This document shows positions 1 to 64,000 of a stretch of DNA of 64,000 nucleotides, piece by piece. The stretch lies in the NCBI GenBank assembly GCA_021773635.1, contig JAJFJV010000013.1, forward strand, positions 1 through 64,000. The letters are read 5' to 3'. The position numbers and the translations under genes are program-made. The notes below the pieces were generated by a model. That model was not told the origin of the DNA and ran no database searches. It worked only from the letters and a program-made list of their open reading frames with translations. The stretch is from Gammaproteobacteria bacterium. Lineage in GTDB: Bacteria > Pseudomonadota > Gammaproteobacteria > HK1. Every line of letters starts with the position of its first letter. Within the stretch, counting starts at the first letter, position 1.

Positions 1-53
1 GATAGGGTGATATCCGGGTCTTTATCAGCCGGATTCCAGGTAGCGAAGCCCAC
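1..53 (-). CDS. Phage tail-region protein, N-terminal fragment cut by window edge
   Basis: The first 17 codons of a minus-strand gene are visible. It starts at GTG (53..51), 13 bases after the stop of the upstream gene, with an AAGGAA ribosome binding site between. The peptide begins MGFATWNPADKD. The function cannot be read from so short a piece; the position after the tape measure and three tail genes suggests a tail-tip or fibre-associated protein. The remainder lies left of the window. Confidence 0.5.
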   Translation of the reverse strand, partial: MGFATWNPADKDPDITL

Positions 54-65
54 GGGGAGGGTTCC

Positions 66-500
66 TTACGCTGCGGGTTCGGTGAGGGTGAAACTATCGA
101 TAGTGAGCGGTTCGTTAATCACCAGCGCGGCAGTAAATTCAAGATCGAAACCCGCCCCACCGGTAAGCCCGGCGCTGACATCGATGCGCTTTTCCGTGGT
201 GCTGGACACTCCGGTGTCCGTGCTGGTGATGAGCCGCGCCCATGTGGGCGTACCGCTGGCATTTGCCAGCAGATCTTCCCAGGTGCCGGCCTTGAGCCGC
301 GAGCCTCCGCTGGCAGCCGCAAAAGCAGGCGTCGGCAGGGTGATTTCCGCCAGCAGCGTGCCGGCACCCACCACGTCATTCGGGCTGGCCGGCTGCGCGC
401 CGTCGTAGATTTGCAGCTTGCCGCCATCGAAAATACTGCCGATGCCACCATCCAGCTTCTGGTTTCGCATGCCGGTGGATAGTTTTACGTTGCTTGCCAT
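66..500 (-). CDS. Phage structural-region protein, 144 aa, function unknown
   Basis: A 144-residue protein rich in Gly, Ala, Ser and Thr with alternating hydrophobic stretches, as expected for a beta-rich virion protein. The middle segment (GTLLAEITLPTPAF) resembles short phage proteins annotated only as hypothetical. It lies in the tail-tip part of the late operon, 10 bases downstream of the 147-residue gene, with an AGGAGAT ribosome binding site just ahead of its ATG. No catalytic motif, signal peptide or membrane segment is seen. The role in the virion is an inference from position only. Confidence 0.7.
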   Translation of the reverse strand: MASNVKLSTGMRNQKLDGGIGSIFDGGKLQIYDGAQPASPNDVVGAGTLLAEITLPTPAFAAASGGSRLKAGTWEDLLANASGTPTWARLITSTDTGVSSTTEKRIDVSAGLTGGAGFDLEFTAALVINEPLTIDSFTLTEPAA

Positions 501-509
501 GATGATCTC

Positions 510-953
510 CTATGCTGGCGCCTGAGCGCGCACGGTTTCATTCAATATCCAGCCCGGGAACTCCGACTGTGGCTGGACTATTTCGAGCACCCCGGCGTTC
601 GGTCCTCCCGGGTTGGTGTTGTACCAGCGCATGATGTGCATCCCGCGCAGGTAATAATTTGGGGAGTTGTCCGGGAGGTGCTCCACCTGGAATAGCTCTG
701 GCGCGCCACTAAAGTCGACGGAGCGCATTTTGTCCGGCCACTGAATGATGTCCAGAATTCCGGCATGCACTCCGTGTCCGATGGTGAATTGTGTCCGCTG
801 CCAAGGGGCCGGGAAGAAAGCCATCACATCCAGCTCGACGTCCCAGTAAGTGAAGGCCGTCACGGGCTGGGAATCCAGGTCACTGACGATCCCGACACGT
901 CCTGGAAAGCTGATCCCGGTAATTCTCTGAAACACACCCTCCTGAATGCTCAT
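510..953 (-). CDS. Phage tail-tip region protein, 147 aa, function unknown
   Basis: A 147-residue protein with many aromatic residues, Pro and His (for example FFPAPWQRTQFTIGHGVHAG) and no signal peptide or membrane segment. Its start overlaps the stop of the upstream 315-residue gene by four bases (ATGA type), indicating translational coupling. I do not recognise the family. Position downstream of the tape measure makes a tail-tip or minor tail role likely, but nothing in the sequence proves it. Confidence 0.7.
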   Translation of the reverse strand: MSIQEGVFQRITGISFPGRVGIVSDLDSQPVTAFTYWDVELDVMAFFPAPWQRTQFTIGHGVHAGILDIIQWPDKMRSVDFSGAPELFQVEHLPDNSPNYYLRGMHIMRWYNTNPGGPNAGVLEIVQPQSEFPGWILNETVRAQAPA

Positions 954-1897
954 ATCGCTTGCGCCATCCTGAGCTTGAGGCGACGGCCGTTGTCGTCGAT
1001 GAAGGTGATCTTTTGGGCCCGCTGGACGGTGACGGTAACGCTGGGATCGTTAGGGTCGGCAATCACGACATCCTCGGTGGAGCGTTCTTCCTCGCTGCCC
1101 TCAAAGTCTGTGCCGTCTGCTGACTCGCTGGCGCGGCCTTCCGGAAACCGGACCCGCAGCACCTCGCGCGGGACACCAATGTGGGTGATGCGCTGGCCCT
1201 GGCGGGCATAGATCCGCACGGGCGGTGGCGGTATGGGGGGCAATCCGGTTAGTTGGCGGCCATTCTCGGAGACCAACCAGCGCACGCGGTGTGTGGGCAC
1301 GTCGTAATAGACGCGCCAGGCACCGTAGCTCGTGGTGTAGCGCACCAGCAGCCCACCGGAGACCGGTTCCGCCGCCACGAAACGGCCACCTGGATGCAGC
1401 GCGGGCGGCGTGGCGGGCTCACCAGCGGGGTTGATGAAATCGCTCTGGTGCAGCACCTCGATGTTCGGGCTGTCGTGCCAGTACCGAATTCGCGCTTCAT
1501 TGCTCCCGCTAAATTCCAGCGCCTCCACCTGCTCCGCCTCGCGGCGTCCCAGGTAGACGATCTGTTGCCCGTCGTACCCATTGGGCGGCACGAAAAACAG
1601 CATGCCGGCGAGGCGGAAGGATTGCTCTTCAGGCTCTGGTTCACTCGGCGGGTCGAGGCTCAGCACTTCCGGCACAGGGCCTGCCGGACCGTACAGGCGC
1701 ACGGTAGCGAATCCGTAGGCCAGCAGTGGCGCCTGTTCTTCGTGGAGGCCGGGATCGCCGAATCCATGCCGCGCCTTCAGGGCATAAAAGGCCCCCCGTC
1801 CCTCCCGGGCATCCGCCTGGTCCTGCACCAGATCAAAGGGTGCCTCCCCCAGCGGATCGCGGAAGTCGAGGCGGACGGATGCCTTCAGCTCACTCAT
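950..1897 (-). CDS. Phage tail-tip region protein, 315 aa, function unknown
   Basis: A 315-residue acidic protein. A Pro/Glu-rich stretch around residues 82-92 (PPSEPEPEEQ) separates an N-terminal region from a beta-rich middle with Tyr, Arg and Trp. A second proline-rich patch (GLPPIPPPPVR) near residue 220 precedes a C-terminal domain. This modular layout with proline linkers is common in tail-tip and minor tail proteins. It lies seven bases after the upstream 327-residue gene and overlaps the next. No family recognised. Confidence 0.7.
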   Translation of the reverse strand: MSELKASVRLDFRDPLGEAPFDLVQDQADAREGRGAFYALKARHGFGDPGLHEEQAPLLAYGFATVRLYGPAGPVPEVLSLDPPSEPEPEEQSFRLAGMLFFVPPNGYDGQQIVYLGRREAEQVEALEFSGSNEARIRYWHDSPNIEVLHQSDFINPAGEPATPPALHPGGRFVAAEPVSGGLLVRYTTSYGAWRVYYDVPTHRVRWLVSENGRQLTGLPPIPPPPVRIYARQGQRITHIGVPREVLRVRFPEGRASESADGTDFEGSEEERSTEDVVIADPNDPSVTVTVQRAQKITFIDDNGRRLKLRMAQAI

Positions 1898-1903
1898 GGC
1901 CGC

Positions 1904-2887
1904 TTAGGCGCTGGCGCCGTCGGTGATGATGTCCGCCTGGTTGCCGGAGACCGAGTTGGCCCCGGCGGGCACGATGCGCTTTTGCCAGTACGGATAAGCC
2001 GCCGGGTGGGTCTGGAAGATCAGCGTGTCGCCAATGGCCCAGGTACCGCCCCAGCCATTGAAGTCCAGGGTGAAATAGGGCTTGGAGAAATCCGGATTGT
2101 TGGGCGCGAAATTGGCGCTGATGGTGCCGCTACCGAGGCTGCCGAGAGTGTCGCCCACCACATCAAAGGCCGTGGCGCTGGTGAAGGTAACGGTGATCGT
2201 CTCTTCCACACCGCCGATGTGATCCACCCCCGTCGGGTAGGTGGTGTCGTCGAAGGTGCCGCTGGCACTGCTGATGGCGTAATTGTCCGCCGTGCCCTGA
2301 ATAGTGCCAGCATCAATGCAGCTCGCCACTTTGGTGGGCGTAGCGGCGAGGTAGGCGTTGACGGTGCCGGTGACCAGCGTCAGCGTTGCCTGGTCCGCAC
2401 CCCATGCCACACCACCGGTGTCGATGGTGACAAATTCCTCGTTGGTACCGTCGCCGATCCAGACTGTATCGCCGTCCTGGAATATCGCATCCGCGCCCGC
2501 TTCGGTATCCACCACCACGGTAACCGCCGAAACTGCGATGTCAGCGTTGAGATTACCCGCGCCATAGACCCGCTCAGAGCCGGTAATGCTGGCCTGGGTG
2601 TCGCGCTGGGTAGCGGGGAAGATCAGCAGCCGATCATCGCCAGCGGTTTGCAGGGCGACGAAGATGCGGGCGGTTTGCAGGGCCAGATCAGCATCGTTGG
2701 CGACCTTGGCGAAGGCCTTGCGGTACTTGGTGCTGCCCGCTGTTCGCTCGGCTTCCGGAATATCCGGCCAGGCGTTATTTTTCACGTTGTCAGCAACAAG
2801 GACGGACGTTATGCGCCCCCCGTTGCCGCCGGTGTCGTTATTCACCGCCGCTTTATAGGTTTTCAATTCGCTGGCTAAGACTGGCAT
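1904..2887 (-). CDS. Phage structural-region protein, 327 aa, probable minor tail protein
   Basis: A 327-residue protein. The N-terminal third is alpha-helical and charged, with repeated Lys, Asp and Arg; from about residue 120 it becomes a Gly/Thr/Asp-rich beta domain (for example DGDTVWIGDGTNEEFVTIDTG) typical of virion surface domains. Some phages carry similar proteins just after the tail assembly genes. It starts with ATG and has a short intergenic repeat before it (2911-2970), the only sizeable gap in this part of the operon. The family is not recognised with certainty. Confidence 0.65.
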   Translation of the reverse strand: MPVLASELKTYKAAVNNDTGGNGGRITSVLVADNVKNNAWPDIPEAERTAGSTKYRKAFAKVANDADLALQTARIFVALQTAGDDRLLIFPATQRDTQASITGSERVYGAGNLNADIAVSAVTVVVDTEAGADAIFQDGDTVWIGDGTNEEFVTIDTGGVAWGADQATLTLVTGTVNAYLAATPTKVASCIDAGTIQGTADNYAISSASGTFDDTTYPTGVDHIGGVEETITVTFTSATAFDVVGDTLGSLGSGTISANFAPNNPDFSKPYFTLDFNGWGGTWAIGDTLIFQTHPAAYPYWQKRIVPAGANSVSGNQADIITDGASA

Positions 2888-2910
2888 GGTGTGCGTCCTT
2901 TTGTTTTCTC

Positions 2911-2970
2911 GGCGGACATGGTCCGCCCTACGTCAATTTGTCCCGGCATGTAGGGCGGGCCGTGCCCGCC
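2911..2970. repeat. Palindromic intergenic repeat pair inside the prophage
   Basis: Two inverted copies of a 21-base unit face each other. The rightward copy reads GTAGGGCGGGCCGTGCCCGC (2950-2969, plus one C); the leftward copy (2911-2931) is GTAGGGCGGACCATGTCCGC plus C when reversed. Each unit is itself a near-perfect hairpin (GGCGGAC-ATG-GTCCGCC). The same GTAGGG-type end recurs at 42277-42447 in host DNA, so this is probably a host-type dispersed repeat that entered the prophage. Confidence 0.7.
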
Positions 2971-2978
2971 GTCATCTC

Positions 2979-3347
2979 CTACACCGTCATCAACCGGATC
3001 CGCCCGGTGTAGGTGTCGCCGTGGGGGAACAGTGGCTCGAATTCGTGCGCTGGCGGCTGGTGGTGGCGGAACATCACGGTGAAGGTCTGCGACCCCCAGA
3101 TGAGGGTGAAGGTGGCGCCGGGCTGCGTGGCCATGGCCTTGAAGGCATCGACATCTGCTTGTGTTAACCAGCAGACACGCTCTCTGGCCTGCAGGGTGAT
3201 CTCCCGCCCCTTGGTCACCGTCCGGGTGTGCACTACTTGCGCCCCACCGAGCGTTCGATCAGTGCTCTGGGCTATCCCAAAGGGTTCGTGCTCTTCCGCC
3301 CATTCAAGCGAATCTGGCAACACCAGGGTGCCGAGCTGCTTAACCAC
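2979..3347 (-). CDS. Phage minor tail protein downstream of tape measure, 122 aa
   Basis: The open frame extends further upstream, but the best start is the GTG at 3347..3345, which overlaps the tape-measure stop (GTGGTTAA). This gives a 122-residue protein beginning VVKQLGTLVLPDSL. The earlier in-frame codons lie inside the tape-measure gene and have arginine-rich, shadow-like composition. The protein is beta-rich with a motif FRHHQPPAHEFEPLFPHGD near the C-terminus and has no membrane segment. A gene of this size directly after the tape measure is usual in siphoviruses, so a minor tail protein is likely. Confidence 0.65.
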   Translation of the reverse strand: MVKQLGTLVLPDSLEWAEEHEPFGIAQSTDRTLGGAQVVHTRTVTKGREITLQARERVCWLTQADVDAFKAMATQPGATFTLIWGSQTFTVMFRHHQPPAHEFEPLFPHGDTYTGRIRLMTV

Positions 3348-6141
3348 CGCGCGAGACCTCCGCCAAGGCATCCACCAGCCCGCGCACCTGGTCGCGCTCG
3401 CCGAACACGGAGAACGAATTACCACCGAGGTTTAGATTCAGGTTGATGGTTTCAGCCGCCACCGGTGCCGCCTCCACAGAGCCACCATTGGCAAAGTGGG
3501 CCGGGAGACTGGGAACACGGGGTGCGCGGGCCATGGTTAACCCATTCAGCATGTCGAATAGCCCTGCCCCGTAACGACGCACTGCCTCCTTGCGGATCAC
3601 GAACTCACCGGATTCCAGCACCGCTGGAATGCGATCGCCACCGCCAAAGCCCGGGAGCAATCCGCCTCGTGCAAATCCAGGCACGGCCTTGCCACTGGCC
3701 TTGGCGCCGCTGAGGCTCGCCAACTGCCGTTTCAGCTCTTTAACCTTGGCGATTTCTGCCTCAAGGTTGCTCGATATTTTGACGTTCGGTTTTAGTTTTC
3801 CAATTGATGTCAGCGCATCTTTGAGTGATAGGGCGAGATCCTTCTCGGTCTCCAGGCGCTTGCGTAGCGCAGCAGTCTTCCCCTTCTGGGCTCCCGCGGC
3901 CTTACGGTTAACTTCTTCTTCTTTTTTGCTGATGTTTAGTACCGTTTCCGCCACCTTTTGCAGCGCGGCCATGGACCGGGTTCTGTTGGCTAGCTGACCA
4001 GCCAGCTGGCGAGCGCTCTCTACAGCTTGCCGGGCCCTATCGGTATCTACCGGTGCTTTTTTCGTGCCGAATTCCGGGCGCCCCTCCCTCTTTAGCTTCC
4101 TTCCAGACAGATTCTGCTCCGCCTCTCTGATCCTGCTGGCGAATTGTGCTTCCAGGTCTTTCTCCGCCGCAGCGGGAGAGAGCCCCTCGCGTTTCTTGTC
4201 GCGGATTTGATCCTGGATGCTGCGCTGTTCGGCAAACCGATTCCGCAGAATGTCCTTTAGATCGTCGCTATATTTTTTCTCCGACTGCAGCGATTCATTC
4301 AGGGCCTTCTTTGTAGCGGCGATTCTCTCGTTGGCGAGGGTCTTCACCTTCCTGCCTATCTTGTCCAGCAACTCAATCGATATCTTGGCCTTCGCGGCCG
4401 AGAAGGTCTTAACGAACAGGTCGGCCCGTTTGGCGTCGTCCCCCATCTTCGCGAGGACTTCCTTAAAGTTATCGTTAAGCTTTTGGAGGGCGACGCCGGT
4501 TGGATCCCCTGCCGCGGAGAGCAAGCGGATTTTCAAATCCAGCAGCGGCGTTCCCTTGTTGGCAAGCGTGCCGGGTTTTGCTCTGGCCAGGGCCTTTTTG
4601 GTGGGCTTTCCCGATGCTGCCGCAAACAAATCTACATACGCGCTTTCTATCCGAGCGAGTTCGGCGGTTTCCTTCTTACTCAGCTTGGCAATGGCGGCGC
4701 CGTGTGCCTCCGCTGCGGCGCTGCTCCCTGCTATCGCTTTTGCGGCGCTGTTAAAGCCGTCACGAATACCCTCCGCCCCACCACGGAGGTGTTTTGCGAC
4801 CTCGTCGGCTCCCGCAAACTCGGCTGCGGCAGCAAGAATGCCGAGAGATTGAGCAATCCGCTTGCCTATGAATTCCACGAGCCCTGCGAACGCGGTTCGG
4901 ATGAATTGAATAGGGGCTGCGAACGCGAGCTTCATATCCTCCGCGAGTCGACTGAAGAGGAAGCTGATGCGAATGATCGCCTTGTGCACCAAGGAAGCGA
5001 GAACGACCCCAAACCGTTCCACTACTGGAAACTGGCGACGCAGGAAGCTGCCTATCTCAAAGCCAACGAACAGGGAGAAGACACCCAGCATGGCAAAGCG
5101 AAGGGCTCCGAGCGCTTTGATTTGGGCCCAGGTGGCGGCTGCGGATGCGCGAAGGCTTGCAGTAAACAGCGTGATAGGGGCAACGCCTGCGCGCATGGCA
5201 AACATGGCTGTCTCTACTGCGAGACGTAGCTTCAGGAATGCCGTACCAGCAACGCCTGCAACATTCGCCATGCTCAGGATTTTTCCAACCACGGCGATGC
5301 TTATGACCTTGCTCAGGGTGAGCACGGCATCAACAAGCAGGTCTATATTTTTGGCAACCTCCCCTATGAATTTAGCAATCTTTTTGGATGCGCCCCCCGC
5401 GTCGTCGGCCTGCCCCACAAACTGCGTGAAGGCATTCCCCATCTGAGTGATGGCCTGCCCGATTGTCTTCGGTATCGTAGCGAATTCTGCATTTATGGCG
5501 TCAGATTGCTTGATGAGCGCATTCACTACGGCCTCGGCCGTGAGCGCCCCTTGCTCTCCCAGGTCCCGAAGCCGCCCAACGCTAACGCCCATGCCTTCCG
5601 CAATGGCCTGCGCCAAGCGGGGGGTTTGTTCCAGCACGGAGCGGAGTTCGTCGCCCCTCAAGGCTCCCGCGGCCAACCCCTGACCTAACTGAACAAGCGC
5701 GGCAGAGGCCTCGGTCGCACTGGCCCCAGACACAATAAGCGCCTTGCCGATCGTCTCTGTGACCAGAATGAGTTGCCCCTGGGTAACGCCGAGCTCCCGA
5801 GTGGCGCGGCCCAGGCGGGTGTAAAGCCCCACTGTCGCTTCGAGCCCGTTACGGGTTTCCTGAGCGATCTTGAAGAGCGCCTCCTGGGCCGCCTCGAATT
5901 CCTCTGTGCTGCGCGTGACCAGCTTCAGGCGGGCATTCATCTGCTGGTAGGTGTCGGCTATCTCTTTGAGGTTCGCGAGTCCTCGTGTGATCGCCGGCAG
6001 CGTAAAGAATGCCGCCGCAGCCGCCTGCATGTTGATCAGCTGCCGACTAATCGAGACCAATCCGGCCCGCGTACTCTTGATCGCGGGCTTGGTCCGGTCG
6101 TCAGCGCTGATGACTATCTTGACGTCATTATTCTTCGGCAT
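3340..6141 (-). CDS. Tail length tape measure protein, 933 aa
   Basis: This is the largest prophage gene. The N-terminal 250 residues match the tape-measure domain: helical, with segments such as LYTRLGRATRELGVTQGQL and LRGDELRSVLEQTPRLAQAI, which are hallmarks of the family. Hydrophobic segments lie around residues 290-390, as expected for a protein released into the host membrane at infection. The C-terminal half is Lys/Glu/Arg-rich coiled coil, ending in a Gly-rich stretch (FARGGLLPGFGGGDRIPAVL), also typical. Length sets tail length: by the general rule of about 0.15 nm per residue, about 140 nm (inference). It follows the chaperone pair, as in lambda and HK97. Confidence 0.93.
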   Translation of the reverse strand: MPKNNDVKIVISADDRTKPAIKSTRAGLVSISRQLINMQAAAAAFFTLPAITRGLANLKEIADTYQQMNARLKLVTRSTEEFEAAQEALFKIAQETRNGLEATVGLYTRLGRATRELGVTQGQLILVTETIGKALIVSGASATEASAALVQLGQGLAAGALRGDELRSVLEQTPRLAQAIAEGMGVSVGRLRDLGEQGALTAEAVVNALIKQSDAINAEFATIPKTIGQAITQMGNAFTQFVGQADDAGGASKKIAKFIGEVAKNIDLLVDAVLTLSKVISIAVVGKILSMANVAGVAGTAFLKLRLAVETAMFAMRAGVAPITLFTASLRASAAATWAQIKALGALRFAMLGVFSLFVGFEIGSFLRRQFPVVERFGVVLASLVHKAIIRISFLFSRLAEDMKLAFAAPIQFIRTAFAGLVEFIGKRIAQSLGILAAAAEFAGADEVAKHLRGGAEGIRDGFNSAAKAIAGSSAAAEAHGAAIAKLSKKETAELARIESAYVDLFAAASGKPTKKALARAKPGTLANKGTPLLDLKIRLLSAAGDPTGVALQKLNDNFKEVLAKMGDDAKRADLFVKTFSAAKAKISIELLDKIGRKVKTLANERIAATKKALNESLQSEKKYSDDLKDILRNRFAEQRSIQDQIRDKKREGLSPAAAEKDLEAQFASRIREAEQNLSGRKLKREGRPEFGTKKAPVDTDRARQAVESARQLAGQLANRTRSMAALQKVAETVLNISKKEEEVNRKAAGAQKGKTAALRKRLETEKDLALSLKDALTSIGKLKPNVKISSNLEAEIAKVKELKRQLASLSGAKASGKAVPGFARGGLLPGFGGGDRIPAVLESGEFVIRKEAVRRYGAGLFDMLNGLTMARAPRVPSLPAHFANGGSVEAAPVAAETINLNLNLGGNSFSVFGERDQVRGLVDALAEVSRGG

Positions 6142-6157
6142 GGTCTATGCTCTGGTC

Positions 6158-6319
6158 ATGAGATTTCGAGACATCTTTTGCTTGCTACTCATCTCTCCGC
6201 TGGTGCCATTCTTCGACATCTGGCCGGATGTGATGTGGGGCATTGGCGCCATGGTCCTCATTTGGGCCGTGTACGGCATTGCCTTTGTGCGCTTGCTCTG
6301 GCGAGGGTTCCCGGCTTAG
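6158..6319 (+). CDS. Putative small membrane protein between tail chaperone and tape measure (opposite strand)
   Basis: A 53-residue plus-strand ORF that exactly fills the gap between the frameshifted chaperone stop (6316-6318) and the tape-measure start (6141). It starts ATG at 6158; an in-frame ATG at 6140 is also possible. The sequence has two hydrophobic spans (DIFCLLLISPLVPFF and DVMWGIGAMVLIWAVYGIAF) and a basic tail (VRLLWRGF), as in inner-membrane proteins. The minus strand here has no usable frame. In phage HK97 the same slot holds gp15, a membrane superinfection-exclusion protein. No clear ribosome binding site is visible, so expression is uncertain. Confidence 0.45.
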   Translation: MRFRDIFCLLLISPLVPFFDIWPDVMWGIGAMVLIWAVYGIAFVRLLWRGFPA

Positions 6320-6570
6320 CCAAGCCCTTTGTAGATCCGCTGGAACCCGGCATCGTCGGCCTGAGATGCGCGCATAAGGGCCAGCAAATCCTTCTGACGC
6401 GCACCATCCTCTCTGCCAATCGCCTCCAAAAACACCTCAACCTGGTCGATGGTGTACTGCCTTACGTCCCGCCATCGATGGCCGTGGCTGATTAGTCGCT
6501 GGATGCTGCCTGCCCATCCGTCTTCGCCTTTGCGCCCACTCCCGGAATCAGGGGTGCGACGCGCTGGACG
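6316..6570 (-). CDS. Tail assembly chaperone, C-terminal (T-like) part made by -1 frameshift
   Basis: An open frame of 84 codons in the -1 frame relative to the upstream chaperone gene, with no start codon where one would be expected. It joins the first frame at the slippery heptamer 6576..6570. The fused product would read ...SSFF then RPARRTPDSG... and end with FQRIYKGLG. Its C-terminal segment has Trp/Arg and helical features (HRWRDVRQYTIDQVEVFLEA) like the T domain of lambda gpGT, which recruits tail tube subunits onto the tape measure. The frame stays open through the stop of the upstream gene, which would be unlikely by chance. It directly precedes the tape-measure region. Confidence 0.8.
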   Translation of the reverse strand, partial: RPARRTPDSGSGRKGEDGWAGSIQRLISHGHRWRDVRQYTIDQVEVFLEAIGREDGARQKDLLALMRASQADDAGFQRIYKGLG

Positions 6571-6902
6571 AAAAAACTCGAGTTGGCCTCGAACACGGCC
6601 ACCGCCAGGCGAATAAATTCGTCTGGCAGAAGACCGCCAACCCAGTCGGGCTCCTTCCCGACCGCGATGGCCACCGTCCCGATCAAGGCATCACCATGCT
6701 CCGCCGCTATTTCAAGCAGCCCATCCTCCGGGGCGTCTCCATCCGCCCCTTGTTGGATTTGCGCGAGAAAAGGCTTGGCGGCAGCAAGAACCTTTGCCAA
6801 CTGAGCCACGCGTAACGGGCTAACGGCTACGGTCTCGCTGCCAACCTCTACCTCAATGGGCTCCGGCAGCAGGCGCGCCAGGGCGCTCTCTGTGTCGCCC
6901 AT
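6492..6902 (-). CDS. Tail assembly chaperone, N-terminal (G-like) protein, 136 aa
   Basis: A 136-residue acidic, helical protein beginning MGDTESALARLLPEPIEVEV, immediately downstream of the tail tube gene (the two abut: 6902/6903) and upstream of the tape measure. This is the fixed position of the gpG chaperone that coats the tape measure during tail assembly. The motif EPDWVGGLLPDEFIRLAVAV and the C-terminal NSSFF sequence, which carries the slippery site, fit this family. Most ribosomes should stop at 6492 to give the short form; a minority should shift to give the long form. Confidence 0.85.
   Translation of the reverse strand: MGDTESALARLLPEPIEVEVGSETVAVSPLRVAQLAKVLAAAKPFLAQIQQGADGDAPEDGLLEIAAEHGDALIGTVAIAVGKEPDWVGGLLPDEFIRLAVAVFEANSSFFVQRVAPLIPGVGAKAKTDGQAASSD
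6570..6576 (-). promoter_or_regulatory. Programmed -1 ribosomal frameshift site TTTTTTC
   Basis: On the minus strand the codons AGT TTT TTC contain the heptamer T TTT TTC, a classical X XXY YYZ slippery sequence. Slipping back one base moves ribosomes into the 84-codon downstream frame and makes a G-T fusion chaperone, as in lambda and most siphoviruses. It lies 27 codons before the zero-frame stop. I did not identify a clear stimulatory pseudoknot. Confidence 0.8.
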
Positions 6903-7646
6903 CTACGCCTCCACCTGCGACCATTTCAGGAACTGCGAGAGCCCTGGCGTGGTGATGGCGGCGTCTTTGAGCACGTCGGCGGTGAGTTCCATGCTGGCGA
7001 AGTCGTCACCGATGGCGCCGATGTTCTGCCCCGGGCTGAATTTCATGCGGTGCACGTCAATCACCACGGCCTTGCCGGACTGGGCCTCGTTGAGGCCGTC
7101 CATCACCACCACGAATTCCTGCCCGGAGTTGACCATGGCCTCCACGGCGTTGAAGGCCTGGATGGTGTAGTCGATGAGCAGCGGTAAGGCGTCGGTGATG
7201 GCGCCGGCGGCGAGGATGAAGATGCCGGCCGGAGAGACGGTGTAATCCGTGTCCGCCACATAGGTGGGGGTGCCGCCGCTGCCGGTCACCACCGGGGCCA
7301 CCGAGGTGTCGATGATGTTGGCCGTGCGCACCAGGCCATCCTTGTAAGCGGTGATCGCCTCATCCACCACCGCACTAGCGGCGGTTGCCGAGGTGGTGCC
7401 GTAGAGCGCCATGGCGATGTTCTCGGCATTGAGATCATGCAGCGTGAGGCTCGCCTCTACCCCAGTAATGCGGGTCAGGGTGTTGGCAAAGCCACCGCCG
7501 GCATTCTGAAAGTCCAGCAGCTCCTTTTTCTCCTGATTCGCTGTGAATTCGAAGGCGCTGATGTTGCCCAGCGCCCGCATCTTGGCTCCGCCGCCGAAGG
7601 GGCCGGCGTAGAGCTTGCCTTTACCGATAAACGAAAAATCACCCAT
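6903..7646 (-). CDS. Major tail tube protein, 247 aa
   Basis: A 247-residue protein of the siphovirus tail tube type: a short N-terminus (MGDFSFIGKGKLYAGPF), then a beta-rich body with Gly/Ala/Thr repeats. Its place between the tail terminator-like gene and the chaperone gene is the canonical tube position. The segment YVADTDYTVSPAGIFIL resembles tube proteins of Mu-like siphophages. No sheath gene follows. It is expected to be among the most abundant virion proteins; the ATG is separated from the upstream gene by only 15 bases. Family assignment rests on content and position. Confidence 0.8.
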   Translation of the reverse strand: MGDFSFIGKGKLYAGPFGGGAKMRALGNISAFEFTANQEKKELLDFQNAGGGFANTLTRITGVEASLTLHDLNAENIAMALYGTTSATAASAVVDEAITAYKDGLVRTANIIDTSVAPVVTGSGGTPTYVADTDYTVSPAGIFILAAGAITDALPLLIDYTIQAFNAVEAMVNSGQEFVVVMDGLNEAQSGKAVVIDVHRMKFSPGQNIGAIGDDFASMELTADVLKDAAITTPGLSQFLKWSQVEA

Positions 7647-7661
7647 TGGATTGCTCCCGAT

Positions 7662-8084
7662 TTACAGCGGCCGTGGGCGCCACTTGATGTTCAGTTCCAT
7701 GCGGCTGCCCACTGACGGCCGGAAAATATCGCCGTCGGGCTGGAATTCACCCGGCACGGCGGAAATCTGTGCTTCTGGAAAGGGGTTCGAGTCCACCCAG
7801 GCATTGAGGGCGGCACGAAACTTCTCCTCGAGCAGCGCCAGGCGGCGATAGGCCACGGTGTTGTCATCCGCCGGGCCATGCTCCCAGCACTCGACAAACA
7901 GAATCTGCTCGCCCGCTACGGTGTCGTGCTTGGTGGGGGGGGTGCTGCCACCACGCACCAGCAGCACAGTGGCCGCCGCCGGCACCTCGGCAGAGGCCCC
8001 GAGCTGGACCTTGACGCCATCCAGCGTGGTGCCGGCCAACAGGGCGGTGTAGAGCGCATTGATGATGTCCCACCAGGTGATCAC
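7662..8084 (-). CDS. Tail terminator / tail completion-like protein, 140 aa
   Basis: A 140-residue protein starting at a GTG (MITWWDIINALYTALLAG) that overlaps the stop of the upstream gene by four bases. It has an N-terminal helix followed by a mixed alpha/beta body with a central acidic segment (FVECWEHGPADDNTVAYRR). Size, composition and position directly before the tube protein agree with the tail terminator (gpU-like) family, which caps the tube and joins it to the head. Sequence similarity cannot be tested here. Confidence 0.65.
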   Translation of the reverse strand: MITWWDIINALYTALLAGTTLDGVKVQLGASAEVPAAATVLLVRGGSTPPTKHDTVAGEQILFVECWEHGPADDNTVAYRRLALLEEKFRAALNAWVDSNPFPEAQISAVPGEFQPDGDIFRPSVGSRMELNIKWRPRPL

Positions 8085-8587
8085 AGCCCCGCCTCCCGGA
8101 GTCCATTACGCACGCCTTCGTCCACCAGCTCCTGCACGCGGGCATGCATTTTTGGATCTTTGGCCACGGGCCGGGCGAAGGGCTGGGGTTTGGTGCCGTG
8201 GATCTGGATGTGGCGAGCGATGGCCCAGGCGGTGCCACGCAGGGCTCTGGGCTCCGGGCTGTTGCCGAGCAGGCCCTTGGTCTTGACCCAATCCTGAATG
8301 GACTCCAGCGGCGGCATACGGCCGCCAGGGGCCCTGCCCTCTTCCACGAAGCGGGCGTAGTTGACGTGGGGGCCGATGCTGAAGGCCATGAGCTTCAGGC
8401 GGGTGACGCTGATGCTGTTGATGAGCGTGGACACTGCCTTGGGAGCCAGGCGACGCATCTCCCGGGCAATCTCCAGCGCAGCGTGGGAGAGCTGCCGATC
8501 CACGTGGCGGAAGATGGCGAGCGGCGCGCGCTCCAGCGCGGCTTCCAGTGCAGTGCCGCCCTTGATTTCGATGGCAAAGGCGTTCAT
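8081..8587 (-). CDS. HK97 gp10-like head-tail / tail completion protein, 168 aa
   Basis: The frame runs further upstream, but the ATG at 8587 is the better start: it has a strong GGGAGGTG ribosome binding site four bases ahead, and it avoids overlap with the upstream gene. The 168-residue product begins MNAFAIEIKGG and carries the segment HVNYARFVEEGRAPGGRMPP, a hallmark of the HK97 gp10 family (Y-A-x-F-V-E-x-G). The C-terminus (PQPFARPVAKDP) also fits that family's F-x-R-P motif. It probably acts at the head-tail joint. It overlaps the downstream terminator gene by four bases. Confidence 0.8.
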   Translation of the reverse strand: MNAFAIEIKGGTALEAALERAPLAIFRHVDRQLSHAALEIAREMRRLAPKAVSTLINSISVTRLKLMAFSIGPHVNYARFVEEGRAPGGRMPPLESIQDWVKTKGLLGNSPEPRALRGTAWAIARHIQIHGTKPQPFARPVAKDPKMHARVQELVDEGVRNGLREAGL

Positions 8588-8597
8588 GGCGCACCTC

Positions 8598-8657
8598 CCT
8601 GTGCGCCACCCCTGCGGGGCGGCCTTTGGCCGTGCAAATTTGATCCAGTCAAATTTG
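8598..8657 (-). other. Structured spacer with three inverted repeats
   Basis: The 70-base gap between two connector genes holds a perfect 9-base inverted repeat (CAAATTTGA at 8635-8643 and TCAAATTTG at 8649-8657, loop TCCAG), and next to it GC-rich short repeats (CCCC-TGC-GGGG, GGCC-TTT-GGCC). In an otherwise tightly packed operon such a run of hairpins could be an RNA processing or attenuation site. No T-run typical of an intrinsic terminator follows. Confidence 0.5.
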
Positions 8658-9287
8658 TCATCGGGTGGCACCTGCTGCAAATGCTTTCATCAGACTGTCG
8701 TGCAGGGCCTGGGGGGTGCCGCTGGCGGGCATGGAGCCCATGCCCTTGTGGAGCTGCACCGGTTTGACTGCGCCGCGCAGGGACAGCTCTTTCATGGCCT
8801 CGGCCTGGGCGCGGAGCAGGAGCAAGTCGCGGTTGGAACCGAGGACGGTGGTGTTGGCCGCATCCTTATCGATGAGATGCGGCGCGGTGTAGTAGAAATC
8901 GAAGGCGCTGCCGGCGATGCCGATCTGGGTGGCGTTGGGGGCCGGAGAGAGATGGATCTCTTTGCCGCCGGCGGCGCTGATCACATGGGCGGTAGGCAGA
9001 CGGCCCGGATGCAGGTCTTCCCAGGGCTGGTAACGCTGCCGCTCGGCCTTACCCCAGGTGACGATATGCAGACTCACCAGGTCCGCCGGGGCAGCGTAGG
9101 CGGCCTGCCCCGGGACCAGGGTGAGCTGGCTGGTGCGGATGTGGCGCTGCACGCGAGAGAAATCCGCAGCGGCGCAATCGAGGTGGCGGCCGAAGTCGCC
9201 ATCGTTCGCGGCCTTGAAAGAATCCGCAGCATCACCCAGGGAGACCTGGAGATCCTGAATCAGGGAAAAGCGGGACATGTCAGACAT
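8658..9287 (-). CDS. Head-tail connector (phage adaptor) protein, 209 aa
   Basis: A 209-residue protein with the look of gp6/gp15-type adaptors: helical N-terminus (MSDMSRFSLIQDLQVSLGD), a central beta segment including LVPGQAAYAAPADLVSLHIV, and a helical C-terminus. The GQ.AY..P.DL pattern is common in phage adaptor proteins that bind the portal ring. Position before the gp10-like and terminator genes supports this. It overlaps the upstream 111-residue gene by one base (9287). Ligands and stoichiometry are not visible in the sequence. Confidence 0.65.
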   Translation of the reverse strand: MSDMSRFSLIQDLQVSLGDAADSFKAANDGDFGRHLDCAAADFSRVQRHIRTSQLTLVPGQAAYAAPADLVSLHIVTWGKAERQRYQPWEDLHPGRLPTAHVISAAGGKEIHLSPAPNATQIGIAGSAFDFYYTAPHLIDKDAANTTVLGSNRDLLLLRAQAEAMKELSLRGAVKPVQLHKGMGSMPASGTPQALHDSLMKAFAAGATR

Positions 9288-9622
9288 CAGGTCACCGCCT
9301 CAACCACAATGGGTAGGGATTTGGTCCACAGCAGGCCGGCTGGATGGGCGGAATCGTAGGAGACCAACTGGCCCTGGTACAGCCCCGGAGCAAGGCCTTC
9401 AGCACCCAGGGAGATACGCAACGCCTCCACAGCCACATCCTCCCGGATTCCTGCTACAGGCCAGGTAAACACCCCGGGATTTAAGTCGGAATCCAGCACG
9501 GTGGCGCCCAGGGTGAGCACACAACGGGTGATCGGGCCCAGCTCCTCCAGCGCCTTGCCATTCTCGGTCAACACCACATCAATGGCGTTGCCGTAGGGTG
9601 GATATACGATTTCCGCGTCCAT
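9287..9622 (-). CDS. Phage structural-region protein, 111 aa, function unknown
   Basis: A 111-residue, acidic, beta-rich protein (MDAEIVYPPYGNAIDVVLTE) with no signal peptide. It sits between a probable decoration-type protein and the connector gene, with six bases to the upstream gene and a one-base overlap with the downstream one. Small proteins at this place in Mu-like siphophages are usually annotated as hypothetical. The segment GLYQGQLVSYDSAHPAGLLW could be part of an Ig-like fold, but this is a guess. Confidence 0.65.
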   Translation of the reverse strand: MDAEIVYPPYGNAIDVVLTENGKALEELGPITRCVLTLGATVLDSDLNPGVFTWPVAGIREDVAVEALRISLGAEGLAPGLYQGQLVSYDSAHPAGLLWTKSLPIVVEAVT

Positions 9623-9628
9623 GAGTTC

Positions 9629-10015
9629 CTAGACCGGCTGGTTCTGCTTGAGGTTGAAGGTCGGCACATCTACAGGATTGCCGTTGGTGACCACCTGATC
9701 CGAGGTTTCGTCGGTCACCGCCAACACTTCCGTGCCCACACTGTCGACGATGGCAATGTGCAGGTCCGGAGTCGCGCCACTGTCAGCATTGGCGGTGCCT
9801 GACTTGGCAGCCACTGCAAGCTGGCGGCCCAGCGTGCCCTGATTGCCGAGGGTGAAATCACCGGTCACCACCGCGATGGTGGCGATGGAATTGGTGAGCA
9901 CCGTCGCGTGGCTGTCGCCGGCCGTGTAGGCCTTGAGCAAGCGCATTTCGTCGGCGTTGGTCTTGATGTGGCTCAGCCCGCTGTCGAGCACGTTCGGGTT
10001 GTAATATTTGGGCAT
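9629..10015 (-). CDS. Small phage virion-region protein, 128 aa, possible decoration protein
   Basis: The best start is the ATG at 10015, giving MPKYYNPNVLDSGL; it is preceded by an AGAGGA ribosome binding site, and the codons upstream of it read as an arginine/histidine-rich shadow. The 128-residue protein is rich in Thr, Ala, Asp and Val with a Ser/Thr-Asn surface and no hydrophobic segment. Its small size and beta-rich composition resemble capsid-stabilising or decoration proteins, but it is far from the capsid gene, so this is an inference. Confidence 0.65.
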   Translation of the reverse strand: MPKYYNPNVLDSGLSHIKTNADEMRLLKAYTAGDSHATVLTNSIATIAVVTGDFTLGNQGTLGRQLAVAAKSGTANADSGATPDLHIAIVDSVGTEVLAVTDETSDQVVTNGNPVDVPTFNLKQNQPV

Positions 10016-10017
10016 TG

Positions 10018-10746
10018 TTAAATCCTCTCTGCAGAGCGCCTTGGGGTGATGCTGACAATCCCGCGGGCGGGGGTAATGGAGACCACGCCGGGGTTGGTGA
10101 TAGCCGGCAAGCTGGTACCGCCAAGCCACACCGGATCAATAAATGGGATGGACAGCGCGTCCACGTTGGTGAGCATGTGTGTCTGCGTGAGTTGCAACGC
10201 CAGCGCAGCGGGGATGCTGATGGGGTCCGCAACCGTCAGCGCATGGGTCTGACCGATCCCGAGCACATCCACCGACCCCATGGCCACCGGCTCTGCCGGG
10301 GTGAGGCTATGGGTCTGCACGAGCGTGGGGGCATCAATCGCTGGCGTTGCAGCCGCATCCGCCACGGTGAGCGTGATGGATTGACCAAGCGCCAGGCTAT
10401 CAATGGCCGGGGTTGCCGTTGCATCCGCCACCAGGGTCTGGTGGGTCTGCGTGATGGATGGCGCATCAATGGCGCCGAGGGCCACTGCATCGGACGGCAG
10501 GGCCTGATGGTTTTGGGAAATCGCCAGGGCATCAGCAGCGGGGGTCGATGCCGAGTCCTGAGCGGTCAGATTGTGCGTTTGGGTCAGTAGGGGCGCATCA
10601 GTGGCGGGCGTTGATTCGGCGTCCAGGACGATAAAAGCGGGGCCGGTGGTAGTGCCCTTGACCTGTACCGCGCCCTTGGCGCGTGCCTGGGCCCCGCTGG
10701 CCCCTGCAATCTGTACCGCACCCTTAGCTTTTTGTTGGGTAGCCAT
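10018..10746 (-). CDS. Phage protein made of about seven 22-residue repeats, 242 aa
   Basis: After a Lys/Ala-rich N-terminus with two copies of a KGAVQ motif, residues from about 40 to 200 are built from seven to eight degenerate copies of a 22-residue unit of the form ADA-ATPAIDA-, then L-QTH-LTV. The most constant residues are Pro, Asp, Gln and His. Short tandem repeats with strand-turn periodicity suggest an extended fibre or a beta-solenoid on the virion. The gene abuts the beta-helix gene upstream (they share base 10746), which supports a joint role in host recognition. No known domain was recognised. Confidence 0.7.
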   Translation of the reverse strand: MATQQKAKGAVQIAGASGAQARAKGAVQVKGTTTGPAFIVLDAESTPATDAPLLTQTHNLTAQDSASTPAADALAISQNHQALPSDAVALGAIDAPSITQTHQTLVADATATPAIDSLALGQSITLTVADAAATPAIDAPTLVQTHSLTPAEPVAMGSVDVLGIGQTHALTVADPISIPAALALQLTQTHMLTNVDALSIPFIDPVWLGGTSLPAITNPGVVSITPARGIVSITPRRSAERI

Positions 10747-11843
10747 TACGCCGCTTGCGGGAATCCGCCCGCCTGCATGTTGCCCTCATCAGCGGGCGCG
10801 AAATAGGTGAAGCGATTAGCAAAGGTGTCGGAGCCGGACTTGGCCAGCCCAGATGCGGTCAGCGTTTCATTGTCCTCAGAGCCACCAGCGAGTAGCCGCT
10901 TGAACGTTTCTGCATTAAATACGATTTGGGTGACGTTGTTATAAACAGCGTTCATCCCGTAGGGGCCACCACCATTTGAGTCTTGCGTTGCATTTATCCC
11001 AACGCCACCGGTGCCACTAAAACCCTCAGCATAATTATTGGTAAGGATCAGCCCCAACAAATTGTTGCCGTGTGCCGATAGATCAATACCCTGCCCGGTG
11101 CCCGCCGATGACACGATGGTGTTGCCATCTATACACAGATTCCACGCGTTAGCGCCTGCGGCATATATCCCGTCGCTAGCCCCATCTATTGAAATTATAT
11201 TGGAGCAGACGGTGGTTTCTTCATCGTTTACGTATATCGCAGAGCGCATAGTTCTCGATGCGCCCTGCTTGATATAGTTGTTAAAAATCCTTTTTATTTC
11301 CCCATTTCCGGCCAAAACATGGATTCCATCATGAGTGGAGTCTCCAACGTCATAGACATTGCACCCAGCAATGGTTCCACCGTTGCCATTGGTCGCTATG
11401 CCATGCCCATTTGAATTATTAACCTCGCAATTAACAACTGCGCCCCATTTTCCGACGAGCAATATTGCATCTGCTGATGGGCCGTTATGAGCATGCATGT
11501 CGTACCAGCAAATCCCGGAGCCGGCGTTGGTGATTGCGGTGTTCCCGTTGCAGTCAATTCCACCCATACCCCCGTCACCCTGTGACGATGTGTAGCCCTG
11601 AAAGATAAGCGGCCCTGTGTATGCCGGAGTCCCGTATGTGGCGAGCGAAAGCGCAGCAGTCAGGACTTCATCCGTCCCCGCCTTGACGTTAAAGCGGTCT
11701 CCATTGGTAGCGTTCCGTCCCGGCGACGTACCCACTTGGTTCAGCGCATATTGCAAATCCCCATAGGGGTCTCCAGTAGTCCCCGTACCGCTATCAGCGG
11801 CAATGGATGGGTCAACGTAGTAGTCGCTCGGAGGATTTGACAT
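10746..11843 (-). CDS. Right-handed parallel beta-helix protein, 365 aa, possible tailspike or depolymerase
   Basis: From about residue 80 to 300 the protein shows repeated beta-helix turns with Asn ladders (for example NGHGIATNGNGGTIAGCNVY, VLAGNGEIKRIFNNYIKQ, NLCIDGNTIVSS). This pattern is characteristic of pectate-lyase-like beta-helix repeats. The N-terminus (YYVDPSIAADSGTGTTGDPY) resembles the start of many such proteins, and there is no signal peptide. In phages such folds serve as tailspikes or depolymerases that cleave surface polysaccharide. Catalytic residues cannot be assigned. Base composition is lower in GC than the neighbours, as is common for host-range genes. Confidence 0.75.
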   Translation of the reverse strand: MSNPPSDYYVDPSIAADSGTGTTGDPYGDLQYALNQVGTSPGRNATNGDRFNVKAGTDEVLTAALSLATYGTPAYTGPLIFQGYTSSQGDGGMGGIDCNGNTAITNAGSGICWYDMHAHNGPSADAILLVGKWGAVVNCEVNNSNGHGIATNGNGGTIAGCNVYDVGDSTHDGIHVLAGNGEIKRIFNNYIKQGASRTMRSAIYVNDEETTVCSNIISIDGASDGIYAAGANAWNLCIDGNTIVSSAGTGQGIDLSAHGNNLLGLILTNNYAEGFSGTGGVGINATQDSNGGGPYGMNAVYNNVTQIVFNAETFKRLLAGGSEDNETLTASGLAKSGSDTFANRFTYFAPADEGNMQAGGFPQAA

Positions 11844-11848
11844 TGTTG

Positions 11849-12181
11849 CTACCCGACGATGTTCCCAGCGCCCGCAGCCTTGGAAATAAGCTGTCGTTTC
11901 GCGGGGGTGTTGAACCCCGCCTGCAGGGTTTTGATGTCTGTGACCAGCTCCAAAACCTCTTCCTTGGTGAGCGGCATCGCGCCAGCCAGCCCGGTGTTAT
12001 TTGGAACCACGGCGCCCGCGTCCAGAGATGCAATAACTCCAGTGGCGCTGGCCTCATAGGTATCGTCGATGAGCTGCGCGTGATTGTTGGCCCGTGCCGC
12101 CTCTCCTGCCCACGGACGGAGCAAGGTCATAAAGGCATCAAGGGTTGCTTTTTGCTCTGCGGTTAGTGCGTCGTATTGCAT
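11849..12181 (-). CDS. Phage protein, 110 aa, helical, function unknown
   Basis: A 110-residue protein beginning MQYDALTAEQKATLDAFM, with amphipathic helices and no membrane segment. Small helical proteins of this sort lie next to tail fibre genes in several Mu-like phages. It ends five bases before the start of the beta-helix gene, so co-expression is likely. It could be a chaperone or trimerisation factor for that gene, but nothing in the sequence proves this. Confidence 0.65.
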   Translation of the reverse strand: MQYDALTAEQKATLDAFMTLLRPWAGEAARANNHAQLIDDTYEASATGVIASLDAGAVVPNNTGLAGAMPLTKEEVLELVTDIKTLQAGFNTPAKRQLISKAAGAGNIVG

Positions 12182-12214
12182 GTCCTAAATCTCCTGTTTA
12201 TTCCAGGTGGGCCA

Positions 12215-12490
12215 CTACCCACCCCTCTTGAAAACGTGGGCCAACCAGGCTACCGCCGAGGTGCCGACGGCGGTCACGGTAACGATCACGAGCCAACCGC
12301 TAACCTGCGTCCAGATCGTGTCCCAGCGGGCGCGGTGCCGGCGGCGAGCTTCGATGAGGTCTTGCACGTAATCGTGGTGGGCACGATGGGTCTTTTCATC
12401 GATGGTGCGGCGATCATCGAGGACGCCAGCAAGCGCCTCCTCCAGATCGGCTCGCGTCAACGTAAGTTCGCACTCAGCCCGGGCGTTCAT
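12215..12490 (-). CDS. Small membrane protein, possible holin or spanin-associated protein, 91 aa
   Basis: The true start is probably the ATG at 12490 (MNARAECELTLTRADLEEAL), which overlaps the stop of the upstream gene; the open frame before it is arginine-rich and shadow-like. The 91-residue product has a charged N-terminal helix and one C-terminal hydrophobic span (SGWLVIVTVTAVGTSAVAWL) followed by a basic end. In a lysis block beside a muramidase, such a protein is a holin candidate, though a single C-terminal anchor is not the commonest holin layout. Confidence 0.6.
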   Translation of the reverse strand: MNARAECELTLTRADLEEALAGVLDDRRTIDEKTHRAHHDYVQDLIEARRRHRARWDTIWTQVSGWLVIVTVTAVGTSAVAWLAHVFKRGG

Positions 12491-12654
12491 TGTTGAACTT
12501 CCTCTTCGTCTTCCCTGGCGGTGCCCACGGTGGTGATGATTGGGGCGCCTACATTTACCGTGATGTAATCCAGCGTGTTGACCGTTACGCCGCCGGAAAG
12601 CACGGCCACGCCGGCAAGTGCCAGCACGCCGATAATTGCGGCGATCCATTTCAT
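12487..12654 (-). CDS. Very small membrane protein in lysis block, 55 aa
   Basis: A 55-residue protein starting at ATG 12654 (MKWIAAIIGVLALAGVAVLS) with one N-terminal hydrophobic span and an acidic tail (AREDEEEVQQ). The ORF can be extended nine codons upstream, but that would overlap the nuclease gene's end. It begins five bases after the nuclease-like gene and overlaps the next small membrane gene by four bases. One-span proteins of this kind in lysis blocks can be holins, antiholins or spanin parts. Which one cannot be decided from sequence. Confidence 0.6.
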   Translation of the reverse strand: MKWIAAIIGVLALAGVAVLSGGVTVNTLDYITVNVGAPIITTVGTAREDEEEVQQ

Positions 12655-12658
12655 GGGG

Positions 12659-13153
12659 CTACCCGGAGCACCAGGGCACAAAGGGTTTTATGGGCACGCG
12701 GGCGTGGCCGGATGCCAGCAGGGCTTTGCCCAAGTATTCACCGCCGGCTGAGATGCGGCCCACCATGCGGCGGGGGTAGGAGCCGTACCAGAGATCGGAG
12801 ACGATGAGGCGGGGCCTGCCAGCGAGCCATTGCTCAGTGAAAGCCGTGGCAGCTCGGCCCAGGGCTTTTTCGCACTCGGGGACTTTCCGCTTTGAGTTCG
12901 AGCGGGTTTCCGGGGCGCTGATCTCACGCAGGCGGATCTTGGTGGTCTTGGTTTCGTCCGGGTAGGTGTGCATTTTCATCCAGACGGTGTCGCCATCCGC
13001 CACGCGCACCAGCTCGGACTGGTACGGGCCGAAGCGTTTGGTGGGCCAGGTGTCGGCGCGGACGGATGTCACCAGCGCAAAACCCACCAGCAGCGCAATA
13101 ATCAGGGTTAAACCCAGGTCAATCAGCCATTCTTTTCCGTGTTTCATGCTCAA
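12659..13153 (-). CDS. Secreted thermonuclease-like (SNase family) protein, 164 aa
   Basis: A hydrophobic N-terminal segment (residues about 10-30, LGLTLIIALLVGFALVTS) acts as a signal peptide or anchor. The body carries the SNase-fold motifs VADGDTVWMK (residues 51-60) and RLREISAPE (74-82), which form the substrate and calcium site in staphylococcal nuclease. The family usually has a later conserved Arg and Glu; Glu82 and the basic stretch after it fit. Length (164) is normal for the family. It lies between the muramidase and the small membrane genes. A role in degrading host or competitor DNA outside the cytoplasm is an inference. Confidence 0.78.
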   Translation of the reverse strand: MSMKHGKEWLIDLGLTLIIALLVGFALVTSVRADTWPTKRFGPYQSELVRVADGDTVWMKMHTYPDETKTTKIRLREISAPETRSNSKRKVPECEKALGRAATAFTEQWLAGRPRLIVSDLWYGSYPRRMVGRISAGGEYLGKALLASGHARVPIKPFVPWCSG

Positions 13154-13159
13154 CTCTCC

Positions 13160-13696
13160 CTATGCGTAAGCTCGATTCAGCCAGCCCTGGATGAACTCGG
13201 GGCGCTGGAGCGAGCGATAAAAGCCAGCGGCCTCGGATCGGATGGCCGGCAGCAGCTTCCATGACATTACGCCATTGATCGCGGCCAGTGTCTTCGGGCC
13301 GAGGATGCCGTCTTCTGCAACCTGCACACCGGCAGAGCGCAGGGCTCGCTGGACCACACGATGGGCCTGGCGGGCCCCCATGTTTACGGCGAGATCAAAT
13401 ACTTTGGCGGCGATGACCTGATTCTGGATGCGGTCATAGCCGTAGCGCTCCCACCACTGGGTTGCATACAGGTGGATGGCCTCGTCACGGGTCAATGCAC
13501 GGATATCGGCCGCGTCCACATCGCCATCCTTGTCGAGATCCCCGTCCTGGTAACCGTCGCCGTCCAAGTCTCCGAGGCTGCTGAGGTAACTCAGGGAGAT
13601 CCCGTAATTAGTGGCACCGCCCGGATCGGCCGGGTGATCGACAAAGCCACCCTCGTGGGTGAGCAGCAGGGAGATTGCGAGCGCGAACGAGGACAT
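13160..13696 (-). CDS. GH108 N-acetylmuramidase endolysin with calcium-binding insertion, 178 aa
   Basis: The start codon overlaps the stop of the upstream hydrolase (TGATG at 13696); a longer frame begins three codons earlier. The N-terminus has THEGGFVDHPADPGGATNYG with the catalytic Glu of the glycosyl hydrolase 108 family. Inserted just after it is an EF-hand/dockerin-like Asp-rich stretch (DLDGDGYQDGD, DKDGDVDAAD), which suggests calcium binding. The C-terminal part (ILGPKTLAAIN) matches the PG_binding_3 domain that accompanies GH108. It should cleave peptidoglycan during lysis. The insertion is uncommon but known in some GH108 proteins. Confidence 0.9.
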   Translation of the reverse strand: MSSFALAISLLLTHEGGFVDHPADPGGATNYGISLSYLSSLGDLDGDGYQDGDLDKDGDVDAADIRALTRDEAIHLYATQWWERYGYDRIQNQVIAAKVFDLAVNMGARQAHRVVQRALRSAGVQVAEDGILGPKTLAAINGVMSWKLLPAIRSEAAGFYRSLQRPEFIQGWLNRAYA

Positions 13697-14283
13697 CAGA
13701 TGCACTTCACGATCAGCGGCCCAAAGAAACCCAGCAGGGGCTCTTTAAAAACATCAGAGTGGGCTTTGCTGGAGAGGCGATAGTCCCGCTCTTTGTTGTG
13801 GTTGTGCATACGCGGATCGTCGCCTCGGTAGCCGGTGGCACCCATTTCGCCCCAGGTGTGCCAGGGCAGGAAGCGTGCAAAACGCACGGCGGTGTCTGAT
13901 GGGCTGTGCCAGATGTGGACTTCTTCCACTTGATCGCCGGGCACGGCGTCTTTATCCAGCGCGGGGTTGATGTAGATCAGTTTGCGAAACGGAGCGCCCA
14001 TGTGGCTGGCGAGATGCAGCAAGGCACAGCCGTTGGAGTGGCCGATGGCCACGGGGCGCGGATCGAGATCGCCATCATCCGCCAGCACGGCATCCACCAG
14101 TCGGGTGGCTATCCGGCGGTTGCCAAAGCGGGCACCCAGCAGCCCGAGCCAGCCATAATCAAACTCACGCACCGGGTGCAGCCAGATAGCGAGGGACTTA
14201 CGCAGGCGATCGGTGGTGCCGGCACCGGAGTCCCGGACATTGAATCCGTGAACCAGCCAGACTTTGGGACGCGGGTGCGGCAT
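13696..14283 (-). CDS. Alpha/beta hydrolase in the phage lysis block, 195 aa
   Basis: The N-terminus WLVHGFNVRDSG gives the oxyanion-hole HGF motif, and the nucleophile elbow is GHSNGC (catalytic Ser in the centre). A C-terminal His near LPWHTWGEMGATG or AHSDVF and an Asp in WHSPSDTAV could complete the triad. The fold is that of lipases and esterases. Located directly upstream of the GH108 endolysin and translationally coupled to it, it may act on lipids or acyl groups of the envelope, as LysB does in mycobacteriophages. The substrate is unknown; no signal peptide is seen. Confidence 0.75.
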   Translation of the reverse strand: MPHPRPKVWLVHGFNVRDSGAGTTDRLRKSLAIWLHPVREFDYGWLGLLGARFGNRRIATRLVDAVLADDGDLDPRPVAIGHSNGCALLHLASHMGAPFRKLIYINPALDKDAVPGDQVEEVHIWHSPSDTAVRFARFLPWHTWGEMGATGYRGDDPRMHNHNKERDYRLSSKAHSDVFKEPLLGFFGPLIVKCI

Positions 14284-14328
14284 GTGGTCTCCCGTGGTCC
14301 CGGAGCCAAATTGGCCCCAGGTGATCGG

Positions 14329-14661
14329 TTAGTCGTTCCCGGATGCGCGCTTGAGCAGCACTTCTGCGATGGCGGCGCTAAGCGTGCTACGTGGATTCTC
14401 GGAGGCTTCCTCTGCAGCACGGAGCTGGAGCAGAAATTCATCCGGGAGGCCGGGTAGCTCGGCGGTGATGTTGGGGACGGTCTCTGCGAGCAGATCGGCA
14501 ATGGGGTCGATTTCCGCCGGGGCTTCCACTTCGGTGACCGGGCGCAGGTGCGCAGGCACGTGGTGGTCGGGCAGGATGCGGGTCTCACCGGGGGGAATCA
14601 TGGTACTGCCGACAAAGAGCATGGTGGCGCCGGTGTTTTTTACGGGGATCTCGTTCGACAT
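14329..14661 (-). CDS. Phage head-region protein, 110 aa, function unknown
   Basis: A 110-residue acidic protein. It starts MSNEIPVKNTGATMLFVGS; this N-terminal segment resembles small phage proteins placed just after the capsid gene. A central low-complexity region of Pro, Glu and Ala (EVEAPAEIDPIADLLAETVP) leads into a helical C-terminus. No motif for enzyme activity is seen. It lies 76 bases downstream of the protease-capsid gene. A head decoration or linker role is possible but unproven. Confidence 0.65.
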   Translation of the reverse strand: MSNEIPVKNTGATMLFVGSTMIPPGETRILPDHHVPAHLRPVTEVEAPAEIDPIADLLAETVPNITAELPGLPDEFLLQLRAAEEASENPRSTLSAAIAEVLLKRASGND

Positions 14662-14737
14662 GGCTTTCTCCTGTGTTCGGTGGCGTGGCGAGGCTCACAA
14701 GGGGCCCCGCCACGTTCATTACCCGAATCAGCCGTTA

Positions 14738-17371
14738 CTACTCGACCCGGTCGACACGCGCCGCGGCGCTGTAGAGCACCAGGGAGGTGTAGGCCCGCTT
14801 GAGCTGGGTGGGGGTGTGGAGTACCAGGAACTGATCGCCGTAGGCCTCTTTTTTGCCGGTGAAGCGGCCGTTGGCGTCTTTCTGGTTTTCCAGTTCGCCC
14901 AGGGTCCAGGGCTTGGTCATGCGTAGCCGGGTCTGGCCGCGCTCGCCGATGAGCGCCCGTTGATCCCCCATCCACAGCGCCGGGGCCGTGGTGCGGAAGT
15001 TGGGCACGTCCTTGATGCGGCCGAGGTTGCCGTTACCGGCGAGATCCGTCCCCGCCCGGATGGAGTTGGCGCCAAATTGCTTGGCCTGCTCCACCTGGGT
15101 CATGACGCTGCCGGACATGAGCCCGAAATTGGCCATGTGGAAGCGATCATCCTCAATCACCGCCTTACGCAGACCGAAGCGATAGAGGAAGGTATCCCAA
15201 TGGGCATCGACCGCCACGGCGCCTGGATCGGTGTTGAAGGCGTAGACATTCGATGAGTAGCTGTAGCTGGCCGCCAGGGTGTCTCCCACCAGCGGGACTG
15301 TCAGCGCGCCCAGCTCGGTGACGATGCGCAGCTCGCCCAGGTTGTAGTCGAGGGTGTAGTAATTCCCCGCGGCCTGGGTGCCGGTACCGTCGTATTCCGG
15401 AATCGCGCCACCCTTGAAGGTGATGGTGACCGGATTAACGGTGCTGCCCACCTGATTGCCCTGCAGGTCGTAGACGCTGCGCGGGCGAACCACCGGGAAG
15501 TTGGCCAGGATGAAGACGTTGTCTGTGCCGTCGGTCTGGGCGTCCATGTTCTCACTGGCCACCACCACCGCCCCGAACTCGTCGGCGGCATGCAGCACCT
15601 CGTTGAAGATCAGACGCTCAGTGTCTTCGCCGATGATCCGCGATGCGTTGCGCTGATTCTCCGCGATGGCGTCCCAGTTGAGGTGGTTCGCCGCGGTGAG
15701 ATAGCGCAGCTCGTCCGAGACCTCGAAGGCGAGCTTCTGCGGGGTGTTGTAAGCGGTTTCCGCGGTCTGGATGACGCCGGCGCGGGCGATGGATTGCCCT
15801 TCGTAGCGCCGGGCGCTGCCAATCCCTCCCGCTGCCGTATCGCGGTAGCTGTAGGGGATCATGTAGGAGGTGGCAAAGGACTCGGAGCCGGAATCGACGA
15901 ACTGCAGACCGATGAGCCGGTAGAGGGCCTCGCGGATGACGGTGCGCTCCCACACCACCGGAACGGCCACGTCGGAGACGATGCCATCACCCGCGGCGAG
16001 ATGCTTGTGCTCCTCCGCCAGGGCCACACGATGCTGGGGATCGGCATCGAACTGCGCCAATACACGTTCGGCGAAGGCCTTGTTCTCGGCCAGCAGCGTG
16101 CCACCGGTGGCGGCATAGCGGCGGGAGTCCGGCAGGTCGAGGATGCCGAGGCGGCGGTCAATTGCCTCCTGCAGCGCCTTGACACTGTTGGCGTCATCCA
16201 CGGAGATGTGGACGCTGCCGGACGGGCCGGGATAGCCCATGGATACGAGCTTGGACTGGGCCACGAGATCATTGCCGAGCTTGATGGAGTGGGCAGCAAG
16301 GGCGTCCACCTGCTCGGGGGTCATGGCGGCGGTGATGAGATCGCCCGCCTCGGCGAGCATGGTGCGGCTGCCTTCGCTGAGGGTTTTGAGGCCCTCGGCA
16401 TTTTCCAGCGCATCGGTGAAGCGTTTGCGGTTAGCGTCCAGGCCCTCGGTGAGCTTTTTGGCGGCGTCCAGGCGCTTGGTTTCCTGATCTTCCATTAGCT
16501 TCAGCACAGCGGCCTGGTCCAGACCAGCGGCAGCGCGACCGCCGGCACCTTGCAGTGCTGTCTCGAGGCCGGAGAAATCGAGTTTGATGGCGCCGGAGTC
16601 GCCGCCCGCCTTTTCAAGCTGTTCGGAGAGCTGGGTGCCGGTGGTGGTGAAGGCGGCGAGCAGGACCTTGGCCTGAGCCTCGTCGGTAATGCCCTGCAGT
16701 GAGGCCTCGAAGGCCTCGGCAAGCTGGAGCTGGATGGCTTCAGGCAGCGCTTTGAATTCGGCCAGGGTCTTTTTGAGTTTTGCGAGTAGTGCTTTCCACA
16801 TGATCGTAATCTCCTGAGAGAGGGTTTTGACCAGCTCGGGGTGCAGCAGGGTCACATGCTGATCGCCGGCTTCGGCCAGTTGGACGGGGTCGAGGCGCTT
16901 GATCACCGGTCGCACGGTGAGCGCTGCCCCCATCAGGACGGGGCCGTGGGCCTCGCCTTTTTCGTTATCTTCAAAATCTTCGTGATATTCGGCGGAGAGG
17001 TACTGATAGCCCCGGCTCCTTACGGATTCGATGCCATAGGGGGTCCAGGCAACTTCGCCACGCAGGCGGTTGCCCTCGACAAATAGCCGGGTGAATTTTC
17101 CGGCAGCGCCGTTCTCTGGCTTGTGGGAGATGTCGAGGAAGATGTCCTGCCCGTAGGTGCCGGCGTCGAAGTTCGCAACCATGCCGAGCAGCATGTCGCG
17201 GCTGATGTCGAACTTGCCGTAGCGTGGATCGCTGAAATGACCGGTGCGGGTGATGGTGACCACGCTGGAGGTCTTGCCGTCGGCAAGCTGCACGCGGAGA
17301 CCTGAGAGGAAGCGGATGGCTCCCTCCGGGGTCGCGCCTTCGAGTTTGATGCGCCGTACTGGTCTGCTCAC
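14738..17371 (-). CDS. Phage protease-scaffold-major capsid polyprotein, 877 aa
   Basis: One ORF holds three modules. Residues about 35-160 resemble the Mu gpI-type prohead protease, with LDISHKPENGAAGKF (His83) and GYQYLSAEYH (Ser126) as probable catalytic motifs. Residues about 190-400 are helical, charged and Gln/Glu/Lys-rich, as in scaffolds. From about residue 465 (VPVVWERTVIREALYRLIG) to the end is a phage major capsid-type domain. In Mu and most relatives these are separate genes. An in-frame ATG at codon 191 with a strong ribosome binding site (AGGAG, 9 bases before) allows a separate scaffold-capsid product. Start GTG 17371 has a weak binding site. Confidence 0.85.
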   Translation of the reverse strand: MSRPVRRIKLEGATPEGAIRFLSGLRVQLADGKTSSVVTITRTGHFSDPRYGKFDISRDMLLGMVANFDAGTYGQDIFLDISHKPENGAAGKFTRLFVEGNRLRGEVAWTPYGIESVRSRGYQYLSAEYHEDFEDNEKGEAHGPVLMGAALTVRPVIKRLDPVQLAEAGDQHVTLLHPELVKTLSQEITIMWKALLAKLKKTLAEFKALPEAIQLQLAEAFEASLQGITDEAQAKVLLAAFTTTGTQLSEQLEKAGGDSGAIKLDFSGLETALQGAGGRAAAGLDQAAVLKLMEDQETKRLDAAKKLTEGLDANRKRFTDALENAEGLKTLSEGSRTMLAEAGDLITAAMTPEQVDALAAHSIKLGNDLVAQSKLVSMGYPGPSGSVHISVDDANSVKALQEAIDRRLGILDLPDSRRYAATGGTLLAENKAFAERVLAQFDADPQHRVALAEEHKHLAAGDGIVSDVAVPVVWERTVIREALYRLIGLQFVDSGSESFATSYMIPYSYRDTAAGGIGSARRYEGQSIARAGVIQTAETAYNTPQKLAFEVSDELRYLTAANHLNWDAIAENQRNASRIIGEDTERLIFNEVLHAADEFGAVVVASENMDAQTDGTDNVFILANFPVVRPRSVYDLQGNQVGSTVNPVTITFKGGAIPEYDGTGTQAAGNYYTLDYNLGELRIVTELGALTVPLVGDTLAASYSYSSNVYAFNTDPGAVAVDAHWDTFLYRFGLRKAVIEDDRFHMANFGLMSGSVMTQVEQAKQFGANSIRAGTDLAGNGNLGRIKDVPNFRTTAPALWMGDQRALIGERGQTRLRMTKPWTLGELENQKDANGRFTGKKEAYGDQFLVLHTPTQLKRAYTSLVLYSAAARVDRVE
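16799..16815 (-). promoter_or_regulatory. Internal ribosome binding site and in-frame start for scaffold-capsid form
   Basis: On the minus strand AGGAG (16815..16811) precedes the ATG at 16801..16799 by nine bases. The ATG is codon 191 of the 877-residue ORF and begins MWKALLAKLKK. The product would be 687 residues and lack the protease. This mirrors lambda C/Nu3 and Mu I/Z, where the scaffold is made from an internal in-frame start. It is a better binding site than that of the full-length ORF. Confidence 0.7.
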
Positions 17372-17390
17372 ATTTTCAGCCCATAAAAAA

Positions 17391-17423
17391 AGCCGGGCAC
17401 CCTTTCGGGTGTCCGGCTTTTCG
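17391..17423. terminator. Bidirectional intrinsic terminator hairpin
   Basis: A 12-base stem with one mismatch (AGCCGGGCACCC, loop TTTC, GGGTGTCCGGCT) is flanked by an A-run on the left and a T-run on the right, so it can stop transcription on both strands. It lies 20 bases upstream of the capsid polyprotein start and behind the oppositely oriented HEPN-like gene's promoter. On the minus strand it would block read-through from portal genes unless antitermination acts, or it insulates the inserted gene. Confidence 0.75.
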
Positions 17424-17491
17424 CTTTAGTGCGCTGGGGCAGCGCGCGTTATGCCTTTGGTTGGGTTAAGTATTAGGCGCTGATTGGGGTT

Positions 17492-17520
17492 TTGTCAATC
17501 TCGGCCGCTTAGGGGATAGT
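17492..17520 (+). promoter_or_regulatory. Putative sigma-70 promoter of the HEPN-like gene
   Basis: TTGTCA (17492-17497) matches the -35 box at five of six positions, and GATAGT (17515-17520) matches the -10 box at four of six, with a 17-base spacer. It points to the plus-strand gene starting at 17563. An own promoter plus an adjacent terminator is the usual layout of a prophage moron. Prediction by eye only. Confidence 0.4.
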
Positions 17521-17562
17521 GACTCGGTCGGCACAATACGCATTAAGAAGGCATAAGAACCA

Positions 17563-18174
17563 GTGGCTAAATATACTTGGGTAGATCTTCATATTCCTGA
17601 AGCGGAGCTGTTTGCAGATCTAAACGGGATATTGGTCGATCTGCGAACCGCCGGTAAGTTTGCGCAAATGCTTCTATCTGAATTCCAAGCCGAAAAAACC
17701 AATTGGGAGCTTGTTGAGCCATTATCTATTGCCGCAACCGTTACTTATTGTCGAGCATTTTCAAGCGGAGCGAGGCATCACCTAAAAGTTAAGGACCTGG
17801 AGACACTGAATGAAGAACAACGAGCCTCACACGACTATATTCGCGCCTACCGTAACAAGCATATCGCCCATTCCTTGAATGAGTTCGAAGAGAATATCGC
17901 TAGAGCTACTTACTGCGAGGAACGCGTAAACGATGAAGGTATTACGGCGATCGGCTATGGAGGCAGCAAGGTCGTTAGCTTACACCCTGCTGCAGCGAAC
18001 GCGATTATAGAATTAACGGGTACACTGGAAACCCATGTAAAAGCAAAGTTAAAAGTAGAGGCAGCACGCCTTTTACCCATAGTTAGAGGTATGTCTCTTG
18101 AAGATGTGCTCTCGGGTGGGCAAAAAGTATTCATCCCGTCTGGCACCAAAATTGACAAAAAAAGACAGCGATGA
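17563..18174 (+). CDS. HEPN-like protein in opposite orientation within prophage (moron), 203 aa
   Basis: Starts at GTG 17563, about 11 bases after AAGAAGG. The 203-residue protein is helical and has the segment YRNKHIAHSLNEF, which fits the HEPN signature R-x(4-6)-H (Arg97 to His103). HEPN proteins are often RNases in toxin-antitoxin, abortive infection and other defence systems. It is on the strand opposite to the late genes, has its own apparent promoter and terminator and is visibly more A+T-rich. These are features of a lysogenic-conversion gene. No partner gene is adjacent on the same strand. Alternative: an AbiU2-like or fully unknown helical protein. Confidence 0.55.
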   Translation: MAKYTWVDLHIPEAELFADLNGILVDLRTAGKFAQMLLSEFQAEKTNWELVEPLSIAATVTYCRAFSSGARHHLKVKDLETLNEEQRASHDYIRAYRNKHIAHSLNEFEENIARATYCEERVNDEGITAIGYGGSKVVSLHPAAANAIIELTGTLETHVKAKLKVEAARLLPIVRGMSLEDVLSGGQKVFIPSGTKIDKKRQR

Positions 18175-18239
18175 TGTTGCTGAGATCGGCAGGATGATCG
18201 AGTTATGCGCAGGGCTTTCCAAGCTAAATCGCGGGCCAT

Positions 18240-18428
18240 TTATTCACGGGGGAAATACCGCAACGGCACAGGCACCCAAGCCTTGCAGCGGCACTTGGCC
18301 TCGGCATGCGCCGCAAGCACCCGCACCACCCGAGATTTGATCACCAGGCCATCGAATACGGTGCGCCCGCAGGCACCACAGTGCACCGGGGTGCGGATGG
18401 GTGTCGGGGTGTTTTCAGCCGGCAGCAT
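18240..18428 (-). CDS. Com-like zinc-binding protein, 62 aa
   Basis: A 62-residue protein with two cysteine pairs, HCGACGR near residue 17 and KCRCK near residue 46, spaced as in a zinc ribbon. The pattern and length recall Com of phage Mu, which activates translation of the mom DNA-modification gene. Here no mom-like gene is next to it. It follows the 67-residue gene by one base. The ATG lies at 18428. Alternative: a generic phage zinc-ribbon protein of unknown role. Assignment is by pattern only. Confidence 0.6.
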   Translation of the reverse strand: MLPAENTPTPIRTPVHCGACGRTVFDGLVIKSRVVRVLAAHAEAKCRCKAWVPVPLRYFPRE

Positions 18429-18429
18429 C

Positions 18430-18633
18430 CTAAATCAGTGCCTCGGGCGGAATACTGGATTCCAGATCGTCTTCGGAAACCTGTCCTCGCTTACCGGCTA
18501 GCGCCCGCTTCATCTCGGTCAGCAGTTTGCCCTTGTCCTCTGCGGAAATCCCCACGAGAGTCACATCCAGGCGGCCAAAGCGATCTTCATACTCCCATCG
18601 CGTCTGGCTAAAAATATCGTTTAATTCAGGCAT
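18430..18633 (-). CDS. Small phage protein, 67 aa, function unknown
   Basis: A 67-residue protein beginning MPELNDIFSQTRWEYEDRFGR, overlapping the end of the MuF gene by eight bases. It is hydrophilic, helical and has no cysteine or membrane span. Because it directly follows a MuF protein with a putative toxin-like domain, it is a candidate for a partner or immunity protein, but small head genes are common here, so this is speculative. Confidence 0.6.
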   Translation of the reverse strand: MPELNDIFSQTRWEYEDRFGRLDVTLVGISAEDKGKLLTEMKRALAGKRGQVSEDDLESSIPPEALI

Positions 18634-20692
18634 CGATTACCTCCTTGAGTGCGTCCCGCACAAATCGGGTGAAATTAGGAGCAAGTGCATCCATATAATC
18701 GCGCTCGAAGCCGGCACCATAGTCCATCAGGGCAAAGACGTTGGCAAATGCCTCCGCCTGCTGCCCCCATCCCCGCCGGGCTGTGTAGTAGCTATTGGTG
18801 TGTCCACGTCCAATACGGTTTTTAGTGATGGAGCCGGCCAAGTCGCCCAACAAGGCGTCGTCAGTGTGCAGATAACGCACCTCGGCAAGCCAGGTGATGT
18901 CTCCATGCTGCTGCGCCGTGGCGTTTTGCACGGCGGCCACCATGCCCGGATGCGAATCTGGCGGTAATTTTGAGAGCGGGCCGGCGCCAGAGCCCAGATC
19001 ACTACGGGCGCGGGTGGCGGCCTCTGGAACATTCCCCCCGTTTTGCATCACATAGGCCTGCGTATCCAGGTCCCGGGCGCGGGCAAGGGCTGATTGTGAG
19101 AATCTGCGGCCTCGGAGCTGCTCCGGATGACGGCGGCGAGCCCCGGCAAAATAATCCCGCTGCAATCGGTCCATGTGTTTGTTGTCGGCGCGCAGCGCAT
19201 CGGTGCCGGCCGGGGCGGATGACCACAGGCGATTCACCCCACGCTCCCCCTGTCGATGCTTCCACAGGGCGATGCGTGTATCGATGTGATGCCCAGTCTC
19301 GTGGCGCATCACACCCCGACCCACCGGGCTGTCCGGGGTATAAGCAGCCATGTGGATACGGCCTCCCAGATGGTAGGCGCCATCACGAGGCTGCCGCGGG
19401 ATCTCTTCCGGCGCGTCAAAGCGATTGACCGCGCGCTGGAGTTCTGTGGACTGGAACGTGCCGGCGGTTTCCCACTTGTGAAAAAAGGCGGTGTTTTGCC
19501 GGGGTGGGCCATCACGCTCCAGCGGGGCCGGCCCTGTTCCCGGGATGGGGTTGGCTGGAGGCGCAGGCGGGCGAACAGATCGAGGGGAAAGAATGGAGTC
19601 AACGTCGATGCCGCGGCGCTGGTAGCGCTTTTTCAGCACGTTCCACGGGGTGGCGATCTCATTTTCCTTGAGTATTCCCTGACGGAGTGCGCCAGCTTTT
19701 TTGAGGCTGCCCAGGACGCTGATACGGGTCTCCACCGGCTGCTTGTTCAACCAGGTGATGCGATCTTCCTTGCCCTTGCGATCGGCATCGGTGATCTCGT
19801 CGCTAAAAACCACTTCCACGAAGCTCAGGGTGTTTGGATGAGCCGGCCAGGGGTTGCGGCCTTGCGGATAGACGCCGGGGCCCAAGCCATAGCGATTGAC
19901 GCGGGCGTGCATATCGCAGATGTCGCGTCGTGGATGGCTGGGAGAAAGCAGGAAGCGGGTGCCGGCAGTGTCCGGATGGGCAAAGGCGGCGGCCTGGTAG
20001 GCCTCGCCGTGGGCACGGTTGATTTCGGTGCGCATCAGCCGCAGGGCATTGGCACGCGGGCTGCCCTCGGCGCGCAGGAGATCGCGGCCAAGCACCCGGG
20101 CGATGCGATCCGCCTGGCTGAGGTTTAGTTTGTTGGCGAGATCCGCCGGGATACGCTCGCCACGGGAAAGCAATTCATTCACCGCCTGGCTGGCGGAGTG
20201 CCCCTGGATGACGTGACTCTGGATAGCCTCGGCCACCACTTCCCGGGCGTGACGGTCCAGCCGCCAGAGACGGTCTGAGAGTTGCAGGCCATCCTGGGCT
20301 ATGAAGGAATGGGTGAAGCGTAAGGCATCCTCTGCGAGCTGGGTGAGCTGAGTGCCGATCGTCGCTGCTTCGAGGGCAAAGGGCTCGATGCCGAGGGCGG
20401 CGGCTTCGCGGGTGTGTTTATCCAGCAGCCCTTCGCGATCGCTACGCAGGACGTTTAGGCGAGAGGTCGCCTGATCCAGCAGGGATTGAAGTTCTTCGAG
20501 ATGTACACGGCCGTCGACGGACTGGCGCTGGCGAATGGCTTCGCCAAAATCCTCCACGGCACGTTCATAGGCACCGACCAGATCCCTTTTCGCCTCTCCA
20601 TCCAGGCGGTGCAATGCGTTGCGGGCACGCGCAGAGGCCCGCCGAATGGTGGCCTTGATGGCTGGGCGGATGAGTTGGCGGGGTTCGAGCAT
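18626..20692 (-). CDS. MuF-type minor head protein with C-terminal HExxH metallopeptidase-like domain, 688 aa
   Basis: Residues about 160-300 carry the MuF/SPP1 gp7 head morphogenesis module: RTEINRAHGEAYQ (221-233), RRDICDMHARVN (255-266) and PAHPNTLSFV. A proline-rich linker (about 370-400, RPPAPPANPIPGTGP) leads to a C-terminal domain with VMRHETGHHID, a zinc-binding HExxH motif (His464, Glu465, His468), and a downstream QQAEAFANVFAL motif (Glu647) as a plausible third ligand. MuF proteins fused to C-terminal effector domains are known as phage polymorphic toxins. Whether this one is a toxin, a capsid protease or a DNA-injected effector is unknown. The start codon overlaps the upstream stop. 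Confidence 0.82.
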   Translation of the reverse strand: MLEPRQLIRPAIKATIRRASARARNALHRLDGEAKRDLVGAYERAVEDFGEAIRQRQSVDGRVHLEELQSLLDQATSRLNVLRSDREGLLDKHTREAAALGIEPFALEAATIGTQLTQLAEDALRFTHSFIAQDGLQLSDRLWRLDRHAREVVAEAIQSHVIQGHSASQAVNELLSRGERIPADLANKLNLSQADRIARVLGRDLLRAEGSPRANALRLMRTEINRAHGEAYQAAAFAHPDTAGTRFLLSPSHPRRDICDMHARVNRYGLGPGVYPQGRNPWPAHPNTLSFVEVVFSDEITDADRKGKEDRITWLNKQPVETRISVLGSLKKAGALRQGILKENEIATPWNVLKKRYQRRGIDVDSILSPRSVRPPAPPANPIPGTGPAPLERDGPPRQNTAFFHKWETAGTFQSTELQRAVNRFDAPEEIPRQPRDGAYHLGGRIHMAAYTPDSPVGRGVMRHETGHHIDTRIALWKHRQGERGVNRLWSSAPAGTDALRADNKHMDRLQRDYFAGARRRHPEQLRGRRFSQSALARARDLDTQAYVMQNGGNVPEAATRARSDLGSGAGPLSKLPPDSHPGMVAAVQNATAQQHGDITWLAEVRYLHTDDALLGDLAGSITKNRIGRGHTNSYYTARRGWGQQAEAFANVFALMDYGAGFERDYMDALAPNFTRFVRDALKEVIDA

Positions 20693-21018
20693 CAGAGCAG
20701 CGCCCCCTGATCGGGTGGCCTACCTTCGCGGGCTTCGCGGAGTTCGCGGCGGCGGGTGCAGCGGTGTTCGTGTTCTTCTACATAGTCGGCGCGGACAGGC
20801 TGGGATTCCGGGATGTTGATGTCTTCGATGCCGGCGAGCTGGCGGCGGAAACGGTAGACGGCAGTGTCGATGCCCCATTTCTGAGCGGTGCTCAGTGTGG
20901 TCTTGGGCTCATGCTCGGCGAGCCAGGCCATGGCACGGATGAAGCGCCGGGCCCAGGGGGTGAAGCCGACGCGCACTTCGGCAAGGGCCAGGGCGGCGGC
21001 ACGTTCGGATTTATTCAT
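20692..21018 (-). CDS. Phage protein between portal and minor head gene, 108 aa
   Basis: The correct start is probably ATG 21018 (MNKSERAAALALAEVRVGFT); the longer frame upstream is an arginine-rich shadow of the portal gene. The 108-residue protein is helical and basic, with a Trp-rich centre (FIRAMAWLAEHEPKT). It lies 11 bases after the portal gene and overlaps the MuF start. No family is recognised; proteins in this slot may help portal or MuF incorporation. Confidence 0.65.
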   Translation of the reverse strand: MNKSERAAALALAEVRVGFTPWARRFIRAMAWLAEHEPKTTLSTAQKWGIDTAVYRFRRQLAGIEDINIPESQPVRADYVEEHEHRCTRRRELREAREGRPPDQGALL

Positions 21019-21029
21019 CGAAGGCAGCC

Positions 21030-22442
21030 CTATCCCCCATTCCCGATGCTGGTGGCGCTTTCGCCCTTGGGACTGTTGCCGGGGGTGATGGAGACGCGGG
21101 GAGTGCCGGGGGGCGGGTTGAAGTCGTCGTCTTCCCCAGGATAGGGGTCGTTGTCGTTCTTTGCGGCTTCGCGTTGGGCGGCGACTTCTGCCGGATCGAG
21201 GCCGGCGGAGCCCCACACCATGCGCGGGGGTACGCCCAGGGCCTGGTGCTTGAGCGCGAGATCGGCGCGCTGGTTGGGGGTGTCGGTGCGGCGCTCGGCG
21301 AAGATGATGTCGAACTTCTCGGCATCGGGATTGATGCCGGAGAGCAGGAGCTCCAGCTCGAAGCCAAGGCGATAGACGTAGGCCAGGGTGTCTTGCAGGG
21401 CATCGAGTTCGTCGAAGTAGTCTTTTTTCAGGTCTTCGAGGATGTCGCGGTTGATGTCTCCCACATAACCAAACAGGCCGGCAGGGGCCGGGGCGCCGGC
21501 AAAGAAGGTGTCGAGCAGGTGGGCGACGTCGGCGATCTGGTCAAGGTTGGTATCGCCCTGGATGGCAGTGACTCCGCCTTTTTTGTTGAGGTAGTAGTTG
21601 GTGGTGATGCTCTGTTGGTCGGCTTCCACCTTTTCGCGGTATGCCTCAAGGTCTTCCGGGCCGGCACCTTCAAGCACGTGGGCAGTGCGCAGCGGGGCGC
21701 GCTCGCGACGGCGGATGACCAGGTCTTCCTCGGTCATGCGGAGTTTTTTCCAGACGCTGCGGGTGGCATCCAGATACGGCCGCCCCATGCTGCCGAGATC
21801 GTCGTAATTATCTGGAGTGAGGCGGACCAGGGAGAGCTGCCAGAGGGCGAAGCGAGCGAGGGGCTGGCCGGTGGTTAGGTCGTATTGGGTATAGGCGTTT
21901 TTCGGGTTTTTGAACAGGCCGTTGGCCTCCACTTCCGGGAGGATGGTCTCGGAGGGCATGCGCACGCCGGTGGCCACACGCTTGTCCGGCCCGAGCACCC
22001 ATTGCATGGGCAGGTTGCCTTCCATCATGAGGCCGCGCATGTCGGACTCTAGCTTTTCAAAGCGGTCGAGCTTGAGTCGCCGGGCAAAGCGCTGCCAGGC
22101 GCGGTCCAGATGTTCGTTTCTGCCGGGGTTGTTGAGCCGCAGCCCGCCTTTGACGGCGGCGCGGGCGGTGCGGGCATGGATCTTTTTTACCCGGCCATCG
22201 TTGGCATCCATGCTGCGGATGTCGAGGATGCGGGATCGGACATCGGGGTCCACCCACATGGTTCTGTAGAGGTATTTGGTGGCGTTTTCCGGGGTGGGAC
22301 GTTGGCCGATTTCGCTAGTGCCGGGAGATGATTCTCCGGGAAGCAGCGGGGGCTGGGCTTCGATTTCCGGCTCGGGACTGGCGGCGGGGGCGCCGCCAAA
22401 ACTCGTACCAACACGGATCAGTAGGTTGCCGAGGATGCTCAT
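21030..22442 (-). CDS. Phage portal protein, 470 aa
   Basis: A 470-residue protein placed directly after the large terminase and before the MuF protein, the usual portal position. Typical portal features include an alternating alpha/beta N-terminal half, the segment MRGLMMEGNLPMQWVLG, and a long helical C-terminal half (LEDLKKDYFDELDALQDTLA). The C-terminal tail is Pro/Asn/Asp-rich and disordered. It overlaps the terminase by four bases. It forms the dodecameric ring through which DNA enters and leaves the capsid (family knowledge). Confident by context and composition. Confidence 0.85.
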   Translation of the reverse strand: MSILGNLLIRVGTSFGGAPAASPEPEIEAQPPLLPGESSPGTSEIGQRPTPENATKYLYRTMWVDPDVRSRILDIRSMDANDGRVKKIHARTARAAVKGGLRLNNPGRNEHLDRAWQRFARRLKLDRFEKLESDMRGLMMEGNLPMQWVLGPDKRVATGVRMPSETILPEVEANGLFKNPKNAYTQYDLTTGQPLARFALWQLSLVRLTPDNYDDLGSMGRPYLDATRSVWKKLRMTEEDLVIRRRERAPLRTAHVLEGAGPEDLEAYREKVEADQQSITTNYYLNKKGGVTAIQGDTNLDQIADVAHLLDTFFAGAPAPAGLFGYVGDINRDILEDLKKDYFDELDALQDTLAYVYRLGFELELLLSGINPDAEKFDIIFAERRTDTPNQRADLALKHQALGVPPRMVWGSAGLDPAEVAAQREAAKNDNDPYPGEDDDFNPPPGTPRVSITPGNSPKGESATSIGNGG

Positions 22443-24031
22443 GCTGTTGCCCTCTGTGGAGTGGCGGCAGGCGCCAAGAGCTCCGCGCGGGTCTGATTGC
22501 GGAGCAGGATAACGGTGGTGGATGACGCGGCGCCGCGGGTGACCAGGCCCCAGACGGCGGCCATGGCGGCATCAAACAGATCGTCGCCGACTTTCTTGTC
22601 GGCCATTTTGTAGCTGGCGTAGCTGGTACGGGTTTGTTCGGCCACGATGTTGCCGAGCTGTTGCACCAGCAGGCGGAGGCCCGCGGTGATGAGGTCGAGC
22701 GGGTTCTGGTCGTCGAAATAAGGGATGGCGCCCTGATTGTTGTGAAACACGGATTTCAGGGCCTGGGCCATGGCGTGCTTGACCATGCCCTCAAAGCGAA
22801 TGGGTGAAAACGGCCACTCGGGCCAGGTGCTGGCGGTGGAATCACCGTCGCCAATGGTGCGGCGGTCGATGGTGGTGAGATTGTCGGCAAACAGTTCGTC
22901 GTTGAGCTGGGTGAGCATGCCGACGCCGTAGGCATCGCCCAGAGCTTCGTCGGGCTGGAAATACTGCCAGAGGCCTTTGAGATCGCGCTTGACCACTTGA
23001 TCATCGGCCCCGGCTGGCCAAGTGCGAGCATAGATAAAGCAGGTATAGTTGCCGATCTGTTCGACCACTACCAGGGCATGACGGGAGGCGTAGACAGATT
23101 CACCGTGGCCACCGGCATCGTAGCCGAAGCTGATGAGGCCGCGCTTTTTGTAGGTGGCGCCGGGCAGCGGGTCGGCGAGTTCAAGCCCGGAGTCGAGGCC
23201 GGTCTGCATGGCGCGGCGGATGTGGGTCTCCCAGATGAGGTTGCGGGCGGAGACGTTGATGCACAGGAGCTGGCGCAGGTATTCATCCGGCGAGAGCTGG
23301 AGGCGCATTTCGTCCATCACGGCTTTGTTGAGGATGCCCATTTCCAGGCCGAGGTAGAGGTTGATGGTGGGGAGTGCTTGGTAGCTGTCGCCAGCGAGCA
23401 GGTCAGTGAGGGTGTCGGCGCCCTTGAATACGCCGGTGATACGGATCTGCGGGTCGTTTTTCGCATCATCGCCGGCACCGAGCCGGCGGGTGGCTCCCAT
23501 CATCAGCAGAAACCGGGAGAACAGGCGCTCGCGGGGCATGTCATCCACTTCTTCGAGGGATGCCGCGGTCATATCCCCGCCGTCTACCTGGGCCATGATG
23601 CCGTAGGCCCGCACGATGGAGCGGTTGGCGAATTGGTAGTAGGTGTCGGAGAGTTGCTGGCGTCCGGATTTGTTGTTGATCCAGGCGCTGAGGATCTGGG
23701 AGCGGCGGATAGCGTCCAGGTGATAGCCGAGATTCACCAGCGCCTGAGCCTCGCGGGGCGCGACGATGCCGAGTTCCTGATCCGCGTTGGTGGCCAGGTA
23801 CTCCAGCAGATAAAGCTCTTTGGCCACGGTCTTGCCGGTGCGCCGGCAGGAAAAGTCGATGGTGTTGGGATGCTCCCCCATCTCCATGAGCTTGAGCACC
23901 TGGGCCGCGTCCAGATCCACGTTGTGCACGTGCTTGTGCCAGGCAGCGTGATCACCGGCATAGCGCATCACCTCCCGCTCCGCCACATTCTGCATGCGGA
24001 TGCGCTGGGCACGGTTGATGCGTTTAGGCAT
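22439..24031 (-). CDS. terL: Terminase large subunit, 530 aa
   Basis: The ATPase domain is clear: FSCRRTGKTVAKEL (Walker A, CRRTGKT at residues 62-68) and AASLEEVDDMP (Walker B, acidic pair at 160-164). The C-terminal nuclease region has ISFGYDAGGHGESVYA, with an Asp in the position of the first metal ligand of the RNase H-like fold. The length is usual. It pumps DNA into proheads and cuts concatemers. It overlaps the small-terminase-like gene by eight bases and the portal gene by four, which suggests coupled translation of the packaging module. Confidence 0.92.
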   Translation of the reverse strand: MPKRINRAQRIRMQNVAEREVMRYAGDHAAWHKHVHNVDLDAAQVLKLMEMGEHPNTIDFSCRRTGKTVAKELYLLEYLATNADQELGIVAPREAQALVNLGYHLDAIRRSQILSAWINNKSGRQQLSDTYYQFANRSIVRAYGIMAQVDGGDMTAASLEEVDDMPRERLFSRFLLMMGATRRLGAGDDAKNDPQIRITGVFKGADTLTDLLAGDSYQALPTINLYLGLEMGILNKAVMDEMRLQLSPDEYLRQLLCINVSARNLIWETHIRRAMQTGLDSGLELADPLPGATYKKRGLISFGYDAGGHGESVYASRHALVVVEQIGNYTCFIYARTWPAGADDQVVKRDLKGLWQYFQPDEALGDAYGVGMLTQLNDELFADNLTTIDRRTIGDGDSTASTWPEWPFSPIRFEGMVKHAMAQALKSVFHNNQGAIPYFDDQNPLDLITAGLRLLVQQLGNIVAEQTRTSYASYKMADKKVGDDLFDAAMAAVWGLVTRGAASSTTVILLRNQTRAELLAPAATPQRATA

Positions 24032-24980
24032 CGGTGGGTGCGCCTTCGTGCTCGATCAGGATGGGGTCACGTTTGGTTTTTTCCTGGCTGCGCTCAATCA
24101 TTTCGCGCATGCCCTCCAGGGCGCTGGTCTGCCGGCGGGTGTGGTCCAGAAGGTTTTCGCGGCCTTGCTGCTGACCCGCCAGATGCCCCTCAATCATGTC
24201 CTGCTCATCCCGGCCTTGCGGAGTCATCGAAAGATCGCCCAGGGCCATGTTGTTCTTGGAAATGAAGTCGATGAGCGGGCGGAGTAGAACGTGGGCTTTC
24301 AGCTCATAAATGTTGTGGACAGCGCCACTTTTATCCGTCCATTTCGCCAGATAGGACTTCCCTTCGTGGTGATACCACTGCAGTTCCTTGATTCGTGGAC
24401 CGCCATCCGCCGCAATAGTAAAAATCATGTCGTTGATCAGTGCCTGCAGCCCGGCCTGGGTGTCGCCGCGGAGTTCGTTAAGCAGCACGGGGTCGCCGGA
24501 ATCAAAAGCCACGTGATGGCGCATGAACAGCTCCATGCGTTTCAGGCAGGCGACATGCTCCGCACAAGTGGTCTCTAGGTACTCGCAACCCTCACAGTGC
24601 GGATATTTGCCCGGGCGGGCAGGAAAATACGTGGCAACACGGGCAGAAAGGCCGTGCTTCAGTGCATTGAAACGGGTGCGGATGGCTTCTTCAGGGGTTG
24701 GATGGCCGTCGAGATTCGCGGCAGATATGGCCTTCCCTTCCGGCGTTCTGGGTCCGGTAGCCAGCGCCCAAGCCTTAAAAAGCGCCCTTTCCCACGCCGC
24801 CTGTGGGGATTCTTCCCCGCAATCCGGGCATTCAGCAAAGTAAGCGTAGGGGTGGTGGGCTAGCTCTGGAGCATCGTCAACCCGAGCGGGACGCGCCTGA
24901 AACCGTGCGCCGCAAGCGCCACAGTGGAAATTTATTGAATCCTTCGCGCTGTCTTCTGGCAAGCCCGTCTCCGGGCCCAC
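24024..24980 (-). CDS. Terminase small-subunit-like zinc-finger protein, 318 aa
   Basis: Starts at GTG 24980, with an in-frame stop just upstream. The N-terminus has a zinc finger formed by HCGACGARF (Cys20, Cys23) and ECPDCGEE (Cys51, Cys54). It is followed by TGPRTPEGKAISAANLDG and NALKHGLSAR, a motif pair found in several small phage or mobile-element proteins placed before terminase. The C-terminal half is helical. Being the first gene of the packaging module, it is probably a small terminase or its DNA-recognition partner; homology cannot be tested here. Confidence 0.7.
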   Translation of the reverse strand: MGPETGLPEDSAKDSINFHCGACGARFQARPARVDDAPELAHHPYAYFAECPDCGEESPQAAWERALFKAWALATGPRTPEGKAISAANLDGHPTPEEAIRTRFNALKHGLSARVATYFPARPGKYPHCEGCEYLETTCAEHVACLKRMELFMRHHVAFDSGDPVLLNELRGDTQAGLQALINDMIFTIAADGGPRIKELQWYHHEGKSYLAKWTDKSGAVHNIYELKAHVLLRPLIDFISKNNMALGDLSMTPQGRDEQDMIEGHLAGQQQGRENLLDHTRRQTSALEGMREMIERSQEKTKRDPILIEHEGAPTDA

Positions 24981-25012
24981 AACGGCATCGGCGCGTTAAG
25001 CGTCTTGGTACG

Positions 25013-25061
25013 CAGTAAGGATCGCCCGGGGAGCCAATTACACACCGTACGATCCTTGCTG
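25013..25061. repeat. Inverted repeat at prophage/host junction
   Basis: CAGTAAGGATCG (25013-25024) and CGATCCTTGCTG (25050-25061) are inverted copies with one mismatch, separated by 25 bases. They lie in the 176-base gap between the first packaging gene and the host dehydrogenase. The structure could belong to an attachment region, a packaging signal or a promoter region of the packaging operon. No duplicated att core or tRNA gene can be seen in the window. Confidence 0.4.
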
Positions 25062-25156
25062 AGAATCGTCGATGCAGCCCGCCAGGCGATACCCTTCAAC
25101 GGTGATACCAACCTGATTTGGTGAGATGGGATGGCCAAAAAAGCCCTGCTCCCAAA

Positions 25157-26251
25157 TTAAGGTTTGACCGCGACACGGTAGGCGCCCGAGGCCTGGGCCG
25201 CCTCAAAGGCCTCATTGGCCTGCTCCAGGGGAAAACTTCGGGAAACAAGTTCACTGAAGGGGAATGCCCCGGCATGGGTTTCGGTGAATGCCAATGCAGT
25301 GGCCAGGTCTTCGGGCGCGTAGTTGTGAACGCCCACTATTTTCGTCATGCGCCGTACGAGGGTTTCCGCGTCAAGTGGAATCGGACGACTCGGGTGCACG
25401 GCTCCGATCCAGACACAGGCGCCACCGATGCGCAGGTGCGCGAGTGAAAGCTCCATGGCGTTGGCCACACCGGTCAGGTCCATCGCCAAATCGATGCCGC
25501 GACCATCAGAGGCTTCCGCAACCATCTCCTCCAACACTTCGGGGGACTCTCCGACGCGGAAGACCCGGGTTGCGCCAAAACATCTGGCCTGCTCCAGGCG
25601 ACCCTCCTGAACATCACAGACAATTACCTCGCGCGCTCCGTCCGAACGCGCCATGGCCGTCGCCATCAGTCCCAGCATCCCGGCGCCGATGACGAGAACC
25701 GACCCGCCGTCCACAGGCATTCCCGCGACTCGAAAGCCGGCCGCCACCGTCGCGGTCGCGCAATTTACCGGGCAGGCGATCTCATCAGGCAGCGTATCGG
25801 CAACCTTGAGAATCGCCGTCCCCGGTGCAAGGTGACAGTATTCGGCAAGGCCACCGCTGAAGGGGTGATCGTCCGAAACCCGTTCGTGACCGTACTTGAA
25901 GAGGCGCTCACATTTCTGCGGCAGGCCGTTTTTACAATAGAAGCAGACCCCGCAGTTTGCGGCAACGGTCCAGGTGACACGGTCACCCATCGCCAACGCT
26001 TCCCCGTGCCAATCACGCGGGGGGTCGACCTCGGCAAGACGCTCAACGCAGCCGATGATCTCGTGTCCGAGAATGGTGGGAGTCGGCGCTGTCCGGCGCC
26101 CAAAGAAGGTCCCCACATCGCTGCCACATAAGGTAGAACACGTCACCCGTACCAGCGCTTCTCCTTTGGCGAGCGTGGGTAATACAAATTCAGCGGGCCG
26201 CAACGGTTTTCCCGGCCCGTCAAAAATCATGGCTTTACCGGTTTCATTCAT
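25157..26251 (-). CDS. Zinc-dependent alcohol dehydrogenase (phosphonate-catabolism type), 364 aa
   Basis: A medium-chain dehydrogenase with CSTLCGSDVGTFFGR (catalytic zinc Cys), ILGHEIIG (His-Glu), and a structural zinc site with several Cys (NCGVCFYCKNGLPQKC). The NAD-binding Gly motif is SVLVIGAGMLGLMATAMA. The pattern resembles dehydrogenases annotated as phosphonate-catabolism associated (HpnZ-like), but no phosphonate gene is nearby, so the substrate is unknown. It is the first host gene beyond the prophage and marks the insertion boundary. Full length and intact. Confidence 0.85.
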   Translation of the reverse strand: MNETGKAMIFDGPGKPLRPAEFVLPTLAKGEALVRVTCSTLCGSDVGTFFGRRTAPTPTILGHEIIGCVERLAEVDPPRDWHGEALAMGDRVTWTVAANCGVCFYCKNGLPQKCERLFKYGHERVSDDHPFSGGLAEYCHLAPGTAILKVADTLPDEIACPVNCATATVAAGFRVAGMPVDGGSVLVIGAGMLGLMATAMARSDGAREVIVCDVQEGRLEQARCFGATRVFRVGESPEVLEEMVAEASDGRGIDLAMDLTGVANAMELSLAHLRIGGACVWIGAVHPSRPIPLDAETLVRRMTKIVGVHNYAPEDLATALAFTETHAGAFPFSELVSRSFPLEQANEAFEAAQASGAYRVAVKP

Positions 26252-26312
26252 AGACGGAAATCTGTATCCACGCTGTAACGGGGACAGTGGCTTTTATTGG
26301 TTGATGCGGCTG

Positions 26313-27200
26313 TCAGGGCCCCTGAAGGTCATGCTCAAGAATCTCTGTGTAGTGATCCCGAAAGCTGGTTAACTGCCTTAATGATTCTGCGCTGGCCGTT
26401 TCACCTGAAACCGCCAATTCGCTGTTAATCATCTGTAACTGATTTCGGTAAAAAATATTACCAGCACCCGCATCTTCCTTAGCAAGGTATTCCACTGCCG
26501 GTGAAAAATCCGTAACCAGCGGAAAGCCGGATTCGGATACATGCCAGAGCTTTTCCGGAGTCATTTCCATCGTATTCATGAGGTGACTGTCAATCAGCTG
26601 TTCCGCCACATCACACTTGGCCGTGGTCCGGAGCCACGCATCCCGGTCCTCGGCCACCACGATGCGCGTACCTTCGAACATCAATGGGGCAGACGCCTCG
26701 AAATCGCACTCTCCATCTTCTGTGCTGGTGATATATCTCCGGAAAAAATCCAGCGCCTCCCCCTGAAAGGCCTCGGGCACGGTGCCGTCGAGGGGAACTG
26801 TCTTACAAACAGAAGGCCGGCGCTCGTAGATGGAGCAGGCTTTATCAGCCAGGGCGGGGCAAACGCCCTGCTCAAGGCTCACGTGTTCTGCAATGACCGA
26901 GACAAACAGATCGAAGGGATAGATCGGATGACGTGCTATAAATCGATAGTGTTCACGGCAAAAATCCTGCATAGCCGCGGCAAATTCCTTTTTACGTGGT
27001 GGTGAAAGGCGAAAGCTCGAGCCACCATTCCAAGCGTATATACCATCGGGATCGCGCGGGTCTGCAATGACGTGGGTACGAAAACGAATCCCGGGGATAA
27101 AAATATCTGAAAGCCCGTAGGCCTCGGCAAGGCGCATGCCCGGAGGCGCGTTGCAACAACGACCGCAGGCGGTACAGGAAAACCGAAACTCACTTACCAC
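26313..27200 (-). CDS. YkgJ-family cysteine cluster protein, 295 aa
   Basis: The N-terminal FSCTACGRCCNAPPGM (Cys9, 12, 15, 16) together with later Cys in GVCPALADKACSIYERRPSVC form the zinc/iron-chelating motif of the YkgJ/UPF0153 family. Starts at GTG 27200, seven bases after the PilZ gene. The C-terminal half is helical and without recognisable features. The family's function is not known; metal binding is the only supported property. It is probably in one operon with the tandem PilZ gene. Confidence 0.85.
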   Translation of the reverse strand: MVSEFRFSCTACGRCCNAPPGMRLAEAYGLSDIFIPGIRFRTHVIADPRDPDGIYAWNGGSSFRLSPPRKKEFAAAMQDFCREHYRFIARHPIYPFDLFVSVIAEHVSLEQGVCPALADKACSIYERRPSVCKTVPLDGTVPEAFQGEALDFFRRYITSTEDGECDFEASAPLMFEGTRIVVAEDRDAWLRTTAKCDVAEQLIDSHLMNTMEMTPEKLWHVSESGFPLVTDFSPAVEYLAKEDAGAGNIFYRNQLQMINSELAVSGETASAESLRQLTSFRDHYTEILEHDLQGP

Positions 27201-27206
27201 AATGAG

Positions 27207-27947
27207 CTAAAGGGCACGCTGCTGCATCTTGTCGTAATAGCGGCACATCACATAGTCGACTATCTCCTCTTCCATAGCGAGAAAGTCCGGAGACCGTCGG
27301 GCATCAAATTTCAGTCCGTAATAAATACCCTTGTCCTGCAATTCGCGATTGTGGATCCAGGCCGCCAGGTTTATTGCCGCCATATTGGGCGGAAGGCCAA
27401 GAGAAATCTCGACGAACTGATTGTCACCCATGGCCTGATCGGTACTTGGCGCCGCCATAGCCCCCATTCCGGTCGCGGAGATATTCATCAGCCGGGCCGT
27501 ACCCACGTTGCGCACACCGGTAGAGTCCGGGATGCGCAGCCCCACGTCGATCGGACTTTCGTTTTCCGGTTCCACGGCACGATACGCTCCACGGCGATTA
27601 AACATCTCGTAAAACTCATGGGGAAACTGCGTGTCGGCGTTCCCCTGCCCCTGGAAGTGAAAACTGTAATCCTGCTCCGACTCACGCTCCTTCTTGCCAA
27701 CCACGGTGGCTTCCAGCTCAACCGGGGCACTGAAACGTGATGAGGAAAGCGAAAGCTTGACCCGCTCACCAATCCCGAGGGCAATTGCCTCGTTGCTCGC
27801 GAAACGGGTACCTGCCCCGTCCACATTAATATCGATAACCGCCGCCGCAGAACGCTGGCCAGACGGGGTTTGCAGTGTTACCGCCATTTCATCAGCAGAA
27901 TCTGGCGTAACACGGTAGATCGCACGACGCTCCTGTTTACTCATCAT
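27207..27947 (-). CDS. Tandem PilZ-domain protein, 246 aa
   Basis: Two PilZ-like units are visible. The first has QERRAIYRV and VIDINVDGAGTRF (residues about 5-50); the second has NRRGAYRAVEP (about 117) and MNISATGMGAM (about 153). The RxxxR-like and D/N-x-S/N-x-x-G motifs are those that bind cyclic di-GMP in canonical PilZ proteins; the first unit has Asn in place of Ser. The protein could sense c-di-GMP and regulate surface or exopolysaccharide functions such as the locus in this window, but no direct link is seen. Starts ATG 27947. Confidence 0.82.
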   Translation of the reverse strand: MMSKQERRAIYRVTPDSADEMAVTLQTPSGQRSAAAVIDINVDGAGTRFASNEAIALGIGERVKLSLSSSRFSAPVELEATVVGKKERESEQDYSFHFQGQGNADTQFPHEFYEMFNRRGAYRAVEPENESPIDVGLRIPDSTGVRNVGTARLMNISATGMGAMAAPSTDQAMGDNQFVEISLGLPPNMAAINLAAWIHNRELQDKGIYYGLKFDARRSPDFLAMEEEIVDYVMCRYYDKMQQRAL

Positions 27948-27981
27948 CCCCTCCCAAAAGAATGAACTGATTCGTTAATTA

Positions 27982-28178
27982 TAGCCCCTCACTCCATTGC
28001 CATCTCCCGGCAATTACTGCGCGAGGGGCTAAAGAAATATCCCTAAACGCCGCTCACTCGCCAGAGACCCACGGGATAGCTATAAACATCATCTCGGCTT
28101 GCAGTGGGATTTCACGGCTACCTGCCCTAAACTGAGACACTGCAGGGAAGCATACCGTTGCTTAGCCAAAGTGGCTAA
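27982..28178. other. Intergenic spacer with nested and simple hairpins
   Basis: The 250-base gap between divergent genes (PilZ and the membrane repeat protein) holds a nested inverted repeat: TAGCCCCTC (27982-27990) with GAGGGGCTA (28023-28031), and inside it TTGCC (27997-28001) with GGCAA (28009-28013). Closer to the plus-strand gene is a perfect 7-base hairpin (TTAGCCA, loop AAG, TGGCTAA, 28162-28178), 18 bases before its ATG. The latter is a possible operator or RNA element. Both divergent promoters must lie here; no clear -35/-10 pair is assigned. Confidence 0.5.
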
Positions 28179-28195
28179 AAAAGGAACCAGTTAAG

Positions 28196-28801
28196 ATGAA
28201 ACAGCCCATATCGGATTCCCGCCCCCATACCGGCGATTGGGATACAGCATCAAAGGAAGAACAGGAGAGCCGACGCATCAGCGACAGCACCATAGATACA
28301 GGAAAACTGCGCGCCGTCAGGCGTGCCGTCAGGCTTGGCTCATCCGATACGGCGACTGATTCGGCAACACCACCGGGGCCAAATGCTTCGACAGACTCCG
28401 TACTTCCACGGCTGGCTAAGCTGGAACGGCAAAATCTGCTGATGAAGGTGCTGGTGGGTTTTCTCGTTCTGCTCAGCGGCTTCCTGGTTGCTGATAAATT
28501 TGTTCCGGCCAGCGCCATCGTCAAGCAAACCCTGGTCGAATCAAAGCAATTGAAGCTCATGGACAGCGATGGCAATCCCCGGCTGTTTTTGCGCATGTAT
28601 TCCCGCGTGCCGGTACTTCAGTTACTTGACCGCAACGGCAAGCCACGGATGTCTCTTGGCATGCGCTTTGACGACACCCCGTTTATCGATCTATCCGATA
28701 AGACCGGCAAGACACGCGCCACCTTTGAAATGACGGCAGAGGACAATCCTACGCTGGTGTTATTTGACGAAAAGGGCGAAACAACTTTCAAGATCAAGTA
28801 A
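28196..28801 (+). CDS. Membrane-anchored beta-repeat protein, 201 aa, function unknown
   Basis: A cytoplasmic, charged N-terminus (about 80 residues) is followed by one transmembrane segment (LLMKVLVGFLVLLSGFLVAD). The C-terminal 80 residues contain four strand-turn-strand repeats built around a D-x-x-G turn: LMDSDGNPRLFL, LLDRNGKPRMSL, LSDKTGKTRATF and LFDEKGETTFKI. They probably face the periplasm. Start ATG 28196 has AAGGA 10 bases upstream. It lies upstream of the PrsT gene and may share its transcript. The role is unknown; a cell-envelope adaptor is a guess. Confidence 0.75.
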   Translation: MKQPISDSRPHTGDWDTASKEEQESRRISDSTIDTGKLRAVRRAVRLGSSDTATDSATPPGPNASTDSVLPRLAKLERQNLLMKVLVGFLVLLSGFLVADKFVPASAIVKQTLVESKQLKLMDSDGNPRLFLRMYSRVPVLQLLDRNGKPRMSLGMRFDDTPFIDLSDKTGKTRATFEMTAEDNPTLVLFDEKGETTFKIK

Positions 28802-28907
28802 TTAATTCGATCGCAGCGTCTTTCCTGCATGGGCTCTCGTGCCATGGAGGCACACCACCCGCGTGACCATAACCACACGGTGTCCCGGCCGAGGAATCTG
28901 TACTGAT

Positions 28908-31682
28908 ATGGCAATTTTTAAACGCGCCCACAACGCAGCCGTCCGTTTCCTTATATTCCTTCTGTTTATCAGCCTTAACGCCTGTGGTGATGGTGTTGAG
29001 GAGCACTTGAAGAATGCAGATAGCTACCTCGCCCAGGGACAGTTGCGCGAAGCCGTCATCGAGCTGAAAAATGTCCTGCAAAAGGATTCCGAGCACCGTG
29101 ATGCCCGCTGGAAACTGGGTAATGTTTATCTGCAGCTCGGCCAGGGTGCGGCGGCAGCCAAGGAAATTCAGCGCGCCCGGGATCTTGGCTACGCAGAAAG
29201 CGATCTTAATCCGGCCCTCCTGAGCGCCCTCCTGCTCCAGGGTAAATTTGAAGAAGTTCTCGGACGACTGGGAACCCTGCGGGAAGCGCTGGATGAAAAA
29301 ACCCTGAGCCTGTTCCGTGCCCAAGCCTATCTCGGTCTGAATCAGCAAGATAAATCCCGCGCCGCTTTCAACAAAGTGCTGGAATTGGAACCAGAAAATC
29401 CGGAGGCGCAGAGAGGGCTGGCGGTCATTGCACTGAGCCAGCGTAAATTCAAGGAAGCGGAAAAACAGCTGGAACACACCCTGGAGGTCTCCAGCGAGGA
29501 TGTCCAGGCCTGGCTATTGAAAGGTGAACTCGAATTTTCCCAGTCCCGGTTTGAAGCGGCAAAGGCGGCCTTCGAAGCAGCCCTCAAACTATCCCCCAAT
29601 AATGCTGGCGCGCGGCTGGGGCTGGCCCGCAGCTTCCTGGCACTTGAAGATACCGGAGCGGCCGAAGAACAACTGGCCGTACTCGGCAAAGCAAGCCCCA
29701 AACACCCCTTGGTCAATTATCTGAAGGCGGTAGCAGCGCAGCAGCGACGAGATATCGATGGCGCCCAGCAGGCACTGCGCGAAGTGCTTAGCGTGCAGCC
29801 CAATCACATGCGTAGCCTGTTGCTGATGGGGGCTATTCATTACCAAAAGCGTGAGTTTGATCAGGCCAGCTCTTTTCTTGAACGCTTTACTACGGCCCTT
29901 CCCGGCCATGTTCCAGCACACAAACTGCTGGCCGCGGTACAGATGGAACAGGGACAAACTGCGCAGGCAGTGAAGACCCTGCTTGCCGTCACCGGAACCG
30001 AGACTAAGGATCCCCAGCTACTGGCCCTGCTCGGTAGCGCCTACACCAGCAACCGGGAATTTGCCAAGGGCGCCGAGTTTCTGGAAAAAGCGGCCGCTCT
30101 GGCGCCGGATGCGGCGGCTATTCGCACCCAACTCGCTATCAGCCATCTCGCTACCGGCTCGGCGGAACAAGCCGTCAGTGAGCTCAAGTCAGCGGTAAAA
30201 ATCGATCCGAAGTTTCACCGTGCCGATATGCTGTTGATATTTACCCATCTGCGCAATCGGGACTTCGATAAGGCGCTTGTAACCGCCCGCACCCTCACTG
30301 AAAAACAACCGGAAAACCCTATTCCCTGGAACCTTATGGGTGCCGCCTTTGAAGGAAAAAAAGACAAGGCTCAGGCGCGCGTGCAGTATCAAAAGGCACT
30401 GGAGATAAATCCTGACTATGTCGGCGCGGCACTCAATCTGGCCCGTATGGATCTACAGGATAACAACCCTGCGGGGGCACAAAAGCGCTACGAAGCCATT
30501 ATTGCCAGGCATCCTGCCCAAACTATCGCGCTGATGGGGCTGGCCCGGATCCATGGCCAGGCAGGCCAAATTGAAAAAGGCATTGAACTGCTGCAACAGG
30601 CCAGGCGTGGCAACGCCCGGGCCTTGCAACCGCGGCTCATGCTCATTGCCGGGCTGCTCCAGCGTGGTCAAGGCGAGGAGGCTCTGGTTATCGCCGAAGA
30701 GGCCCGTAAGCTTGCCCCGGAAAATCCGCTGGTTTTGCTTAATCTAGGGCGCGCACAACTCGCCAACGGCAAGCGCAATGATGCCCTCGCCACCTTTAGT
30801 GGCCTCACCGAGCGCTTCCCCGATGAAGCCGAGGCACATTTCCACCTTGCCCTGGCCCAAAGCCGGGCCGGAGATGCTGCCAATACCCGGGCCTCACTGG
30901 AGAAAACCCTGAAGTTGGCGCCGGACAATCTGACCACCCTGATTGCCCTCGGTAACCTGGAACTGCGTACCGGCCGACTTAAGGAGTCCCGGCTAATTGC
31001 AGCAAAAATCCGAAAACTGGCCCCCAAGGCAGCTGCCGGATCGTTGCTCCAAGGTGATATCAATATGGTAGAGCACCAACCTGCGAAGGCGCTGGCACTC
31101 TACGAAGAGGCGTTGGCTCTGCAACCAGCGGGCACCCTCGCCATCCGCCGCTACCATGCACAGCGCGCCACAGGCAAAATCATGGAGGCCTACAAAGGCC
31201 TCGAAAAATGGCTGCAGGCGCACCCGGAGGATCAGAGAGTACTTCTTAGCCTGGCCAGTATCGACCAGGTGGCCGGCCGTGATGCACTCGCCATTACTCA
31301 TTATGAAAACCTGCTGGCACGCCAGCCAAAACATATCATTGCCCTGAACAACCTCGCCTGGCTCTATCAGGGCAAGGGCGACAAGCGCGCCTTGGAGTAT
31401 GCCCGTCAGGCCTATGATCTGCTGCCCAAACGGGCCGAAATTGTCGATACCTATGGCTGGTTACTGGTACTGAATGACAAGATAGAGCGGGGACTCGGGT
31501 TATTGCGTCGCGCAGTAGAACTGGCACCCGGAAACCCGGAAATCGGCTATCACTTTGGAGCCGCCCTCGTCCGGGCGGGTGACAAGACAGCGGCGCGCGA
31601 GGCGCTGACCAGGGCCCTCGCCATTAGCAAGGATAATTTCCGTGGTCGCGATGAAGCGAAAAAATTGCTTGAAAAGCTGTAG
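28908..31682 (+). CDS. prsT: PEP-CTERM/XrtA system TPR-repeat lipoprotein PrsT, 924 aa
   Basis: The longer frame starts at 28839, but ATG 28908 gives a normal lipoprotein signal: FLIFLLFISLNAC with lipobox Cys26. About 20 tetratricopeptide repeats fill the rest (for example QLREAVIELKNVLQKDSEHR, GNVYLQLGQGAAAAKEIQRA). This layout and length match the PEP-CTERM system TPR lipoprotein family found with exosortase A and EPS loci. It probably acts as an outer-membrane-associated scaffold in exopolysaccharide secretion (inference). It precedes galE and is followed by a dispersed repeat. Confidence 0.88.
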   Translation: MAIFKRAHNAAVRFLIFLLFISLNACGDGVEEHLKNADSYLAQGQLREAVIELKNVLQKDSEHRDARWKLGNVYLQLGQGAAAAKEIQRARDLGYAESDLNPALLSALLLQGKFEEVLGRLGTLREALDEKTLSLFRAQAYLGLNQQDKSRAAFNKVLELEPENPEAQRGLAVIALSQRKFKEAEKQLEHTLEVSSEDVQAWLLKGELEFSQSRFEAAKAAFEAALKLSPNNAGARLGLARSFLALEDTGAAEEQLAVLGKASPKHPLVNYLKAVAAQQRRDIDGAQQALREVLSVQPNHMRSLLLMGAIHYQKREFDQASSFLERFTTALPGHVPAHKLLAAVQMEQGQTAQAVKTLLAVTGTETKDPQLLALLGSAYTSNREFAKGAEFLEKAAALAPDAAAIRTQLAISHLATGSAEQAVSELKSAVKIDPKFHRADMLLIFTHLRNRDFDKALVTARTLTEKQPENPIPWNLMGAAFEGKKDKAQARVQYQKALEINPDYVGAALNLARMDLQDNNPAGAQKRYEAIIARHPAQTIALMGLARIHGQAGQIEKGIELLQQARRGNARALQPRLMLIAGLLQRGQGEEALVIAEEARKLAPENPLVLLNLGRAQLANGKRNDALATFSGLTERFPDEAEAHFHLALAQSRAGDAANTRASLEKTLKLAPDNLTTLIALGNLELRTGRLKESRLIAAKIRKLAPKAAAGSLLQGDINMVEHQPAKALALYEEALALQPAGTLAIRRYHAQRATGKIMEAYKGLEKWLQAHPEDQRVLLSLASIDQVAGRDALAITHYENLLARQPKHIIALNNLAWLYQGKGDKRALEYARQAYDLLPKRAEIVDTYGWLLVLNDKIERGLGLLRRAVELAPGNPEIGYHFGAALVRAGDKTAAREALTRALAISKDNFRGRDEAKKLLEKL

Positions 31683-31701
31683 AGACATGAAAATCAAAGT
31701 T

Positions 31702-31788
31702 CCGTCATTCCGGACAGCGTTTTTTGCTGAGCCGGAATCCAGGCTTTTAAACTGCTGACTGGATGCCGGTTCAAGCCCGGCATGACGG
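31702..31788. repeat. BIME-like paired hairpin repeat, copy A
   Basis: CCGTCATTCCGG (31702-31713) pairs with CCGGCATGACGG (31777-31788), and GCCGGAATCCAG (31731-31742) pairs with CTGGATGCCGG (31759-31769). This gives two nested stems, the typical form of dispersed REP/BIME elements with a CGTCATTCC...GGAATCCAG core. Related copies lie at 32828-32993 and 44921-44948. It sits between prsT and galE. Confidence 0.75.
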
Positions 31789-31812
31789 ATTTTAGCTAAC
31801 GGGATAGCAGTA

Positions 31813-32820
31813 ATGTCTAAAGGAATTCTCGTAACCGGTGGTGCCGGGTACATCGGCAGTCACGTAGTCCGGCAACTCGGTGAGGCCGGGCGCCGCGTGG
31901 TGGTGCTCGATAATCTGTCCACGGGCTTTGCCGAGGCCGTACTGCACGGCGATCTGGTGGTCGGTGATACCGGTGACCACGAGCTGATTAATCGCATACT
32001 CAAGGAGTATGAAGTCGATACCGTGCTGCACTTCGCGGCCCACACCGTGGTACCGGAGTCGGTTGCCAATCCGCTCAAATACTACGGCAACAACACCTGC
32101 AACTCACGAAACCTGCTGGCCTGCTGTGCCAAGGCGGGGGTCCGCCATTTCATCTTCTCCTCTACCGCCGCGGTCTATGGAATCCCCGAGGTCCAGCCGG
32201 TTACCGAGGAAACACCGACCCAACCGATTAACGCCTACGGCAGCTCCAAACTCATGACCGAATGGATGCTCCGTGACCTTTCCGCCGCAAGCGATCTGCG
32301 GCACGGGATATTGCGCTATTTCAACGTGGCCGGTTGCGACCCTGAATGCCGTATCGGCCAGTCTACGCCGGGGGCTACCCTGCTCATCAAGGTCGCCTGC
32401 GAGGCGGCGGTGGGCAAGCGCGACTCACTTTCCATCTTCGGTACCGATTACCCTACCCCCGATGGCACCGGAATCCGTGATTACATCCACGTGGAAGATC
32501 TGGCGAGTGCCCATCTCAGGGCCCTGGAACACCTGGAAAATGGAGGCGACTCACTCACCCTGAATTGCGGCTATGGTCGTGGCTTCAGCGTACGCGAGGT
32601 ACTGGACTCGGTTGAGCGCGTAGGCAAGATCAAACTCAATATCCGGGAGGAAGCCCGGCGCGCCGGCGACCCGCCAGCATTGATCGCCAACGGCGAGCAA
32701 GTCCGCAACCAACTCAACTGGAGCCCGCGCTACGACGATCTGGACACCATCGTCCGCACCAGTCTCGCCTGGGAACAAAAACTGGCGAAACGCAATAGCT
32801 CGGTTGGACCGCCCCAATAA
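31813..32820 (+). CDS. galE: UDP-glucose 4-epimerase, 335 aa
   Basis: An extended short-chain dehydrogenase: NAD-binding GGAGYIGSH (residues 9-17), SSTAAVYG with the catalytic Ser/Thr, and the YGSSK motif with Tyr142 and Lys146. The segment FNVAGCDPECRIGQ and the nucleotide-binding DYIHVEDLA are typical of GalE. It interconverts UDP-glucose and UDP-galactose and so feeds the polysaccharide locus. Starts at ATG 31813. Length fits the family. The assignment as GalE rather than UDP-GlcNAc 4-epimerase cannot be certain without tests. Confidence 0.9.
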   Translation: MSKGILVTGGAGYIGSHVVRQLGEAGRRVVVLDNLSTGFAEAVLHGDLVVGDTGDHELINRILKEYEVDTVLHFAAHTVVPESVANPLKYYGNNTCNSRNLLACCAKAGVRHFIFSSTAAVYGIPEVQPVTEETPTQPINAYGSSKLMTEWMLRDLSAASDLRHGILRYFNVAGCDPECRIGQSTPGATLLIKVACEAAVGKRDSLSIFGTDYPTPDGTGIRDYIHVEDLASAHLRALEHLENGGDSLTLNCGYGRGFSVREVLDSVERVGKIKLNIREEARRAGDPPALIANGEQVRNQLNWSPRYDDLDTIVRTSLAWEQKLAKRNSSVGPPQ

Positions 32821-32827
32821 ATAACTT

Positions 32828-32993
32828 CGTCCTGCCGGTTGCAGCGAAGCGAAACACCGGCATCCAGGGGAACGAAGGTACTGCAACCTATCCCTCCTCC
32901 CAGCCCGATAAAGCGGTGTTTTACCATTGCCAGCAAAGAACTATTTGCACTGCAATTGATCCCTGGATTACCCACTTTCGTGGGTAATGACGG
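32828..32993. repeat. BIME-like paired hairpin repeat, copy B (in 520-base intergenic region)
   Basis: The left half reads CGTCCTGCCGG...ACCGGCATCCAGG, the right half CCTGGATTACCCAC-TTTC-GTGGGTAATGACGG. The right half is a perfect 9-base hairpin (32967-32975/32980-32988). The two halves are arranged head to head, as in copy A at 31702, with about 80 unrelated bases between. Downstream in the same gene-free stretch (32821-33340) lie a candidate small RNA and a strong terminator. Confidence 0.7.
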
Positions 32994-33114
32994 AGTGAGG
33001 GTCAATGCCCTTTTACAGAGCCGGAACATTATCTTTAAAGAACGCATGGACAATGGCCTACAAACAGTGGGGGCTTTGCCCATAGAGCCTGTGTGGCGAG
33101 TGATCTAGATTGAC

Positions 33115-33226
33115 ACCCTCGTGCACAAGGAAGCCAAGGAGGCCTCGGTGCACAGGGAGCCACACACGGACGTGGCGGTGCCCCTCACGGCTGGAAAGGA
33201 TTCCATCAGCCCGAGGGGCTTTTTTA
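33115..33226 (+). ncRNA. Candidate Csr/Rsm-type small RNA sequestering CsrA/RsmA
   Basis: A stretch of about 110 bases with no gene has repeated CAxGGAxG-like motifs: GGA at 33129, 33138, 33156, 33168 and 33198. Three sit in loops: AAGGA between GAAGCC and GGCCTC, ACACGGAC between GCCAC and GTGGC, and AGGA at the tip of the terminator hairpin. One lies in single-stranded spacer. A strong intrinsic terminator ends it. GGA in loops plus a terminator is the architecture of CsrB/RsmY/RsmZ RNAs. I found no convincing GacA box, and the 5' end is an estimate. Related genes (c-di-GMP and EPS) would be classical targets. Confidence 0.42.
33180..33226 (+). terminator. Strong intrinsic terminator
   Basis: GCCCCTC (33180-33186) pairs with GAGGGGC (33213-33219), and inside it GGCTGGAA pairs with TTCCATCAGCC, followed by six T. 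The hairpin is long and stable, oriented to the plus strand. It is 360 bases downstream of galE, too far for a simple galE terminator, which points to an independent transcript. Confidence 0.8.
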
Positions 33227-33340
33227 TTCCCAGGGACGGGATGTATGTTGCCAGACCGCCGGGAGCGGGCGGCAACGAATCTCCAAGGATGAAGTTATGG
33301 CAGGTCATGCCAGCGCAGCACAATCTGCAACAACACCCCA

Positions 33341-35089
33341 CTAACCCGGCAGCGTATCCTCAGGCTCCGCCATCTCCAAATAACCCTCACCCAGCAGATA
33401 GTGAAAGATCACGTCCGCCGCCTGTTGCGGTTCCAGATGGGTGGTATCGATACGAATTTCCGGAGTCTCGGGTGCCTCATAGGGTGAGCTGATACCGGTG
33501 AATTCTGCAATCAACCCCTGCCGTGCCTTGGCATAAAGCCCCTTGCGATCGCGCTCCTCGCAGACTGCCAGCGGGGTCGCCACATAAATTTCTATGAATG
33601 CCCCGTCCGCTGCGATCATCTCCCGCACGCGGTTTCGGGTTTCCTGAAACGGCGCGATGGGCGCACAAATGGCGATCCCCCCGTTTTTGGTGATTTCCCC
33701 GGCTACAAAACCAATACGGCAGACATTCAGATCGCGGTCATGCTGGGAAAAACCGAGTTCACTTGAGAGGTTTTGACGCACGATATCGCCATCCAGCAAA
33801 GTCACCGGACGTTCACCCGCCTCGATGCACTTTGCCTGCAGGATCTTCGCCAATGTTGATTTCCCCGAACCGGAAAGGCCGGTGAAAAACAGCGTGAAAC
33901 CCTGCTGGTTACGCGGCGGATAAACCTGGCCAAGTACCTTCAATACATCCGGAAAGGAGAACCAGCCCGGAACAGGCTGCCCCATGGCCATCAGGGAAGA
34001 GAGCTCCGAGGCGCTGAGGCTGTGGCAAGGCTCGTGCTGTGTTTGCGCCGCCTCGCAGGAAATAAACTGTCCCCGGCGCGGCGCATAACACAGGCGCCGG
34101 GAGTGAATGATCCCCAGCCCGATTTCCGCCTCGTAACCACCCACAAAGTCCTGCGCGGCGTAACGCGGGTAGAAAGGCTCACCGGTATCTGCGTGCGCTG
34201 GTGGGCTGCCATGATCATTGCCGACAATGAGGTGACTGCATCCGTAATTACGCCGGACTATGGCATGCCACAGCCCCTCTCTTGGTCCCGCCATACGCAT
34301 GGCCAAAGGTAGCAGGGATAGCAAAACCTGGGCGTGGCCATAGTGCTTCTGGATTGCCTGATAACACTTTACCCGTGCGTAATAACCAAGATCATCAGGC
34401 CTGGCGATACCCACCACCGGGTGCAGCAGAATATGGGCATGTGCCTCCCGGGCCGCCCTCAGCGTTACCTCCTGCTCCAGCCGATGCATGGGCTGGGTGG
34501 TCTGAAAAGCCACCACGCGATCCCAACCCCAATTCCCAAAAAGTTCACGGAGGGCCCTAGGCGTAAGGCGGGCATCCACAAAGTCATAGTGCAGGGGGAG
34601 CCGCAGCCCCCTGATTTTTCCACCCACGTAGAAAGGACGGGTATCCCGGAGCAGTCGCTTTACCCCGGCGTGGGCCTCAGAACGCGTGCCGTAGACCTGT
34701 TCCGCCTCCCGCCCGAGATCCGGCTGCCAGATGTCATCCACGTCAAGGGCAGCAAGCATCACGCCCTCGTTATCTCGCAGGGCAAGAACTGCACCCGCTT
34801 CAAGTCCCGCCGCGGTTTCCTCATTTACATCCAGCACAATAGGGATGGGCCAGACCGTGCCATCGTCAAGTTTCACCTGCTCGAGCACCGACTCATAACA
34901 GCTGCGGTTCATAAACCCGTCGAGCGGAGAAAAAGCCCCGTTCAGCAGCAATTCGAGGTCACATAGTTGGCGATGACGAAGTGTCAGGGAGGGAAAGGCA
35001 GCGGACTCCGCACGCAAATGCGCTGCTTCTGGCTCGTCGACCAACAGCTCGCGCAGGGTTCCACCGTAGGGTTTTATTATGTCAGACAA
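33341..35089 (-). CDS. ATP sulfurylase / APS kinase fusion with altered sulfurylase motifs, 582 aa
   Basis: The N-terminal part (about 1-390) has the ATP sulfurylase fold, with DGFMNRSCYESVL and GPREGLWHAIVRRNYG conserved. The C-terminal part (395-575) is an APS kinase with P-loop GLSGSGKST (404-412), DGDIVRQNLSSELGFS and NGGIAICAPIAPF intact. The sulfurylase active-site motifs deviate: QTTQPMHRLE (196-205) where QTRNPxHRAH is usual, and GNDHGSPP where GRDHAGP is usual. The first domain may be inactive or altered, while APS phosphorylation should remain. Starts at TTG 35089, because a stop lies just upstream and no ATG fits. It would supply PAPS for sulfation. Confidence 0.85.
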   Translation of the reverse strand: MSDIIKPYGGTLRELLVDEPEAAHLRAESAAFPSLTLRHRQLCDLELLLNGAFSPLDGFMNRSCYESVLEQVKLDDGTVWPIPIVLDVNEETAAGLEAGAVLALRDNEGVMLAALDVDDIWQPDLGREAEQVYGTRSEAHAGVKRLLRDTRPFYVGGKIRGLRLPLHYDFVDARLTPRALRELFGNWGWDRVVAFQTTQPMHRLEQEVTLRAAREAHAHILLHPVVGIARPDDLGYYARVKCYQAIQKHYGHAQVLLSLLPLAMRMAGPREGLWHAIVRRNYGCSHLIVGNDHGSPPAHADTGEPFYPRYAAQDFVGGYEAEIGLGIIHSRRLCYAPRRGQFISCEAAQTQHEPCHSLSASELSSLMAMGQPVPGWFSFPDVLKVLGQVYPPRNQQGFTLFFTGLSGSGKSTLAKILQAKCIEAGERPVTLLDGDIVRQNLSSELGFSQHDRDLNVCRIGFVAGEITKNGGIAICAPIAPFQETRNRVREMIAADGAFIEIYVATPLAVCEERDRKGLYAKARQGLIAEFTGISSPYEAPETPEIRIDTTHLEPQQAADVIFHYLLGEGYLEMAEPEDTLPG

Positions 35090-35128
35090 AGAACGCGTGC
35101 TTCACAGGCCTGCTGTGCAGCACCTCAC

Positions 35129-35365
35129 TCAAAGCATATCTCCCTTCTCGGGCGTGGCGTCTCTCACCTTGGCCAGGACACTTTTAAATTTCTTCCGACT
35201 TCCTCGCCTGGCCCGTTCAGAGAGATATTCCTCGGTCAACAATGCCGACATCTTTTCGGCCAAGGCAGTCGCCACAAACTGGTTGATGGATATGTGCTCC
35301 CTTCGGGCAAGTTCTCGAACACTCTCATGAAGGGAGTCAGGAAGCCTCAGGCTTAGCGTACTCAT
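35129..35365 (-). CDS. Ribbon-helix-helix antitoxin, 78 aa
   Basis: A 78-residue protein with MSTLSLRLPDSLHESVRELA and REHISINQFVATALAEK, the beta-strand and two helices of the ribbon-helix-helix fold (CopG/HicB-like). The C-terminal part is basic (RARRGSRKKFKSVLAKV) and could wrap the toxin. It overlaps the PIN toxin gene by four bases (35362-35365) and is downstream of it. Together they form a toxin-antitoxin pair with the toxin gene first. It is expected to bind the palindromic operator at 35791-35808. Confidence 0.85.
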   Translation of the reverse strand: MSTLSLRLPDSLHESVRELARREHISINQFVATALAEKMSALLTEEYLSERARRGSRKKFKSVLAKVRDATPEKGDML

Positions 35366-35814
35366 GATATTTCTCCTATGACTCGCAAGAATTCTGCCGG
35401 ACTGAGTGCCTGGATACCGAAACGGCCCACTTTTGAGAAATCTTTTAAATTGTGACTGATCAAGTAGCGACTTTCTGATTCAACTGCCAATTCAAGCACC
35501 ATGTCATCATCAGGGTCGTGAAGATGTGGGCGCCACAGAAAATGGATTTTCTGATGTCGTCCGACTCGGCACAAGTAATCAAGAAAGTCATCTATATCAA
35601 CGGCTGACAATCCAAATTCTCCCGCCAACCGTTTTGCAACAGCCTCATACTCGATTACCAGAGGCACCGAAAGCACAAACTCAAACTTATTCTCATCGAT
35701 GAGAGAAAGCAGCCTGAATGACGCACCTTGTCGAGAACGCAGGGCAGAAATCAAAACGCTGGTATCAAGAACAATCCTTGGGCGCATATTGGTATTATGT
35801 GTAATACCACGCAC
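35362..35814 (-). CDS. PIN-domain toxin, 141-150 aa
   Basis: The N-terminal motif RIVLDTSVLISAL gives the first acidic residue of the PIN nuclease site; Glu near VIEYEAV and Asp residues in HDPDDDMVLELAVESESRY complete it. The fold is that of single-strand RNases in toxin-antitoxin systems. Two starts are possible: ATG 35787 (MRPRIVLD) with no obvious binding site, or GTG 35814 with AAGG about 10 bases upstream. In the first case the operator is upstream, in the second inside the coding region. It is translationally coupled to the antitoxin. Confidence 0.85.
   Translation of the reverse strand: MRGITHNTNMRPRIVLDTSVLISALRSRQGASFRLLSLIDENKFEFVLSVPLVIEYEAVAKRLAGEFGLSAVDIDDFLDYLCRVGRHQKIHFLWRPHLHDPDDDMVLELAVESESRYLISHNLKDFSKVGRFGIQALSPAEFLRVIGEIS
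35791..35808. promoter_or_regulatory. Palindromic operator of the toxin-antitoxin operon
   Basis: A perfect inverted repeat, GGTATTA-TGTG-TAATACC, lies 3 bases upstream of the ATG at 35787. Its symmetric 7-base arms are typical of sites bound by ribbon-helix-helix antitoxin dimers, so autoregulation is likely. Confidence 0.65.
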
Positions 35815-35858
35815 ATTTCAAGGCCTTTATCCACTGATGCCCCCGCTTCTGGAGGAAA

Positions 35859-36632
35859 CTATTCTGCAGGAACACCGGCCTTGCGTAGGAGCGCACGGAC
35901 GTAACGGCTGGGTATCGCGTAACTGATACCGCTCGGCTTCTCCAGCACGGTTTCCTTGCTCTCCTTGATAAACACCCGGTTAATCACCCCCATGACGATG
36001 CCGTTTTCCACGTCGTAGAGCGGGCTTCCGCTATTCCCGGGGTAAGCCGTCGCATCCAGTTGAAAGACGTTATAGGGAGACCGCAGACGTTGAATCATCT
36101 GCGTATCCAGGTGTTTTGTAGATATCTGGGGAATCGCAATGGGCGTGATGGCGGACACGATCCCCCTGTGCGTGACCGGACGCATACCGAGCACCATGCC
36201 AATGGGAAATCCGGAAAAGGCATAGAGCTCACCTTCCCGTACCCGTCCGGAATCACCGAGTTTCAATGCGGGTAACGGACGGCCCTCAATTTTCAGCAGG
36301 GCAAGATCATGCACCTTGTCCACCGCAACCCGATGAGCCTTGCGCACCTGGCCCTTGCTGGCAGGCCCGCCAACGAGCACCACCAGGGATTCATGGTGCT
36401 CACTATCGAGGGTTACCGGCACCACATGGGCATTGGTCACCACGTGTCTGCCATCGGCCACCACAAAACCGGTACCCACGAATCGGGCGGGGGGCCGCCG
36501 TGTCGCCAATATGGTGCCTACCCCCACTACGCCCGGCTTCACCTTTGCGATGGTATCCGGCAGCGGATCGGCCGAGACCGAGGTGCTCAACACCACTATA
36601 AAACAGAGGCTTATGAAGTTTATGACGGGCAC
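35859..36632 (-). CDS. Secreted trypsin-like serine protease, 257 aa
   Basis: Start chosen at GTG 36632, which has TGGAG five bases upstream and overlaps the end of the epimerase gene; the longer frame lies inside that gene. A signal peptide (NFISLCFIVVLSTSVSA) precedes the mature protein. The catalytic triad is visible as VTNAHVV (His69), VHDLALL (Asp109) and YPGNSGSPLY (Ser201). It has no PDZ domain, unlike DegP. It probably acts in the periplasm. It is coupled to the UDP-GlcNAc 2-epimerase gene, though the functional link is unclear. Confidence 0.85.
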   Translation of the reverse strand: MPVINFISLCFIVVLSTSVSADPLPDTIAKVKPGVVGVGTILATRRPPARFVGTGFVVADGRHVVTNAHVVPVTLDSEHHESLVVLVGGPASKGQVRKAHRVAVDKVHDLALLKIEGRPLPALKLGDSGRVREGELYAFSGFPIGMVLGMRPVTHRGIVSAITPIAIPQISTKHLDTQMIQRLRSPYNVFQLDATAYPGNSGSPLYDVENGIVMGVINRVFIKESKETVLEKPSGISYAIPSRYVRALLRKAGVPAE

Positions 36633-37729
36633 ATCTGCTCCAGCAGAATCTGCACGATGCGCCCCGCGGCAGCACCATCCCACAATTCAGGACATCGCCC
36701 CTCGCGAGTCTCCCCGTTGAGAATGGAAAACACCGCTTCGCGAATCTTTTGCGGATCCTGTCCAGCCAGAATATTCGTGCCTTTGGTCATAGTGATGGGA
36801 CGCTCGGTATTTTCCCGTGCCGTCACGCAGGGCACGCCGAGCACTGTGGTCTCCTCCTGTATACCACCGGAATCCGTCAGCACCAGGGCCGCATTATCCA
36901 TGCACTGGAGAAATTCAAGATAGCCAAGAGGCTCCACCAGATGGATATCCGGGCAGGCCGCCAGACGTTCGTCAAAACCGAACTCGGTAAGCCGTGCACG
37001 GGTACGCGGATGCACCGGAAATACGATTGGCAGACGCTCTGACATCTCGGTTAGCACATCAAGTAAGGGACTCAACATCTCCGCATAATCCACGTTGGAG
37101 GGGCGATGGAGTGTGACGAGGGCATAGCCCCGGGATGCAAGGCCAAGGTTATCCAGGATTTTCTGCTTCGCCGCCTGCTCACGATGATGTAGCAGGGAAT
37201 CGATCATGACGTTGCCCACGAAGAACGCCCGCTTGCTGTCAATTCCCTCCCGTTCCAGGTTAGCGAAGGCTGTTCGCTCCGTAAGAAACAGAAAATCCGA
37301 GATTTGATCGGTCAGCACCCGGTTGATCTCCTCCGGCATCCGCCGATCCCAGGAACGCAGGCCAGCCTCCACATGTGCCAGCTTGATACCCAGCTTTACC
37401 GCGGTCAGACCACAGGCAATGGTGGAATTCACATCCCCCACCACCAACACCAGATCGGGCTGCAGTTCCTTAAGAATTTCCTCGAACTCAATCATTACCC
37501 GCCCGGTCTGCACCCCGTGCCCGGCCGACCCGACCCCAAGATAGTAGTCCGGTTTTGGCAATCCCAGCTGGTCAAAAAAGAGCGTCGACATCTTCTGATC
37601 GTAGTGCTGACCCGTATGCACGATAACCGGATCAATCTGCGAACATGCCGCCATCTTCTCGTAAATTGGTGCTATTTTCATGAAGTTAGGCCGTGCGCCG
37701 ACCACGTTGACCACTTTCAATTTTGTCAT
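36620..37729 (-). CDS. wecB: UDP-N-acetylglucosamine 2-epimerase, 369 aa
   Basis: Start at ATG 37729, with AAAGGAAAAG upstream; the longer frame lacks this. Motifs VVGARPNFMKIAP, VVGDVNSTIACG, HVEAGLRS and PEEINRVLTD are those of the WecB/MnaA family, with the substrate-binding His and Arg conserved. It makes UDP-ManNAc from UDP-GlcNAc. A WbpI-like specificity for UDP-GlcNAc3NAcA is possible, since WbpB/D/E-like genes lie at 53.4-56.1 kb. It lies on the opposite strand to the main locus. Confidence 0.9.
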   Translation of the reverse strand: MTKLKVVNVVGARPNFMKIAPIYEKMAACSQIDPVIVHTGQHYDQKMSTLFFDQLGLPKPDYYLGVGSAGHGVQTGRVMIEFEEILKELQPDLVLVVGDVNSTIACGLTAVKLGIKLAHVEAGLRSWDRRMPEEINRVLTDQISDFLFLTERTAFANLEREGIDSKRAFFVGNVMIDSLLHHREQAAKQKILDNLGLASRGYALVTLHRPSNVDYAEMLSPLLDVLTEMSERLPIVFPVHPRTRARLTEFGFDERLAACPDIHLVEPLGYLEFLQCMDNAALVLTDSGGIQEETTVLGVPCVTARENTERPITMTKGTNILAGQDPQKIREAVFSILNGETREGRCPELWDGAAAGRIVQILLEQMCPS

Positions 37730-38132
37730 TCTGACTTTTCCTTTAAAACACTCGACCAGCATATGACGCGAGCATCCGGGATACCCGCCTGACTTCAAAA
37801 AACGCTACTTCCGAGACACATCGGCATCTGATCCAGAAGCTGAACCAAAGCATCGTCCGAATCGCCTTTTCAGGCGAGGGAATTCACAGCACAAATCATC
37901 CTCAAGCATTGCCATCCCCGGACGATACATTAACGGGAGGCCTGCGGGCTTTCATAACGCATTATCTCAAACGTGTTGTAACGTGCCCCGGTTCAGCTTT
38001 TATCAATCCGGGGAGAGGTAGAATTTGGCAGTTAAACGTGGAGTCCCTCGGGGTTTCATGTGCGGTAGCCGTTCTAGTCCAGCAAGCCCACCCTGAATTC
38101 CCGTCAATAGAGCACTCGTTACCCTCAATCAT
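37730..38132. other. Intergenic leader region between divergent operons
   Basis: The 400-base spacer separates the epimerase/protease operon (minus) from the EPS operon (plus). It contains two hairpins: TCGCC-TTTTCA-GGCGA (37862-37877) and CCCCGG with CCGGGG (37986-38013). No clear ribosome binding site precedes the amidotransferase ATG at 38133. A sigma-54-type site was looked for, as XrtA loci are sometimes RpoN-dependent, but nothing convincing was found. Plus-strand ORFs within it have no supported coding features. Confidence 0.5.
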
Positions 38133-40046
38133 ATGTGTGGCATCGTCGGAATCTACTTCAAGGACAGTCAACGCAAGGTTGAGGAGTCATCTGTGCGCGC
38201 CATGTGTGCGCGCATTGTTCACCGCGGGCCCGATGATGAAGGTATCTTCACAGATGACAATCTCGGGATGGGGATGCGTCGCCTGGCTGTGATCGATCTG
38301 GAAGGTGGGCACCAGCCGATCTTTAACGAGGACGGCTCAATCTCCACCGTATTCAATGGGGAGATTTTCAACTATCCCGAACTGAAACAAGAGCTGCAAG
38401 GCCAGGGACATCACTTTCGCACCCACAGCGATACCGAATCCCTGGTCCACGGCTATGAACAGTGGGGAGATGCACTGCCCAGCCATCTCAACGGCATGTT
38501 CGCCTTCAGTATCTGGGACTCCCGGGCACGTCGCCTGCTGATTGCCCGAGACCATGTGGGAATTAAGCCCCTGTACCTGTTTGAGGATGAGCACGTCCTC
38601 GCCTGGGCCTCAGAGATCAAGGCTCTGTTTGCTCTCCCCTTTATCAAGCCAGAGCTCGACCAGCAGGCGCTAATCGACTACTTCACCTTTGGCTACGTCC
38701 CTGCTCCCCGCACAATGTTTAAGGGAATCGAGAAACTGCCGCCGGCTACCTATCTTGTAGCCAAAGGCCGACAAGTTAGCCGCCACGGATATTGGGATGT
38801 TGCATTTCACCCGGAAGAGCGGCCCTTCGAGGATTGGTGTGAAGAACTTCGTACCACCTTCGATGATGCGGTGGGCCGCCAACTGGCGAGCGATGTACCG
38901 CTGGGCGCCTTCCTGTCGGGAGGTATTGATTCCACCGCCATCGTGACCTCCATGCGCGAACTGGGTACAAAGGATATCTCTACCTACGCCATCGGTTTTG
39001 GTGCCGAAGACGCCTTCCACAACGAGACTGACAAGGCCGCTATGGTCGCAAAGGCCGTCGGTACCAATCATCACGAAATCCTGGTGGAGCCCGACGTCAC
39101 CCAGCTCATCGAACCTCTCATCTACCATCTCGATGAACCCGTTACCGACACCTCATTTCTGGTTTCCTATCTAGTAAGCAAACTGGCTAAAGAGAGTGTC
39201 ACTGTCATTCTTTCGGGGGTTGGTGGTGACGAGGTATTTGGTGGCTACCGGCGCTATCTGTGGCCGGAGATTCAGAAATACTATTCTCTGCTGCCAAATT
39301 TCGTCGACCGTTCCATGGTGCGGCCCCTGGTGAGCCGAATGCCGGTGGATCGAGGCTCACCCCTCAAGGCCTTTGCACGCTATCTGCGCGGTTACCTTGC
39401 CCATGCCGATCTTCCGGATGCCGAACGCTACCAGGGTTACGTGCGGATTTTCACCGATGGGCAGTTACAGAATTTACTGAGCAGCGATATGCGCCCAGTG
39501 CACGCTGCTTCACCCGCCAATCAAGTGGCAGACTGGTACCGGGCCGCCGACGCCAAAGCCCCGCTGGACCACATGCTCTACGCAGACCAGAAAACCTCCC
39601 TGGTGGACAGCCTGCTGAGCTTTACCGACAAAATGACCATGGCAGTCTCATTGGAGGCTCGCGTGCCCTTTCTCGACACGCGTCTGATCGAGCTTGCAGC
39701 GCGCATGCCGCCCGACCTGAAGATGAAAGGACTCAGAGACGGCAAGCGAGTGCTTAAAGGCGCTATGGCAGAGCGCTTTCCCAAGGGTTTGCTTAAACAA
39801 CGCAAGCAGGGCTTTGGCACTCCCATTAGCCGCTGGTTTCGGGGTGGGTTGCGCGAATACCTGCACGACATGCTTTCCCCTGAGCGTTTGCGCGCACGAG
39901 GGCTCGTCGATCCAAAGGTAGCGTGGAACCTAATAGACGATCACATGGCAGAACGTGCCGACCACTCGGAACACATCCTCGCACTCCTGACCCTGGAGGT
40001 ATGGCAAGGTGTATTCTTTGATCAAACAAGGGATATCGCAGCGTGA
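38133..40046 (+). CDS. Asparagine synthase-like amidotransferase of EPS locus, 637 aa
   Basis: The N-terminal Cys2 of MCGIVGIY is the glutaminase nucleophile, followed by HRGPDDEGIF and FNGEIFNY of the class II GATase fold. The synthetase half has SGGIDSTAIV (PP-motif ATP site) and GVGGDEVFGGYRRY. The length of 637 is normal. In XrtA and other EPS loci such proteins are thought to amidate sugar acids or polymer groups rather than make asparagine. It is the first gene of the plus-strand locus, and its stop overlaps the next start by four bases. Confidence 0.88.
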   Translation: MCGIVGIYFKDSQRKVEESSVRAMCARIVHRGPDDEGIFTDDNLGMGMRRLAVIDLEGGHQPIFNEDGSISTVFNGEIFNYPELKQELQGQGHHFRTHSDTESLVHGYEQWGDALPSHLNGMFAFSIWDSRARRLLIARDHVGIKPLYLFEDEHVLAWASEIKALFALPFIKPELDQQALIDYFTFGYVPAPRTMFKGIEKLPPATYLVAKGRQVSRHGYWDVAFHPEERPFEDWCEELRTTFDDAVGRQLASDVPLGAFLSGGIDSTAIVTSMRELGTKDISTYAIGFGAEDAFHNETDKAAMVAKAVGTNHHEILVEPDVTQLIEPLIYHLDEPVTDTSFLVSYLVSKLAKESVTVILSGVGGDEVFGGYRRYLWPEIQKYYSLLPNFVDRSMVRPLVSRMPVDRGSPLKAFARYLRGYLAHADLPDAERYQGYVRIFTDGQLQNLLSSDMRPVHAASPANQVADWYRAADAKAPLDHMLYADQKTSLVDSLLSFTDKMTMAVSLEARVPFLDTRLIELAARMPPDLKMKGLRDGKRVLKGAMAERFPKGLLKQRKQGFGTPISRWFRGGLREYLHDMLSPERLRARGLVDPKVAWNLIDDHMAERADHSEHILALLTLEVWQGVFFDQTRDIAA

Positions 40047-41191
40047 TTCTGGCGAAGGTTCTTTTTTGGCTGTCTACATCTGCACTGCTGGCAACTTACA
40101 TACTTTACCCATTCAGCATGCCGGTCCTGGCGCGGCTGTTTGGTCGTAGCCACGTCACTGACAAAGCAACTCCCCGGGTCACCCTCGTCATTGCCGCCTA
40201 TAACGAGGCGTCGGTGATCCGTGAAAAGATAGAGAATGCGCTTGCCCTGGATTACCCGGGCGATCAGCTGGAAATTTTTGTTATCTCAGACGCTTCAGAC
40301 GATGGAACGGATGAAATTATCAATGAATATGCGGATAAGGGCGTCATTCTAAAGCGGCAGGAGCCACAAGGCGGAAAATCCAAGGGGCTGACTCGCTTCG
40401 TCCCTGAAGCGGGCGGTGACATCATCGTCTTTAGCGATGCCAACTCAATGTATGGCACCCAGGCAATTCGTCATCTGGTTTCTCATTTTGCAGATCCCGA
40501 AATCGGTTACGTGGTAGGTCACCAACGCTATTTCGAGGATCGGGATTCGACTGCCGCCGAGTCCGAAAGCACCTACTGGGGATTCGAAATTCAGCTGAAA
40601 ATTTGGGAAAGCAGCTTGAGTTCCGTTGTCGGTGCAGACGGCGCCATCTACGCCATACGCTCGGAATTGTTTTTCCCACTAAGTGATGAGGATATCAACG
40701 ACTTCGTAAACCCTCTGCAAATCGTGGCCAAAGGTTATCGGGGAGTCTTTGATGGAGAGGCATTTTGCCACGAGGAGGCCGCACCAAATTTCCAGGGGGA
40801 ATTCCGTAGAAAAGTGCGTATCGTCAATCGCGCCCTCCGTGGCCTTGGCCGTGTACCCGAAGTGCTCAACCCGCTAAAGACGGGCTGGTTTGCCTATCAA
40901 TTATTGCTCCACAAGGTGCTGAGGTGGTTCACACCGTTTTTCCTCATGGGCGCCTTTGCAGGTTCCCTGGGCGTCATCCTGAGCAGCGGAGAACCATTGT
41001 ATCGAATCGCCCTTTTTGCCCAACTCGCCTTTTATACACTTGCTGTCCTGCATCAGGTACCCGCCTTTGAAAAGCTGAAACCCGTCTACCTCGCCTACTT
41101 CTTTTGCCTTTCAAGCGTCGCCGCTTTGCTTGGCACGGTGGGGGTATTTAAGGGGAAAAAGCTGATTACGTGGAACCCGGAAAGGCAATGA
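40043..41191 (+). CDS. Family 2 glycosyltransferase with membrane segments, 382 aa
   Basis: GTG start overlaps the preceding stop. The GT-A domain shows TLVIAAYNEASVIREKI, ISDASDDGTDEI, and IVFSDANSMY with the metal-binding acidic residues. The segment VVGADGAIYAIR and the downstream EEAAPNFQGEFRRKVRI are typical of processive GT2 enzymes. Hydrophobic segments at the N-terminus (about 5-25) and the C-terminus (about 290-370) anchor it in the inner membrane. It could be the initiating or polymerising transferase; a specific sugar cannot be named. Confidence 0.88.
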   Translation: MILAKVLFWLSTSALLATYILYPFSMPVLARLFGRSHVTDKATPRVTLVIAAYNEASVIREKIENALALDYPGDQLEIFVISDASDDGTDEIINEYADKGVILKRQEPQGGKSKGLTRFVPEAGGDIIVFSDANSMYGTQAIRHLVSHFADPEIGYVVGHQRYFEDRDSTAAESESTYWGFEIQLKIWESSLSSVVGADGAIYAIRSELFFPLSDEDINDFVNPLQIVAKGYRGVFDGEAFCHEEAAPNFQGEFRRKVRIVNRALRGLGRVPEVLNPLKTGWFAYQLLLHKVLRWFTPFFLMGAFAGSLGVILSSGEPLYRIALFAQLAFYTLAVLHQVPAFEKLKPVYLAYFFCLSSVAALLGTVGVFKGKKLITWNPERQ

Positions 41192-42258
41192 CAGTAGAAA
41201 TCATAGAGCAGGTTAATCCGGCCATTAGGAAAGAAATTGCTACCTTCCTAAAATCAGCATCCCTGAAGGAAGGTGCCTGCGCCGAGCACGATCCCCGCTG
41301 GCTGCAAGTGTTATCTGATGCTTTAGGGCATCAACCCTTCATACTTGTCATCCGCACCGGAGATGATTCAGCCCAAATAGATGGCTTCCTGTCCCTGGTC
41401 CTAGTAAAAAGCACATTATTTGGACGTTTCCTCGTCGGTCTCCCCTACCTCAACCGGGCCGGTATAGCAGCCCGCGACACTGCAAGCGCTACGGAGTTGC
41501 TGCAGACCGCGGTCAAACTCGCCGACGAACTTGACGTGCAATACCTCGAGCTCCGCCACCATACCCTGGTACTCAATAATCCACTCGTAACACACACGCG
41601 AGAAGACAAGGTACGCATGGTACGGAAGCTACCGGATAGCCCGGAAACCCTGTTCAAGGAAGTCGGCCCAAAGATTCGCAATCAGGTACGCAAGGGAGAA
41701 AAGTCCGGATTGAACATCAAATGGGGTGCGGAGACACTACTGGACGATTTCTATACCGTATTCGCCACCAACATGCGCGATCTGGGAACCCCCGTGTATT
41801 CCCGCAAATTGTTCTCGGCCATATTCCACCATTTTCCGGAAGAATCAGAACTGGCAGTGGTCTATTCCGAACAACAACCCGTTGCTGGCGCATTGCTCAT
41901 CCACGACCAGCGGCTGGAAAAAATTACCCAGGTTCCCTCCGCGAGCAGCCTGCGCAACTTCAGCCATACCAACGCTAATATGTGGATGTATCACCAATTG
42001 CTACTGCGCGCGATGGAGCGAGGCAGTGTGCAATTTGACTTTGGCCGCTCCAGTGAAGGCTCCGGCACCTATCGCTTCAAGAAACAATGGGGCGCAGTGC
42101 CTCGTCCCACGGTCTGGCAGTATCACCTTCGCCGCGGAACACTGGATGCAGCCCGCCCGGATAACCCACGGATGCAAAGACGGATAGAAACCTGGAAAAA
42201 AATGCCGGTATGGCTTACCCGCCTCATCGGCCCGGGCATCGTCCGCGGCATCCCCTGA
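41188..42258 (+). CDS. FemAB-like XrtA/PEP-CTERM-associated protein, 356 aa
   Basis: ATG 41188 overlaps the previous stop (ATGA); the frame extends further back but that is shadow. The C-terminal FDFGRSSEGSGTYRFKKQWG motif is a hallmark of the FemAB/GNAT-fold family in PEP-CTERM systems, and VRKGEKSGLNIKWG in the middle fits. FemAB-fold proteins transfer aminoacyl or acyl groups to cell-surface precursors; the acceptor here is unknown but probably the exopolysaccharide. Membrane segments are absent, so it should be cytoplasmic. Confidence 0.85.
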   Translation: MTVEIIEQVNPAIRKEIATFLKSASLKEGACAEHDPRWLQVLSDALGHQPFILVIRTGDDSAQIDGFLSLVLVKSTLFGRFLVGLPYLNRAGIAARDTASATELLQTAVKLADELDVQYLELRHHTLVLNNPLVTHTREDKVRMVRKLPDSPETLFKEVGPKIRNQVRKGEKSGLNIKWGAETLLDDFYTVFATNMRDLGTPVYSRKLFSAIFHHFPEESELAVVYSEQQPVAGALLIHDQRLEKITQVPSASSLRNFSHTNANMWMYHQLLLRAMERGSVQFDFGRSSEGSGTYRFKKQWGAVPRPTVWQYHLRRGTLDAARPDNPRMQRRIETWKKMPVWLTRLIGPGIVRGIP

Positions 42259-42276
42259 ACACTCATGGATAATCTA

Positions 42277-42447
42277 GTAGGGCGCACCGCTCTCCGGCAT
42301 CCATGCCGTCGCGGCATAAGTACATCCATGTACAAAACCATGTGCGCCGCACAACAAAGATCCCGACCACAACACGGTGGACATGGTTTTGGCCAAGGAT
42401 GGCCTTATGTCGCAGAGCACAGGACGTGCGGGAGCGGTCCACCCTAC
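42277..42447. repeat. MITE-like element with terminal inverted repeats, 171 bases
   Basis: The ends are inverted: GTAGGGCGCACCGCTCTC at 42277-42294 and, reversed, GTAGGGTGGACCGCTCCC at 42447-42430. Inside are palindromes TGCCG-TCG-CGGCA and GTACAT-CC-ATGTAC and a perfect 11-base inverted repeat (CAAAACCATGT 42333-42343, ACATGGTTTTG 42381-42391). No coding capacity. The GTAGGG core also forms the repeat at 2911-2970 in the prophage. It sits between the FemAB-like and dehydrogenase genes and may modulate the transcript. Confidence 0.7.
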
Positions 42448-42497
42448 AAAACCACACCCTCTCAGGCAGTGCGGTTCCAATCAGGGAGTAATACCCA

Positions 42498-43826
42498 GTG
42501 AAAGTCTCAATTTTCGGTCTTGGTTACGTAGGCTGCGTATCGGCGGCCTGTCTGGCACGGCAAGGACACACCGTAATCGGCGTGGACGTCAACGAATTCA
42601 AGGTAAAGCTGCTCGCTGAAGGCAAAAGCCCCATCGTCGAAGACCAGCTTGAAGATATCCTCAAGGAAGTCACGGGTGGCAATGCAAAAGGTCCCGGTTC
42701 GCTACGCACCACAACGAATGCCACCGAAGCGATACAGGCAACCGAGATCTCGCTGCTCTGCGTACCCACCCCCAGTAATGACAACGGCAGCCTCAACCTC
42801 GACTTCGTACGCCGTTGCGCGCAACAGATTGGTGAGTGTCTGAAAGACAAATCTGACTACCACGTGGTGGTCGTACGCAGCACGATGCTGCCGGGTTCAG
42901 TTGAAACAGTGGTCATCCCGGAACTGGAGGCGGCCTCCGGCAAGACCATGGGCTCTGACTTCGGGGTCGCTATCAACCCGGAATTCCTGCGCGAAAGTAC
43001 GTCAGTGCAGGACTTCTACAATCCTTCTGTCACCGTCATCGGTGCCAACGATGAACACAGCGGCAAGACCGTCGCCAAACTCTACCCCTTTCTCGATGCC
43101 CCGCTGGTACACACGGATCTCCGCACCGCGGAAATGGTGAAATACAGTTGCAATGCCTTCCACGCCCTCAAGGTCAGCTTTGCCAACGAGATTGGCGCCA
43201 TCTGCAAAGGCTCCGGCATCGACAGCCACAAGGTTATGGAGATCTTTTGCATGGATCGGAAACTGAATCTCTCACCTTATTACCTGAAGCCCGGCTTCGC
43301 CTTCGGTGGTTCATGTTTACCCAAAGACCTGCGGGCACTGACCTATCTGGCGCGCCAAAATGACGTGGAAACCCAGATCCTGAGCGCCATCCTGCCCAGC
43401 AACGACACCCACCTGGGGCGAGCCGTCCACTGGGTTCTGCACTCCGGAAAGAGGAAGGTCGGGCTATTGGGACTCAGCTTCAAGCCGGGCACCGACGACC
43501 TGCGGGAATCTCCCATGGTCCGGCTGGCGGAGAGCCTTATCGGCAAGGGTTATGAGCTGCGTATCTACGACAAGAACGTCAGTCTCTCGCAGCTCATCGG
43601 CGCCAACAAGGCCTATATCGAAAAACAGATTCCGCACATATCAAAGCTGATGAGTGGTGACCTTCAGCAGGTTATTGATGACTCCGAACTGCTGGTGGTA
43701 GGCAATAATGACCCGGACTTCCATGGTCTCCTTGACGGCACCTGCAAAACACCGGTTTTCGACCTGGCACGGTTGCCAAACGAAGAGGCCACGTTCCCCG
43801 AAAATTACGAGGGCCTGTGCTGGTAA
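42498..43826 (+). CDS. algD: Nucleotide-sugar dehydrogenase, AlgD/GDP-mannose 6-dehydrogenase type, 442 aa
   Basis: GTG start with GGGAG nine bases upstream. NAD-binding GLGYVGCV (7-14), INPEFLREST and catalytic GGSCLPKDLRALTY (Cys273) are conserved. Extended motifs such as KVGLLGLSFKPGTDDLRESP and GKGYELRIYDKNV closely follow AlgD of Pseudomonas, so GDP-mannose to GDP-mannuronate is the best guess. No other alginate gene is near; a UDP-sugar specificity is the alternative. It would supply a uronic acid for the exopolysaccharide. Confidence 0.87.
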   Translation: MKVSIFGLGYVGCVSAACLARQGHTVIGVDVNEFKVKLLAEGKSPIVEDQLEDILKEVTGGNAKGPGSLRTTTNATEAIQATEISLLCVPTPSNDNGSLNLDFVRRCAQQIGECLKDKSDYHVVVVRSTMLPGSVETVVIPELEAASGKTMGSDFGVAINPEFLRESTSVQDFYNPSVTVIGANDEHSGKTVAKLYPFLDAPLVHTDLRTAEMVKYSCNAFHALKVSFANEIGAICKGSGIDSHKVMEIFCMDRKLNLSPYYLKPGFAFGGSCLPKDLRALTYLARQNDVETQILSAILPSNDTHLGRAVHWVLHSGKRKVGLLGLSFKPGTDDLRESPMVRLAESLIGKGYELRIYDKNVSLSQLIGANKAYIEKQIPHISKLMSGDLQQVIDDSELLVVGNNDPDFHGLLDGTCKTPVFDLARLPNEEATFPENYEGLCW

Positions 43827-43951
43827 TTGGTCAACCGGGCAACGGCTTCATCCCGCGCTGCTTGTTGGCATTATTGGCGCGGACTAAACTCTAGCGCAAC
43901 GATTCCAACGAACCATTGAAAAATCGGTTCAAACCCCAGGCTCAGGCACCC

Positions 43952-44206
43952 ATGACTCTCATCAATAGAACCATCGGACAACGGAAATCCTGCCTGGAGC
44001 GGGTATCCTTAGAGCCACGCCCTCCGAGCGAAGATTCAATCCGGTGGATCGCCGACATGGCCAAACATTCCTGCTTCCGCGCCCCTAAAGGAATCTTCCG
44101 TTATCGTAACCACGAAGAGGCCAACCGGGACTGGGAGAAATGGGAACTGGACTCCATCAGGGCAGCTAAAAATGGCGACGTTCACACGACCCGCAACCTG
44201 GGATGA
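43952..44206 (+). CDS. Possible antitoxin of nucleotidyltransferase pair, about 84 aa
   Basis: The start is unclear: ATG 43952 (MTLINRTIGQ) or TTG 43916. The product is hydrophilic, with a C-terminal FRYRNHEEANRDWEKWELD segment that I associate with small genes preceding nucleotidyltransferases. It overlaps the nucleotidyltransferase gene by 35 bases, so the two are co-translated. A cognate antitoxin or partner role is likely, but no direct motif proves it. Confidence 0.6.
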   Translation: MTLINRTIGQRKSCLERVSLEPRPPSEDSIRWIADMAKHSCFRAPKGIFRYRNHEEANRDWEKWELDSIRAAKNGDVHTTRNLG

Positions 44207-44675
44207 TGTACTCCGGGTTGCCAAGCTATTAAACAAACACAAAGTCCGCTTTGTTCTGGTTGGTGGCTATGCACTTTACGCTCATGGCATCGAGCGTCTG
44301 ACGGCGGATATTGATATTGCGGTCGATCCCAGCCCCGCCAACTCAAAAAACTGGATTCTGGCCTTGGCTGAGCTACCCGACCGGGCAACAGCGGAATTGT
44401 TGAAAGAAAATGATCCCTTTGGCGGCGATTATTCGCACGCAATCCGTATCAACGACGAATTTACCATCGACATCATGCCTTCAGTCGCTGGAATTCCCTT
44501 CGAGCAACTCGCTTCCAATTCAGAGCCACTTATAGTCAACGGGATTGAATTTCCGCTGCTGAGTCTACACAAGCTATTGGATACCAAGCAGGGGCACCGG
44601 CCCAAAGACAGAGCAGATGCTGAGCGTATCCGTGAAATATTGGATATGCTCGAAAAGCCGGAGCCTACTACTTGA
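44172..44675 (+). CDS. AbiEii/MNT-like nucleotidyltransferase, possible toxin, 167 aa
   Basis: The N-terminus has the nucleotidyltransferase motif VLVGGYALYAHG (GG 31-32) followed by TADIDIAV (Asp46 and Asp48), the metal-binding pair of minimal nucleotidyltransferases. A third acidic residue is in the FTIDIMPSV segment. Length and features fit toxins that nucleotidylate tRNA or proteins (MenT/AbiEii relatives). Together with the overlapping upstream gene it forms a candidate toxin-antitoxin unit inside the EPS locus. It could also have a housekeeping role. Confidence 0.72.
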   Translation: MATFTRPATWDDVLRVAKLLNKHKVRFVLVGGYALYAHGIERLTADIDIAVDPSPANSKNWILALAELPDRATAELLKENDPFGGDYSHAIRINDEFTIDIMPSVAGIPFEQLASNSEPLIVNGIEFPLLSLHKLLDTKQGHRPKDRADAERIREILDMLEKPEPTT

Positions 44676-45030
44676 TACTGCCGCAGGCTTTCCGGTTATT
44701 TAACGTGGACCATATTATTTTTCCGTCATTCTCGCGGGCGCGGGACAACAGCGCGCAGTGCGTTGAACGCCCAAAGGGCGGCCCCAAGGGTGAGCGAAGT
44801 GAATAATCCAGAGCAGCAATGAGACGCACACCAATCCACACCCATCTCCCGAGGACCAACCGAGCAGTTCGACCCGGCGGCCGAAGAGTCTAACCATGCG
44901 CATTCTCTTCATTCTTTCCCCGTCATTCCTGCGAAAGCAGGAATCCAGAGCGTAAATGAGTTGTACATCAGCCCATGGCCTTCTCACCAAAGCTGAACAC
45001 TTAAACCAAATCAATTAGAAATCACTACCC
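44676..45030. repeat. Intergenic stretch with REP-like hairpin repeats
   Basis: The 355-base gap contains a CGTCATTCCTGC-GAAA-GCAGGAATCCAG unit (44921-44948), whose arms ATTCCTGC (44925-44932) and GCAGGAAT (44937-44944) form a GAAA tetraloop hairpin. A second, degenerate unit (about 44717-44815, CCGTCATTCTCGCGG to AATCCAGAG) precedes it. They belong to the same family as 31702-31788 and 32828-32993. No gene or terminator is seen. Confidence 0.65.
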
Positions 45031-46233
45031 ATGCGCATCCTCTTCCTCTCTCAACGCTTCCTCATGCCCATGGACACCGGCGGCAAGATCCGCACCGGTA
45101 ACATCCTAAAACACTTGTCCCGCGACAACGAAATCACCCTCATCTCCAACGTCGAGGAGCCCAAAGACACCCCTTATCTCCCGGAGATGAAAAACTTCTG
45201 CTCGCGCTTCATCCAGGTACCCTGGAAAGAGGCCTCCAGAAACCATCCCCTGTTCTATCTGCGCCTGTTACTCCAATGCCTGTCGCCCAACCCGGTCAGC
45301 CCCCTGAACGATTACTCCAATGCCTTACGCTCCGCAGTCGAACAGGAAGCAGCCACCGGAAACTACGACATCGCCATCTGCGACTTCGCCCAGTCAGCCC
45401 TCATGTTTCACAACATTAAAGGCCTGCCTACCCTGCTCTTCCAGCACAACGTCGAATCCATGATCCCCAAGCGTCATTATCTGCAGGCCGGCAATCCACT
45501 CGCCCGCCTATTCTGGTGGCTGCAATGGAAAAAATGGCTGGCCTACGAGGGAAAGGAGATGGCCCGATTCACTCGCGTCATCGCCGTCTCCGAGACCGAC
45601 TGCGACACCTACCGCGAGCTATACGGCTCCGAACACGTAGACACCATCCCCACCGGCACCGATATAGACTTCTTCGCCCCTCAACCCGGCAAGGAAGAAA
45701 AGAACCTTCTGGTCTTCTGCGGTTCCATGGACTGGCTGCCCAATCAGGATGCAGTGGAATTCTTTGCTACCGAGGTATTGCCGGAAATACGAAAATCATC
45801 ACCCGATGCCCACTTTCTTATTGTGGGACGCAATCCACCCTCATCCCTTGTTGAAAAGTTGGCCAAAGAAAACGAAGTAACCTTCACCGGCTGGGTAGAA
45901 GACACCCGTCCATACCTTGCCAGAGCTGCGATAGTAGTTGTCCCTATACGTATTGGTGGTGGAACACGCATGAAAATTTACGAGGCGATGGCCATGGGGA
46001 AGGTCGTCGTATCAACCCACATCGGTGCCGAGGGATTAGGATTGAAGGATGGGGAGACGATTGCATACGGTGACAGTGCCCGGATGCTGACAGAACAAAT
46101 CAGCGCCCTCCTTCAAAACCAAAAAGACAGAACCACTCTTGGTGATGCCGGAAGGCGGCTGGTGGAAAAGCATTATTCATGGCAACGCGTCGCCATAAGT
46201 TTTAAGGAAAATTGCCTCAGAACAGTCTCGTAA
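45031..46233 (+). CDS. Family 4 glycosyltransferase, 400 aa
   Basis: A GT-B fold enzyme: N-terminal MRILFLSQRFLMPMDTGGKI, C-terminal nucleotide-sugar region with PIRIGGGTRMKIYEAMAMG and the preceding GWVEDTRPYLARA (GT4 signature). It resembles glycosyltransferases annotated with EpsH1/exosortase loci. It adds a hexose or related sugar to the repeat unit; donor and acceptor cannot be read from sequence. Starts ATG 45031 after a repeat-containing spacer and so may have its own promoter. Confidence 0.85.
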   Translation: MRILFLSQRFLMPMDTGGKIRTGNILKHLSRDNEITLISNVEEPKDTPYLPEMKNFCSRFIQVPWKEASRNHPLFYLRLLLQCLSPNPVSPLNDYSNALRSAVEQEAATGNYDIAICDFAQSALMFHNIKGLPTLLFQHNVESMIPKRHYLQAGNPLARLFWWLQWKKWLAYEGKEMARFTRVIAVSETDCDTYRELYGSEHVDTIPTGTDIDFFAPQPGKEEKNLLVFCGSMDWLPNQDAVEFFATEVLPEIRKSSPDAHFLIVGRNPPSSLVEKLAKENEVTFTGWVEDTRPYLARAAIVVVPIRIGGGTRMKIYEAMAMGKVVVSTHIGAEGLGLKDGETIAYGDSARMLTEQISALLQNQKDRTTLGDAGRRLVEKHYSWQRVAISFKENCLRTVS

Positions 46234-46299
46234 CCACCTGTCCACAACAAAGATAATCGACCCTCTCACATCTCGATCCAGATACCACTGAATAAACCT

Positions 46300-47481
46300 A
46301 TGCCATCACATAAATCTTGCGGCGCTCAAGCCAACCCAAAGAAACATCGCGAGGTTGCCCTGAGTGTCCCCGCCACCGGAGATGAGGAGTGGCAAGCACT
46401 CCGCGCACCTATCGAATCTGGCTGGCTCACCCAGGGCCCAAGGGTCGCGGAGTTTGAGAAAGGCTTTTCTGCCCGTCATGGCGTCGCACATGCCATAGCA
46501 ACCACCAGCGGAACAACGGCACTACATCTCGCCCTCGCAGCACTCGGTATCGGGCCGGGAGATGAAGTCATCGTGCCCGCTTTTACATGGGTTGCTACAG
46601 CGAACGTCGTACTCTATACCGGAGCTACCCCAATCTTTGTAGATGTCCGCAGCGATACCTACAACCTTGATATTGATGCGGTTGCCCAACTGGTTACTAA
46701 GCGAACCAGGGCAGTGATTGCAGTCCATCTATTTGGTCTCTGCGCTGATATCGATGCACTGAAAAGAATTCTTCCCGACAACGTGAGCATCATAGAAGAT
46801 GCAGCCTGCGCGGCAGGATCTGCCTATAAGGGAAAGGCGCCAGGCGGGCTCGGAACCCTTGGTTGTTTCAGCTTTCATCCGCGCAAATCCATTACCACTG
46901 GTGAAGGGGGAATGCTTACCACTAACGATCCGGTTCTGGCGGAACGTGCCGCGGCGCTGCGAAGTCATGGGGCCACCCTATCCGATGAGGCCCGCCGCCA
47001 CGGCCCTGCCCCTCACAGAATGCCGGATATCAATATGCTTGGCTTCAACTATCGTATGAGTGATTTGCAGGCAGCGGTGGGCGTAGTACAGCTAACCAAA
47101 CTCGACGAGTTCATCGATGAGCGTAATCACTGGGCAAAGTGGTATCACGATAAGCTGGCCGATCTAAGATGGCTTAAACTTCCCCATGTCCCCGAGAATT
47201 CCCGGCATGCATGGCAAGCCTTCGTGACCATTGTTGACGAGACCATCTCGCCGCTACCCCGCAACGCAATCATGGAAATGTTACAGAAACGAGGAATCGG
47301 CACCCGCCCGGGAACGCATGCTGTTACTGACCTGGGGTACTACCGCGACACACACGGGATTCAGGCCGGGGAATATCCGGTAGCCAGCTATCTCGACCAG
47401 TGTTCCATGGCCATTCCTTTACACAATAGAATGAGCGACGCTGATTACCAGCACGTAGCCCAAGCGTTACACGACTTGTGA
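46300..47481 (+). CDS. DegT/DnrJ-type sugar aminotransferase, 393 aa
   Basis: A PLP-dependent aminotransferase with [35 protein letters not shown] and [16 protein letters not shown] (PLP Lys196). It transfers an amino group to a keto-sugar nucleotide. The next gene is an epimerase/dehydratase, which would generate the keto-sugar, so the two probably work together in making an amino sugar for the polysaccharide. Full length. Confidence 0.88.
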
Positions 47482-47522
47482 TCACACTGACCCACGTTAT
47501 TCCTAAATCAAGGAAAACTAGC

Positions 47523-48485
47523 ATGCTGAAAGGCAAACGTATCTTTATCACTGGTGGCGCAGGCTTCATCGGCTCTACCGTTGCCGGAAAACTCCTGGCG
47601 GACAATAAAATCACCTTGTACGACAGCCTCCGCCGAAACTCGCTCAAGGATCGGGATTTCCGGGATCATCCAAATCTCGAACTCATTGAGGGGGATATCC
47701 TGAATGCCGAGGCTCTGGAAAAAGTATTGCTTGAGGTCAATCCGACCCATGTGATTCATGCCGCGGCGATAGCCGGAATTGATACGGTTATTAAAAGCCC
47801 GGTCACAACACTACGCGTCAACATGCTGGGCACAGCCAATGTGCTGGAGGCCGCCGCCAAACTCAGCAATCTGGAGCGGATCATTTGCTTCTCCACCAGT
47901 GAGGTTTTCGGACAGCAGGCTTTACAGTCCAGCGAAACATCACAGGCCGTCATTGGCACCGTTGGAGTTGCACGCTGGACCTACGCCGTCTCCAAACTTG
48001 CTGATGAACATCTTGCCGTTGCCTACCATGCCGAGCTGGGCATGCCCACGGTGGTAGTGCGCCCCTTTAATGTCTATGGCCCCGGGCAAGTGGGCGAAGG
48101 AGCACTCTCTACCTTTATTCAACGTGCGCTCAAAAACGAGGATATCGAGATTCACGGCAACGGCACTCAAATTCGCGCGTGGTGTTACGTGGAGGACATG
48201 GTACGCGGCCTTCTCCTTTGCCTGGAGCATCCAAAAGCCATTGGTGAGACCTTTAATATCGGAAACGAGAGAGCTGTTGTTACTATCTACGGCTTGGCAA
48301 ATACAGTTATTCGAACGCTTGGATCGAAATCCAAAATATCATTTGTACAAAAGGGTTATGCAGATGTTGAACTGAGAATCCCCAATGTAGATAAGGCGCA
48401 AACGTTACTCAACTTCACCGCCCACGTCGAGCTAGAAGAAGGAATAGCTTCCACTGCCGAGTACGTTCGTAATTTAAACCCATGA
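47523..48485 (+). CDS. NAD-dependent nucleotide-sugar epimerase/dehydratase, 320 aa
   Basis: ATG 47523 is preceded by AAGGA; the open frame before it is unlikely to be used. NAD-binding [17 protein letters not shown] is followed by the sequence RWTYAVSKL, which contains the YxxxK catalytic pair. The segment [16 protein letters not shown] is typical of extended SDR sugar epimerases. The specific reaction (4,6-dehydratase or epimerase) is not certain. Its stop overlaps the start of the NeuD-like gene. Confidence 0.83.
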
Positions 48486-49183
48486 ACCCAAGCAATCTCC
48501 AAGATTCCGTTAGCATTGTAGTCATTGGTGCTGGAGCACAGGGACGCGTTTCTGCTGCTACGCTACAGGCAGCGGGACGACACATCATTGGCTTTTTTGA
48601 TGACAATCCCACACTTCATAACACTCGCATATGTGATATACCTGTGCTTGGAGGCATATCCACTTTATTATCTCCTGTCGCGGAGATAAGAACACAAACA
48701 GAAGCTTTTATTGGAGTAGGCAGCAATCCCGCAAGACGACAAATTGCAGAATCACTTCGTGCCGCAGGCGTAACACTAACCAATGCTATACATCCATCTG
48801 CAGTACTTGCCGCTACTACTAATATGGGAACAGGAATATTTATCGGGCCAGGCGCGATTGTAGTCACTGGCTGTACGTTAGAGAATGATACTGTTATCAA
48901 TTCGTCCGTCTCTCTCGACCATGATTCGACTATAGAATACGGTGCCTACCTCGCGCCCGGTGTATGTACAGCGGGAAAGGTAGCAATCGGGCGTAATGCG
49001 TTTATTGGAGTTGGTTCCGTTCTTGGACCTGGAGTACGAATTGGGGAACAAACTGTAATTGGAGCGGGCTCTCTCGTGTTATCTGATATACCTCCTGGAG
49101 TCATTGCATATGGCAAACCAGCCCAGGTTCGACGGAAGCTTAATGATGCCGAAGATTGGCAAAAGATCCTTATTGGTCGTTAA
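48482..49183 (+). CDS. NeuD/PglD-like sugar acetyltransferase, 233 aa
   Basis: The N-terminal Rossmann half has [21 protein letters not shown], and the C-terminal half is a left-handed beta-helix with hexapeptide repeats ([33 protein letters not shown]). This layout is that of NeuD/PglD acetyltransferases, which N-acetylate an amino sugar nucleotide using acetyl-CoA. It follows an aminotransferase and epimerase. From here A+T content rises noticeably. Confidence 0.85.
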
Positions 49184-49200
49184 CTTAAGATTCTATTTCA

Positions 49201-50364
49201 ATGCCAAATATTCCCATTGCCAAACCATTTCTTGACGATACTGAAGAAATAGAAGTACTGAATGTACTTAGGAGCGGTTGGCTTTCAACCGGAGCACGGT
49301 GTCTAGAGTTTGAGAACAAAATGGCGAGGTTTGTTGGGCGCCGATACGGTGTTTCCGTGAACTCCGGGACTAGTGCCATTCATTTGGCACTGATTGCTGC
49401 TGGCCTGCAACCAGGAGATGAAGTCCTTGTTCCCGCCTACACCTGCGTAGCCGCACTACATCCGATTGAAGCACTTGGGGCTCAGCCTGTTCTCGTCGAT
49501 ATTGACTTAGCCACCTTTGCGATCGATGAGTCGCAGTTGTCAAAGGCCATAACAAAGCGTACGAGAGGAGTTATTTTTGCTCACTTGTTTGGAATCCCAG
49601 GCTGTATTAGGAAGATTTCGGAATTCTGCCGAAAAAGCAACCTATTTCTAATTGAAGACATTGCACTCGGGATAGGGGCCTATAGTGGGGATCATCATGT
49701 TGGAATCCATGGCGATTTTGCATGCTTGAGTTTCCACCCGCGCAAGACTATCACTACTGGAGAGGGCGGAATGGTAGTCACCGACTCTGAAGATGTGGCG
49801 ATGGTGTTGCAAGAGTTGCGTAACTATGGAGCCTCGCTCCAAGCGTGGCAACGCCATCGCACAGGCATAGGTTTATTACCGAAATACCACCGGGTTGGCT
49901 TCAACTACAAACTTACCGACGTACAGGCGGCAATTGGTTTAGCACAGATTCTAAAGTTGGAGGACATTCTTTCGCTCCGACGCGAGATCGCTCATCGTTA
50001 TCACGAGGCATTCGAGAATATTCCATGGATGACTACCATATTAGAACCCGAAGGTATCCGCTTCGGATATCAGTCATATATCTCTCTTATTGGTGATCCC
50101 GATAATCCCTCTACGCGCCCTACTTCTTCTCGTGATCGATTAATATCCTACCTTGCTGATCAAGGAATAGCCGCTGTTCAGGCCGCCCAAGCTATGCCAA
50201 ATATTGGCTATTACGCTCATCGCTATCATTGGGTGTGTAGTGACTATCCAAAAGCAGCATCTGCCGACACACGTGCCATCGCACTCCCAATCTATCCTAC
50301 CCTGAGCAAAGATGAGCAAGATATCGTCATTAAGGCAGTGCTACGCTTCAAGCCGCACGTTTAA
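49201..50364 (+). CDS. DegT/DnrJ-type sugar aminotransferase (AT-rich cassette), 387 aa
   Basis: PLP-dependent enzyme with GTSAIHLALIAAGLQPGDEV, IEDIALGIGAYSG and [16 protein letters not shown] (PLP Lys182). Clearly more A+T-rich than its 53-56 kb relatives. With the NeuD-like gene it would form an amino-sugar N-acetylation pair. It begins 17 bases after the NeuD-like gene. Confidence 0.87.
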   Translation: MPNIPIAKPFLDDTEEIEVLNVLRSGWLSTGARCLEFENKMARFVGRRYGVSVNSGTSAIHLALIAAGLQPGDEVLVPAYTCVAALHPIEALGAQPVLVDIDLATFAIDESQLSKAITKRTRGVIFAHLFGIPGCIRKISEFCRKSNLFLIEDIALGIGAYSGDHHVGIHGDFACLSFHPRKTITTGEGGMVVTDSEDVAMVLQELRNYGASLQAWQRHRTGIGLLPKYHRVGFNYKLTDVQAAIGLAQILKLEDILSLRREIAHRYHEAFENIPWMTTILEPEGIRFGYQSYISLIGDPDNPSTRPTSSRDRLISYLADQGIAAVQAAQAMPNIGYYAHRYHWVCSDYPKAASADTRAIALPIYPTLSKDEQDIVIKAVLRFKPHV

Positions 50365-50611
50365 CCCATGATTGTTGAATATTTTCACTATGAACGATTG
50401 CTAGGAATCCATTTTCAGAGAAAGACTATGCCCTGGGATATTTACATGCAGCACCCAATTTCGATTCAACGACGGCACACAGCGCCAGAGCCTAGTAAGA
50501 ACGGCGCTCGCCTAGAAATATAAAACAACCATAAATACAGCTCGATAATCCGGGCCCGTAATTTGCGATTAATTTATTGATCAGTTCACCTTAATATCTA
50601 GACCGATAATC
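50365..50611. other. AT-rich spacer between two genes
   Basis: About 250 bases with no supported gene, RNA or repeat. It is A+T-rich and ends just ahead of a TTG-started glycosyltransferase gene. I see no clear terminator or promoter; its content may be a remnant of the acquired cassette. Confidence 0.4.
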
Positions 50612-51763
50612 TTGCCCAAAACAAGAATTATTTACTTTTCTCCGCAATCCACGTCACCTTGGCTCGTCTCAAAATATGCGGAAGCGATACGTTGTGGCGG
50701 TGCCGATGTACAGATCTATACACGGCGCTCCGACTTATCAGGCTACTCTACGGGAATAATTCCTACAAAGGCTTCGGTACATCAGTTTCCGTCCCAACGA
50801 TATCTACCCTTTGTCTGGCGACATTCTGTTTTCAATAAACTCCGTATTAGCCTTCCGTCCTTCTCAATCATAAAGGCACTGCTAGACACGAAAGCAGATA
50901 TTTACATTGCTGGAGATCCCGATGATTTGGTTCTCGCGGTTTCCGCATCACAAATAACAGGAGCTCGTGTAGCCTATATTCCATTCGAGTATTATCCGGG
51001 ATTATCATATGGTGGACACGAACTTTCGAAACGCAATAGGTGGATCGAGGCCACGTTTAAGAACCATGTTTACTCGTGGGTTTCATTGGGCGATAAACTT
51101 AGTGAGTTGTACTCTCAGGAACTTGAAATTCCTGATCGACTACATACCGTATATAGCAGTCTCCCGCGACAAAAAAGTCTTAAGAAGGGATACCTTCGAG
51201 AACTACTAGGATTGTCGCCCGAACACATTATCGTTCTCTATACTGGCCAAATAACCAAGACTCGTGGTCTATGGGATGTCCTGCCTGCCCTACGGCACCT
51301 AAATTCCAAAATTGTCTTCGTAGTAGTCGGGCCAATGGACGTAGAACTGCTGCGAAGTGATGTAGCCCATTCGGGGTTGTCGGATCGTGTGTTTGTTCTC
51401 AACAAGGTTCCACAGAATTTCCTAATGAAACTGACCGCGGATGCCGATATTGGACTCATTCCAATTCCTGATATCTGCACAAGCTATAAGTACTGCAATC
51501 CAGGAAAGCTATTTGAATATCTAGCGGCTGGCCTACCTCTCATTACCACTGACTTAGCGCAACTTGGCTGGTATGTGAAGACTAGGGGGCTTGGAGAAAC
51601 ATTCGCGCCGGGCAATGTTACGCAACTCCAGAGTGCATTATCTCGAATGGGAGAAGATGATGATTATCGATACTCCTGTGCAGCCGCAACTGCTCATACG
51701 CAAGACGTCGAGGCATGCTGGGAAATTCAAGCAGAGAAGCTGCGCGCAGCTATTCTAAACTAG
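50612..51763 (+). CDS. Glycosyltransferase (GT-B fold), 383 aa
   Basis: The first codon is TTG (50612); no better ATG start is near, so the start is uncertain. A GT-B protein with IIVLYTGQITKTRGLWDVLP, a typical donor-binding entrance, and IPDICTSYKYCNPGKLFEYLAAGLP, the GT4 C-terminal motif. Low similarity at the N-terminus hints at an unusual acceptor. It is part of the A+T-rich cassette between 48.4 and 51.9 kb. Sugar specificity is unknown. Confidence 0.8.
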   Translation: MPKTRIIYFSPQSTSPWLVSKYAEAIRCGGADVQIYTRRSDLSGYSTGIIPTKASVHQFPSQRYLPFVWRHSVFNKLRISLPSFSIIKALLDTKADIYIAGDPDDLVLAVSASQITGARVAYIPFEYYPGLSYGGHELSKRNRWIEATFKNHVYSWVSLGDKLSELYSQELEIPDRLHTVYSSLPRQKSLKKGYLRELLGLSPEHIIVLYTGQITKTRGLWDVLPALRHLNSKIVFVVVGPMDVELLRSDVAHSGLSDRVFVLNKVPQNFLMKLTADADIGLIPIPDICTSYKYCNPGKLFEYLAAGLPLITTDLAQLGWYVKTRGLGETFAPGNVTQLQSALSRMGEDDDYRYSCAAATAHTQDVEACWEIQAEKLRAAILN

Positions 51764-51893
51764 GGCATATAAATAATGATTCGGTTAGAACCGCTCTCTT
51801 GGGACAAAACTAATTTCGCAGGGTCTCCATCCGAGCTATTACTCTGCCATAGATTCACGCCTTTCACGTATTTTTATCTGGCACAGGTGTTAT

Positions 51894-53414
51894 GTGAATC
51901 CTAGCCTCAACATATCATCGATTGGAAACCGCATGGCAAAAGGTGCGGCATGGACGGTGGGCATGCGGCTCGCGATCCGAAGTTTGGGAATGGTCAGCAC
52001 TATTATCCTTGCCCGCCTTCTGGTTCCCGAGGACTTCGGCCTCATTGCCCTCGCAACCATGCTTGCGGCAGCACTCGAAATTCTCGGGGAGTTTAATTTC
52101 GATATTTGGCTTATACGCAAGCCGGATGCCGACAGAAAAGACTACGATACGGTATGGACCCTTGCCATAATCCGATCCGTTATAACCTGCATACTACTTC
52201 TTTCATGCGCAGAACTCGTAGCGACTTTCTTCGGTGATCCAAGACTGGAGAACATCATCTATGTACTCTCTGTAGGCACCCTTATTTTTGGCCTCGAAAA
52301 CAGCGGTGTTATCGACTTCAGAAAAAACCTGGAATTCCACAAAGACTTCGTGTTTCTACTTGGCGTGCGAATTTGTTCATTTATTATCACCGTCTCCCTG
52401 GCTTTTTGGCTGCGCAGCTACTGGGCGCTCGTGCTTGGCATTGTTTTTCAGAATGCCATCCGCGTGCTCTTAAGCTATATCCTGCATTCGTTTCGCCCCC
52501 GTTTTTCACTATCCGCCTGGCACGATGTATTTCATTTTTCAAAATGGCTCCTTGCCGGCAACCTGCTGAATTTCTTGTACATACGCAGTGATACCTTCAT
52601 CCTTGGAAAGCTAACCAGCACCGCTACGCTGGGCGTTTACAGTATCGCGTATGAGATAGCGAACCTTGCTACAACAGAGTTGGTTGCCCCCATCCGAAGA
52701 GCAATCTTTCCAGGGTATTCAAAGCTTGCAGGAGACCGTGACTCATTACGCCAGGCGTTCATAGATGTCATGGCATTGACATTAATGCTGGCAACGCCGC
52801 TGGCAGTGGGAATTGGACTTACTGCATCTCCAGCCGTACACGTACTTCTGGGCGATAAATGGCTTGAGGCGATACCCTTGATCCAGATTTTGACAATTTA
52901 CGGGCTTGCTTCAATAGCCGCCTCGAATGTCTCACCGTGCCTGCTCGCTATGGGCAAGCCGCAGTTAACTACCCGAAATATCGCTATCGGGTGTGCAGTG
53001 ATCCTTCCAGCGCTGGCTTGGGGCGTGTCGCAAGGCGGTGCTACAGGCGCCGCATGGGCAGTAACCGCTGCAAACATTGTCCTCTTCCTGAACGGCCTGA
53101 GTATGGCGCTGTCCGCTCTGGAAATGTCCGTTCTTCCCGTATTGATCGCTATCTGGAGGACTCTCGCATCGACCGGGATGATGGTTGTTGTGGTGCTGGC
53201 TGCTCAACATTTCCTTCCGGATTCAAGCTCTCTGCTTGACCATGCACTGGAATTGATTATATGTATCGCTAGCGGTGCCATTACCTACCTGGGAGTACAT
53301 CTTCTGCTCTGGCGAATTTGTCACTATCCTAAAGGCGCAGAGTCTCAGGTAATTGCCGTCATACAGAAAAAGTTACTCGGACGTAACTACGAATATTCAG
53401 CAGATATGGGATAG
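51894..53414 (+). CDS. Wzx-like flippase of the MOP superfamily, 506 aa
   Basis: GTG start at 51894 or ATG at 51933 (MAKGAAWTVGMRLAIRS). A hydrophobic protein with 12-14 predicted membrane spans; ILARLLVPEDFGLIALATML is a hallmark of polysaccharide flippases. It would move lipid-linked repeat units across the inner membrane. G+C content is back at the level of the neighbours to the right, so the AT-rich cassette ends just before. Confidence 0.88.
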   Translation: MNPSLNISSIGNRMAKGAAWTVGMRLAIRSLGMVSTIILARLLVPEDFGLIALATMLAAALEILGEFNFDIWLIRKPDADRKDYDTVWTLAIIRSVITCILLLSCAELVATFFGDPRLENIIYVLSVGTLIFGLENSGVIDFRKNLEFHKDFVFLLGVRICSFIITVSLAFWLRSYWALVLGIVFQNAIRVLLSYILHSFRPRFSLSAWHDVFHFSKWLLAGNLLNFLYIRSDTFILGKLTSTATLGVYSIAYEIANLATTELVAPIRRAIFPGYSKLAGDRDSLRQAFIDVMALTLMLATPLAVGIGLTASPAVHVLLGDKWLEAIPLIQILTIYGLASIAASNVSPCLLAMGKPQLTTRNIAIGCAVILPALAWGVSQGGATGAAWAVTAANIVLFLNGLSMALSALEMSVLPVLIAIWRTLASTGMMVVVVLAAQHFLPDSSSLLDHALELIICIASGAITYLGVHLLLWRICHYPKGAESQVIAVIQKKLLGRNYEYSADMG

Positions 53415-53425
53415 CCCTCAAAATT

Positions 53426-55006
53426 ATGAAAAGCGAAAAAGCTGGTTTGGAAAGCATTGCCGTCATAGGCACCGGCTACTGGGGCCGTAACCTGGTGCGT
53501 AACTTCCACGCCTTGGGCTGTCTGCACACGGTCTGTGACAGCGACCCGGAAACCCTGGCTGACTTCCTCACCCAATATCAGGGTGTCGAGGGCGCCTCCG
53601 CCTACGCCGACGTGCTGGCTAATGAGGCTATCCAGGGAGTGGCTATCGCCACTCCGGCCCACACCCACGGCCTGCTGGTACGCGAGGCACTGCTGGCGGA
53701 CAAGGATGTCTTCGTAGAGAAGCCACTTTGTCTCTCGGTCAAGGAGGCCGATGAACTGACGGCACTGGCGAAGGAGCGTGGCCGTATCCTGATGGTGGGG
53801 CACCTGCTCTGGTACCACCCGGCAGTCTTGAAGCTCAAAGAATTGGTGGCTTCGGGCGAATTGGGTCGCATCGACTACATCTACTCCAACCGCCTCAACA
53901 TGGGCAAGCTGCGGCGCGAGGAAAATGTACTCTGGTCCTTTGCCCCGCATGATGTTTCCGTAGTGCTGGGGCTACTCGGCGACCAGCCAGCCTCGGTACA
54001 GACCCAGGGTGGTGCCTTTTTGCATCGGCAGATTGCCGATACCACCGTCACCTTGCTCAACTTCGCCAGCGGGGTACGTGCCCATATCTTTGTTTCCTGG
54101 CTGCATCCCTTTAAAGAACAGAAGCTGGTGGTCGTTGGACAGCGCCAGATGGCGGTCTTTGACGACACGGCACCGTGGGAGCATAAGCTCTGCCTCTATC
54201 CCCACAGCGTCTCCTGGGACGGCAAGGTGCCCGTGGCGAAGAAGGCGGAGTCTGAATACGTAGCGCTGACCGAGACCGAGCCACTCAAGGATGAATGCCG
54301 GCATTTTCTCGATTGCATGGAAAGCCGGGAAGCACCGCGCACCGATGGCGAGGAAGGGCTACGGGTCTTGCGGGTACTCAACGCCTGCCAGCAGGCGCTG
54401 GAGCGTAACCAGCCCGTGGCACTAGCCGGAACCGGGGAGCCAAAATCCGGTGCCTTTGTACACGAAAGCGCAATCATCGACCCAGGGGTGGAGATTGGCG
54501 AGGGCACCAAGGTGTGGCACTTCAGCCACATCCTCAAGTCTTCGCATATTGGCCGGGACTGCACCGTGGGCCAGAATGTGGTCATCGGCCCCAAGGTCAC
54601 CGTCGGTAACGGTTGCCGCATTCAGAACAACGTTTCCGTTTATAAAGGTGTAACGCTCGAAGATGACGTCTTCTGCGGACCCAGCATGGTCTTTACCAAT
54701 GTCATGAACCCCCGCTCCCACGTCTCCCGCAAGGATGAATTCCGTAATACGCTGGTACGCCGGGGCGCAACCATCGGCGCCAATGCCACCGTGGTCTGTG
54801 GTCATACCCTGGGGGAGTACTGCTTTATCGGCGCCGGTGCAGTCGTCACCCGAGACGTACCAGCCCATGCCCTCATGATAGGCAATCCCGCACGCCATGC
54901 AGGCTGGATGTGTGCCTGTGGCGAGCGCCTTCCCGAGGATTTTCACTGCGAGGTCTGTGGCAGCGATTACCAACTGGTTGGGAACAGCCTGGAGCACACT
55001 GCATGA
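53426..55006 (+). CDS. WbpB-WbpD fusion: oxidoreductase plus hexapeptide acetyltransferase, 526 aa
   Basis: Residues 1 to about 340 form a Gfo/Idh/MocA-type dehydrogenase: AVIGTGYWGRNLV and the FVEKPLCLS motif (EKP 98-100). Residues about 347-490 are a hexapeptide left-handed beta-helix acyltransferase (VHESAIIDPGVEIGEG, GRDCTVGQNVVIGPKV). Four Cys at the end (CACGERLPEDFHCEVCG) form a zinc knuckle. In Pseudomonas O-antigen loci WbpB oxidises UDP-GlcNAcA at C3 and WbpD N-acetylates the 3-amino sugar; here the two are one protein. It is coupled to a WbpE-like aminotransferase, which performs the step between. Confidence 0.88.
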   Translation: MKSEKAGLESIAVIGTGYWGRNLVRNFHALGCLHTVCDSDPETLADFLTQYQGVEGASAYADVLANEAIQGVAIATPAHTHGLLVREALLADKDVFVEKPLCLSVKEADELTALAKERGRILMVGHLLWYHPAVLKLKELVASGELGRIDYIYSNRLNMGKLRREENVLWSFAPHDVSVVLGLLGDQPASVQTQGGAFLHRQIADTTVTLLNFASGVRAHIFVSWLHPFKEQKLVVVGQRQMAVFDDTAPWEHKLCLYPHSVSWDGKVPVAKKAESEYVALTETEPLKDECRHFLDCMESREAPRTDGEEGLRVLRVLNACQQALERNQPVALAGTGEPKSGAFVHESAIIDPGVEIGEGTKVWHFSHILKSSHIGRDCTVGQNVVIGPKVTVGNGCRIQNNVSVYKGVTLEDDVFCGPSMVFTNVMNPRSHVSRKDEFRNTLVRRGATIGANATVVCGHTLGEYCFIGAGAVVTRDVPAHALMIGNPARHAGWMCACGERLPEDFHCEVCGSDYQLVGNSLEHTA

Positions 55007-56130
55007 GTAACATCCCGTTTATCGATTTACAGGCCCAGTTTCATCACCTGGAAGCGGATATCCGTGCAGGCATCGATGGAGTGCTGGCCCATGGTCGTTT
55101 CATCATGGGGCCGGAAGTGGCCGAGCTGGAAACTGCGTTGGCTGACTACGCTGGTGTCAAACACGCCATCACTTGCTCCAGTGGCACCGATGCCTTGCTG
55201 ATGCCGCTGATGGCCGGAGATATTGGCCCTGGAGACGCGATCTTCACCACCCCTTTCACCTTTATCGCTACTGCAGAGATCATTGCGATGCTGGGGGCTA
55301 CCCCTGTCTTTGTGGATATCGACCCAAAAACCTTCAATATCGATCCCGGCAAGCTTGAAGTTGCGGTACAACGGGTGGAAAACGAGGGCACGCTTAAGCC
55401 CCGGGGCATCATTCCTGTCGATCTGTTCGGTCTGCCTGCGGACTACGACACTATTAATGCCATTGCGAAAGCCCATGGACTCTTTGTGCTGGAGGATGCT
55501 GCCCAGGGCTTTGGGGGCACCTATAAAGGCCGGTGTGCCGGGAGCCTTGCCGATGTTGCCGCCACCAGCTTTTTCCCCGCCAAGCCGCTGGGTTGCTACG
55601 GTGATGGCGGTGCTATCCTCACCGACGATGGCGAAATGGCCGAGAAGCTTCGTTCCATCCGGGTACATGGCAAGGGCGGAGACAAGTACGATAACGTGCG
55701 TATCGGGATGAACGGTCGCCTCGATACCCTGCAGGCAGCAATATTGCTACCGAAACTCAAGGCTTATCCAGAGGAACTCGCGGCTCGTCAACGCATTGCT
55801 GAACGTTATAACGAGGGATTGAGCGACCTCGTACAGATACCACACATCCCAGCAGGTTATTCCAGCGCCTGGGCGCAGTACTCTATCCTTGTGGAAGGGA
55901 GAGACGCCTTGCAGGCAAGGTTAAAAATCGCCAATGTTCCCTCTATGGTGTACTACCCCAAGCCCCTGCACCTGCAGGGTACTTTCCGGCATCTTGGGCA
56001 TGGCGAGGGTGATTTTCAGTTATCGGAGTCTGTCTCAGAGCGGATCCTGAGTCTTCCCATGGGACCGTATTTGGAGACGACTGACCAGAATCATATTATA
56101 GATTCTGTGAAGAGTGGACTGGCATCCTGA
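55003..56130 (+). CDS. wbpE: WbpE-like UDP-3-keto-sugar aminotransferase, 375 aa
   Basis: Start is ATG 55003, overlapping the fusion gene stop by four bases. PLP-dependent fold with CSSGTDALLMPLMAGDIGPG, LEDAAQGFGGTYKG and SFFPAKPLGCYGDGGA (PLP Lys194). The close match to WbpE and its coupling to the WbpB-WbpD fusion indicate transfer of an amino group to UDP-3-keto-GlcNAcA. The pathway yields UDP-GlcNAc(3NAc)A if the first dehydrogenase (WbpA) is also present; that gene is not evident in the window unless 42498 serves. Confidence 0.88.
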   Translation: MSNIPFIDLQAQFHHLEADIRAGIDGVLAHGRFIMGPEVAELETALADYAGVKHAITCSSGTDALLMPLMAGDIGPGDAIFTTPFTFIATAEIIAMLGATPVFVDIDPKTFNIDPGKLEVAVQRVENEGTLKPRGIIPVDLFGLPADYDTINAIAKAHGLFVLEDAAQGFGGTYKGRCAGSLADVAATSFFPAKPLGCYGDGGAILTDDGEMAEKLRSIRVHGKGGDKYDNVRIGMNGRLDTLQAAILLPKLKAYPEELAARQRIAERYNEGLSDLVQIPHIPAGYSSAWAQYSILVEGRDALQARLKIANVPSMVYYPKPLHLQGTFRHLGHGEGDFQLSESVSERILSLPMGPYLETTDQNHIIDSVKSGLAS

Positions 56131-56156
56131 GCTGATATGACAACAAGGTAAAGTTG

Positions 56157-56870
56157 GTGATTCTTTCAGCACTTATTAAAACTCGATTCTCCAAGGAACC
56201 GCTCCCAAAACTCGCCTTTATATTTTCATTTATTTTATTACTTGCCCCATCCTATTCGATACATGCCAATTCGATTCTGAATTCCTCCTCGTGCGGACCG
56301 GTTAGCACTAAAGACACAGCTGGACCTTACAATTACAGAACAAGGTCTCCAGGAGAAAGATGGCATGTAAATGATGTGAACAAGCATCACTATTTCAAGG
56401 CGCAGCGTGAAATGAGCAAAAGAAGCCCATTGCCGCAGCGAATTCATAGAGAGCTGAGTTATACCTTGATACGCATCCCTAACCATCATCAGGCACTTTT
56501 CCTTCTTGCCAGGTTTCACAATCAATTCCCAAAAGAAGAATTTAACCCGCCTGTTGCAGGCGTTTTTTCTGTTTCGCCTGAGTGCTTCTTTGATCGGGGC
56601 ATGCGTTTTGTTCCTGATGACCCCTATGTCCCATTGCTTAAGGCCATTTATTACCACAAACGAAAGAGATATAAGAAATCCCTTCCGGTATACAAGCGCC
56701 TCATAGAGAAACATCCCGGGTGGGGAGAGTTACATTATAATCTGGGATTGTTATATGCCGATATGAAAGATTATAAACAGGCGACACTCCATGCTAATAA
56801 AGCCCAGGAAAATGGTTATACGCTGCCAGGATTGAAGAACAAGTTGGAAAAGGCAGGGCATAGGCCTTAA
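56157..56870 (+). CDS. Secreted TPR-like protein, 237 aa, function unknown
   Basis: A probable start is GTG 56157 (or TTG 56154). The N-terminus has a hydrophobic signal (FIFSFILLLAPSYSIHA). The segments CGPVSTKDTAGPYNYR and LSYTLIRIPNHHQALFLLARF match a family of short secreted TPR proteins found in exopolysaccharide loci. The C-terminal part is a TPR pair (KSLPVYKRLIEKHPGW, ELHYNLGLLYADMKD). It probably acts in the periplasm. It precedes the beta-helix gene by 45 bases. Confidence 0.75.
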   Translation: MILSALIKTRFSKEPLPKLAFIFSFILLLAPSYSIHANSILNSSSCGPVSTKDTAGPYNYRTRSPGERWHVNDVNKHHYFKAQREMSKRSPLPQRIHRELSYTLIRIPNHHQALFLLARFHNQFPKEEFNPPVAGVFSVSPECFFDRGMRFVPDDPYVPLLKAIYYHKRKRYKKSLPVYKRLIEKHPGWGELHYNLGLLYADMKDYKQATLHANKAQENGYTLPGLKNKLEKAGHRP

Positions 56871-56915
56871 TCTTGTCAGCTTTAATTAATCAGTTAATTG
56901 GCACACCCTATATCC

Positions 56916-58208
56916 ATGCCTACCAACAATAATTTCTCTTCTGTCACAACAACCCTGGCTCTAATTCTTGTTGTGGGATTAATTTATATTTCACCTGCAA
57001 ACGCGGCTAGAGGATCCTATAACAATATTGGAGATCGCCGCATTCTGCTGGTTGGCCCGAAACAGAAATATACCTTGCCAAGCCAGGCAGCACATGTTGC
57101 CAGGGATGGTGACATCATTGAGATTACCACGGGAACTTACCGCGGGGATGTAACGGCCTGGAGAGCTAACAACCTCACTATCAAGGGGGTTGGCGGCCTG
57201 GCCACACTGATTGCTGATGGAAAGTCTGTTAGAGGAAAGGCAATCTGGGTAATAAAAGGCAATAATACCCGGATTGAAAATATCAAGTTTGTCGGTGCGA
57301 GGGTTCGGGACAAAAATGGGGCGGGAATACGACAGGAGGGGGCCGGACTGCATCTCTCAAATTGCGTCTTTCGTGACAATGAAGAAGGCATCCTTTCGGG
57401 CAGCAATCTGGAAAGCGATATCGTAATCGAGAATTCGGAGTTCGCCTACAACGGGCACGAAAACGGCAAGTCGCATAATATCTATATTGGCAGGGTGAGA
57501 AGCTTCACACTTCGCAACAGCTACATACATCACGCCTATATCGGATCGAATGTAAAAAGCCGGGCACGCACGACCAATATCATCAATAATCGCATCATGG
57601 ATGAACATGATGGCAGGGGAAACTATTCCATCGATATTTCCAACGGCGGAATTGCCTCTGTCAGGGGCAACCTTATACACCAGAGTCCCTATACCGAGAA
57701 CTATCACATGATCGCCTTTGGTGCGGAGAAGCTGGCCTACATCCACAACAAACTTGATGTCATCAACAATACCATGGTGAATGATCGCAGCAGCGGTCGC
57801 TTTATATGGAATCGGAGCAATAGGCCGGCAAAGGTTTATAACAATATTTTTGTTGGTGCCGGAACAATTGTCCGCGGGAGCGCTACAGTCCATGGCAATG
57901 TTCTGGCGCCACCCTCTTCCTGGAAATCAAGGCTCAAATATTTTCTTACCGGGAATCATCCCGCCTTGTCTGGTTTGAAACTATCCTCTAATAATCTCAT
58001 CGTAAAAGAGATTGGTTTTCTAAACCGCCTGCGTTTTGATTACCGTCTGCTGCCAAATTCCCCCGCTATAGATGCCGGCACCCAGATATCCGGTCCAGAG
58101 CATCAATCCCTGGTACCCGCATTTCAGTACCTGCATCCCCACAGGGCAGTTCCCCGTCCCATAGCAGGGCCCACAGATGCCGGCGCCTATGAATACAGTA
58201 CAGAATAA
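56916..58208 (+). CDS. Periplasmic right-handed beta-helix protein, 430 aa
   Basis: Start at ATG 56916, giving a signal peptide (TTTLALILVVGLIYISPANA). The rest has parallel beta-helix repeats with Asn-rich turns (LHLSNCVFRDNEEGILSGSN, RTTNIINNRIMDEHDG, LDVINNTMVNDRSS), as in polysaccharide lyases. In EPS loci such proteins often trim or degrade polymer during export. No lyase catalytic pair can be assigned. It is followed by the exosortase-type acyl ligase gene 15 bases later. Confidence 0.82.
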   Translation: MPTNNNFSSVTTTLALILVVGLIYISPANAARGSYNNIGDRRILLVGPKQKYTLPSQAAHVARDGDIIEITTGTYRGDVTAWRANNLTIKGVGGLATLIADGKSVRGKAIWVIKGNNTRIENIKFVGARVRDKNGAGIRQEGAGLHLSNCVFRDNEEGILSGSNLESDIVIENSEFAYNGHENGKSHNIYIGRVRSFTLRNSYIHHAYIGSNVKSRARTTNIINNRIMDEHDGRGNYSIDISNGGIASVRGNLIHQSPYTENYHMIAFGAEKLAYIHNKLDVINNTMVNDRSSGRFIWNRSNRPAKVYNNIFVGAGTIVRGSATVHGNVLAPPSSWKSRLKYFLTGNHPALSGLKLSSNNLIVKEIGFLNRLRFDYRLLPNSPAIDAGTQISGPEHQSLVPAFQYLHPHRAVPRPIAGPTDAGAYEYSTE

Positions 58209-58223
58209 TCTTCTGAGTAAACC

Positions 58224-59816
58224 ATGACCGATCTGCTCCATCGACTCATCGACCATTGGGCCATGCTTACGCCCGATGCCGATGCCCTTCTATACCAGAA
58301 CGACACCCTTTCCTATAAGGCATTGGCTGAGGGTGTGGCGAATACTGCTAACGCCCTTTTTGAACTCGGCCTTGAAAAACAGGAACGGGTTGGCATTTAT
58401 CTGGAAAAAAGACTTGAGACAGTTCTGTCTATTTTTGGCGCCTGCCATGCGGGAGGAGTTTTTGTCCCCATCAATCCCCTACTCAAGGGAGAACAGGTTC
58501 AGCACATTCTCAATGACTGCAATATCCGCATACTGATCACTTCCGAAAATCGGCTTGATACGATCGCAACGGTGCTCACCCATTGCCCGGACCTTCACTC
58601 CGTCATCCTGGCAGGAGCATCAAACGACGAATACCCGGCGAAGGGCCGGCTGGGTATTTATTCCTGGGACCCGCTATTCCGGGCGGGCCTTGAGTCCCGG
58701 CGAACCCACCGGGTCATTGATACGGATATGGCCTCAATCATCTACACCTCCGGGAGTACCGGAAAACCCAAGGGTGTCGTCCTGACCCACCGGAATATGG
58801 TTGCAGGTGCCCGGAGCGTTGCCACCTACCTTGAAAACACATCCGAAGATCGGCTGCTCGCCGCCCTGCCCCTCAGTTTTGATGCGGGCTTCAGCCAGCT
58901 CAGCACAGCATTTCACGCGGGAGCCAGCGTTGCGCTGATGAATTATCTGTTACCACGGGATGTCGTCAATGCGGCCAATCGCTACCAGATTACCGGCCTC
59001 GGTGCGGTGCCACCCATGTGGATCCCTCTCTCCCGCCAGACCTGGCCCGAAGATGTCATAAACAATCTCCGTTACATCACCAATACCGGTGGCGCTATGC
59101 CGCGCAGTACCGTTGATGCCCTGCGCAAGGCGCTGCCAGAAACCCGTGTTTTTCTCATGTATGGTCTCACCGAAGCCTTTCGCTCCACCTATTTGCCACC
59201 GGATGAAATCGATCAGCGTCCGGACTCCATCGGTAAGGCCATTCCCAATACCGAGATTATGGTGGTTCGGCAGGATGGTAGCCCCTGCGCCCCCAATGAG
59301 CCGGGGGAGCTCATTCACCGGGGCGCCCTCGTTGCCCGTGGTTACTGGAACGATCCCGAGCGCACCGCTTTGCGCTTTCGCCCGGTCCCCAGAGAAGAGG
59401 ACGGCATTCCCGGACAGGAACTATCGGTCTGGTCTGGAGATACGGTGCGGATGGATGAAGACGGCTACCTCTATTTCATCGGCCGCGAGGATGAAATGAT
59501 CAAGACATCCGGCTACCGCGTGAGTCCTACCGAGGTGGAGGAGGCGCTCTATCGTACCGGCATGGTGCACGAGGCGGTCGTTTTTGGGGCTCCCCATCCA
59601 GAACTTGGCCAGGGTATCGCTGCCATTACTGTTCCTGTTGATAAAGATGACTTCTCGGAACAAAAGTTGTTGAATGCACTGAAACCGTTGCTGCCGAACT
59701 TCATGCTTCCCGCTTATGTGGATGTCCGCGAGTCGCTGCCCCGCAATCCTAACGGCAAGATTGACCGCGCCACCGTTTCCGGCAGCTTCACAGCCCTTTT
59801 TGAAAATAACGAATGA
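58224..59816 (+). CDS. AMP-forming acyl-CoA ligase, exosortase A-associated, 530 aa
   Basis: The ANL superfamily motifs are present: IIYTSGSTGKPKGVVLTH (P-loop), FLMYGLTEAFRSTY, SVWSGDTVRMDEDGYLYFIGR (hinge) and PRNPNGKID (catalytic Lys near the C-terminus). The N-terminal sequence closely resembles acyl-CoA ligases of exosortase A loci. In those loci it normally occurs with an acyl carrier protein and a PLP decarboxylase; neither is directly next to it here. It may activate a fatty or amino acid for polymer modification. Confidence 0.87.
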   Translation: MTDLLHRLIDHWAMLTPDADALLYQNDTLSYKALAEGVANTANALFELGLEKQERVGIYLEKRLETVLSIFGACHAGGVFVPINPLLKGEQVQHILNDCNIRILITSENRLDTIATVLTHCPDLHSVILAGASNDEYPAKGRLGIYSWDPLFRAGLESRRTHRVIDTDMASIIYTSGSTGKPKGVVLTHRNMVAGARSVATYLENTSEDRLLAALPLSFDAGFSQLSTAFHAGASVALMNYLLPRDVVNAANRYQITGLGAVPPMWIPLSRQTWPEDVINNLRYITNTGGAMPRSTVDALRKALPETRVFLMYGLTEAFRSTYLPPDEIDQRPDSIGKAIPNTEIMVVRQDGSPCAPNEPGELIHRGALVARGYWNDPERTALRFRPVPREEDGIPGQELSVWSGDTVRMDEDGYLYFIGREDEMIKTSGYRVSPTEVEEALYRTGMVHEAVVFGAPHPELGQGIAAITVPVDKDDFSEQKLLNALKPLLPNFMLPAYVDVRESLPRNPNGKIDRATVSGSFTALFENNE

Positions 59817-61078
59817 GCCTCGATGGCAGCACGCCCCATGCCCTAAGCGGGGAAACTGGAGAGCACCATTTGGGAACTTCCGGTATCCAGCATCATTTAG
59901 TTCCGGCTCACACCACCCTGCGCTTCCAGGATCTGTATCGTCAACAAAACAACGCCACCATCAGGCTTCTGAACGAATCCGGTCTGCTCTATACCTATAA
60001 TGGCCGGGGAGCTATTTGGCAACTACTGCTCAGCCTGAAAAACAGCACTCGCAAGACGGTACTCATACCCGCCTTTCATTGCCCAAGCATGGTATTTGCG
60101 GCTATTGATGCGGGTTTTAGTCCGGCCTACTATGGTATCGATGACAATCTGGAGATCGATCATGAAGATCTGCTGGCTAAGCTCGATCGGCATGTTGCGG
60201 CAGTGCTCACAGTCAATTACTTCGGATTTCCGGCAGATCTCGAATGTTTAAAGAGCGCATGCAAGGACGCGGGCATAATGCTCATCGAGGATTGTGCCCA
60301 TTCCTTCTATTACGCCAATCCTCTTCGCCTTGCCGGTGAACGAGGTGATGCAGCAGTCTTCAGCTTTCGGAAAACGCTACCCTGCGGAACCGGCGGCGGT
60401 ATGCGTATAAATAATCCGAGCATTCACATCGACATTCCAGAGGCACGCAGGCCCCTTTCCGAATCGCTGCAGAATCTCAAAGGATTGGGGGAAGAAGTGT
60501 TGGCCAATAGCCGTTACGAGCACCTGAAGCGCGCTTACGATCGCATTGAAGGAATCAGGACATCCTTCGGAAAGAGTGCATATGAGGAACCGGATAAATC
60601 AGCAACCCAAGGTACCTCTGAATATCTTTCCAGTTACCGGTTTCACAAATCCCATGGAATTACCCGGATTCCCTGGTCCACTCAGCAATTGCTAAACAGG
60701 GCATGCCTGGAAGATATATCCAAACAACGGCAGGCCAACTATCGGACAGCTTCTGAAATAATTCAGGAGACCTCTGGATTGAAGGTTTTATTTTCACAAC
60801 TACCGAAACATGTCGTTCCGTGGTGTTTTCCTGTATTGATGGATAGCCGTAGCAACATTGACCATAAGTTGCGTGTTCGTGGAGTGCCGCTATTTACCCA
60901 TGGCGAGACACTCCATCCCTCTCTCCTTGAGCTTGCCACCACAGAGCCCGATATGGTTGCCAGGGCACGTAATATATCGGAGCGCATACTGTGCTTTTCC
61001 ATACATCAAAATCTTTCAGAATCCGAAGTAAGTGCGTACTGCGCTACAGTCAATAGCTTCAATGTAGCCAGTAGTTAA
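59813..61078 (+). CDS. DegT-like PLP aminotransferase, divergent, 421 aa
   Basis: ATG overlaps the ligase stop by four bases. The fold is DegT/DnrJ-like but divergent: FHCPSMVFAAIDAGF, LIEDCAHSFYYA and AVFSFRKTLPCGTGG (PLP Lys187) are visible. It has a longer N-terminus than the sugar aminotransferases. Coupling to the acyl ligase suggests a joint step (for example transfer of an activated group), but the substrate is unknown. Confidence 0.78.
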   Translation: MSLDGSTPHALSGETGEHHLGTSGIQHHLVPAHTTLRFQDLYRQQNNATIRLLNESGLLYTYNGRGAIWQLLLSLKNSTRKTVLIPAFHCPSMVFAAIDAGFSPAYYGIDDNLEIDHEDLLAKLDRHVAAVLTVNYFGFPADLECLKSACKDAGIMLIEDCAHSFYYANPLRLAGERGDAAVFSFRKTLPCGTGGGMRINNPSIHIDIPEARRPLSESLQNLKGLGEEVLANSRYEHLKRAYDRIEGIRTSFGKSAYEEPDKSATQGTSEYLSSYRFHKSHGITRIPWSTQQLLNRACLEDISKQRQANYRTASEIIQETSGLKVLFSQLPKHVVPWCFPVLMDSRSNIDHKLRVRGVPLFTHGETLHPSLLELATTEPDMVARARNISERILCFSIHQNLSESEVSAYCATVNSFNVASS

Positions 61079-61099
61079 GGAGCGAATGGTTCATTCCCG

Positions 61100-62215
61100 A
61101 TGCAAATCGAAATATACAATAATATAAACGATCTTGAGCCCGTCTCGTCTTCGTGGAATCACCTGGTCGAGAAACAGGCGAAGGAAATTGATGGACCTGG
61201 CCCTACCAGCACTTTCGATTGTGTGCGCCTGCTTTGCGAAACTCACCTTCCAGACTCATCCCTGAACATTCTGGTAGCGCGTGAGGACGGTAATATCCGG
61301 GGAATCATGCCGCTCTATAACGGGATGACACCATTTTCCCTTGGCGAGAGACAAGAGTTGGCAACCGTTCCCGGCCTGTACCCCGTTCGTGTGGGCCTGA
61401 TCGCGGAACCCGGCTACGAAACAAAATTTGCTACAGAGCTCCTTGGCACTCTTCGGGATATTGATGCCAGGTGGGATGTGTTGTTACTGAACGCAGTCAG
61501 CGGAAGTACATCAGATAAAGCGCTCCAGGATGCGGTGGACAGACTTTCCATGGAACCGTATCCGGTAGACTCAGCTGCATCTCCCTACATGCAGCTTCCG
61601 GAATCGTCACAGCATTATCGTGATTCCATGAGTTCGAAACTGGCAAAAAATATTCGCTGGTGTGCCAGACGGCTTGACAAGATAGGCGACCTGACCATGG
61701 AGACAGTGACAGATTCCGGACAGGTGGAAGGCTTTCTTTCCGATCTGACCCTTGTGGAAAAGTCATCCTGGAAAGAGGACTCCTTGACCTCACTTACCAC
61801 CAACCCGCGGCAAATGGAGTTTCATGAAAAGCTGGCACCAGTTGCAGCACGTAACAAATGGCTACGTTCCTACGTGCTGAGAGTGGGGGAAAAAGCAGTG
61901 GCTTATCAATTTGGACTGCTATTCTCGGGAACCTACTATCTGCTGAAAACGAGCTATGCAAACGACCTTGGAAAATTCAGTCCCGGCTCGGTTCTTACTC
62001 ACAGGATTATAGAAGATCTTTGCGATGCGGAGGACAAGGTCAATCTATTCGATTTCATGGGAAAGTGTGAACAGTACAAGATGAGATGGACCAGCGATAC
62101 CTATACCAGGCAGGTATATGCTATCCATAACTTGACCTGGAGAGGCCACCTGCATAAGTTTCGCGGCAAACTCTCCGCATCCCTCCGCCGTACAACCAAA
62201 CCAGCCGGTGCCTGA
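61100..62215 (+). CDS. GNAT/FemAB-fold acyltransferase (CelD-like), 371 aa
   Basis: Two-lobed GNAT-type protein: N-terminal LNILVAREDGNIRGIMPLYN, a middle SSKLAKNIRWCARRLDKIGD and C-terminal AYQFGLLFSGTYYLLKTSYA plus LFDFMGKCEQYKMRW. This pattern resembles BioF2/CelD-like acetyltransferases found in cellulose and EPS loci. It follows the divergent aminotransferase and may acylate a sugar. There is a second related gene at 63533. No membrane segment. Confidence 0.78.
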   Translation: MQIEIYNNINDLEPVSSSWNHLVEKQAKEIDGPGPTSTFDCVRLLCETHLPDSSLNILVAREDGNIRGIMPLYNGMTPFSLGERQELATVPGLYPVRVGLIAEPGYETKFATELLGTLRDIDARWDVLLLNAVSGSTSDKALQDAVDRLSMEPYPVDSAASPYMQLPESSQHYRDSMSSKLAKNIRWCARRLDKIGDLTMETVTDSGQVEGFLSDLTLVEKSSWKEDSLTSLTTNPRQMEFHEKLAPVAARNKWLRSYVLRVGEKAVAYQFGLLFSGTYYLLKTSYANDLGKFSPGSVLTHRIIEDLCDAEDKVNLFDFMGKCEQYKMRWTSDTYTRQVYAIHNLTWRGHLHKFRGKLSASLRRTTKPAGA

Positions 62216-62267
62216 GTATCCCTCGGTACGTTTCAGCATCTATTAGGCAGTTGATATCTATACGGTA

Positions 62268-63530
62268 ATGGCCAAGCGCGTTCTCCTTATCGCCTATCAC
62301 TTTCCACCGATTCGTGGAAGCAGTGGGATGCAGCGTACCCTTGCCTTCTCCCGTTTCCTTCCGAAGTATGGCTGGGAACCACTTGTCTTGAGCGTACACC
62401 CCCGTGCTTATAGTGATACTGGAAAAGATCTGCTTGCCCTGTTGCCGCAGGAACTCAAGATCTCACGCGCGCAGGCCTGGGATACAGCCCGCCATCTCGC
62501 CTGGCGCGGCCGTTATGCAGACCGAATGGCATTACCTGATCGCTGGATTAGCTGGCTTCCCGGAGGAGTGACCTCGGGTTTACGCCTGATAAGAAAATAC
62601 CGGCCACAGGCGATATGGTCGACCTATCCAGTCGCTACCGCGCACCTGATCGGATGGACGCTTAAGAAATGCACCGGGATTCCCTGGATAGCGGACTTCC
62701 GTGACCCAATGGTTGAGAAGAATCCGCGTACCGGTGCTATAACACCTTTGGACACTTCGCTTCGCCGGGCACGGCTCTTTGTTGAAAGACGTTGTGTGGA
62801 AAAAGCTGACCGCCTGGCTTTTTGTACCAAGGGAGCATCGAGCATATGCCAGGAACGCTACCCGACCATAGCACCGGAAAAATCCCATGTTATTCCGAAT
62901 GGCTATGATGAGGAAAGTTTCCAGAAAGCAGAAGAACACATCCCATCCGGAAAATCAGGCGACAGGCCTGTTACCCTGCTCCACAGCGGTATTCTTTATC
63001 CAACACCAGACCGCGACCCAAGCCATTTCTTCGCCGCCGTTGCTGATCTAAAAAAGCAAGGCATACTTGTCCCGGAAAAAGTACAATTTATACTGCGTGC
63101 ATCGGGCCACGATGGTCACTATGCCCCCATTATTAATAAGTTGGGAATCTCCGACCTCGTCCGGCTAGCCCCCGCCCTTCCCTATGAAAAAGCGCTTGCT
63201 GAAATGCTCTCTGCTGATGGCCTCCTGCTATTCCAAGGATATACCTCAAACCCGGCCATACCCGCCAAGCTATATGAATATCTTCGTGCAGGAAAGCCGG
63301 TGATCGCGATGGCCGACCAGGACGGAGAAACGGTAGCTCTGCTTAAAGCACTGGGCTCTCGATATATCTTCTCCATCGAGGATGCTGATGCTATAGCTGA
63401 TGGCCTTTCCTGCTTCCTGTCCGATCTGGATAAAAAAAAGGTAACGGTTCCCGACAAGTCCGCTATTTCGCGGTTCGACCGCCGGCGAGAGACCGGGCTT
63501 CTCGCTAATTTACTGGATGGTTTGAAATAG
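62268..63530 (+). CDS. Family 4 glycosyltransferase, 420 aa
   Basis: GT-B fold with MAKRVLLIAYHFPPIRGSSG and WIADFRDPMVEKNPRTG at the N-terminus and VIPNGYDEES, then YTSNPAIPAKLYEYLRAGKP at the C-terminus, all typical of GT4 enzymes. It transfers a sugar to a lipid-linked intermediate. It lies between two acyltransferase-like genes. Specific sugar unknown. Confidence 0.85.
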   Translation: MAKRVLLIAYHFPPIRGSSGMQRTLAFSRFLPKYGWEPLVLSVHPRAYSDTGKDLLALLPQELKISRAQAWDTARHLAWRGRYADRMALPDRWISWLPGGVTSGLRLIRKYRPQAIWSTYPVATAHLIGWTLKKCTGIPWIADFRDPMVEKNPRTGAITPLDTSLRRARLFVERRCVEKADRLAFCTKGASSICQERYPTIAPEKSHVIPNGYDEESFQKAEEHIPSGKSGDRPVTLLHSGILYPTPDRDPSHFFAAVADLKKQGILVPEKVQFILRASGHDGHYAPIINKLGISDLVRLAPALPYEKALAEMLSADGLLLFQGYTSNPAIPAKLYEYLRAGKPVIAMADQDGETVALLKALGSRYIFSIEDADAIADGLSCFLSDLDKKKVTVPDKSAISRFDRRRETGLLANLLDGLK

Positions 63531-63532
63531 AA

Positions 63533-64000
63533 ATGAGCAATCACAGTTACACCGATCTATCATGGAACGAGACTCCTGAACGGGTATTTTCCACCTGGGA
63601 GAAATTAGTTCAGGAACGAGCACTCAATCCTTCCCTGCTTCCTGAATGGATAGAGTGCGTCGCGAAAAGCCATAACCTCCTTTCCGATATCAGGGTGTTT
63701 CACAACTGCAATGATTCCCAGCCGCATGGAATCTTCCCCTACCTTATACGTAAACGAAAAATAAACGGGCTACCTCTACGTTGTCTGGAGTCAGCGTCTA
63801 ATCTTGTTTCCTACCATCCAGACCTGATTTGTTCAACAACCTGCAATGACTTGATGGAAAAGTTATTTCAGCATACTGAGGGAAAGTGGGATATTGCATA
63901 TATTCACAACGTAAGCCCTGAAAGTCTGGCAGCGGCGCAGATTATCAGCTATGCACGTGGTGGCGATAATGTGCTATTGCAATATCCGGCCGAGTCGTCC
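63533..64000 (+). CDS. GNAT/CelD-like acyltransferase, N-terminal part cut by window edge
   Basis: An ATG two bases after the glycosyltransferase stop opens a frame of 156 codons that runs off the window. It begins MSNHSYTDLSWNETPERVF and contains LLPEWIECVAKSHNLLSDIR and GIFPYLIRKRKINGLPLR, the pattern seen in BioF2/CelD-type acyltransferases. It is probably a paralogue of the gene at 61100. Partial; C-terminus not visible. Confidence 0.7.
   Translation, partial: MSNHSYTDLSWNETPERVFSTWEKLVQERALNPSLLPEWIECVAKSHNLLSDIRVFHNCNDSQPHGIFPYLIRKRKINGLPLRCLESASNLVSYHPDLICSTTCNDLMEKLFQHTEGKWDIAYIHNVSPESLAAAQIISYARGGDNVLLQYPAESS

Follow-up and report, generated by a model that had tools for sequence, protein, structure and literature searches.

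Results

An intergenic element downstream of galE

The window, by which we mean the whole 64,000-nt stretch of DNA that was analysed, belongs to a gammaproteobacterial genome of 2.5 Mb that is 99.6% complete and in which the element described here is single-copy. The element is intergenic: galE lies upstream on its own strand and ends 295 nt before it, and the downstream gene is convergent, on the opposite strand. Its surroundings are those of an exopolysaccharide locus, with PrsT, an XrtA/PEP-CTERM amidotransferase, galE and wecB. Elsewhere in the window, positions 1-25000 read as a prophage, with tail tape measure-, portal-, head morphogenesis- and terminase-like proteins on the minus strand, and a PIN-family protein (TIGR00305), putatively the toxin of a toxin-antitoxin pair, is encoded at 35362-35814, with the sulfate adenylyltransferase gene on one side and that of an HtrA-like protease on the other. 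The element has the following parts:

33116..33225, plus strand: predicted sRNA of about 110 nt, its putative start near 33114-33118 and its 3' limit at the end of the T run, based on fold, alignment and homologues
33121..33153, plus strand: hairpin 1, from the fold and the covariation of its inner stem
33159..33176, plus strand: hairpin 2, a GCCAC/GUGGC stem with the loop ACACGGAC (33164-33171), from fold, covariation and SELEX consensus
33180..33225, plus strand: intrinsic terminator, GCCCCUC...GAGGGGC plus UUUUUU, with an apical AGGA, from fold and sequence

Between 33115 and 33226, GGA begins at 33129, 33138, 33156, 33168, 33193 and 33198 of the plus strand, and all but one of these six motifs are ANGGA. 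A preliminary description of this DNA had counted five GGA; the number needs correction, and the clustering beyond chance is borne out, as dinucleotide shuffles of the element contain 0.60 ANGGA on average and five were reached in none of 1000. Three ACANGGA fall within 40 nt, a triple that is unique in the 64-kb window (both strands, triples within 60 nt), where about 0.0015 would be expected. ACANGGA is the invariant core of the CsrA site defined by SELEX, and CsrA dimers bind ACARGGA-type sites, best of all in loops (PMC7652899); sequestration of CsrA needs several GGA (PMC2375449).

The predicted fold has an energy of -53.9 kcal/mol (z = -4.1), equalled by 0 of 200 shuffles. The outer helix of hairpin 1 joins GUGCAC (33121-33126) to GUGCAC (33148-33153), the inner stem GCC/GGC (33133-33135/33141-33143) closes an AAGGA loop (33136-33140), and ACAAGGA and ACAGGGA come after the two outer arms. 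The loop of hairpin 2 is near the SELEX CsrA site, with its ACA, GGA and GU (consensus from PMC7652899). The strong plus-strand terminator described earlier is real, with a stem at 33180-33219 followed by TTTTTT; a T run is absent after the element on the minus strand. Of the three GGA loops that had been proposed, AAGGA and ACACGGAC stand as described, and the AGGA of the terminator arm is the weakest of the three, because the minimum-energy fold leaves it only partly looped and one congener has lost it. At least two bases are unpaired in only two of the six GGA in the minimum-energy fold, no more than in shuffles (P = 0.25), and the case therefore rests on motif number, conservation and covariation rather than on accessibility.

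Conservation within the genus

We compared the source genome (G000) with its congeners G002 (MAG OFTM50) and G001 (OFTM67), and "three congeners" below includes G000. Both carry the element at the same site, flanked by galE and a gene for a sulfate adenylyltransferase/APS-kinase fusion. Over the 71-nt body, identity to G001 is 90%, compared with 35-41% for the directly adjoining spacers. The G002 element is 96% identical, and blastn aligns nothing else of the intergenic region, the spacer between galE and the element being largely missing there. Hairpin 2 of G001 has two nucleotides fewer and keeps ACACGGAAGU, and the ACA.GGA..GU of this hairpin is kept in three of three congeners. The terminator stem of G001 is largely rewritten with its pairing preserved; its GGA motifs are lost, so they are not essential.

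Two further features of the spacers were noted. Downstream of the G002 element, in the galE-sat spacer, lies a RAYT/IS200-like (REP-associated tyrosine transposase) ORF that reads as an insertion. A REP-like imperfect palindrome, CCTGCCGGTTGCAGCGAAGCGAAACACCGGCATCCAGG (window 32830-32870), follows galE, and is found in G001 and absent from G002.

Homologues in other genera and covariation

A covariance model and a relaxed pattern retrieved copies of this architecture from two g8 genomes and from the genera g7 and g4, all of the family, so that the conserved GGA/hairpin pattern on which the preliminary description had staked its reading extends over seven genomes in four genera when g1 is counted. 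A reversed control pattern gave zero matches. In the common plan, ACANGGA follows both strands of a GUGCAC/GUGCAC arm, the inner stem carries a GGA loop, and so does a short second hairpin. In g8 the second hairpin is followed by a strong terminator. No obvious terminator was seen in the g7 copy, whose first helix includes a G-U pair (GTGCAC/GTGTAC), with GCCC-ACGGAC-GGGC inside and CGCC-AGGGAA-GGCG as the second hairpin; hairpin 1 is divergent in the g4 copy. The remaining genera of the family yielded no recognisable copy, nor did a sample of 369 genomes from the class, at a sensitivity that would miss weak homologues, and a DNA search in plasmids gave no match.

Several pattern matches were rejected. 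Those in G279, G336 and G080 are not homologues and fall within coding sequence or in a terminator that separates transporter genes. The R3 matches in G277, G011, G013, G006, G016, G012:C197, G002:C17 and G005:C66 look coding or due to chance, as do the matches in G008:C3 and G002:C12, which lie within an rplL-like gene.

The stems vary with compensation among the relatives while the GGA sites persist. In an alignment of five sequences from g1 and g8 (a further row, an antisense terminator, contributes no cells to these helices), 97.1% of cells are paired, against 20-44% with slid strands, and five pairs are changed on both sides; the alignment was fitted to the model and thereby favours the structure, yet the contrast is still large. 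In hairpin 2, three of five pairs are changed on both sides in relatives. Unlike the covarying inner stem and hairpin 2, the outer helix GUGCAC/GUGCAC is near-invariant across genera, and this constraint may arise because the CAC of each strand runs into ACANGGA.

By our reading of the sequences, the g8 element precedes a small gene (MAGLITMGLL...) adjoining an ApbE-like gene, the g4 element beside a PmbA/TldD-like gene, and the g7 element beside other genes. Because homologues adjoin different genes, the exopolysaccharide setting is genus-specific and carries no functional weight by itself; the location, once thought telling, is not.

A putative activator-dependent promoter

Upstream of the element, the promoter region contains the following:

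33057..33062, plus strand: CCTACA box, 64 nt upstream of GTGCAC, a candidate UvrY/GacA-type half-site in a conserved patch of the congener alignment
33080..33085, plus strand: CCCATA, a possible degenerate second half-site 23 bp downstream, from the promoter alignment
33106..33111, plus strand: -10-like TAGATT; comparable A/T-rich hexamers in homologues end about 11-12 nt before GTGCAC

The distance from the CCTAC box to GTGCAC is 64 nt in the three sRNA genes of the genus, 62 nt in g8 and 61-63 nt in the uvrY leaders described below, and the promoter alignment places a CCAT near -40 in homologues. No site at the element's promoter passed a scan for the sigma-70 consensus, which suggests that the promoter depends on an activator. 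The canonical UvrY palindrome TGTAAGN6CTTACA, by which UvrY/GacA-controlled sRNA genes are recognised, has no occurrence within two mismatches on the contig of the element; instead there is the CCTACA box at fixed spacing. The csrB promoter of E. coli carries an extra TGTAGGAGA adjoining the palindrome (PMC4682653), and since its reverse complement contains CCTACA, we infer that the box is a UvrY-type half-site. A further candidate for a UvrY-type promoter site, TGTAGGCCTTCGCCTACA on C14, was rejected because it lies inside a phage-type gene.

Csr circuit partners and the uvrY/gacA leader

GacA/UvrY is the response regulator that normally switches on CsrA-sponge RNAs. The genome encodes a canonical CsrA, as a sponge of this kind calls for, in the order lysC-csrA-tRNA-Ser-tRNA-Arg (110.5 bits, cut-off 73). 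A probable uvrY/gacA gene, assigned by its position before uvrC and pgsA, reaches 261.7 bits with the UvrY/SirA/GacA model, short of the NCBIfam equivalog cut-off of 280. The best BarA-like kinase aligns along almost its full length with 551 bits (next best 221), likewise short of the NCBIfam equivalog cut-off of 890.

Only one other occurrence of hairpin 1 was found in the genome, a weaker module in the uvrY leader. The uvrY/gacA leader of three of three congeners contains GTGCACATGGAAACCA.GG.AGGTCTTGGTGCACA.GGA, which corresponds to hairpin 1 with two flanking ANGGA and without the loop GGA. In G000 some 240 nt separate the module from the uvrY start codon downstream of it, and the module stands out as conserved where the rest of the leader has diverged. 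Boxes in the uvrY leaders repeat at about 22 bp (CCTACA, CCTAC, TTCCATGAC). The leader copies of hairpin 1 are at these positions:

G000:C14:10203-10241 (L056:2004-2042)
G001:C7:228634-228672
G002:C13:287726-287764

Relation to known RNA families

The Rfam models CsrB, CsrC, RsmX, RsmY and PrrB_RsmZ gave no match at the gathering score in the 64 kb and none up to E = 10 at the locus and its homologues, and no Rfam family matches the element. The covariance search that the preliminary description had proposed thus came back empty; its Csr/Rsm-like assignment holds for the architecture, and the element does not belong to the CsrB/RsmX/RsmY/RsmZ families. The best genome matches to RsmZ lie elsewhere and below threshold; the one on contig C9 overlaps a terminator region before proB and is due to chance. 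In a limited literature search we found no description of the element.

Discussion

Several features that mark CsrA-sequestering sRNAs come together at this locus: the predicted gene is free-standing with an intrinsic terminator, its GGA exceed chance, and GGA are conserved in loops or single-stranded positions. To judge from sequence and its conservation, the segment 33116-33225 is very probably a free-standing sRNA gene controlled by UvrY, whose RNA would sequester CsrA, with a putative feedback hairpin on uvrY. Transcription would begin near 33116 under an activator working through the CCTACA box, most likely phosphorylated UvrY/GacA, and the RNA of about 110 nt is predicted to end at the intrinsic terminator. 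Of its ACANGGA/ANGGA sites, two lie in loops and two flank the GUGCAC helix; they would bind about two CsrA dimers, and the bound sRNA would lift CsrA off its mRNA targets, as motif and conservation suggest. Through the copy of hairpin 1 with two ANGGA in the uvrY/gacA leader, CsrA may also act on the uvrY mRNA and so close a feedback loop.

Other explanations account for parts of the evidence. A trans-acting structured sRNA that pairs with mRNAs, with Shine-Dalgarno-like GGA loops and an incidental resemblance to CsrA sites, would make sense of the AAGGAGG in hairpin 1, a perfect Shine-Dalgarno string, and of the partly paired state of several GGA in the minimum-energy fold. What is kept between genera, however, is (A)NGGA in the loops of covarying stems and no long pairing seed, the loop sequence around GGA varies, and the combination of ACA.GGA and GU agrees with the SELEX site of CsrA, all of which make this explanation improbable. 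We consider it very unlikely that the element acts in cis, as the 3' UTR or terminator of galE or as the leader of a downstream gene. Although galE is on the same strand and ends 295 nt upstream, most of the intervening spacer is absent from G002, the element is preceded by a conserved promoter-like patch, the gene downstream is read from the other strand, and the homologues adjoin unrelated genes.

The nearly invariant GTGCAC is itself palindromic and a RAYT-type ORF adjoins the element in G002, as might be expected of a repeat, a mobile DNA element or a chance cluster of palindromes. Such an origin is nevertheless exceedingly unlikely for a single-copy sequence whose one weaker module elsewhere stands in the uvrY leader, whose compensatory changes are at the level of RNA, and for which no match outside the genus among the 369 class genomes reads as the same element. 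A short translated ORF starting at the GTG at 33121 can practically be dismissed: a mechanical listing does contain an ORF of 123 aa, but in G001 that frame is interrupted by stops and by a 2-nt deletion, no ATG occurs in the window copy, and the frames are broken in g8.

The genus might have captured a copy of the sponge gene, together with its promoter box, upstream of uvrY/gacA, where it became the leader of that gene, a scenario that we put forward tentatively and to which we give somewhat less than even weight. If true, the sponge RNA would have both its activator site and its CsrA-binding hairpin in common with its own activator's mRNA, forming a self-tuning loop from one duplicated module. 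The shared hairpin and promoter box tie the sRNA to uvrY/gacA, and feedback in the Csr circuit could be probed directly with point mutations in these two short RNAs.

Sequence conservation is lacking among Csr sRNAs, which family models miss outside well-studied orders. Because the covariance models are unmatched, the element is Csr/Rsm-like in architecture and not a member of those families; it is of a known functional kind, and its sequence family is new to Rfam. It thus provides a Csr sRNA family definable by sequence for a gammaproteobacterial lineage known from metagenome-assembled genomes. The closest likeness in form is to RsmX, RsmY and RsmZ of Pseudomonas (Rfam RsmX, RsmY, PrrB_RsmZ), which are intergenic, about 110-130 nt long, and carry several GGA/ANGGA in loops and an intrinsic terminator; RsmX-2 is a 110-nt sRNA gene (PMC7911923). 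The element differs from them in lacking a covariance-model match, in its promoter box, and in a hairpin 1 built as one long arm whose GUGCAC strands are each followed by ACANGGA. With CsrB and CsrC of Escherichia coli and Vibrio it would share CsrA sequestration under BarA/UvrY control, but the element and its homologues have 4-6 GGA, far below CsrB (22 GGA, and 14 in CsrC; PMC11882849), and match neither model. Pf2 and Pf3 of Pseudoalteromonas fuliginea are likewise lineage-specific Csr sRNAs, found by their GGA motifs, promoter and terminator and verified by EMSA and glycogen staining (PMC11882849). The likeness is one of description; they carry 21 and 9 GGA and are experimentally verified, whereas the element is known from sequence.

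By analogy, we infer that this RNA is the Csr sponge of its lineage, activated by UvrY, with feedback like that of varA (uvrY) in Vibrio cholerae, whose mRNA CsrA binds directly (PMC6550530). A GGA-bearing segment of a uvrY/gacA-family mRNA is a direct target of CsrA there, giving feedback, and would be one here. The bound segment of varA starts 18 nt before the start codon, whereas the module described here lies about 240 nt upstream, resembles hairpin 1 of the sRNA, and stands behind a similar promoter box.
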